A stretch of 31,285 bases of DNA, taken from Nitrospirota bacterium. Lineage in GTDB: Bacteria > JACPQY01. Position 1 is the stretch's first letter. The number at the start of each line of letters is the position of its first letter. Below, in pieces: positions 1-31,285 of this stretch. The position numbers and the translations under genes were made by a program. The notes under the pieces were generated by a model. The model ran no database searches. It worked only from the letters and a program-made list of their open reading frames with translations, and was not told the DNA's origin. The stretch spans positions 1-31,285 of the forward strand of contig JACPQY010000006.1 of NCBI GenBank assembly GCA_016190245.1, written 5' to 3'.

Positions 1-1
1 G

Positions 2-2089
2 ACCGTCGGCACGCCGGCCTACTTCGAGAAGGTGCGGACGGCCTGCCGGATCGCCGAGAAGCGAGGCATGAAGATCAACGTGTATTTCGGAACGAGCTGG
101 GAGACGGGCTCGCCGCATCCCGGCGACGGGAAAGAGCGCCAGCTCCTTCTCGCCTCGCAGAGGCTCACCGGTCCGGCGCGATTCGACGGCCCGCTTCCCA
201 CGGCCCAGCCCCCGGAGTATCTGAAGCTCGTCCAGTCCTTCGGCGGCGGCCTCGCCCAGTGGGCCTTCAGGCCGTTCGACGAAAGGATGACCCTGGTCGC
301 GGCGACGGCGGCGCGGGTGACAAACGCCGAGACCGAACCGCTCGAAATAGAGGCGATGGAGGACCTCACGGCCCACGTCTCCGGCGGGCGGCTCTCCTGG
401 CAGGTGCCGGAAGGTGAATGGCTCCTCTTCGCGCTTTACGAGAACCGCACGGGGCAGCTCGTCCTGTCTTCCGCCGCTCCCGGCTCGCCGCAGGACACCC
501 TGGTCATCGATCACCTGAACCGACGCGGCATCCAGGAGATGTTCGAGTGGTACGGCGAGCCGCTCGAGCAGAGTCTGGCGCCCTACTTCGGTGGCTGCTT
601 GGAAGCGGTGGTGATCGACAGTCCGGAACTCAACGCTGAATTGCCCTGGACGTCCGATTTCCTGGATCAATTCACTTCGCGGGCGGGCTACGATCTGCGC
701 CCATACCTTCCGCTTCTCTTTTTCAAGTTCGGCGAGACGGACTTGATTGCGTTCATGCCCGAGGTGGCCCGCTACTCCGCGGAAGGCGTCGGGCACAGGG
801 TTCGTGAGGACTACGTGGAAGTCAGGAGCAGGCTCTTCCTCGAAGCCTTCGTTCACCCGCTGGCGGAATGGGCGCGTGAGAGGGGAATCTTGTTCCGCAA
901 CCAGGCACACGGCGGCTACGCGGATCTCCTCGACTCCTACGCCGCTTCCGACATCCCCGAGAGCGAGACGCTGTGGGGCGCCCGATATGATTTCTTCAAG
1001 CTCGTGTCTTCGGCCGCGCACGTGGCGGGGCGCCGCCGGGTTGCCTCCGAGACCTTCACCACAAGACACATGGATCCGCGCGGGCTGCGCATCGAGGACT
1101 TCTACCTCCTGGCCGGCCGATCGGTGGTCGCGGGTATCAATCAGATCTTCCACGTTGGCTACCCGTACGGCGGGGTGAGGGAGAACGGGAAGTCCTGGTT
1201 CGAGGACTACTACGCGATGCTCCCCGGCACCGGGATCACGAGTTGGTCCGATGAGAAGCATCCCGAGTGGGAGCGTTTCCCGGACCTGCACGCGTACATC
1301 GCGCGACTGTCCTACGCGATGACGGTCGGCCGCGATGTCTCGGACTTGGCGTGGTTGCGCGTCCGGCGGGACGCGGACAACCTCGCGGCCATGAGCCTTC
1401 AGGCGAACCTCACGATCGCCGAGCCGATGGGACTCAAACCTTTCGAAGGGGACTCGGTGGCCGTGACGTCTTTGCGGGAAGCCGGCTTGACGTTCGACTG
1501 GATAAGCCGTTCGATGCTCGAATCGGGCGTGGCGGCAGGGGGCCGCCTCCGGGTGGGCGAGGCGGAATACGGTGGACTGTTGATCACGGATTTGGAGGCG
1601 GCGACTCCGGCTCTGATGCGCGCGATTGAGCGGGCGACCGACGCCGGCGTGCCGGTATTCGTGGTAGGGGGTTTGCCGCATGAATCTGCCGGCTACCGTG
1701 ATGCAAATGTTCGCGATGCCGAGGTTCGGGCGCTGCTGGAGGCACTTGCAGGCCGGGTCGCGGCGGTCGAGTCGCCCGGGGCGGTCGGAGCTTCCGTTCT
1801 CGCGGCAGGCTTGGTGCCCGCCGTCGCCGTGGATGCCCCCCCCATCGTGGTCCGCCTCGCCCGGCGGTCCGTCCGCAACGGAACGCTGCTGGTCTTGTTC
1901 AATGAAGGCCCGTCGGACAGGACTGACACGGTGCGGTTGAGCCTGCCGGGGCGATCCGCGCTCATTTTCGATCCGCAATCGGGACGCGCGATCGGCTCGG
2001 ACGATGGGCGCGATGCCCAAGGCCGGCTGATCGTGCGGGTTTCAGTGCCCGCCCGTCGCGCTGCGGTTCTGTTCGTACAAAACCCGTGA
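2..2089 (+). CDS. GH106-like glycoside hydrolase (alpha-L-rhamnosidase type), 5' end outside window
   Basis: The reading frame is open from base 2, and the residues before the first possible start (TVGTPAYFEKV) match residues of the paralogue at 5948-8482 (TVGTRSFYSRV), so the true start lies left of the window. About 695 residues are visible. The conserved blocks are shared with the paralogue: a segment with HGGYADLLDSY and IPESET that resembles GH106 rhamnosidases, then ASETFT and a NQIFHVGYPY block. The C-terminal third looks like a beta-rich accessory domain ending in VPARRAAVLF. By family it would hydrolyse alpha-L-rhamnosides of plant or algal polysaccharides outside the cytoplasm, but the catalytic glutamates were not assigned and the substrate is inferred. 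It is the first visible gene of an operon, and its TGA overlaps the GTG of the next gene by 4 bp. Confidence 0.8.
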   Translation, partial: TVGTPAYFEKVRTACRIAEKRGMKINVYFGTSWETGSPHPGDGKERQLLLASQRLTGPARFDGPLPTAQPPEYLKLVQSFGGGLAQWAFRPFDERMTLVAATAARVTNAETEPLEIEAMEDLTAHVSGGRLSWQVPEGEWLLFALYENRTGQLVLSSAAPGSPQDTLVIDHLNRRGIQEMFEWYGEPLEQSLAPYFGGCLEAVVIDSPELNAELPWTSDFLDQFTSRAGYDLRPYLPLLFFKFGETDLIAFMPEVARYSAEGVGHRVREDYVEVRSRLFLEAFVHPLAEWARERGILFRNQAHGGYADLLDSYAASDIPESETLWGARYDFFKLVSSAAHVAGRRRVASETFTTRHMDPRGLRIEDFYLLAGRSVVAGINQIFHVGYPYGGVRENGKSWFEDYYAMLPGTGITSWSDEKHPEWERFPDLHAYIARLSYAMTVGRDVSDLAWLRVRRDADNLAAMSLQANLTIAEPMGLKPFEGDSVAVTSLREAGLTFDWISRSMLESGVAAGGRLRVGEAEYGGLLITDLEAATPALMRAIERATDAGVPVFVVGGLPHESAGYRDANVRDAEVRALLEALAGRVAAVESPGAVGASVLAAGLVPAVAVDAPPIVVRLARRSVRNGTLLVLFNEGPSDRTDTVRLSLPGRSALIFDPQSGRAIGSDDGRDAQGRLIVRVSVPARRAAVLFVQNP

Positions 2090-4287
2090 GCGTCTTCGGA
2101 GCCTCCCACTCAGGGACGCGGGCTGTCTGCCCGCCAAAGTCCGTCCGCCGTGGCGGACGGGACAGGCGGGAAGCCCGCGACTACCTCAGGAGATCTCTCA
2201 CTGCGTTTTGTCTCGTCCTCTCCTGGACCGCCTGCGACACCTCCCCTGCCTCCCACCGCGCGCGGATCCTTGGCCCTGAAGGAAAACAGATCCTGTTCGG
2301 CGACCTCCACGCACATACGACGTACTCCTACGACGCCTACCTGTTTTCGCTCTCGGCGCTTCAGGGCTACGGAGTCAGTCCGCCTTCGGCCGCGTGCGAT
2401 TTTGCCCGCTACTGCTCCCAGCTCGACTTCTGGAGCATCAACGACCATGCGGAAGATCTGAGAACCGAGTACTGGACCGATACGCGAGAGGCCATCCGCG
2501 CCTGCAACGATGCGGCGGGGGGCGACTCGGAGGATCCCGACATGGTCAGCTACCTGGGCTGGGAGTGGACGCAGGACTCGAAAGAGATCAAGACCGACTA
2601 CGGGCACAAGAACGTGATCCTCCTGGATACCGAGGAAGGCCGGGTCCCCACGCGGCCCATCGCGGCGGCCTCCACGGCCGGCATCGAAGAGATTCGTGAG
2701 ATGACCGAGTCCGGGGCGCTCGAAGCCGCGGTGAAGCTCCTCGGCTCGCTCGACTCGGATCACACCTCGGAGTACGCCGGGCTCCTCGATCGGGCGCGCG
2801 GCATGTTCGCCGTCCCGCGCTGCGCGGAGGGCGTGGATACGCGCCGTCTTCCCACCGATTGCCGCGAATACGCGGCCGACCCCGCCACGCTCTTTGAGAA
2901 GCTGGACCAGTGGGGTTTTGACAGCCTCGTGATCCCCCACGGGAACGCCTGGGGGGCGTACCACCCATGGCTGTCCAACTGGGACAAGCAGCTCGATCCG
3001 CGCCAACACGACCCGAGCCGCCAGCGGCTGATCGAAGTGTTTTCGGGGCACGGCAACTCGGAGTCCTACCGTCCTTGGACAGCTTCCGAGGGGGAGGGGG
3101 ATGATCGAGTGTGCCCGGCGCCCAGGCCGGAGTACCTCCCGTGCTGTTGGCGAGCGGGGGAGATCGTCCGGTCCCGGACTGCGGCGTGCGCGGTGGAACC
3201 GGACGGAGCAGAGTGCACGGCGGCGGTCCGAAAAGCCCAGCATGACTATCTCGCGGGGGGGGGGGGGTCTCGTGGACGCGACGCATTTCCCGACGTGCCC
3301 ACGGCGGAGTGGCTGGATTGCGGCCAATGCCGCGATTGCTTCGCACCGGCGTTCAATCTCACACCGGGCACCTCTGTGCAGGCGGCTCTCGCGCGCTCGA
3401 AACCGGTGACCGGGGCTGACCCCCTGCGCCTCAGGTTCGGCCTCATTGGCTCGACCGATGGTCACCGGGCATGGCCGGGGGTGGGCTACCGTGAAGACAA
3501 GCGGTTCACCGACTCCATCGGCATCGCCTCTCCCAAACTCTCCGCGCTCAAGGGGATGCTCGATGCGCTCTTCAGCGAATGGGAGCGCCAGTATTCGTTC
3601 TATTTCACGGGAGGACTGGTGGCCGTACACGCGGACGGACGAGGCCGGCGGGCGATCTGGGAGGCGCTGAAAAGGCGCGAAGTGTACGCCACATCAGGCG
3701 AGAGGATCCTGCTGTGGTTCCACATGGTGGATGGCTCCACAGGCAGGAAGTCCCCCATGGGCTCTGAGGTGTCCACGGCCTCTACCCCGGCGTTCGAGGT
3801 CACCGCGGTGGGCGCGCTCAAACAGAGCCCCGGCTGTCCTGCCGAGGCGGTGAGGGATGCTCCGCCGGGATTCGTGGCGACGAAATGCTTCGGCGAGTGC
3901 TACAATCCCATCGATCAGCGCTACGCGATTTCCCGCATTGAGGTGATCCGCATCACGCCCCAAGTCGTCGAGGGCGAATCTCTCAAGGACTTGATGCAAG
4001 ATCCCTGGAAGGTAATCCCGTGCCCGGGATCGCCTGAGGGGTGCACCGCCTCCTTCGAAGATTCTGAGTTTGCCGGTTCTCGCCGTTCGACCGTGTACTA
4101 CGTTCGCGCCATACAGGAGGCAACGCCCCAGGTGAATGGTGCGGGGCTTCGATGCGAGCCGGACGCGACGGGACATTGCACGTCCACCCGGCCATGCTAC
4201 TGGGGATATCGTGGCGAAGGGGACGATTGTCTCGCCTCCGCGGAAGAGCGTGCGTGGTCGTCGCCCATCTTCGTGGAGCCGGAATGA
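2086..4287 (+). CDS. DUF3604 (PHP-like) putative metal-dependent lipoprotein
   Basis: The 733-residue protein carries the DUF3604 signature: GDLHAHT at residues 72-78, then WSINDHAE, a WEWTQ block, VIPHGNAW, and a GSTDGHR block near the centre, followed by EALKRREVYATSGERI. The His/Asp pattern suggests a metal-dependent hydrolase of the PHP type, but the reaction is unknown for the family. A hydrophobic stretch ending at Cys50 (LVLSWTAC) suggests a lipoprotein, although about 35 residues precede it, most of them encoded by a palindromic repeat. GTG 2086 overlaps the upstream stop; no ATG, GTG or TTG was found in frame between it and the hydrophobic stretch, so it is kept as the start. A 13-G run at 3255-3267 encodes part of an AGGGGS stretch and is a slippage hotspot. 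The neighbours suggest a role in polysaccharide use. Confidence 0.82.
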   Translation: MSVFGASHSGTRAVCPPKSVRRGGRDRREARDYLRRSLTAFCLVLSWTACDTSPASHRARILGPEGKQILFGDLHAHTTYSYDAYLFSLSALQGYGVSPPSAACDFARYCSQLDFWSINDHAEDLRTEYWTDTREAIRACNDAAGGDSEDPDMVSYLGWEWTQDSKEIKTDYGHKNVILLDTEEGRVPTRPIAAASTAGIEEIREMTESGALEAAVKLLGSLDSDHTSEYAGLLDRARGMFAVPRCAEGVDTRRLPTDCREYAADPATLFEKLDQWGFDSLVIPHGNAWGAYHPWLSNWDKQLDPRQHDPSRQRLIEVFSGHGNSESYRPWTASEGEGDDRVCPAPRPEYLPCCWRAGEIVRSRTAACAVEPDGAECTAAVRKAQHDYLAGGGGSRGRDAFPDVPTAEWLDCGQCRDCFAPAFNLTPGTSVQAALARSKPVTGADPLRLRFGLIGSTDGHRAWPGVGYREDKRFTDSIGIASPKLSALKGMLDALFSEWERQYSFYFTGGLVAVHADGRGRRAIWEALKRREVYATSGERILLWFHMVDGSTGRKSPMGSEVSTASTPAFEVTAVGALKQSPGCPAEAVRDAPPGFVATKCFGECYNPIDQRYAISRIEVIRITPQVVEGESLKDLMQDPWKVIPCPGSPEGCTASFEDSEFAGSRRSTVYYVRAIQEATPQVNGAGLRCEPDATGHCTSTRPCYWGYRGEGDDCLASAEERAWSSPIFVEPE
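2116..2185. repeat. GC-rich multi-hairpin palindromic repeat inside the DUF3604 5' end
   Basis: This stretch contains three adjacent dyads: GCGGGC/GCCCGC at 2118-2134, a perfect 9-bp arm pair CCGTCCGCC/GGCGGACGG at 2141-2160, and CGGG/CCCG at 2167-2177. The right part (2165-2185), read on the minus strand, matches 28605-28625 at 20 of 21 positions, so this is a dispersed repeat rather than ordinary coding sequence. It lies between the apparent start codon and the signal-peptide core of the DUF3604 gene. Confidence 0.7.
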
Positions 4288-5951
4288 GAACCTCCCCTGG
4301 AGCGTGGAGTGGCGTGTTCCTCCTCGCGGGCGTCATCTGCGTCTCCTGCAGCACGGACAGCTCGGCTCCCTTCGAGCCCGATGTTCGCATCGCGCTCGGC
4401 TCCGACGCGCCCGGTCGGCCCGTCGGTCAATTCATCTGTTGGAACGTGGGCCGACTCATTCGCTACGCCGGCGAGGGGGACCCGTTCCATCCTGAATGGC
4501 GAACGCCGGAGATGGTTTCGGTGGCGAACTGGCTCTCCCAGATCCAGCCGGGGAACGGCCGTCCGGTCCTAATGCGCTACTCCGGCCTCATGATTGACGG
4601 ATCGGTAGCGACCCGCGGCGGGACATACCCCGAAGACGGGTACCACTTCTGGCGCTACGTGGATCCCTCGCGAGAGGTCGAACCCGGCGACTACATGAGC
4701 GTGCCGCAGTACATGGCGTTCATCGAAGAGTCCGGGGGTGTGCCGCTCGTGACGCTGAATTTCGGGTCGGGGACGGCAAGCGAAGCGGCTGAGTATGTCC
4801 GGTTTCTCAATGCGACCGATCCAGGACCCTCTCTCGCGGCAGCAAGGGCGTTCTGGGGCAGAGGTGAACCCTACGACGTCCACCTCTTCGAGATCGGCAA
4901 CGAATCGTACTTCTCATTCAATACGGGCTACAGCCAGGATCACGCCTACGCGTACGCGAATCCGAAGGCGCCGAACGGGGGCGATCCCCTCTGGCATGGA
5001 AAGCCCACGTCGGATCCCGCGAACTACGCGGAGCGCGCGATGGAGTACATCCGGGCCGTGCAGACCGTCGAGCCGGACGCGCGTTTCCTCACCGTGTTCA
5101 ACCAGGCAAGCCTCCAGTACTGGGGTGGATTGGAGGCCACGACGCGGGCTCTCCAACCCCTGCTGACACACTCCTCCGTTGCAGGCGCCGTGGTCCACCA
5201 GTACAACCTCGACGACGCTCTCACCGTGGGGGTGCCGGGTGTGAGGCGGCCGGATTTCCTGATGGGATCGGCCGATGTCTTCGAGGAGAACTACGGGGCC
5301 CTCGCGTCGAAACTGGCATCGTTGCCTCGCGAGAATCCGGATCTCCGCATTGCCGTCACCGAACACCACGCGACAGCCCTCGGGGCGGATCTCGGTTTCT
5401 TCGATGCCCGAGACGACATCCTTCCCGCTCTCGCCGTCGCGGACAATCTCCTGCTCTTTCTGCGACTGGGCGTCGAGCCCGCGTGCGTTCACATGGACAT
5501 TCGTTTCGAGTCAACCATCGAGCCGTGGTTCAACCCGTTTTCTCTCGAGGCGGATGGCAGCGTCCGGCCGAAACCGCTCTACGAGGCCGTCAGGCTGGTG
5601 GCGGAGTACCTGCGGCAAGACGTCGTGGGAGGGGGCACGACGTCGGGCGAGCCACCGGAGCTGAGCTGGGTTGCCATGAAGGATGGAGCGAGTGAAGAGA
5701 TGAGTTTCCTCCTGCTCAATCGGGGGGCGGAGAACTCGCTCGCGGTCTCCGTGGAAGTCGGTGAGGGCTGGGCTCTGCATTCGGCTACGACGCTCGCTGG
5801 GCCTCCATCAGGCGCTTCGGATAGGCAGGAGAACATGGTGTTGCGCTCGCTTGATGCCCGACTCGATGGATCGGTCCTTGAGGTGGAGCTCCCGATTGGA
5901 AGCCTCTCGGGGATCGTGCTTCGCGCGAAGGGCAGGGGGATCGCGAGATGA
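4284..5951 (+). CDS. Clan GH-A (GH51-like) glycoside hydrolase lipoprotein
   Basis: The 555-residue product starts at ATG 4284, which overlaps the previous TGA (ATGA) and leads straight into a signal peptide (hydrophobic run GVFLLAGVICVSC, Cys22 as probable lipidation site). A longer frame exists upstream but would bury this signal. The motif EIGNE at 203-207 is typical of the acid/base glutamate of clan GH-A enzymes (E207), and VTEHH at 358-362 provides a probable nucleophile (E360). The spacing and layout resemble alpha-L-arabinofuranosidases of GH51, so an exo-acting glycosidase of side chains is the best guess. The C-terminal part from about residue 480 looks like an all-beta domain. It sits between two GH106-like genes and is probably cotranscribed with them. 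Confidence 0.78.
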   Translation: MRTSPGAWSGVFLLAGVICVSCSTDSSAPFEPDVRIALGSDAPGRPVGQFICWNVGRLIRYAGEGDPFHPEWRTPEMVSVANWLSQIQPGNGRPVLMRYSGLMIDGSVATRGGTYPEDGYHFWRYVDPSREVEPGDYMSVPQYMAFIEESGGVPLVTLNFGSGTASEAAEYVRFLNATDPGPSLAAARAFWGRGEPYDVHLFEIGNESYFSFNTGYSQDHAYAYANPKAPNGGDPLWHGKPTSDPANYAERAMEYIRAVQTVEPDARFLTVFNQASLQYWGGLEATTRALQPLLTHSSVAGAVVHQYNLDDALTVGVPGVRRPDFLMGSADVFEENYGALASKLASLPRENPDLRIAVTEHHATALGADLGFFDARDDILPALAVADNLLLFLRLGVEPACVHMDIRFESTIEPWFNPFSLEADGSVRPKPLYEAVRLVAEYLRQDVVGGGTTSGEPPELSWVAMKDGASEEMSFLLLNRGAENSLAVSVEVGEGWALHSATTLAGPPSGASDRQENMVLRSLDARLDGSVLEVELPIGSLSGIVLRAKGRGIAR

Positions 5952-8482
5952 TCGGCGTTCACCCCCACCCTAACCCTCCCCCGTCCCTTGCCGAGGACGG
6001 CATGGGAGGCATGGGACCACGAGCAGAAGCGGCCCAGGACGGGCCGCGATCAACGTGGTCGAGGGGGAGGGGATTTCAGTCGGTCCGCCACCGGTTCCCT
6101 TCCCCCCTCCGCGGGGGAAGGCCAGGATGGGGGGGCCTGTGTTGCTCCGGTCTTCTGGGGCTTGTCTTGGCCCTGGGATCATGCACCGACCGTTCGCCCG
6201 CGGTCGCCGACTTCGACCGATTCGAAACGCAAACCTGGCGTGATCCTCCGAACATGTTCAAGCCTTACGCTTGGTGGACGTGGCCCGGAGGGGCGGTGGA
6301 GGACGGGGAGATCGAGCGGGAATTGCGCCTCATCGCGGGGCAGGGGTTCGGCGGCGTCGAGATCATCCCCTATGCCATCGGGATGTCCCGGACCGAAATC
6401 GAGGCAGACCCCGCGATCGCCACGGTCGGCACGCGAAGCTTCTACTCGCGCGTGGCGACAGCCTGCCGAGTGGCTCGCGATCTTGGGCTCGAAGTTCACC
6501 TCATGCTGGGGAGCAGTTGGCCGCAGGGTGGGCCGTGGATTCGCGAGCATCCTGCTCTGCAGCTTGTCATGGCAGAGGCCCGTATCGCGGGGGGCACGCG
6601 GATTGACGCTGAGTTGCCGCGCCCCGGCCCGCCCGCCTTCTCCACGTTCCTGTCGGATGCCGGCTTCGGCTCCGTCCTGGCCCCATTCGACGAGAACCTG
6701 CGACTCGTATCCGTGGTGGGCGCGAGGGTGGCGAACGGTTCCGAAGAGCTTGACGAACTGGTGACTCTGACCGATGTGACGACGTACGTGCAGGGGAGCA
6801 GGATCGTGTGGGACGCGCCCGAGGGGGAGTGGCTCCTCGTCGCGGTGTACGAGAATCGCTCCGGACAGAGGGTGAACTTCGCGGCGTATCCGGGCCGTGC
6901 CGATGAGATGTTGGCCCTCGATCACCTGAATCGCGGCGGCATCGGCGAGTTTCTCGCGGGTGTGGGTGAACCCATGGTTGAAGCCCTTGGGCCATTCATC
7001 GGCAATCCACTCACCCATGTCTTCCTTGACAGCTTCGAGCTCGTCGGCAATCTGCCCTGGACTCGCGAATTCCCCGCGCGCTTCTCGGGTGAATTCGGAT
7101 ACGAGATCGCGCCGTTCCTGCCACTCCTTTTCAGGAAGTACGGAGAGGTGAAATATCTCTTCTTCATGCCCGACGATCCCATCTATCGCTCCGGAGAGAT
7201 CGGCCCGCGGGTACGGGAGGACTACGAAGCACTGCGAAGCCGTCTTTTCTTGGAAGAGTTCGTGCAGCCGCTCGTGGATTGGGCGCATTCGGCCGGCCTC
7301 CGCCTTCGCTACCAACCGCACGGCGGGTACGGCGACTACATTGAGGCGTACCAAATGGCTGACGTGCCCGAAACGGAGTCACTGTTCGCGGGCGGCACCT
7401 ACGAGTTTCTCAAGCTCGCTTCATCGGCGGCGCACGTCGCGGGGAAGCGGCGGGTGTCCTCTGAGACCATGAGTACCGGGTTGCCGCCACGCGCCCTGAG
7501 TCTGGAGGACTTCTACTTTCTCACCACCAAGGTTCTGGCCGCGGGCACCAACCAGATCTATCACTATCTGTACCCGTACCGATACGTCCGGGCCGACGGG
7601 CGGCGCTGGTATCCGTACGACACCGGGAACAAAGAGGTCCCGATCGTAGCCACGAGCTGGAGCGACGAGGATCATCCGGCGTGGTCTAGCTTCCCGGCTC
7701 TCAACTCTTTCAGCGCGCGTTTGTCGTACGCCCTCTCGCTGGGCAGCGATCGGGCCGACTTGGCCTGGCTCTATCCGCGGGGCGATTACCCGGAGAAGAT
7801 CGAGGCGTACCTCGGGCGCGCCCCGTTGGAGCCGGGGCAGGGGGAGTCCGCGGTGTCGGCGGCCCTTCGCGAGGCCGGATTCACGTTCGACTTCGTGAAT
7901 CGGTCCGGTCTGGAGAAGGCGGCAGTTCATTCGGGCCGATTGGTGATCGGAGCCGCAGAGTACGCGGGATTGCTGGTGACAGACCTGGAAGCAGTTACGC
8001 CGGCGATGATGGAGGCTCTCGAGAGGATCTCCTCGGGACGTGCGCCCATTGTGGTCGTGGGTGAGTTGTTTGGTCGGGCGTTGGGCTATGTTGAGGCGAC
8101 CCGTCGGGACGGGGAGGTGACCGCCGCCTCAGAGAGGCTGCGAGGCACGGTAGTGCGGGTCGAGAGCGCCGCCGAGCTGGGCCGAGCGCTCGCCGGCGCG
8201 GGCATCCTGCCCGCGATCTCAAGCGACGCTCAACACTTTCCTTTCCGAGTCGTCCGGCGGGCCTTGGACGGTGGCGAGGTCCAGGTCCTCTTCAACGAGA
8301 CGGGAGAGGCGCATTCCGCAGATCTCGCGCTTCAATCGGGTGCCGACTCATTCACCGTTCTGGATCCGGAGACCGGCCAAGAGATCGAGGGAGCAGTCGT
8401 CCGCGGCGCCGACGGCCGCCTCTCCGCCCTCGTGACCGTGCTGCCCCGACGGGCAGTGGTGCTGCTGGTCACCGAAGACTAG
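5948..8482 (+). CDS. GH106-like glycoside hydrolase lipoprotein, second paralogue
   Basis: The 844-residue protein is a full-length paralogue of the gene at the left edge. It has a canonical lipoprotein signal (LVLALGSC, Cys79), then the GH106-like catalytic region beginning around FKPYAWWTWPGG, with HGGYGDYIEAYQ and VPETES, a SSETMS block and NQIYHYLYPYRY. A beta-rich C-terminus follows, ending LPRRAVVLLV. ATG 5948 overlaps the previous TGA. The first 60 or so residues are encoded by a palindromic repeat (5957-6137), which is odd because it places an unusually long arm before the signal-peptide core; no conventional start lies between the repeat and the core apart from TTG 6167 inside the core. 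The role is probably alpha-L-rhamnoside hydrolysis at the outer face of the cell, inferred from the family only. Confidence 0.82.
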   Translation: MIGVHPHPNPPPSLAEDGMGGMGPRAEAAQDGPRSTWSRGRGFQSVRHRFPSPLRGGRPGWGGLCCSGLLGLVLALGSCTDRSPAVADFDRFETQTWRDPPNMFKPYAWWTWPGGAVEDGEIERELRLIAGQGFGGVEIIPYAIGMSRTEIEADPAIATVGTRSFYSRVATACRVARDLGLEVHLMLGSSWPQGGPWIREHPALQLVMAEARIAGGTRIDAELPRPGPPAFSTFLSDAGFGSVLAPFDENLRLVSVVGARVANGSEELDELVTLTDVTTYVQGSRIVWDAPEGEWLLVAVYENRSGQRVNFAAYPGRADEMLALDHLNRGGIGEFLAGVGEPMVEALGPFIGNPLTHVFLDSFELVGNLPWTREFPARFSGEFGYEIAPFLPLLFRKYGEVKYLFFMPDDPIYRSGEIGPRVREDYEALRSRLFLEEFVQPLVDWAHSAGLRLRYQPHGGYGDYIEAYQMADVPETESLFAGGTYEFLKLASSAAHVAGKRRVSSETMSTGLPPRALSLEDFYFLTTKVLAAGTNQIYHYLYPYRYVRADGRRWYPYDTGNKEVPIVATSWSDEDHPAWSSFPALNSFSARLSYALSLGSDRADLAWLYPRGDYPEKIEAYLGRAPLEPGQGESAVSAALREAGFTFDFVNRSGLEKAAVHSGRLVIGAAEYAGLLVTDLEAVTPAMMEALERISSGRAPIVVVGELFGRALGYVEATRRDGEVTAASERLRGTVVRVESAAELGRALAGAGILPAISSDAQHFPFRVVRRALDGGEVQVLFNETGEAHSADLALQSGADSFTVLDPETGQEIEGAVVRGADGRLSALVTVLPRRAVVLLVTED
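5957..6137. repeat. Roughly 180-bp element with imperfect terminal inverted repeats
   Basis: The left end (C-rich, CCCTAACCCTCCCCCG) and the right end (CGCGGGGGAAGGCCAGGATG followed by a G-run) are imperfect inverted repeats of about 22 bp. Further C-rich and G-rich blocks inside (around 6060-6075 and 6097-6117) can also pair. The layout resembles short non-autonomous palindromic elements common in high-GC genomes. It lies wholly inside the 5' coding region of the second GH106-like gene. Confidence 0.6.
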
Positions 8483-8489
8483 CCCGGAC

Positions 8490-8566
8490 AATTCATGTAC
8501 ATCTATCATGAATGACAGTGTGTACTTGTTGAGGCTGCGCTCGTTTCTTGGTGTAGTACATGAATT
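8490..8566. promoter_or_regulatory. AT-rich inverted repeat upstream of the paaX-like operon, possible operator
   Basis: AATTCATGTAC at 8490-8500 is repeated in perfect inverted orientation as GTACATGAATT at 8556-8566. A partial copy (TCATGAA, 8506-8512) lies between. The 8483-8776 gap holds no convincing gene and is visibly richer in A+T than its surroundings over its first 90 bases. The site could bind the PaaX-like regulator encoded downstream, but that is inference. Confidence 0.4.
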
Positions 8567-8741
8567 ATCCGCCCGAAGGGCGATGCAAGGACCTGATGAA
8601 ATTCCGTTCATCGGGCTGGCCCCGACTCCGCTGGATTCGAGAATTCAGGAATAATCGGGGCTGGCCGAGTCGCGCCGTGCGGCGTGCTGGCGTGGCGCTG
8701 GGCGGACGGGCGGCACCTCGCACGCGTCTTGGTCTATGCAC

Positions 8742-8770
8742 TTGACAGCCTATTACACATCCCGTACGAT
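8742..8770 (+). promoter_or_regulatory. Sigma-70-type promoter of the paaX-like gene, leaderless layout
   Basis: A perfect -35 box TTGACA (8742-8747) is followed by a 17-bp spacer and TACGAT (8765-8770, four of six consensus positions). The ATG of the paaX-like gene starts at 8777, only 6 nt after the -10 box, so transcription would begin at or next to the start codon. Confidence 0.7.
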
Positions 8771-8776
8771 CTTCCC

Positions 8777-9694
8777 ATGTCCGTAATATCCCCCCCGTCG
8801 CTTGTCCTTGACGTTCTCTCCGTGGCGGACCCGGGGGCCGTCCCGGTGCGCTTTCTCATTCGGGCGGCCTCTCTCTTCGCGATCACGGAGAATGCGACCC
8901 GCGTGGCCCTGTCGCGCCTCGTCGCCGCGGGGAAGATCGAGGGTGCACCCGATGGCGAGCCGGCCGCCTATGGTCTCAGCCCGTCCACGCGCGCCCTCAA
9001 CCGTTACGTTCGCGCCGCCTGTCTCGAACCGCCCGTGCGGTCGTGGGACGGAAGCTGGTTGCAGGTGCTGCTGACCGTGCCCGAGCGGGAGCGCTCGTCG
9101 CGCCGCCGGATGAAAGACGCGCTCACCGCAGTTCGGCTTGCCTCACCCTATCGCGGCGTCTGGATGCGACCCTCCAATCTGGCGTTGAGCGCCGACGATC
9201 TAAGGCGTAGCCTTCATGAACTTGGCGTAACATCTGGAATGGACGTATTATTATCACGTTTTCAATCTCGCCGAAGAGAGCGGGAACTTGCGGCGGGACT
9301 GTGGCAATTGAAGGATGTCTCAATGCGCTTGCAAGGCGTGTTGGCGCGTCTCAGAGGGAGTCTGCGCGCCCTCGACGCTATGCCGCGGGAACGGGCGCTG
9401 GCAGAGACATTTGCCTTCGGAGGCGAGGTGATCCGGTTGCTCTACCACGATCCCCTCCTGCCGCAGGAGTTGCTCCCGTCCGGCTGGGCGGGGCCCGAGG
9501 TGCGTTCGTTGTTCGGAGAATACAACGGGCGGGGCTTGGCCCTCTGGGGGGAGTTCTGGCTGGAATCGTGCCCGACTGTGCCTGCTACTGTCCTCCGCCC
9601 GCTGCGGGGAAGCTCCACGCGGCGTCTGCTCGCTGAGGCAGGCGTGGCCCACACTCTCGGTGCCCCACCCTTGGCAGCGGGAGGCTCGGCGTGA
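8777..9694 (+). CDS. PaaX-family transcriptional regulator
   Basis: The 305-residue protein has an N-terminal winged-helix region of PaaX type (ENATRVALSRLVAAGKIE, about residues 40-57) and the characteristic C-terminal block DPLLPQELLPSGW near residue 235. The best-known member represses phenylacetate catabolism in response to phenylacetyl-CoA; here the ligand is unknown. ATG 8777 was chosen over upstream starts because a TTGACA-N17-TACGAT promoter ends 6 nt before it. The TGA overlaps the GTG of the radical SAM gene by 4 bp, and an acyl-CoA dehydrogenase follows. This suggests a small operon in which the regulator senses an acyl-CoA related to that enzyme. Confidence 0.85.
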   Translation: MSVISPPSLVLDVLSVADPGAVPVRFLIRAASLFAITENATRVALSRLVAAGKIEGAPDGEPAAYGLSPSTRALNRYVRAACLEPPVRSWDGSWLQVLLTVPERERSSRRRMKDALTAVRLASPYRGVWMRPSNLALSADDLRRSLHELGVTSGMDVLLSRFQSRRRERELAAGLWQLKDVSMRLQGVLARLRGSLRALDAMPRERALAETFAFGGEVIRLLYHDPLLPQELLPSGWAGPEVRSLFGEYNGRGLALWGEFWLESCPTVPATVLRPLRGSSTRRLLAEAGVAHTLGAPPLAAGGSA

Positions 9695-10674
9695 TACCCG
9701 TCCGACTCCAGGGGTCCTACCGCGAAGACGGGCGCTACGCGCTCGCCATGGTGAACATCACGAATCGGTGCAACCTCCACTGCGAGCATTGCTTCATCTA
9801 CAGGGATGGAAACCCCAACCTCGCACCGCGGTCCGTCCGCCAGGAATTCTCCGACGACGCGATCGTCGAAACGATGGCCTTCCTGAAAGAGCGCCATGGA
9901 ATCCAATTCATGCTCTGGATGGGAGGTGAGCCCCTCCTGCGAAAAAGCCTCCTGACCAAGGGGGTGCCGTTGTTTGCGCGCAACACGATCACGACCAACG
10001 GCACGGTACCTCTTGTGGATCTCGGCGAAAGCGTGCTCTATGTTGTTTCCCTCGATGGCCCGGAGGACATCAACGATCTCATCCGTGGGAAGGGCTCCTA
10101 CCGTCGCGTGATGAAGACGCTCTCGCGAATCCCACCGGGCTTCCGCTCCGCCGTCCAGGTTCAATGCGTGGTCACCCGCAAGAATCAGGATCGGCTCGAA
10201 GAGCTGGTGAAGGATCTCCAGACCACGCGCGCCGGCTGGATGAGTTTCTCGTTCCACGTCCCCGCCCGCGAGGATCGAACGGGGAACGCCTGGTCGAACC
10301 TCGGGGAACGGATGGCCGCCGTGGAGGAAGTCCGCCGCCTGAAGCAGGCCTATCCCTCGTTCGTGCGGAACAAGGGTCTGAGCCTGGATCTCATGTCGCC
10401 GGATCGCGCCCTCGGGGTCACGTCCAACTGCCCCTCCAAGGCTCTCCTGCTCCCGTTGTGGCTCGATCTGGACGGTTTCCGCACGCCGTTCTGCTGCTAC
10501 GGGAACGACGTGGACTGCGACCGGTGCGGTGCGTGGGTGGTGTTTCAGATGGCCGCCGTGATGACGGAGATGGGACAGGGTATGGGCGGTTCTGTTCTGG
10601 GAGTGTGGGGCACCGAGAGACAGACGGTTCCGACTCCGATCGGAGGTGAACATGTACGATTTCATGCTGGATGA
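9691..10674 (+). CDS. Radical SAM protein with C-terminal cysteine cluster
   Basis: The 327-residue protein has the radical SAM [4Fe-4S] motif CxxxCxxC (NRCNLHCEHC; C27, C31, C34), followed by the GGEPLL glycine-rich SAM-binding segment, TTNGT and VSLDGPEDI, the usual order in the family. Near the C-terminus Cys residues recur (CCYGNDVDCDRC), reminiscent of a reduced SPASM or Twitch auxiliary cluster. It starts at GTG 9691, overlapping the paaX-like stop, and its end overlaps the acyl-CoA dehydrogenase start by 23 bp, so the three genes are probably one transcript. The substrate cannot be read from the sequence; no short peptide gene that could be a maturation target was seen beside it. Confidence 0.85.
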   Translation: MIPVRLQGSYREDGRYALAMVNITNRCNLHCEHCFIYRDGNPNLAPRSVRQEFSDDAIVETMAFLKERHGIQFMLWMGGEPLLRKSLLTKGVPLFARNTITTNGTVPLVDLGESVLYVVSLDGPEDINDLIRGKGSYRRVMKTLSRIPPGFRSAVQVQCVVTRKNQDRLEELVKDLQTTRAGWMSFSFHVPAREDRTGNAWSNLGERMAAVEEVRRLKQAYPSFVRNKGLSLDLMSPDRALGVTSNCPSKALLLPLWLDLDGFRTPFCCYGNDVDCDRCGAWVVFQMAAVMTEMGQGMGGSVLGVWGTERQTVPTPIGGEHVRFHAG

Positions 10675-11923
10675 GGAAGGGCGGAGGATCCGCGATCGCG
10701 TCCGCGAGTTCGTGAAGAACGAGGTGGATCCCGAGTACCTGCGGCGGATGGACCGGGACGAGATCAAGTATCCCAGGGAACTGTACGAGAAATATGCCCG
10801 GCACGGTCTTCTAGGCCTGCGCTTCCCCCGGGAGCACGGAGGGAAGGGAATGACGTGGGTCCAGGAGTGCGCGGCAATGGAGGAGCTCGGCTGTCTGGGC
10901 ACGGCCGCCGGCTGCTCGTACGTGATGCCCTCGATCGTGGGCGAGGCGTTGACGACCTTCGGCACGGAGGAGCAGAAGCGGAAGTACCTGAAGCCCATGC
11001 TGGAGGGCAGGCTCGTTTCCGCGGAGGCGCTCACCGAGCCGCGCGGGGGATCCGATTTCTTCGGCGCCTCGAGCCGGGCGGAAGACCGCGGCGACCATTT
11101 CGTCGTGCGCGGCGCCAAGCGCTTCGTGGTGGGGGCCGAGGGGGCCGACTTCTTCTTCGCCTACGTGCGTACCAACTTGGCGGAAGACGCCCCGGCGCAT
11201 AGCCGCATCTCCGCGATGATCATTGACCGCGGGCCCGGCGTCGAGGTGAAGTACCTCTACAACCTCCTCGGCACGAGGGGAGGGGGTACCGGCCGGCTCG
11301 TGTTCAAAGATGTGAAGGTGCCGAAGGAGAATGTGGTGGGCCCGCTTCACGGCGGGGCGCTTGTCTTCAACACGATGATGGTCCCCGAGCGCCTCTGCAG
11401 CGCGGCGCCGGCCACCGGCGGAATGAAGGCCTGTCTGGATGTGGCGATGAACTACGCGGATCGCCGCAAGGCGTTCGGTCGCCCCATCCGGAAGTTCCAA
11501 GCCGTCAGCTTCATGGTGGCGCAGGCACAGACGCTCATCGATGCCTCCCGCGCGATGATCTACCAGGCGGCAAGGGCGGCGGATGCCGGCGCGCCCAATC
11601 TGAGACGCATCGTCTCGGAGACCAAGAAATTCGTGACCGAGGCCGCCTGGGAGGTGACCAACCTCGCAATGCAGATCACGGGCGGGATCGGCTACACCGA
11701 GGTCTACCCGATCGAGCGTGCCCTGCGCGACACGCGGCTCACCCAGATCTGGACCGGCACCAACGAGATCATGAGCCTCATGGTCCAGCACGACCTCTAC
11801 GAAGAATTCCGCGACGAAAAGGGCCGCTACCGCGACTTCGAAAAAGACGCCATGCACGCCGACGAGTCCGAAAAAATCTTCGATGACGATGACATGTGGA
11901 GGGTCTTCGACCAGAACCGGTAG
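10652..11923 (+). CDS. Acyl-CoA dehydrogenase (IVD/LCAD-type catalytic Glu placement)
   Basis: The 423-residue flavoprotein has the full acyl-CoA dehydrogenase layout: an N-terminal helical domain, the beta-domain block SAEALTEPRGGSDF, then ADRRKAFGRPIRKFQ, MQITGGIGYT and IWTGTNEIM. It would transfer electrons from an acyl-CoA to FAD and then to an electron-transfer flavoprotein. The glutamate found in medium-chain enzymes in the YEGT motif is Thr368 here, while Glu246 (VPERL) is placed like the catalytic base of isovaleryl-CoA and long-chain enzymes. ATG 10652 is preferred over GTG 10646 because GGAGG (10642-10646) lies 5 nt before it. The substrate is unknown; a branched or long acyl chain is plausible. 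It is the last gene of the paaX-like operon. Confidence 0.9.
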   Translation: MYDFMLDEEGRRIRDRVREFVKNEVDPEYLRRMDRDEIKYPRELYEKYARHGLLGLRFPREHGGKGMTWVQECAAMEELGCLGTAAGCSYVMPSIVGEALTTFGTEEQKRKYLKPMLEGRLVSAEALTEPRGGSDFFGASSRAEDRGDHFVVRGAKRFVVGAEGADFFFAYVRTNLAEDAPAHSRISAMIIDRGPGVEVKYLYNLLGTRGGGTGRLVFKDVKVPKENVVGPLHGGALVFNTMMVPERLCSAAPATGGMKACLDVAMNYADRRKAFGRPIRKFQAVSFMVAQAQTLIDASRAMIYQAARAADAGAPNLRRIVSETKKFVTEAAWEVTNLAMQITGGIGYTEVYPIERALRDTRLTQIWTGTNEIMSLMVQHDLYEEFRDEKGRYRDFEKDAMHADESEKIFDDDDMWRVFDQNR

Positions 11924-12109
11924 GGGTCGAGGTACTCTGGCCATCCCGCGAGCCAAGAGGGCGGCGGGAACGGTCGTGGGGCTGAGGCGTGTGCGTTCGT
12001 GGCGTTGATGATGTGCGTCGAACCGCACAGAATTCCTTCATGGCGCGCAGAACGGGCATCATCTCCCAAGCTCACTCACTCGAAACGGTCTCGAGGATGG
12101 GGAACCATG

Positions 12110-12134
12110 GGCTCGTGGCACTGTGGCACGAGCC
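12110..12134. promoter_or_regulatory. 25-bp imperfect palindrome upstream of hsdM, possible operator
   Basis: Arms GGCTCGTG (12110-12117) and CACGAGCC (12127-12134) pair perfectly. The centre CAC-t-GTG continues the symmetry, with one symmetric G/G mismatch on each side. It lies 72 bp before the hsdM ATG in a 282-bp intergenic region (11924-12205) with no other recognisable gene. Such sites commonly bind dimeric regulators, but no controller gene is visible here. No good -35/-10 pair was found. Confidence 0.4.
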
Positions 12135-12205
12135 AAAGTCAACATCGCACCCTTGGGACCGGAGAAAGTGGTGAGGACGTGATACAGTCGAGGCCAGTAC
12201 ATCCA

Positions 12206-14356
12206 ATGACGGGCCCGAACGAATCGCGTGATCGAGGTAGCGTCGGGTCGTTCGACGTCGAGCGGTTGGAATCCGATCTCTGGGAGGCCGCGGACAACCT
12301 CCGCGCCAACTCGAAGCTCACCTCCAGCGACTACTTCATGCCGGTGCTGGGCGTGATCTTCCTGCGCCACGCGGCCAATCGCTTCGACGCGGCCCAGCGG
12401 CAGATCGCGGCCGACCAGGCGAGCGGCAAGATGCCGAAGCGCAGGGTGCTCCCGGCCGACTACATCGCGCGCCGCTCGCTCTACCTGCCGGAGCAGGCCC
12501 GCTACGACTGGATCATGCAGCAGGCGGCTGTCAGTGGCGCCGACCTGCCAAGGCTCGTCACCGAGGCCATGACTGCCATCGAGGCCGAGTTCGAGCCGCT
12601 TCAGGGCGTCCTGCCCAAGGACTACGGCATCTTCGAGACCAAGGTGCTCGAAGACCTCATGCGCCTGTTCAACAGCGCGCAGATCAAGCAGGCCACCGGC
12701 GACGTCTTCGGCCGCATCTACGAGTACTTCCTGGCCAAGTTCTCGATCCAGAAGGCGCACGACAACGGCGAGTTTTTCACGCCGTCCTCGATCGTGCAGA
12801 CCATCGTCAACGTCATCGAGCCCGACCACGGCACGGTGTTCGACCCGGCCTGCGGCTCGGGCGGCATGTTCGTGCAGTCCAGCCACTTCATCGAGCACGA
12901 GGGCGGCGACACGGCGAAGAAGGTGGTCTTCTACGGCCAGGAGAAGAACCGCGACACCATCCGCCTCGCCAAGATGAACCTCGCGGTGCACGGGCTGGAA
13001 GGGAAGATCGCCGAGGCCATCACCTACTACCAGGACGAGCACAGCCTCGCCGGCAAGTGCGACTTCGTGATGGCCAATCCCCCCTTCAACGTGGACCTCG
13101 TCGATGCCGAGCGCATCAAGGGCGACCCGCGGTTACCCTTCGGCCTGCCGGGTGTGAACAAGGCCAAGAAAGTCGCGAACGGCAACTACCTCTGGATTTC
13201 CTACTTCTGGAGCTACTTGAGCAAGAAGGGACGGGCGGGATTCGTTATGTCCTCGCAGGCCTCCAGCGCCGGGCACGGCGAGAAGGAGGTGCGCCGGAAG
13301 ATCGTTGAGACCGGCGACGTGGACGTGATGATCTCGATCCGCTCAAACTTCTTCTACACCCGCACCGTCCCCTGCGAGCTGTGGCACTTCGACCGGGCGA
13401 AGCCCGCCGAGCGCAAGGACAAGGTGCTGATGCGCGATGCGCGCAACGTCTACCGCAAGGTCACGCGCAAGATCTACGACTTCTCGCCCGAGCAGATGCA
13501 GAACCTCGCCGCCATCGTCTGGCTCTACCGCGGCGAACGTCAGCGCTTTCTCGGTCTGGTGAAGGACTACCTTGGGCGCGTCTGCGCCGAAAGCGCCGCC
13601 GTCCCCGCGATGCTCGCACCATTCGCCACCACGCTCGCGGACCTGCGCGGACGCTTCGATGCGCTGGCCGTGGCGGTGGCGAAGCACACCTCACTGGACG
13701 CCGACAAGAAGCAGGCGCTCGGCGGCGCCGTCACCGAACTCCGCGAGGGCGCCACGCTCTACGAAGCCGACGCGAAGAAGCTCCTTGCGAGGCTCGCCGC
13801 CTTCGGCCAGAAGTACGCCAAGGCGCTGCCCGACAAGAACGACGCTCAGCATGCGGCGCGCAAGGCGTTCGACCCCCACGCAGACGCGATCCGCGGACTC
13901 GTCAAACAGGTGGACCTGCTCTACAAACTCGTCGCGCGCGTGGCGGACCTGAGCGCCGAGCTGGCGGCCGACGATGCGATCTCCGCCGCCTACGACCGCC
14001 GCACGACGGGTCGGCTGGTGAAGCAGCTCGACGAGGAGCGCAAGGCCGCCGTCGAGCAGCTCAAGCACGCCGTCTATTTTCACCGGCAGGTAGCGTGGCT
14101 ACAGGACCGCTTCCCGAAGGCCGAACTCGAAGCCGTGCCGGGCCTGGTGAAGCTCGTGGACCGCAAAGAGATCGAGGGAGCCGACTGGAGTCTCACGCCC
14201 GGCCGCTACGTGGGCGTCGCCCCGCCGGAAGAAGACGAGGGCTTCGACTTCGAGCAAACCCTGCGCGACATCCACACCGAGCTGGCCGACCTCAACAAGG
14301 AGGCGGTGGGTTTGGCGGCAAAGATTCAGGAGAACTTCGAGGATCTGGGGATATGA
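12206..14356 (+). CDS. hsdM: Type I restriction-modification system methyltransferase subunit HsdM
   Basis: The 716-residue protein is an N6-adenine methyltransferase of a type I system. It shows the HsdM N-terminal helical region (SDLWEAADNLRANSKL...YFMPVLGVIFLR), the SAM-binding motif DPACGSGG (213-220) and catalytic NPPF (291-294). A long charged, probably coiled-coil C-terminal part follows (about 400-690), and the tail DIHTELADLNKEAV...FEDLGI ends the protein. It would act with HsdS to methylate the bipartite target and with HsdR to cleave. ATG 12206 is preferred; GTG 12179 in frame is an alternative, and the longer frame upstream has no family similarity. The TGA overlaps the next ATG (ATGA). 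The 3' end is duplicated at 15498-15590. Confidence 0.93.
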   Translation: MTGPNESRDRGSVGSFDVERLESDLWEAADNLRANSKLTSSDYFMPVLGVIFLRHAANRFDAAQRQIAADQASGKMPKRRVLPADYIARRSLYLPEQARYDWIMQQAAVSGADLPRLVTEAMTAIEAEFEPLQGVLPKDYGIFETKVLEDLMRLFNSAQIKQATGDVFGRIYEYFLAKFSIQKAHDNGEFFTPSSIVQTIVNVIEPDHGTVFDPACGSGGMFVQSSHFIEHEGGDTAKKVVFYGQEKNRDTIRLAKMNLAVHGLEGKIAEAITYYQDEHSLAGKCDFVMANPPFNVDLVDAERIKGDPRLPFGLPGVNKAKKVANGNYLWISYFWSYLSKKGRAGFVMSSQASSAGHGEKEVRRKIVETGDVDVMISIRSNFFYTRTVPCELWHFDRAKPAERKDKVLMRDARNVYRKVTRKIYDFSPEQMQNLAAIVWLYRGERQRFLGLVKDYLGRVCAESAAVPAMLAPFATTLADLRGRFDALAVAVAKHTSLDADKKQALGGAVTELREGATLYEADAKKLLARLAAFGQKYAKALPDKNDAQHAARKAFDPHADAIRGLVKQVDLLYKLVARVADLSAELAADDAISAAYDRRTTGRLVKQLDEERKAAVEQLKHAVYFHRQVAWLQDRFPKAELEAVPGLVKLVDRKEIEGADWSLTPGRYVGVAPPEEDEGFDFEQTLRDIHTELADLNKEAVGLAAKIQENFEDLGI
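14264..14356 (+). repeat. hsdM 3'-end direct repeat, left copy
   Basis: The last 93 bp of hsdM, including its stop codon, recur at 15498-15590 in the same orientation with 11 differences (88% identity). The two copies bracket the DUF1016 nuclease gene, and each ends in the same kind of ATGA overlap with the following gene. Confidence 0.85.
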
Positions 14357-15480
14357 AGAAGCCGAGGAAGACCACTCCCGCGAACAGCGCCGGGCGGGCG
14401 TCGCGCGGGCGAACGAGGGCAGATGCCGCCTTCCCGGCCCCTCCGTCCCGCGCGGGTTTGCCCCATGGGTACGCAACGGTCCTGGCGGAGATCAAGCAGC
14501 GCATCCAGGCCGGAAGACTGCGTACGGTCATGGCCGCCAACGCGTCCATGGTCAGGCTCTATTGGGACATTGGGCGGCTGATCCTCGAACGCCAACAACG
14601 CGAGGGCTGGGGAGCCAAGATCATCGACCGCCTTTCCGCCGATCTGCGCGAGGCCTATCCCGACATGAGCGGTCTGTCGCCGCGCAACCTCAAATACATG
14701 CGCGCCTTTGCCGCCGCCTGGCCGGATTCGGCAATTGTGCAACGGGTCATTGCACAAATACCCTGGCGGACAAATATCGCCTTGTTGGACAAGTTGGACG
14801 ATTCCGATACCCGGATGTGGTACGCCGAGAAAGCGATTGAACATGGATGGTCTCAGCCTATCCTATGCTTGCAAATCGAGACCCGTCTCCACGAACGCCA
14901 GGGCAAGGCGATCAGCAACTTCGCCCTCGCGCTTCCGCCCGCCGAATCCGACATGGCTGCCCAGGTTTTCAAGGCCCCCTACCTGTTCGATTTTCTCGGC
15001 ACCGCCGATCCGCGCCGCGAGCGGGATGTGGAGCAGGCGCTGGTGGATCATATCCAGCGCTTCCTGCTGGAACTCGGCGCCGGTTTCGCTTTCGTCGGAC
15101 GGCAGGTCCATCTCGAAGTCGGCGGCACGGACTTCTATCTTGACCTTCTTTTCTACCATCTGAAGTTGCGCCGCTACGTGGTGGTGGAACTGAAAGCCGT
15201 GCCGTTCGATCCCGGATTCGTCGGCACGATGAACCTGTACCTCTCGGCGGTGGATGACCTCCTCCGCCACCCCGACGACCAGCCGGCCATCGGCCTTCTC
15301 CTCTGCCGCGCCAAGAGCAAACTCGTCGTCGAATACGCCCTGCGCGGCTTCGACAGACCCATCGGCGTGGCCGAATGGAAAACTAAAATCACCCGGACAC
15401 TTCCCGAGGAACTCAAGGGCAGTCTGCCGACCGTCGATGAGATCGAGGCGGAACTCGCGCGGAACAGGGATGGGAAATGA
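14353..15480 (+). CDS. DUF1016/YhcG-like PD-(D/E)XK nuclease domain protein
   Basis: The 375-residue protein has the two parts of the DUF1016 (YhcG) family: an N-terminal helical region (about 40-200) with ANASMVRLYWDIGRLI and SPRNLKYMRAFA, and a C-terminal nuclease fold (about 205-345). The PD-(D/E)XK residues appear as FYLDLLFYH (D264) and VVVELK (E279, K281). Homologues often sit inside type I RM loci and are suspected to act on DNA in defence, but the exact role is not established. A basic, low-complexity stretch covers residues 1-35. ATG 14353 overlaps the hsdM TGA, and the stop overlaps ATG 15477. The flanking hsdM-tail repeats indicate that the gene was inserted between hsdM and hsdS. 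Confidence 0.88.
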   Translation: MKKPRKTTPANSAGRASRGRTRADAAFPAPPSRAGLPHGYATVLAEIKQRIQAGRLRTVMAANASMVRLYWDIGRLILERQQREGWGAKIIDRLSADLREAYPDMSGLSPRNLKYMRAFAAAWPDSAIVQRVIAQIPWRTNIALLDKLDDSDTRMWYAEKAIEHGWSQPILCLQIETRLHERQGKAISNFALALPPAESDMAAQVFKAPYLFDFLGTADPRRERDVEQALVDHIQRFLLELGAGFAFVGRQVHLEVGGTDFYLDLLFYHLKLRRYVVVELKAVPFDPGFVGTMNLYLSAVDDLLRHPDDQPAIGLLLCRAKSKLVVEYALRGFDRPIGVAEWKTKITRTLPEELKGSLPTVDEIEAELARNRDGK

Positions 15481-15590
15481 ACCGCTCACAAGCCTCGCGC
15501 GACATCCACACCGACCTGGCCGATCTCGACAAGGAAGCGGTAGATTTGGCGGCGAAGATTCAGGAGAACTTCGAGGAGTTGGGGGCATGA
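15477..15590 (+). pseudogene. 37-codon duplicate of the hsdM C-terminal tail, bridging ORF
   Basis: This short frame encodes MNRSQAS followed by RDIHTDLADLDKEAV and ends FEELGA, a near copy of the HsdM C-terminus. Its ATG overlaps the stop of the DUF1016 gene, and its TGA overlaps the ATG of hsdS at 15587, so ribosomes could pass from gene to gene without a gap. It is probably the leftover of an hsdM 3' end, from duplication or recombination. A function as a coupling peptide for hsdS translation is possible but unproven. Confidence 0.75.
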
Positions 15591-16753
15591 GCTGGCGCAC
15601 CGCACACCTGGGAGATGTGCTGACGCTGAAACGTGGTCACGACTTGCCCGACTCTCAGCGGCAGGACGGCGACGTGCCGGTTGTTTCCTCTTCTGGTATT
15701 ACCGGGCAGCACAATGAATCGAAGGCAAGAGCCCCAGGCGTCGTGACCGGACGCTATGGCACGCTGGGCGACGTGTTCTACATTGAGCAAGACTACTGGC
15801 CGCTGAACACTGCGCTTTATGTCGTGGACTTCAAGGGTAATCACCCACGCTTTGCCGCCTATTTTCTGCAGAACGTTCTGCGGGACTATCAGAGCGACAA
15901 GGCGGCCGTGCCCGGCGTTAACCGCAACGTCCTGCATGAACTAAAGGTGCGGTGCCCAGATACCACTTTGCAAGCACACATCGCCGACATCCTCTCCGCC
16001 TACGACGACCTGATCGAAAACAACCGGCGGCGTATGGCGCTGCTGGAGGAGGTGGCGCGGCAGCTCTACCGCGAGTGGTTCGTCCGCCTACGGTTCCCCC
16101 GCCTTCGCCAAGGCTACGGGGGGCAGGCCGGCCATGAGCACGCCCGCATCAACAACGGCGTGCCGGAGGGATGGGAGCGAACACGGATTGGGGATGTCGC
16201 CGACTGTGTTGGCGGTGGGACGCCTCCGACCTCGGTTTCAAACTACTGGGAGGACGGCGAAGTCACTTGGGTTACGCCTACCGATGTCACCAGGAATGCC
16301 CATTTCGTCTTGCTCGACTCCGAGAAGAAAATCACCGAAGCAGGACTTCAGAACAGTTCTGCAAAGCTCGTCCCGCCGCATGCCGTCTTAATGACCAGCC
16401 GTGCATCCGTCGGGTTCTTCGCCGTCGTCGGCAGAGCGGCCTGCACGAACCAAGGCTTTATCTCTATCGTGTCGCACGATCCGATACTCTGGCCCTACTT
16501 TCTGTTTCACCTCAGTGAGCGCGTTGAAGAGATCCGTGCAATGGGGAGCGGAAGTACGTATCCAGAAGTCAGTCGCGGCAAGTTCCGGGAGCTTGAGGTG
16601 CTGCTGCCCAAGCACTCTCTGGCCACTGCCTTCTGCGACCAGGCGATGGTCCTACTGAGCCAGATTCGGATCCTCAAGCAGCAAAACGATAAACTCCGTG
16701 CCGCCCGCGACCTGCTCCTGCCGCGCCTGATGAGCGGGGAACTGGCGGTCTAA
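15587..16753 (+). CDS. hsdS: Type I restriction-modification specificity subunit HsdS
   Basis: The 388-residue protein has two target-recognition domains, each followed by a helical conserved region. TRD1 begins SWRTAHLGDVLTLKRG and the first helix ends LLEEVARQLYREWFVRLRF (about 165). TRD2 begins near VPEGWERTRIGDVADCVGGG, and the last helix is near LKQQNDKLRAARDLLLPRLM. The length is normal for a two-TRD HsdS. It sets the DNA target of the HsdM/HsdR complex. ATG 15587 overlaps the stop of the duplicated hsdM tail. Residues 172-181 (RLRQGYGGQA) are encoded by a 30-bp palindromic insert in the linker after RFP and keep the frame open. The TAA at 16751 ends this transcription unit or leads into the AbiE genes. 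Confidence 0.92.
   Translation: MSWRTAHLGDVLTLKRGHDLPDSQRQDGDVPVVSSSGITGQHNESKARAPGVVTGRYGTLGDVFYIEQDYWPLNTALYVVDFKGNHPRFAAYFLQNVLRDYQSDKAAVPGVNRNVLHELKVRCPDTTLQAHIADILSAYDDLIENNRRRMALLEEVARQLYREWFVRLRFPRLRQGYGGQAGHEHARINNGVPEGWERTRIGDVADCVGGGTPPTSVSNYWEDGEVTWVTPTDVTRNAHFVLLDSEKKITEAGLQNSSAKLVPPHAVLMTSRASVGFFAVVGRAACTNQGFISIVSHDPILWPYFLFHLSERVEEIRAMGSGSTYPEVSRGKFRELEVLLPKHSLATAFCDQAMVLLSQIRILKQQNDKLRAARDLLLPRLMSGELAV
16096..16123. repeat. Palindromic repeat inserted in the hsdS central linker
   Basis: CCCCCGCCTT (16096-16105) pairs with AAGGC plus CGGGGG (16110-16122) around a CGCC loop with a 2-nt TA bulge. The insert (16100-16129) adds ten residues between RFP and GHEH, a junction expected to be continuous in related HsdS proteins. 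From memory it resembles a repeat family widespread in environmental genomes that encodes RQGYGGQ-like peptides. Confidence 0.6.
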
Positions 16754-16784
16754 ACAAGACTGCACGCTATTTCGCCGTAATTGC

Positions 16785-16812
16785 TTGACAGGCAATTTGG
16801 AAGAAATAGAAT
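16785..16812 (+). promoter_or_regulatory. Sigma-70-type promoter of abiEi, leaderless layout
   Basis: TTGACA (16785-16790), a 16-bp spacer and TAGAAT (16807-16812, five of six consensus) precede tandem GTG codons at 16816 and 16819. The first transcribed base should fall at about 16819, so the mRNA would lack a leader. This gives the AbiE pair its own promoter within the RM locus. Confidence 0.7.
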
Positions 16813-16815
16813 GCA

Positions 16816-17619
16816 GTGGTGAAGCGGCGGCTCGGCAATCTCGAACGGCAGCTTTTCGCCTACGCACAGTTGCGGAAGGCCCGCGAGCTGCGGACCGGCG
16901 ACCTCACGAAGCCACTCGGGATCACGGCCAAGCAGGAGCGCGAACTCTATAGCCGGCTGGCCAGGGCCGGTCTCATTGCACAGGTCCGCCGCGGGTTGTA
17001 TCTGGTTCCACGCGAATTGCCGATCGGCGGAGCCTGGACGCCGGACGAGGCGCTGGTGCTGAACACCCTGGTGGCTGATCGCGGGGGCCGCTACCAGATC
17101 TGCGGCCTCAACGCCTTCAATCGCTACGGCTTCAGCAATCAGGTTCCTAACCGCGTCTACGCTTACAACAACAGGCTCTCGGGAGAACGGACAATCGGCG
17201 CCATCACCCTCATGTTGATCAAGGTCGCTGACGCACGCCTCGGTGACACCCAAGAAGCCACGACGCGCGAGGGCCTGGTCGTCGTGTATTCGTCCCGTGT
17301 GCGGACCCTCGTTGATGCGGTGTACGACTGGGCGCGCTTCGGCAGTCTGCCACGCGGCTACGCGTGGATCACTCGCGACCTCGCCGAACGGCGGGTGACC
17401 CCCGCCGCGCTCGTTGAAACCACGCTCCGGTACGGCGACGTGGGCACTCTGCGACGCATGGGCGCCCTGCTGGAAAAGACAGGCGTCAGCGCGAGGGCCA
17501 TGCGGAAGCTGGAGAGCGCGCTACCCAAATCGACCAGCACCATTCCCTGGATCCCCACCAAGCCCAAGCGGGGGACGCTCAACCGCCGATGGGGACTGAT
17601 CATGAACGGCGAGATCTGA
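16816..17619 (+). CDS. AbiEi-family antitoxin / transcriptional regulator
   Basis: The 267-residue protein has an N-terminal winged-helix region (LTKPLGITAKQERELYSRLARAGLIAQVRRGLYL, about 30-63), as in AbiEi antitoxins that repress their own promoter. A central domain (PDEALVLNTL through VRTLVDAVYDWARFGSLP, about 75-180) and a helical C-terminus follow. It is paired with an AbiEii nucleotidyltransferase 2 nt downstream, the classical order of a type IV toxin-antitoxin and abortive-infection module. GTG 16816 and GTG 16819 are both possible starts; the promoter spacing favours 16819 as the first base of the transcript. It lies between hsdS and hsdR. Confidence 0.88.
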   Translation: MVKRRLGNLERQLFAYAQLRKARELRTGDLTKPLGITAKQERELYSRLARAGLIAQVRRGLYLVPRELPIGGAWTPDEALVLNTLVADRGGRYQICGLNAFNRYGFSNQVPNRVYAYNNRLSGERTIGAITLMLIKVADARLGDTQEATTREGLVVVYSSRVRTLVDAVYDWARFGSLPRGYAWITRDLAERRVTPAALVETTLRYGDVGTLRRMGALLEKTGVSARAMRKLESALPKSTSTIPWIPTKPKRGTLNRRWGLIMNGEI

Positions 17620-17621
17620 CG

Positions 17622-18488
17622 ATGCCAATCCGCTGGCACGCCGACGACCCCGGCTTGCTGGTACAAGCGATCGAGCTCACCGCTCGCCGAACCGGCTTCC
17701 AACCCCGCCTCGTCGAAAAGGACTACTTTTGCAGTGTGGTGCTCGAGTACCTCGCGGCGTGCGATGCCGACTTGACCTTCAAGGGAGGCACCAGTCTCGC
17801 GAAGGTCCACGGCAGCTTCTATCGGTTGAGCGAGGATCTGGACTTCAGCATTTCGACTCCGCTGGACGCGTCCCGCAAGGAGCGCAGCCGACGAGCCGAG
17901 CCGCTCAAGCTGATAGTCGGAGACGTGCCCAAGCGTCTACCCGGGTTGCGGATCCTCGAACCGCTTCGCGGGGCCAATGAGTCCACGCAGTACAACGCCA
18001 TCGTCGGCTACGAGTCTCTGCTCGATTCTCACATCGAACCGATCGGCATCGAGGTAGGGCAGCGGGAACCGACTCTCACCGCGCCGCACCGGGGATCGTC
18101 GCGGACCATGCTTCTCAACCCAGCCAACGAGAGGCCGTTGCTTGATGCCTTTCCGGTGACGTGCCTCTCGCACCAGGAAACCATGGCAGAGAAGCTCCGC
18201 GCTGCCCTCACCCGAAAGGACGTCGCCATTCGCGATTTCTTCGACCTGGACTACGCGGTGCGGAAGCGAGCCTTGGATACCAGGGATCGGGCACTCCTGG
18301 ACCTGCTGCGACGGAAGCTCGAAGTTCCCGGGACCGGACGTGTGGATGTTTCGCCCGATCGAGTAGCACAGTTGCGGCAACAGTTGGCGACAGACCTTCA
18401 GCCGGTGCTGCGTGAGCAGGACTTCGCCGAGTTCGACTTGGAGCGCGCCGTGAGGTTGCTTGACGCCGTTGTACGGACACTCGGATAG
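17622..18488 (+). CDS. AbiEii/AbiGii-family nucleotidyltransferase toxin
   Basis: The 288-residue protein shows the family motifs in order: KDYF (33-36), GGTSLAK (55-61) and EDLDF (71-75), the Gly-Ser and acidic motifs of a DNA polymerase beta-like nucleotidyltransferase. A downstream ETMAEKLRAAL helix and the RDFFDLDY segment complete the pattern. Members transfer nucleotides to RNA targets such as tRNA and arrest growth when phage infect, with AbiEi neutralising the effect. ATG 17622 follows the abiEi stop by 2 nt. The TAG stop shares one base with GTG 18488, just before hsdR, so this pair and hsdR may be one transcript. All visible catalytic motifs are intact. Confidence 0.9.
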   Translation: MPIRWHADDPGLLVQAIELTARRTGFQPRLVEKDYFCSVVLEYLAACDADLTFKGGTSLAKVHGSFYRLSEDLDFSISTPLDASRKERSRRAEPLKLIVGDVPKRLPGLRILEPLRGANESTQYNAIVGYESLLDSHIEPIGIEVGQREPTLTAPHRGSSRTMLLNPANERPLLDAFPVTCLSHQETMAEKLRAALTRKDVAIRDFFDLDYAVRKRALDTRDRALLDLLRRKLEVPGTGRVDVSPDRVAQLRQQLATDLQPVLREQDFAEFDLERAVRLLDAVVRTLG

Positions 18489-18493
18489 TGCCG

Positions 18494-19723
18494 ATGATCA
18501 CCGACGTCAACAGCGAGGACCGGCTGGTCCAGCAGACCTTCGCGGACCACCTCCGCGACCAGCTTGGCTGGGAGAGCGTCTACGCCTACAACGAGGAGAC
18601 CTTCGGGCCGAACGGCACGCTGGGGCGGACGTCGGAGCGGGACGTCGTCTTGGTGCGCGACCTTCGGGCGGCCTTGGAGCGGCTCAACCCGGACCTGCCG
18701 GAGCCGGCGCGGGAACTCGCGATCGAGAAGCTCACGCAAACCGACTTAGCCCGCTCCCTGCTCCAGCACAACCGCGAGTTCTATGCCTTCATCCGCGACG
18801 GCGTGCCGGTGGAGTGGCGCGACGCCGCCGGGGAGACCCAGCATGCCCGCGCGAGGGTGATCGACTTCCGCACCGTCAGCCGAAACCGGTTTCTGGCGGT
18901 GCGCGAGCTGAAGCTCCAGGGCGTGCGCGTCCCTCACTACAACCGCCGGGCGGATCTCATCTGCTTCGTGAACGGGCTGCCGCTGGTCTTCATCGAGTTG
19001 AAGGCGGTCTATCGGAACATCCGCGCCGGCTTCGACGAGAACCTGACCGACTACCTTTCCGAGCACAGCATCGCCCACGCCTTCCATCACAACGCCTTCT
19101 TGGTAGTGAGCAACGGCGACCAGGCCCGCTATGGTTCGATCACCAGCAAGTGGGAGCACTTCGTCGAGTGGAAGCGCAATACCGAAAAGGACAAGGCGCG
19201 CCTGGACGCCGAGGCACTTCTGGACGGCATGCTGGCCAGGGAGCGGCTGCTCGACTCGGTCGAGAACTTCATCCTCTTCGACGACAGCCGCGCCGGCGGC
19301 AGGCGCAAGATCGTCGCGCGCAATCAACAGGTGCTTGGGGTAAACAACGCCGTCGAGTCGGTCCTGCGGCAGGAGGGCTTGAAACGACGGTACCCCGCGC
19401 GTGAGCAGCGCGTAGAGTACCGCGTTCCGACGGCCGAATTGGCCGAGGCCGCGGACGAATCTCCGAGATTGGTCTATTCCGCTGCGGAATCCTCAGGCCG
19501 CCTCGAAGGGTTTGCCTTGCTCCTCCCGAAGAGGGCACACCCCGACCTGGGGCGCCTGGGCGTGTTCTGGCACACGCAGGGAAGCGGGAAGTCCTATTCA
19601 ATGGTGTTCTTCGCGGAGAAGGTCCGCCGGGTCGTGCCCGGCAACTTCACCTTCCTGGTGGTGACCGACCGCGAGGATCTGGACGACCAGATCTGGCGGA
19701 CGTTCTGGCTGCGGCGTGACTGA
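18494..19723 (+). CDS. hsdR: Type I restriction endonuclease HsdR, N-terminal part (frameshifted)
   Basis: The 409-residue fragment carries the PD-(D/E)XK nuclease domain (ADLICFVNGLPLVFIELK; D154, E168, K170) and the start of the helicase motor, with Walker A HTQGSGKS (360-367) and VVTDREDLDDQIWRTF. The frame then reads WLRRD and stops at 19721, where homologues continue with a GCGV-like segment directly into the next frame. GTG 18488 overlapping the abiEii stop is an alternative start. Without the second half the ATPase motor is incomplete, so restriction should fail unless ribosomes shift frame or the assembly has an indel. It could still give a truncated nuclease protein. Confidence 0.85.
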   Translation: MITDVNSEDRLVQQTFADHLRDQLGWESVYAYNEETFGPNGTLGRTSERDVVLVRDLRAALERLNPDLPEPARELAIEKLTQTDLARSLLQHNREFYAFIRDGVPVEWRDAAGETQHARARVIDFRTVSRNRFLAVRELKLQGVRVPHYNRRADLICFVNGLPLVFIELKAVYRNIRAGFDENLTDYLSEHSIAHAFHHNAFLVVSNGDQARYGSITSKWEHFVEWKRNTEKDKARLDAEALLDGMLARERLLDSVENFILFDDSRAGGRRKIVARNQQVLGVNNAVESVLRQEGLKRRYPAREQRVEYRVPTAELAEAADESPRLVYSAAESSGRLEGFALLLPKRAHPDLGRLGVFWHTQGSGKSYSMVFFAEKVRRVVPGNFTFLVVTDREDLDDQIWRTFWLRRD

Positions 19724-21902
19724 TGCGCAGACTCCGCGCGCCGGCTCGGGAGAGGAGCTGCAGCGGATCCTCGGCGAGAACCACCGGTTCGTCTTCAGCC
19801 TGATCCACAAGTTCAACCAGCCGGTCACCGAGCCCTACAGCGTGCGCGACGACATCATCGTCGTTTCGGACGAGGCGCACCGGACGCAGGCGGGCAAGTT
19901 CGCGCGAAACATGCGGCTGGCGCTGCCCAACGCCTCCTTCATCGGCTTCACCGGCACGCCGCTCTTCAAATACGACGAGCGGACGCGCCGCATCTTCGGC
20001 GAGTACATCTCGCGCTACGACTTCCGGCGCTCCGAGCAAGACCAGTCCACGGTCAAGCTCATCTGCGAGAACCGGGGCGAGAAGCTGGGGATCGCCCGCC
20101 TGGACCTGAACGATCGGATTGCCGACGCCATCGAGCGCGCGGAGCTTGACCCCGACCAGGTCGCGCTGCTGGAGAAGCTGCTCGGCAAGGACTACGAGGT
20201 GATCACGGCCGACGACCGGCTGGACAAGCTGGCCGACGATTTCGTGCAACACTGCTCCACCCGCTGGCAGACCGGGAAGTCGATGCTCGTGTGCATCGAC
20301 AAAGTCACCTGCGCGCGGATGTTCCAGCGCATCGAGCCGCGCTGGAAGGCGAAGCTTGCCCGACTTCAGGTGCTCATCCCAATCAAGGAAGGGGAGCTGG
20401 AAGCTTCGGGCGACCCCGACGCGCGGGAACGATTGGGCAGGGATCTCGATGAACTACGCGGCCAGGCACAGTGGATGGAGAGCACGATCATCGAGATCGT
20501 CATCAGCGAAGCACAGAACGAGGTGCGCGACTTCCAGAAGTGGGGCTTCGACATCATCCCGCACCGCGTGGTGATGAAGGCCGGGTTCCAGACTCCCGAC
20601 GGCAAGCGGGTGCCGGAGGAAGACGCCTTCGAGGACCCGCAGCATCCGTTCCGGGTCGCGATCGTCTGCGCGATGTGGCTGACGGGCTTCGACGTCGAGT
20701 GCCTGGCGACGCTCTACATCGACAAGCCGATGAGAGCCCACAACCTGATGCAGGCCATCGCCCGCGCCAACCGCGTGTTTCCGGGCAAGGACTGCGGCGT
20801 GATCGTGGACTACAACGGCATGCTCAAGAGCCTGCGCGAAGCGCTGGCGCAGTACGCCCTCGGGGATGAGGATGACGGCGGCGGAGGCGGCATCGTGGCT
20901 CCCATCGAGGAGCTGGTAGTGGCCCTGGTGCAGGCCATCGAAGCCGCGGAGAAGCACCTGCTCGGGCTTGGCTTCGAAGCGACCCGACTTCACGGCACCA
21001 CGGGGTTTGAGCGCATTGAAGCCCTGCGTGACGCCGTGGACGCGCTCTACACCTCGGACGAGGCCAAGCGCCGGTTCGAGATCATGGCCCGGCAGGTGTT
21101 CATTCGCTTCAAGGCGCTGCTGATGGAACCGAGCGCCCTGGCGTATGCCGAGCGGCACGACAACCTCGAAGCCATCTACAAGAAGCTGCAGGACCGGCGT
21201 GACACGGCCGATGTGACCGAGGTGCTCAAGGAGTTGCACCGGATCGTCAACGAGGCCATCCGAGCCGCGGCGCCGGGCGGCGACCACGCCGAAGGGCTCA
21301 AGGTGGACCTGAGCAAGATCGACTTCGAGAAGCTACGTGGCGAGTTCGCGAGCAAAGTCCGCCGCAAGCACGCGGCGTTGCAGGACATTCGTGTCCTCGT
21401 CGAACAGAAGCTCGCCGACATGCTCGCCCGCAACCCGATGCGGATGGACTACTACAGAAAGTACCATGAGATCATCGCGGACTACAACCGCGAGAAGGAC
21501 CGGGCGACGGTTGAGGCCACCTTCGCTCAGCTTGTTGCCCTCGCGGCGAGCCTCGACGCCGAGCAGAAGCGGGCAGCGGAGGAAGGGCTCTCGGACGAAG
21601 AACTGGCGCTCTTCGACCTTATGTTCAAGGACGACATCAGCAAGTCGGATCGGGAACGGCTGAAGCAGGCAAGCCGCGGGCTCCTCGCGTCTCTGCAGAA
21701 CCTCATCCAGTCCATGCGCGAATGGACCAAGAACGCAGCGACCCAGGCCGAAGTGGAAATGTTCATCCTCAACACTGTGTGGGAGTCGCTTCCGAGGCCG
21801 CCGTTCACCGATGACGAAACCGAGGCGGCCGCGAGTCGGGTCTATGACTACGTTTGGGAACGCAGCGCGAGCGGCCGTTTCCCCGTCACGAAGGCGCAGT
21901 AA
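19716..21902 (+). CDS. hsdR: Type I restriction endonuclease HsdR, C-terminal part (frameshifted)
   Basis: The frame opens with GTG 19716, overlapping the end of the first half by 8 bp, and contains the rest of the HsdR motor. Motif II appears as VVSDEAH, motif III as FTGTP, and motif VI as MQAIARANRVFPGKDCG. A long helical C-terminal region (about 380-728) follows that contacts HsdM. Together with 18494-19723 it would form one protein of about 1,140 residues, the usual HsdR length. No Shine-Dalgarno sequence was noticed before GTG 19716, so independent translation would rely on coupling. The simplest reading is a 2-base deletion, or an equivalent +1 change, near 19705-19710. Confidence 0.87.
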   Translation: MTDAQTPRAGSGEELQRILGENHRFVFSLIHKFNQPVTEPYSVRDDIIVVSDEAHRTQAGKFARNMRLALPNASFIGFTGTPLFKYDERTRRIFGEYISRYDFRRSEQDQSTVKLICENRGEKLGIARLDLNDRIADAIERAELDPDQVALLEKLLGKDYEVITADDRLDKLADDFVQHCSTRWQTGKSMLVCIDKVTCARMFQRIEPRWKAKLARLQVLIPIKEGELEASGDPDARERLGRDLDELRGQAQWMESTIIEIVISEAQNEVRDFQKWGFDIIPHRVVMKAGFQTPDGKRVPEEDAFEDPQHPFRVAIVCAMWLTGFDVECLATLYIDKPMRAHNLMQAIARANRVFPGKDCGVIVDYNGMLKSLREALAQYALGDEDDGGGGGIVAPIEELVVALVQAIEAAEKHLLGLGFEATRLHGTTGFERIEALRDAVDALYTSDEAKRRFEIMARQVFIRFKALLMEPSALAYAERHDNLEAIYKKLQDRRDTADVTEVLKELHRIVNEAIRAAAPGGDHAEGLKVDLSKIDFEKLRGEFASKVRRKHAALQDIRVLVEQKLADMLARNPMRMDYYRKYHEIIADYNREKDRATVEATFAQLVALAASLDAEQKRAAEEGLSDEELALFDLMFKDDISKSDRERLKQASRGLLASLQNLIQSMREWTKNAATQAEVEMFILNTVWESLPRPPFTDDETEAAASRVYDYVWERSASGRFPVTKAQ

Positions 21903-21971
21903 GGCACCACCGCTGCCATCTGGAGGCCCGGTGTCCGCGAGAGGGGGGTGAGAGGGGTGCCCTTTGCGTTC

Positions 21972-22169
21972 TCAGGCTTTGGCGGGGGAAACCGGTAGCG
22001 CGCCGCGATCCGGTGGCTCAGCCGGTCTCTCAGCCGCCCATCTGATCTCAGCTTCCTCAGCCTCAAGTAGCGCCTGTTCCTTCGGCTTCTTCTTCGGTGC
22101 CCACCCGTGCTTGTGGGGCTTACACATCGCACAGCCGCTCGACTTCCGGTCCCGATACACGCCCCCCAT
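21972..22169 (-). CDS. Small basic protein with a CxxCKPHK motif
   Basis: This 65-residue frame starts at ATG 22169, 10 nt after the stop of the retropepsin-like gene on the same strand. The N-terminal half is lysine-rich with a CAMCKPHK motif, followed by a charged helix (EQALLEAEEAEIRWA). Its last 15 residues look like low-complexity read-through. I recall small CxxCKPHK-type hypothetical proteins but cannot name a family. The paired cysteines and the histidine could bind zinc. The tight spacing supports cotranscription with the protease. Confidence 0.5.
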   Translation of the reverse strand: MGGVYRDRKSSGCAMCKPHKHGWAPKKKPKEQALLEAEEAEIRWAAERPAEPPDRGALPVSPAKA

Positions 22170-22179
22170 GGGCCCGGGC

Positions 22180-22539
22180 CTACACGGCGAGGGAGACGAC
22201 GGGGATGAGCGTGCGGTTCACGGGGTCGATGCCCAGGCTCAGTTCCTCCAGTGTGATCGCGCCTAACAGTGGCTCGCTGCCCGGATCACCGAAGATGACC
22301 CACGTCGGAGTCGTCCCGCCGCGAACGGTGACCTCCACGACGGCGACGTCGCGTTCGATGATCCGGCCATCGGCAATCTTCAATTGGCGTCTTCCGGCAG
22401 GCGCGATCCCGAGTTCGCGAAGTATTGAAGCCGGGAGCCATGTGTAGGCGGCACCACTGTCCACAATGGCTTCGAGCGTTCTTTCACCCCGCCCATTCCC
22501 CAAGGCTGAAACGGCGATGGTCTCTCGGAATGTTCCCAC
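22180..22539 (-). CDS. Retropepsin-like (clan AA) aspartic protease domain protein
   Basis: The 119-residue protein has the single aspartic protease motif IVDSGA (D27, S28, G29) typical of retroviral-type proteases that act as homodimers. A second beta block (EVTVRGGTTPTWVIF) and the LLGAITLEELSLGID ending are shared by stand-alone bacterial members. No signal peptide or membrane segment is seen, so a cytoplasmic role is likely; the substrate is unknown. GTG 22539 is the start: a TTTACA-N17-TACACT promoter ends 7 nt before it. A small CxxCKPHK protein follows 10 nt downstream. The next gene, a YchF-like GTPase, is divergent. Confidence 0.8.
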   Translation of the reverse strand: MGTFRETIAVSALGNGRGERTLEAIVDSGAAYTWLPASILRELGIAPAGRRQLKIADGRIIERDVAVVEVTVRGGTTPTWVIFGDPGSEPLLGAITLEELSLGIDPVNRTLIPVVSLAV

Positions 22540-22546
22540 CCCCGAA

Positions 22547-22575
22547 AGTGTAGGCTATCGCCATGCTTGTGTAAA
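22547..22575 (-). promoter_or_regulatory. Promoter of the retropepsin-like gene, leaderless layout
   Basis: On the minus strand TTTACA (22575-22570, five of six consensus) is followed by a 17-bp spacer and TACACT (22552-22547). GTG begins at 22539, 7 nt past the -10 box, so the transcript would start at the initiation codon. Confidence 0.65.
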
Positions 22576-22675
22576 GGAGGGTGCCGGGGCTCTTTCCTCT
22601 ACTGCGGCAGACGTGGAGACTTTCGGACGGAGTGAGAAAGGGCTAAGCTGCGCGCCGCGAAACGGCTGGACCACA

Positions 22676-23728
22676 ATGCTCACCGGCTTAATCGGACTCC
22701 CACTTTCGGGCAAGACGACCATCTTCAATGCCGTCACCGGCCGGCAGGCCGCCACGTCGCAGTATGCGGGCGGCAAGAAGGGGATGAACATCGCGGAAAT
22801 CGAGGTGCCGGATCCGCGCGTGGACGCTCTAAGCGATCTGTTCAGGCCCAAGCGAACCACCTACGCCAAGGTGATCGTGAAGGATCTGCAGATCGCGCAG
22901 GATGAGCGCGGGAGCATCGCGCCGGTGTCGATAGCCGAATTCCGTAGCCTTGCCGCGCTCCTCATCGTCCTCCGCGCGTTCGAGTCGGACTCCGTGCTGC
23001 ACCCCTCCGGTCACGTGGATCCCGCCGCAGACCTGCGGAGGGTCGTTGATTCACTCATCTTCAGCGACTACGAGGTCGTGGAGAAACGAATGGGGCGGCT
23101 CGAGAAGGAGGCCAAGAAGAACTCGCGCGAGTACCAGATCCTCAGGGACGCCGCCGAGCGGTTGCTGGGGGGTCGTGTGATCGGCGAGGACTTCTTCTCG
23201 GACGGCGACGTGAAGCTTCTCTCGGGGCTGAGCCTGGCCACCACGCGGCCGGTCATCGCCGTGGCGAACACCGGAGAGGGGGCGGCCGGTCTGACCGCTC
23301 TCGAGAGCCTGACTCGGGACCTGGGTGTGCCGTTGTTCGTCGTTCCCGGTCAACTGGAGATGGAGATCGCCCAGCTTGAGAAGTCGGACCAGAAGGAGTT
23401 CCTAGAGGATCAGGGATTGAAAGAACCGGCGCTGAGCCGTTTCGTCCAGTTCATCTATGCGAGGCTCAATCTCATCTCGTTCCTTACGGTGGGGCCGGAC
23501 GAGGTGCGGGCCTGGAGTATTCGGAAGGGGTCCAATGCCCAGAAGGCCGCGGGCCAGATTCATTCCGACCTCGAGAAGGGGTTCATCCGGGCCGAGGTGG
23601 TATCGAGCAGCGATCTGCTGCATCTGAAAGGCCTGGCGGAGGCGAAAAGCGCCGGCAAACTCCGCCAGGAGGGCAAGGACTACGTCGTCGAGGATGGCGA
23701 CGTTCTGAACATCCTCTTCAACGTGTAG
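22676..23728 (+). CDS. Divergent YchF/OLA1-like GTP-binding protein (DUF933/TGS)
   Basis: The 350-residue protein begins MLTGLIGLPLSGKTT, with an intact P-loop at about 6-14. A helical insertion (about 115-170), VIAVANTGEG at the position of the YchF base-recognition motif (NTGE for NxxE/D), and a C-terminal TGS/DUF933 domain (FLTVGPDEVRAWSIRKGS ... VVEDGDVLNILFNV) follow. The switch II motif DIAG expected in YchF is missing: the corresponding stretch reads VKDLQIAQDERG, and this region is shorter. YchF proteins bind ribosomes and hydrolyse ATP; this divergent form may bind nucleotide without normal hydrolysis. ATG 22676 is the first start that fits the family. The repeat at 23744 begins 15 bp after its stop. 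Confidence 0.82.
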   Translation: MLTGLIGLPLSGKTTIFNAVTGRQAATSQYAGGKKGMNIAEIEVPDPRVDALSDLFRPKRTTYAKVIVKDLQIAQDERGSIAPVSIAEFRSLAALLIVLRAFESDSVLHPSGHVDPAADLRRVVDSLIFSDYEVVEKRMGRLEKEAKKNSREYQILRDAAERLLGGRVIGEDFFSDGDVKLLSGLSLATTRPVIAVANTGEGAAGLTALESLTRDLGVPLFVVPGQLEMEIAQLEKSDQKEFLEDQGLKEPALSRFVQFIYARLNLISFLTVGPDEVRAWSIRKGSNAQKAAGQIHSDLEKGFIRAEVVSSSDLLHLKGLAEAKSAGKLRQEGKDYVVEDGDVLNILFNV

Positions 23729-23743
23729 GGAGCCGAGCCATCG

Positions 23744-23890
23744 AGCCCCCGCTATTCCGTTCGGATGCGCGGTGACCTGCGATGGACGTGGGGTGCGCGG
23801 GGTCACCTTTCTTGTTGGCTGATTCTCCCCCGCGGGTTGCAGGCGTCACCCCGAGCGCTCGCACCGGAGCCACCGCGCACATAAACTCGG
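23744..23890 (+). repeat. 147-bp inverted repeat, left copy (chromate cassette boundary)
   Basis: This stretch matches the minus strand of 27522-27668 over 147 bp with about 10 differences (93% identity). Its first 11 bases, AGCCCCCGCTA apart from the flank, equal the 3' end of the tRNA-fMet gene at 27658-27668. It begins 15 bp after the YchF-like stop and ends where a truncated substrate-binding protein gene begins. The 3.6-kb chromate region lies between the two copies. Confidence 0.85.
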
Positions 23891-24062
23891 TATCGAAGAC
23901 GGCGCGTACGGTGATGCCGGTCTCGCGCTCGAAGGCGCGGAAGATCGGCTCCGAGAACACCTGGTCGACCGAGGTGTAGATGACGACCTCTTTCGACTTC
24001 GATTTGCAGCCCAGGCCGGCAACGAGCACGACCGAGGCAAGGAGGAGGATTCGCAGGTTCAT
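23886..24062 (-). pseudogene. 5' fragment of an iron/solute ABC transporter binding lipoprotein
   Basis: From ATG 24062 the frame encodes 59 residues: a lipoprotein signal (VVLVAGLGC, Cys19) then EVVIYTSVDQVFSEPIFRAF and TGITVRAVFDTE. This is the N-terminus of a family-1 (Fe3+-type) periplasmic binding protein, which normally has about 330 residues. Similarity stops exactly where the 147-bp repeat begins, and the frame then reads repeat sequence to a stop at 23718. The rest of the gene is absent from the window. It marks a rearrangement breakpoint at the cassette edge. Confidence 0.7.
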
Positions 24063-24077
24063 CGTGACTCGCGTGGT

Positions 24078-24251
24078 TTGGCTTCCAAAGCAGTGCCGGT
24101 CGAAGACGGGGAGGATGTCGCGCCGAAATGACAGCACGGGCGGCGCGGCAGGTGCGGCGCTGGCCGTTCGCGCGTGAAGCTCCGACGGCCGCTTGGAGTC
24201 ACGTCAGCCGGCCATGAGCGCGGCCATGGCCATGAGCGAAAGGCATCTCAT
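24078..24251 (-). pseudogene. Relic of a secreted protein with a cytochrome-like N-terminus
   Basis: ATG 24251 overlaps the chrA stop (ATGA) and encodes a signal-peptide-like MRCLSLMAMAALMAG, then an in-frame TGA at 24206-24204. Further along the same frame LSFRRDILPVFDRHCFG resembles the start of planctomycete-type cytochrome domains (RDILP...C.CH), but the CxxCH haem motif is not completed. It then runs into the binding-protein fragment. It is most simply a decayed fifth gene of the chromate operon. The 24063-24247 stretch holds nothing else that I recognise. Confidence 0.35.
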
Positions 24252-25450
24252 CGCGGCACCTCGACCGTGAGGCCGAGCGCCCGATGAAGCACCACGCCGA
24301 CCACGCCGGCGGCGAGGATCACGAGCGGCTCCGGGAGCTTCTTCACCTTGATGATCACCAGGAGAGTCGCGGCGCAGATGAGGACGGTCGGTATGTCGAA
24401 CAGGGCTCGCCTGCCGAGCACGAACGCTGCGCCGGCGATGGCGCCCGTCGCGGCGGCAGTCACCCCGTCGACGAACGCCTTGATCGTCTCGTTCTTGGAG
24501 AACCGGCGGAAGTACGGCGCCGGGATGACCGTGAAGAGATAGCAGGGCAAGAAGGTCCCGAGCGCGGCGACCACCGCGCCGGCGGGCCCGGCGACCAAGT
24601 AGCCGATGAAGGCGACCGTGATGACGACCGGGCCGGGCGTGATCATCGCGACGGCCACCGCGTCGAGGAACTGGCGATCGTTCAGCCAGTGGAATCGTTC
24701 AACGACCCCCCCATGGAGGAACGGCACGATCGCGAGACCGCTGCCAAAGACGAACGCACCCGCCTCGGTGAAGTACCATGCGATCGTCCAGAGCGTTCCG
24801 GCGGCGGCCGGGCCATGAAGTCCGGACAGCATCCACCACGGGAGCAAGCCCATCGCGGCCGACCCCTTGCTCAGGCGCGGCGGCGCCTTGATGAACATCG
24901 CGACGACGCCCGAGGCGACGAAGACCCAGACGATCTCCGACTCGGTCCACGCGGTGACCGCCGCGCTCACGGCGAAGAGGGTCCAGAGCAGCCGGTCCCT
25001 CGCGAGCGTCATGCGTACGAGCTTCGCGGCGCTCCGGGCGATGATCGCGATGACGGCGGCGCCGACGCCATAGAACAGGCCCTGCATCCACGGCAGACCC
25101 TCGAAGCGCAGGTAGAGCGCCGAGAGCGCGAGGACCATCAAGAATGACGGCGCCACGAACGCGAAGCCCACGAGCGTTGCCCCGAACACGCGGCCACGGA
25201 CCCAGCCGAGGTAGATCGCGAGCTGTGCGGCGAGCGGACCGGGCGCGAGCTGGGCGAGCGCAAGGCCTTCCTTGTAGTCCTGCTCGGAGATCCATCGGCG
25301 CTCCTCTACGAGGTCGCGCTGCATGTAGCCCGCAAGCGCGATGGGCCCGCCGAAGCCAACCGTGCCGAGCCGAAGGAAGTAGAGGACCACCTGGCGCAGT
25401 GTGCAGGGATCGAGACGGTCGGTGCCGTCCACCTTGACCTCCTCCTTCAT
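24248..25450 (-). CDS. chrA: Chromate transporter ChrA (long, two-domain type)
   Basis: The 400-residue membrane protein is made of two homologous halves, each with the CHR signature. The first half has FLRLGTVGFGGP, YMQRDLVEERRWI and ALAQLAPGPLAAQLAIYLGW. The second has GAFVFGSGLAIVPFLHGGVV, DAVAVAMITPGPVVITVAFIGY and FLPCYLFTVI. Some ten hydrophobic segments can be counted. ChrA expels chromate from the cytoplasm. ATG 25450 (MKEEVKVDG) leaves about 20 residues before the first helix; ATG 25498, 8 nt after the stop of the small lipoprotein gene, is an in-frame alternative. It follows chrB and the lectin-like gene on the same strand and is probably cotranscribed. Confidence 0.92.
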   Translation of the reverse strand: MKEEVKVDGTDRLDPCTLRQVVLYFLRLGTVGFGGPIALAGYMQRDLVEERRWISEQDYKEGLALAQLAPGPLAAQLAIYLGWVRGRVFGATLVGFAFVAPSFLMVLALSALYLRFEGLPWMQGLFYGVGAAVIAIIARSAAKLVRMTLARDRLLWTLFAVSAAVTAWTESEIVWVFVASGVVAMFIKAPPRLSKGSAAMGLLPWWMLSGLHGPAAAGTLWTIAWYFTEAGAFVFGSGLAIVPFLHGGVVERFHWLNDRQFLDAVAVAMITPGPVVITVAFIGYLVAGPAGAVVAALGTFLPCYLFTVIPAPYFRRFSKNETIKAFVDGVTAAATGAIAGAAFVLGRRALFDIPTVLICAATLLVIIKVKKLPEPLVILAAGVVGVVLHRALGLTVEVPR

Positions 25451-25506
25451 CGCGAGCGCGCCGCGGCCCGAGGAGGCAGCCCAGGTCGTGAGGCCCATGG
25501 AGCCGC

Positions 25507-25593
25507 CTAAGCCGCCGCAGGCCCGGACCCGTGCGCCGACGAGCAGCCAAACAGAAACGGAAGCAGGAGTACGAGAAACGACAATCGGCTCAT
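25507..25593 (-). CDS. 28-residue lipoprotein (small ORF)
   Basis: ATG 25593 overlaps the TGA of the lectin-like gene by 4 bp, and the frame ends with TAG at 25507-25509, just before chrA. It encodes an n-region MSRLS, a hydrophobic core (FLVLLLPFLF) and a strong lipobox FGC, then only a dozen residues (SSAHGSGPAAA). The mature product would be a tiny lipid-anchored peptide, comparable in scale to entericidins but without sequence similarity that I recognise. It may be a real small gene, a remnant of a longer lipoprotein, or a coupling ORF for chrA. Confidence 0.5.
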   Translation of the reverse strand: MSRLSFLVLLLPFLFGCSSAHGSGPAAA

Positions 25594-26270
25594 GGCGAGC
25601 CTGCCCCGCCGAGCGGCGCGACGGCCAGGTCATCGAAGTAGGTGACCGAGTCGGCCTTGGTCCAGAGGCCGACCTTCCCTGCCTCGGTGAACGTCTTGTC
25701 GTGAGCGTCGATGATCCTCTCGCCGTCCCAGAAGATCTCGATCTGGTCGCCGCGCGCATCGGCCCGGAGCTCGTGCCAGGCGCCGGCAGACACCTTCCCG
25801 CTCCAGCTCGCAAACTGGCGCCGGCGGCCGTCCTTCACATAGTAGAGGCGGATGTTGTTCTCGAGCGCGTTGGCTCGGGTGACGTAGTAGTTGTTCTCGT
25901 CGCGATACCGGAAGACGAGGCCGCAGGCCTGGTCGACCTTGCCGGAGATGGGCTTGCACTTCACCGACAGGCGGAGGTCGCGGAGGGACGGCGCGTCGGC
26001 CGTCGCCACCGGGAACCGATCGTCCGTGTCGTCGGCGTCGAGCTTGGCCAGCACGTTACCGCCGCTCGGCGCCGCTTTCTCGGCGCGGACGACCCAGCGG
26101 CCTTGGGCGCCGCTCCCGGTCCTGCCGAAGCTGAAGCCGGCCGGGGGCGCGTCGAGCTTGTCGGCGTCGAAGCTCCACGTCCGTGGGGATGCGGCCTCGT
26201 CCGCGTAGGACGCGACCGTCGTGACGATAGCGGCGATCCCTGCGATCCATCCGAACTGTCTTGGTCTCAT
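25590..26270 (-). CDS. Secreted concanavalin A-like (DUF1080-type) domain protein
   Basis: The 226-residue protein starts at ATG 26270 with a signal peptide (GWIAGIAAIVTTVASYADEA, cleavage probable near residue 24). The rest is one beta-sandwich domain: SGKVDQACGLVFRYRDENNYYVTRAN, then IRLYYVKDGRR and EIFWDGERIIDAHDKTFTEAGKVGLWTKADSVTYFDDLAV. This layout is typical of LamG/DUF1080 domains that bind or act on glycans outside the cytoplasm. It is unexpected in a chromate operon, though a similar gene can accompany chrB in some genomes (recollection, not checked). Its start lies inside the reading frame of chrB (215-nt same-strand overlap). Confidence 0.75.
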   Translation of the reverse strand: MRPRQFGWIAGIAAIVTTVASYADEAASPRTWSFDADKLDAPPAGFSFGRTGSGAQGRWVVRAEKAAPSGGNVLAKLDADDTDDRFPVATADAPSLRDLRLSVKCKPISGKVDQACGLVFRYRDENNYYVTRANALENNIRLYYVKDGRRRQFASWSGKVSAGAWHELRADARGDQIEIFWDGERIIDAHDKTFTEAGKVGLWTKADSVTYFDDLAVAPLGGAGSP

Positions 26271-27273
26271 GGTTGTCTGCTCCTTCCTCGCGGGCCGCGT
26301 TCGCTCGTGCGGGCTTCCTGCGGAAGTACTCGTAGAGGTCCTCGAAGACGGCGGCGCTGCGGCCCATGCGCTGCTCGTCCTCCTTGTGAGCCATCGCGAT
26401 TCCGGCGACGAGGTGGTCGATACCCGCCGTCTCGGGGCGGCCGAACTTCGCGTCCTTGAGATCGATGTCGTGGACGATCTCCGCCACGGCACGCAGCGCG
26501 GGGTCATCGAGGCCGAAGCGCTCGACGAGTACCTCGAAGGTGCAGCGGTCGCCCTCGTGCGTGAACTCCGCCTCGAACGTGTCGAAGCGAAGCTCGCCCG
26601 GTTCGGGCTTGTAGCCCTTGCCCGGGACGAACTTGAAACTCGCATCAGGGTCGATAAACCGACGGACGAGCCACGCGCTCGCCATGCGATCGACATGGAT
26701 GCCCTTGCGCGTGACCCACGTGCGCCCGCGCACACCCTTCGTCAGCGTCGCCTTGCTCGCGTCGCCCTTCGCCTCCGTGCGCGTGCTCGACTCGATGCCG
26801 GAGAGCAGCCCATCCGCCGCCTCGCGCCCGGGCGCGCCGAAGAAGTCGATGGCAGAGACCTCGACGAAGCGTCGCCGGAGACGAGCGGTTTCTGCCTCGA
26901 GCTGAGCTCGACGTTGGTTAGGCGGCCGAGCGGCGGAGAGTTCATCCGCCAGGCGCTTGGCCTCGTCGACAATGTGTCCATAGTCGGCGTCACGCGCGGC
27001 GTGGAAGAGCGCCTCGACCTCCTCGTCCGACAGCCCCTCGACAAACCGCGCCTCGCAGATGGATGCGTCGCCGCCGCCCTCGACGATCTCGCGTAGGACC
27101 CACTGGAAGTCCTCCTGCGTCTGGTCGCCGCGCGGAAGGACGTAGACGGAGTTCTTGATGGCCACCGCCCCGAGGCGTTGGAGCCGACGCCAGACCTTCA
27201 CCCGGAAGTAGTTCGGCTTCGGGGGGATCTGATGAATCAGAAGGAGCCAGCGCCCCTCGATGGAGTCGCCCAC
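26056..27273 (-). CDS. chrB: ChrB chromate-resistance regulator with aberrant C-terminal extension
   Basis: The frame encodes 405 residues from GTG 27273. It has the ChrB N-terminal domain (WLLLIHQIPPKPNYFRVKVW ... AIKNSVYVLPRGDQTQEDF), a helical linker, and the C-terminal ChrB domain (TRKGIHVDRMASAWLVRRFI, FEAEFTHEGDRCTFEVLVE, EIVHDIDLKDAKFG, GIDHLVAGIAMAH). ChrB senses chromate and regulates chrA. Family proteins end near residue 320; here about 82 extra residues, very rich in Arg, are read in the wrong frame through the downstream lectin-like gene. A lost stop or a small indel near 26300 is the likely cause. Direct repeats in the promoter region (27316-27332) may be its operator. Confidence 0.88.
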   Translation of the reverse strand: MGDSIEGRWLLLIHQIPPKPNYFRVKVWRRLQRLGAVAIKNSVYVLPRGDQTQEDFQWVLREIVEGGGDASICEARFVEGLSDEEVEALFHAARDADYGHIVDEAKRLADELSAARPPNQRRAQLEAETARLRRRFVEVSAIDFFGAPGREAADGLLSGIESSTRTEAKGDASKATLTKGVRGRTWVTRKGIHVDRMASAWLVRRFIDPDASFKFVPGKGYKPEPGELRFDTFEAEFTHEGDRCTFEVLVERFGLDDPALRAVAEIVHDIDLKDAKFGRPETAGIDHLVAGIAMAHKEDEQRMGRSAAVFEDLYEYFRRKPARANAAREEGADNHETKTVRMDRRDRRYRHDGRVLRGRGRIPTDVELRRRQARRAPGRLQLRQDRERRPRPLGRPRRESGAERR

Positions 27274-27315
27274 GGCATGGCCTCAATAGCAGATGAACTC
27301 ATTGCAGATTCAGTT

Positions 27316-27350
27316 GTATCATCCGTATCATCAGGCAATATGGCAGTCAA
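27316..27350 (-). promoter_or_regulatory. Putative chrB promoter/operator region with 9-bp direct repeats
   Basis: A -35-like TTGACT lies on the minus strand at 27350-27345. The weak -10 position (TACGGA, 27327-27322) is covered by two tandem copies of GTATCATC (plus strand 27316-27323 and 27325-27332). Repeats over a promoter suggest binding by a regulator such as ChrB. The chrB GTG lies about 43 nt downstream. Confidence 0.35.
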
Positions 27351-27521
27351 GTTTGTTCTGGGTAGCCGCGGAGGAGTTAGGACTACTCGTACTAGGAGAT
27401 CGATATTGAATATTGATGTGCGATCCGTTGCCTGCCCGGCATGGCCCGCCAGCGTCGCGTAAACGTTCCGAGGGGGAGCAATCGACAGAACAACTGGTCG
27501 AGGCCACCGACGCGCCCCTTT

Positions 27522-27657
27522 CCGAGTTTATGTGCGCGGTGGCTCCGGTGCGACCGCTCGGGGTGACGCCTGCAACCCGCCGGGGAGAACTAGCCAACAA
27601 TAAACTTGACCCCGCGCACCCCACCTCCATCGCAGGTCACCGCACATCCGAACGGAG

Positions 27658-27668
<11 letters not shown>
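27522..27668 (-). repeat. 147-bp inverted repeat, right copy, abutting tRNA-fMet
   Basis: Read on the minus strand this copy equals 23744-23890 with about 10 differences. Its outer 11 bp (27658-27668) are the 3' acceptor end of the tRNA-fMet gene, so the copy joins the tRNA gene as an integrated element would. Inside it (27413-27521) a short open frame reads into the repeat but is not recognisable. Apart from the promoter region at 27316-27350, the 27274-27521 stretch holds no convincing gene. Confidence 0.85.
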
Positions 27669-27731
<63 letters not shown>

Positions 27732-27744
27732 ATCAGGTTCTTCT

Positions 27745-27772
27745 ACCATAACCGATCACGGCGTGTTGTCAA
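27745..27772 (-). promoter_or_regulatory. tRNA-fMet promoter
   Basis: On the minus strand TTGACA (27772-27767), a 16-bp spacer and TATGGT (27750-27745) lie 13 nt before the mature 5' end of the tRNA, giving a predicted leader of about 7 nt. Confidence 0.65.
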
Positions 27773-27810
27773 GAAAGCGCCTTTTTGTTACCAAGGCCTG
27801 ACGGCGTTCA

Positions 27811-28353
27811 ATGAAAATCTACACGCGGCGCGGCGATCGGGGCGAAACGTCCCTTGCGGGAGGGAAGCGTGTGAAAAAGGACGCCCTGCGGGTGGAGGCG
27901 TACGGGGAGGTGGATGAACTGAACTCCGTGCTCGGATGGGCGCTGGCGGTGCTACAGGATGCGGACCTTCGAGAGGATCTCTCTTCCGTGCAAGAGGATC
28001 TTTTTGCCATCCAGGCGCAGTTGGCCGATCCGGCGTTCGACCCCGCCAAGGCGAAGGAGAAGACTCGCGTGACGGCCGGACGGATCGAGCGGTTCGAGAA
28101 GAGCATCGATCGCTGCATGGCCGAGGTGGGCCGTCTCAAGAGCTTCGTGCTCCCGGGCGGGTCCCCGGCTTCGGCCGCGCTCCACGTCGCTCGCGCCGTC
28201 TGCCGGCGGGCGGAACGTCGAGTGGTTGCGCTGGCGGGGCAGGAGGCCGTCCCCGAACACGCCATCCGGTATCTGAATCGGCTGTCGGACCTTTTGTTCG
28301 CCCTGGCCGTGCTGGCCCACAAGCGCAGCGGCGTGGAGCTGAGAAGGTGGTAG
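27811..28353 (+). CDS. PduO-type ATP:cob(I)alamin adenosyltransferase
   Basis: The 180-residue protein has the full PduO-type layout: the N-terminal ATP-binding stretch YTRRGDRGETSLAGGKRVKK, then RVEAYGEVDELNSVLG, VLPGG, CRRAERRVVAL and the C-terminal YLNRLSDLLFALAV. It transfers the adenosyl group of ATP to cob(I)alamin to make coenzyme B12 in the cytoplasm, acting as a trimer. The length is normal. ATG 27811 opens exactly at the conserved motif MKIYTRRGD. A weak promoter-like pair (TTGTCA 27766, TACCAA 27789) lies just upstream, overlapping the divergent tRNA promoter. It is the only B12-related gene in the window, so a B12-dependent enzyme must lie elsewhere. Confidence 0.93.
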   Translation: MKIYTRRGDRGETSLAGGKRVKKDALRVEAYGEVDELNSVLGWALAVLQDADLREDLSSVQEDLFAIQAQLADPAFDPAKAKEKTRVTAGRIERFEKSIDRCMAEVGRLKSFVLPGGSPASAALHVARAVCRRAERRVVALAGQEAVPEHAIRYLNRLSDLLFALAVLAHKRSGVELRRW

Positions 28354-28446
28354 CGTGATGGAGCCCTCAGACACCCCGGTGAAGGCCATGTTGCATGCCG
28401 CGCCGCCTCCGCCGCGGGGCGGACGCGGCGACACCTGGGCAGGGAG

Positions 28447-28629
28447 CCCGTGGACCTTGCGGCTTCGAGAGCAAGGTCCACGGGCCACGAACGGAAGGCA
28501 GCCCGGGACCTTGCTATGCGCGGGCCATCGTGGCCCGCATCTACTCATGGCCGCATGCCCTCCTCGGCAAGGGGGTGCGGCTACCGCGGCACCCGTGGGT
28601 CCCGGGTAGTCGCGGGCTTCACGCCCGCG
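28447..28629. repeat. Cluster of three hairpin repeats between convergent genes
   Basis: The 28354-28651 gap has no convincing gene but holds a perfect 14-bp inverted repeat with a 10-base loop (28447-28460 and 28471-28484). It also has an 8-bp stem GCGGGCCA/TGGCCCGC with a TCG loop (28520-28538) and CGCGGGC/GCCCGCG (28611-28629). The last one shares 20 of 21 bases with the repeat at 2165-2185. With convergent genes on both sides the hairpins could end transcription from both directions, though no U-tract follows them. Confidence 0.65.
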
Positions 28630-28651
28630 TGCCGAGACCCCCTACCGTCTC

Positions 28652-29146
28652 TCACTGAATGTCTCTCAGGAGAATGTCGTCGAATGCGCCCCGCTGTTCC
28701 TCGGTGAGCAAATCGAGCCCTTTCGCGAGCGCGCCCAAGCGCCGCTGATCGATCTTGGCCTGAAGCTCGCCCATCTGCTGGAGCTGGTCGGTGATGTCCG
28801 GCCCGTCCAGTCCGCCGACGTGGAGTTGGGAACGTATCTCGTCAGCCAGGGAAAGCATGCGGGCCTCGATCTCGTGCACATCGCGGTCCGCGTGGTTCCG
28901 CAGTTCGAGGAGATCCTCGACTTGGTCGTCCGTGAGGCCCAGGTCGCGCCGGTGTCGCATCAGGTAGGCGACGCCCTCGTTGAAGGGCCGAAGCGCCTCC
29001 TGCATGGCCGAGGGTCGGCGGGACCGCTCCTCCCAGATCCGGGCTTCCTCCCCGGCGCCGGGGTGGGGCACGCTCTTGGGCTTCGAAGTGCAGCCGGGCG
29101 CGAACAGCAGGAGAGTAGTAACGAGAAGGGTTTTCAATGGCGACAC
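28652..29146 (-). CDS. Spy/CpxP-like (LTxxQ) periplasmic lipoprotein
   Basis: The 164-residue protein has a short signal peptide with a lipobox-like end (LLLFAPGC, Cys19). The remainder is a helical, charged domain with two LTxxQ-type motifs, LGLTDDQVEDLLEL (about 73-86) and LLTEEQRGAFDDIL near the C-terminus, as in Spy and CpxP envelope-stress chaperones. GTG 29146 is supported by an AAGGAGG Shine-Dalgarno sequence 5 nt upstream. It follows the HAD gene by 21 nt and is probably cotranscribed with it. A role as a periplasmic chaperone or metal-stress sensor is inferred from the motif only. Confidence 0.72.
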   Translation of the reverse strand: MSPLKTLLVTTLLLFAPGCTSKPKSVPHPGAGEEARIWEERSRRPSAMQEALRPFNEGVAYLMRHRRDLGLTDDQVEDLLELRNHADRDVHEIEARMLSLADEIRSQLHVGGLDGPDITDQLQQMGELQAKIDQRRLGALAKGLDLLTEEQRGAFDDILLRDIQ

Positions 29147-29167
29147 GAAGGCCTCCTTCCTGAGGGA

Positions 29168-29953
29168 TTAGGTTTGGGGCGCGCGTTCGAGCCGTGCCAG
29201 TGCGTCGGGCAGGTCGCACAGAGAACGTAGGGTGAGGTCAGCGAGCGACGCCTCGGCGGCACCGGGATCGGGGGACGGGTTCAGCCACGCGCCCCTCATC
29301 CCCGCGTGTTTCGCGCCGAGCACGTCCACCTCGTAGCGATCCCCCACGAAGAGCACCTCCTCGGGAGAGACACCGACACAGCGGGTGAACTCCTCGAAGA
29401 TGCGGCCGTCGGGTTTTCGCCAGCCGACATCCGCCGAAACGATGACAGCAGAGAAGAAGCCACGTATCCCATCCCGAGCAAAGACGGCTTCAAGGGTGGC
29501 GGAATGATCGAAGTTCGAGACCACACCGAGGCGATACCGGGGGTGGAGCGACTCGAGGAGCATGCCATAGCCGTCGGGGAGCACGAGCGCTCCCGCCAGG
29601 TGCTCCATGTGGATGCGGCTGGCCTCGCGTGCCAGACGGGACAGATCGTCCGCCGGGGCGAACGGCTCCAGGATGCGCTCGAAGATTGTTTCCGAGAGGA
29701 CCTCCCGCCGGGTGGCCTGACGACTTGTCTCCGCGTCTCGATAGGCGCTGATCACCGTCGCGCAGTAGTCCTCCAGTTCAACCTGAGCTCCGTGAGACAC
29801 CAGCCATCGGTGGGTGAGGGGTATCGTGCTGCGGAAAGTGTAGCCATTGAATTCGGTTTCCGGGAGGTGAGAGCGGTCCACCTCGTAGAGCGTATCCACG
29901 AAGTCCAAGGCGATGGTCGAGATACGTGTGGAGCGTGGGGTGACCGGCAACAT
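29168..29953 (-). CDS. HAD-superfamily hydrolase with altered first motif
   Basis: The 261-residue protein has the HAD motifs in order: IALDFVDTLYEV (nucleophile D17), VVSNFDHS (motif II), WRKPDGRIF (motif III Lys) and FVGDRYEVDVLGA (motif IV). A helical cap lies between about 25 and 125. The second aspartate of the usual DxD is Val19, as in dehalogenase-like members where that position is not acidic. A phosphatase mechanism is therefore doubtful, and a dehalogenase or other reaction is possible. ATG 29953 is chosen because a TATGAT -10 box ends 9 nt upstream and the motif starts at residue 12; the longer upstream frame lacks similarity. It leads a two-gene operon with the Spy-like lipoprotein. 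Confidence 0.82.
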   Translation of the reverse strand: MLPVTPRSTRISTIALDFVDTLYEVDRSHLPETEFNGYTFRSTIPLTHRWLVSHGAQVELEDYCATVISAYRDAETSRQATRREVLSETIFERILEPFAPADDLSRLAREASRIHMEHLAGALVLPDGYGMLLESLHPRYRLGVVSNFDHSATLEAVFARDGIRGFFSAVIVSADVGWRKPDGRIFEEFTRCVGVSPEEVLFVGDRYEVDVLGAKHAGMRGAWLNPSPDPGAAEASLADLTLRSLCDLPDALARLERAPQT

Positions 29954-29962
29954 GAAGGGGGA

Positions 29963-29992
29963 ATCATACTCGGAAACGGGCCCCGTCTCCAA
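29963..29992 (-). promoter_or_regulatory. Promoter of the HAD/Spy-like operon, near-leaderless
   Basis: On the minus strand TATGAT (29968-29963, five of six consensus) is preceded, after an 18-bp spacer, by a poor -35 box TTGGAG (29992-29987). The HAD ATG begins 9 nt past the -10 box, so the leader would be zero to three bases. Confidence 0.55.
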
Positions 29993-30076
29993 GCGGCTCG
30001 ACAGGTCCGTTCGTTGGGGGCGGCCAGAGCGCTTGTGATATCCATCATAATTGAATTCACGACGTTCGGCGAACAC

Positions 30077-30106
30077 TTGACAAGCGAAACACTGCTGGTC
30101 TACAAT
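30077..30106 (+). promoter_or_regulatory. Strong promoter of the surface-protein gene
   Basis: TTGACA (30077-30082), an 18-bp spacer and TACAAT (30101-30106, five of six consensus) lie 26 nt before ATG 30133, giving a leader of about 20 nt. It has the best box matches of the promoters read here. Confidence 0.7.
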
Positions 30107-30132
30107 TGGGCTCAGGGATTGGCCTAGGTCCA

Positions 30133-31285
30133 ATGCGTGTGAGTGGCGGGTACTACCAGGCAGAAAGCTGCGCACAGGTAGGACGTTCGGCGTGCACCGC
30201 GGGCGTTGCGATCTTGCGCGCGGCCTCGCAATTGTGCGCCGCAGCCGTGATCTTCCTCGCCGGATCCAACGCAGCCCACGCCGCCCCCTCCAAACTGCTT
30301 TCCTACCAGGCGCGGGTGACCGACGCGAACGGCCAGCCCCTGGGCGACAACACCTATCAGATGCGCTTCCGGATCTATTCCACCCAGGCCGATTGCAACG
30401 GCGACACGGGAGCGAACCTCCTCTACACCGAGACGCACGGGGTGGGGAGCGAAAAGCAGATCACCAACGGCCTGTTCAGCGTGGTCATCGGCAACATCAC
30501 GTCCATCACCCTGGCCTTCGATGCCAACTACTGGCTCGGCGCGATGGTGGACAGCGACCGCGACGGCTCCCTCGCCGACGAGACTCAGTTCACCCCCTGC
30601 GATCAGCTCACCACGAGCCCCTATGCCATTCGATCCATCGCGGCGGACAGCGCCGACGTGGCAACCAATGCCAATGCGTGCAGCGCCGACGCCACGTGCG
30701 AGACGAACGCCGTGAGCGCGACCGGCAACGTCACCCCGAGCGCGAACAACACCTACACCTCGGGCTCGGCGGCCCTTCGTTGGAGCACCATCTTCGGTGT
30801 GGCGGGAAATTTCTCGGGCAATGTGACGATGGGGGACGCCTCGGGTGACTCCGTGACGGTCAACGCCGGGACGTTCAACTTCGCGAACGCCGTGACCACG
30901 TCGCTGGCCAACTCCACGAGCGCCTGGAACATTGATGCCAACACGCTGGTGATTGATGCGACGAACAACCGGGTGGGGATCCGGGTGGCGAGCCCGTCAT
31001 ATCCGCTGCACGTGGGCGGCAATGCAGTGGTGGACCAGAACAACGTGATCGCGCTGGGCGACGCGACGAACGTCGCGATGATGTCCTCCGGCGGGGCCTA
31101 TGCGCACTTCGCCTACAACGCCTACTTCAACGGGGCCTCCTGGCTCGAGAACGTGGACAACGCGGTGGGCCTTTTGGTTCAGCTCGACGCGGTCTCGGCC
31201 ACGAAGGCCGTGCGGTTCTACTACGCGCCCGCCGCGGTGGGGGCGCCGGCATGGAGTCAGATTTTGTCGGTGGACCAGAACAGCA
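30133..31285 (+). CDS. Secreted fibre-like surface protein, 3' end outside window
   Basis: From ATG 30133 the frame is open for 384 codons and runs off the right edge. A long N-terminal arm leads to a signal peptide (LCAAAVIFLAGSNAAHA, cleavage probable before APSKLL). A beta-rich domain follows (LSYQARVTDANGQPLGDN through TSPYAIRSIAA), typical of the N-terminus of large secreted or tail-fibre-like proteins. Then come threonine/asparagine-rich beta repeats (NFSGNVTMGDASGDSVTVN, LVIDATNNRVGI, SYPLHVGG). Phage-fibre and peptidase S74-like proteins share the IDATNNRVGIG..SP..LHV pattern, so an autoproteolytic chaperone at the missing C-terminus is possible. It is probably a cell-surface filament or adhesin. 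GTG 30139 is an alternative start. Confidence 0.72.
   Translation, partial: MRVSGGYYQAESCAQVGRSACTAGVAILRAASQLCAAAVIFLAGSNAAHAAPSKLLSYQARVTDANGQPLGDNTYQMRFRIYSTQADCNGDTGANLLYTETHGVGSEKQITNGLFSVVIGNITSITLAFDANYWLGAMVDSDRDGSLADETQFTPCDQLTTSPYAIRSIAADSADVATNANACSADATCETNAVSATGNVTPSANNTYTSGSAALRWSTIFGVAGNFSGNVTMGDASGDSVTVNAGTFNFANAVTTSLANSTSAWNIDANTLVIDATNNRVGIRVASPSYPLHVGGNAVVDQNNVIALGDATNVAMMSSGGAYAHFAYNAYFNGASWLENVDNAVGLLVQLDAVSATKAVRFYYAPAAVGAPAWSQILSVDQNS

Follow-up and report, generated by a model that had tools for sequence, protein, structure and literature searches.

Copies of the hsdM 3′ end behind inserted nuclease genes as possible start-signal bridges to hsdS in type I restriction-modification operons

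Results

The window, a stretch of 31,285 nucleotides of contig JACPQY010000006.1 from a Nitrospirota bacterium, contains a type I restriction-modification (RM) operon composed of hsdM, a nuclease gene, an ORF of 37 codons, hsdS, an abiE-like gene pair and hsdR (Table 1). The 5′ limit given for hsdM is the point from which homology was found; the frame is open from 11999 and the start codon is uncertain. Family searches detected both a DUF1016_N and a YhcG_C domain in the product of the second gene, a putative nuclease with a D(x)n-ExK stretch from residue 260. The hsdR gene is split within 19700-19730, where its first ORF runs to 19723 and another opens at 19716 in a different frame, owing to a frameshift that is either genuine or derived from the assembly.

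Table 1. Features of the type I operon, in positions of the window
Feature	Position	Strand	Evidence
hsdM, type I methyltransferase subunit	12257..14356	+	N6_Mtase 1.3e-71, HsdM_N 3.3e-16; PADLOC MTase_I PDLC03035 2e-238
Left repeat copy: hsdM 3′ end, predicted C-terminal helix	14255..14356	+	AlphaFold2 helix 665-696/699
DUF1016/YhcG PDDEXK nuclease gene (nucA), ATGA overlap with hsdM	14353..15480	+	YhcG_C 4.5e-61, DUF1016_N 2.3e-42; PADLOC PDC-S02 1.1e-145
37-codon tail ORF, ATGA overlaps with nuclease gene and hsdS	15477..15590	+	sequence
Right repeat copy	15489..15590	+	88/102 identical to 14255-14356
hsdS start region from tail copy: Shine-Dalgarno-like GAGGAG, spacer, ATGA	15573..15590	+	sequence
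hsdS, specificity subunit, two target-recognition domains	15587..16753	+	Methylase_S 2.4e-32, two stretches
abiEi/abiEii-like pair between hsdS and hsdR, second accessory module	16816..18488	+	AbiEii 2.9e-28; AbiEi PADLOC 2.9e-23
hsdR, two overlapping frames near 19716-19723	18488..21902	+	HSDR_N 3.9e-39, SWI2_SNF2 1e-36

The last 102 bp of hsdM recur without gaps behind the nuclease gene (86% identity), and over the last 93 bp the two copies agree at 82 positions (88.2%), confirming the repeat reported in the preliminary description. In a 10-kb scan this was by far the longest and best repeat, the next families being 25-45 nt long at 60-80% identity. The left copy terminates in GAGGATCTGGGGATATGA, which holds the start of the nuclease gene. 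As the right copy lies in the same frame as hsdM, the 37-codon ORF, MNRSQASRDIHTDLADLDKEAVDLAAKIQENFEELGA, encodes a second version of the 33 C-terminal residues of HsdM. ATGA overlaps at 14353, 15477 and 15587 join the four ORFs, so that the chain hsdM-ATGA-nuclease-ATGA-37-codon ORF-ATGA-hsdS could be read directly and is intact, as had been claimed. The genome of the window contains a single hsdM of this family, the tail of which matches elsewhere only the copy; a second hsdM in the same genome as the source of the tail was therefore rejected. An assembly artefact was also rejected as unlikely: there are 14 mismatches between the 102-bp copies, and the layout recurs in independent genomes (e.g. 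L040, L002, L225, L246 and L233).

Related loci were collected from 47 nuclease relatives in genome contigs and by a search for the HsdM C-terminus that covered about 1,780 genomes from five groups and focused on genomes to which the nuclease relatives had led. Sixty regions were extracted and oriented; most loci were metagenome assemblies. With counts hand-curated from the listed outputs and hsdS starts set from alignments, the window's HsdM family comprised 28 empty loci, in which hsdM was directly joined to hsdS, and 29 occupied loci, in a sample centred on groups already known to carry this family. A copy of the hsdM tail before hsdS or before the next module was observed in 17 of the 29 occupied loci (the window, L002, L040, L042, L048, L200, L216, L221, L222, L223, L225, L230, L233, L236, L243, L246 and L247) and in 0/28 empty loci (Fisher 5e-7), none of the latter showing an hsdM-end copy that finished at a stop. 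The other occupied loci (L204, L211, L212, L215, L228, L235, L237, L238, L240, L241, L248 and L250) were classed as tail-free; in L211, L215 and L235 the last 15-30 nt are still present. In L002, L042 and L048/L227 there were two or three modules, and every one of them ended in a tail of its own. The empty single-copy sites included L193, with an HsdM 82% identical to that of the window. A near-identical pair of genomes with and without an insert was not found among the surveyed loci, and the insertion event itself was thus unseen.

The most alike repeat copies in the survey were 93-94% identical (third copy in L042). In this locus (5464-9469, the same as L224) the hsdM end is followed by nucA, a tail, nucB, a tail, a longer copy of the hsdM end and nucA again, which looks like a fresh tandem duplication of the hsdM end plus nucA. 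ORFs resembling Y1/REP-type transposases were present at the hsdM-hsdS junction in L216 (286-894), L204 (310-756), L241 (3099-3569) and L243 (3410-3865; all coordinates with hsdM on the + strand), and that of L216, named by eye, continues in frame into the hsdM tail. Frames of 100-101 codons, in which a nuclease remnant is fused to the hsdM tail, were observed in L227 (7182-7790 in reverse-complement coordinates) and L223 (801-1106). They are of similar size and build, come from two archaeal-class genomes and may encode independent short proteins. In L048 (7510-7760) an ORF beginning at the nucB stop reads via a shifted tail onward in the hsdS frame, suggesting that tail and hsdS may be fused there.

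The preliminary description had named related loci with the nuclease gene at this site and no tail duplication as evidence that would count against it. Such cases occur, so that its interpretation is contradicted in part: L250/L003, L010, L253 and L254 carry a tail-free nuclease between hsdM and hsdS, and L228, L238 and L240 are further tail-free occupied loci. Duplication of the hsdM tail, still seen in 17/29, is thus common but not obligatory. L253 and L254 are closed Deinococcus plasmids with the order hsdM-nuclease-hsdS and short overlaps; in L255, likewise without a tail, an ISL3 transposase follows the nuclease gene, and in L250/L003 the bridge is a remnant of a second nuclease. No tail was found on a closed plasmid within the window's HsdM family, the plasmid searches with tail peptides giving only one place per record.

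Beyond that of the window, further METHYLTRANSFERASE families (L007, L015, L043, L047, L027, L016 and L177) copy their own, unrelated M tails. The M proteins of L007, L015, L043 and L047 end in ..LGYG where read in frame; those of L027 and L016 are open frames of 916 and 1,048 aa, respectively. The order in L043 is nuclease, tail, a nucleotidyltransferase/HEPN-like (MNT-HEPN) pair, tail and hsdS, and L177 contains a RhuM-like insert with a copy of its own M tail (inserts in L043, L177 and L216 were named by eye from the sequence, not by family search). The occurrence of tails in several M families and behind MNT-HEPN, RhuM and Y1 inserts indicates that the effect extends beyond one nuclease or one M family. 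The proposal that the locus offers a model for how accessory nucleases become modules of type I operons is supported, the case generalizing to accessory modules in such operons. No relatives of the L015 nuclease were found in viral contigs.

Start signals of the tails were compared by Shine-Dalgarno energy, i.e. the energy predicted for pairing between the anti-Shine-Dalgarno sequence and the stretch preceding the start codon. The medians were -9.0 kcal/mol for tails, -8.1 for native hsdM ends and -3.0 for random ATGA (p=1e-12). The decayed tails of L042, L222, L230 and L233 have lost much of the peptide but kept the Shine-Dalgarno sequence and ATGA. The tail start overlapped the upstream stop by 4 nt in 14 of 17 tails (p=5e-9), and two of the remaining three (L043 and L027) overlapped when viewed by eye; the claim that stop-start coupling was kept holds beyond the window. 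At loci with nuclease remnants (L223, L227, L236 and L237) the stop-start chain was unbroken through to hsdS. Overlaps of 4 nt were found in related operons after hsdM in 55/61, after hsdS in 36/50 and after hsdR in 3/34 cases; being common in these operons generally, they make the chain alone weak evidence. A null model with shuffled inserts was too lenient for the chain, as shuffling destroys long ORFs, and the remnant loci and the hsdS-hsdR interval were used as controls instead.

The hsdS-hsdR interval exceeded 300 bp in 35 of 50 related loci, making it another frequently used insertion site, but one where end copies are nearly absent. A copy of the hsdS end was present in 3/35 loci with inserts there, compared with 17/29 at the hsdM-hsdS junction (p=2.5e-5), and hsdS-tail copies were rejected as an equal phenomenon because of this rarity. 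The window's abiEi/abiEii-like insert likewise showed no hsdS-tail copy.

The nuclease was 59-80% identical across loci, also across M families, in the pairs printed. Among 11 nucA loci the tails fitted their own M gene better than under permuted assignment (p=1e-4). Tails resemble the M gene of their own locus, whereas the nuclease is common to different M families; the tail is therefore locally derived rather than carried along with the nuclease, and a nuclease-borne tail was rejected on this ground. The preliminary description had raised the question of whether the right copy resembles a different hsdM allele more than its own. This is the case in L040 and L002, where the right copies are nearer to the alleles of L196 or L195 than to their own, whereas in the window the values are close (identity 0.878 with the window's own hsdM end, 0.889 with that of L202, the best other). 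Within the window's HsdM family, allelic recombination or gene conversion may have followed the duplication.

Discussion

Type I operons often hold extra defence genes. To our knowledge, it has not been clearly described how a gene can enter between translationally coupled genes without breaking them. The overlapping hsdM and hsdS genes of EcoKI show translational coupling (PMC3510504). For the loci described here we consider it probable that insertion leaves a local duplication of the hsdM end, which restores the ribosome-binding site of hsdS and its stop-start coupling. In the empty operon, the hsdM end holds the hsdS ribosome-binding site (GAGGAG..GGGG) together with the overlapping start ATGA, and an insert that neither duplicated nor replaced this end would sever hsdS from its translation start. 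The accessory DUF1016 nuclease gene would have entered the operon at the hsdM/hsdS junction with a duplication of the hsdM 3′ end, and ribosomes finishing hsdM could then restart on the nuclease gene, on the 37-codon tail ORF and finally on hsdS. We infer that the tail ORF is translated and that translation of hsdS depends on the tail. The earlier suggestion of a ribosome bridge fits the Shine-Dalgarno sequences and overlapping starts kept in the tails. Presumably, the copy goes back to a target duplication of about 100 bp that accompanied the insertion, with allelic recombination or gene conversion possibly following later.

Ordinary gene gain into an operon combined with chance, the tail being a role-less by-product of tandem duplication, would be in keeping with the existence of tail-free loci and with the tandem re-duplication of the hsdM end plus nucA in L042. 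Such a by-product would hardly be frequent at the hsdM-hsdS junction and rare at the equally used hsdS-hsdR site, nor would decayed copies be expected to retain Shine-Dalgarno strength and overlapping starts, or tails to outlast the nuclease at remnant loci, and we regard this explanation as very improbable. The tail ORF might instead encode a functional peptide, a free copy of the C-terminal helix of HsdM that would dock on HsdS or HsdM, either modulating assembly or linking the nuclease to the complex. In an AlphaFold2 model of HsdM (19 sequences, mean pLDDT 78) the last helix, 665-696 of 699 residues, follows a low-confidence linker, and the copy begins at codon 666-667, matching this predicted helix. 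Tail ORFs are similarly sized in unrelated M families (mostly 23-43 aa), the helical tail of HsdM adjoins HsdS, and for type IB systems it has been suggested that HsdS acquired a duplicated HsdM tail (PMC3510504). Pairwise dN/dS between the hsdM end and the tail was 0.06-0.4 for most well-kept copies (about 0.06-0.1 in L040, L002 and L243, 0.4 in the window), rising to 0.65 in L048. The excess of synonymous over non-synonymous change in the best-kept tails and the helix match mean that a selected peptide would also fit. Low dN/dS may, however, reflect the history of the sequence as part of an hsdM allele, and the tails of L002 and L040 differ from each other by 6 synonymous and 6 non-synonymous codons. 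Besides the decayed tails named above, the first tail of L002 and that of L246 are shortened to 12-16 residues, with Shine-Dalgarno sequence and ATGA kept. Truncation and decay indicate that the peptide is not generally needed, and a peptide function appears unlikely as the general explanation.

The preliminary description had attributed the arrangement to homologous recombination between hsdM 3′ ends or to duplication. Its second part stands insofar as tail duplication accompanies insertion; its first part fails for unrelated M families, since the same nuclease occurs in these with each family's own tail, which recombination between hsdM 3′ ends cannot explain. Within the window's HsdM family such recombination may still have occurred, given the right copies of L040 and L002. 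A related possibility is that nuclease and tail form a cassette exchanged among hsdM loci, the flanking tails serving as substrates for homologous recombination. The flanking direct repeats and multi-module arrays speak for it, as do the proximity of the L040 and L002 right copies to foreign hsdM alleles and the different states of the same site among relatives of the window's hsdM (L193 empty, L203 with nucA, L202 with a nucB-type nuclease, L200 with another insert). Such a cassette leaves unexplained why one nuclease is shared by M families that are unrelated, tails included; many tails are too decayed for recombination, and neither a circular form nor a recent exchange was seen; we think it quite unlikely that the unit moves in this way. 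More broadly, and tentatively, the hsdM-hsdS junction might be a recombinase-free cassette platform, where defence genes are added, stacked and lost, each behind a tail copy that serves as homology arm and portable ribosome-binding bridge. A coupled gene pair would then carry a changing payload with hsdS expression kept.

Target duplications of about 100 bp have been described at RM insertions (Nobusato 2000; Furuta 2010, reviewed in PMC3874152), and the window resembles these long target duplications in that an RM-linked gene is flanked by a direct repeat derived from the target (here 102 bp, 86% identical). RM systems are described in the review as moving as units; the window differs in that a single accessory gene lies within a type I operon and in that the copy supplies the start signal for the gene that follows it in the operon. 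Accessory defence genes within hsd operons are also known from prrC in EcoprrI (PMC12707154) and tgvAB in the Vibrio VPI-2 operon (PMC11411939). A tail duplication is not mentioned in the portions of these accounts that deal with the genes, while most hsdM-hsdS inserts in the window's family have a tail copy. The type IB HsdS proposal (PMC3510504) likewise involves duplicated DNA of the HsdM C-terminal tail at the hsdM-hsdS border; there the copy joins HsdS, whereas here it forms a separate short ORF behind the insert (only in L048 does it apparently run on). No description of copies of hsdM or methyltransferase ends behind inserted genes as start-signal bridges was found in the open-access literature.

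A local copy of the upstream gene end that restores a start signal would be a simple and testable answer to how a gene can enter between coupled genes, and its recurrence in many genomes looks like a general way for hsd operons to acquire extra defence genes. Copies of methyltransferase ends provide a searchable signature for embedded defence modules, including very short ORFs that are overlooked, and could help to date the gain and loss of modules. 'Orphan' ORFs of 30-40 codons before hsdS may be regulatory scars rather than genes.

RhuM was rejected as a general second example, as a tail was present only in L177 and absent in the closed plasmids L290-L295. In L264, where no RM gene was seen near it, a RhuM gene has an aroE-like gene on one side and a duplicate of the 3′ end of that aroE-like gene on the other, perhaps the same kind of insertion.
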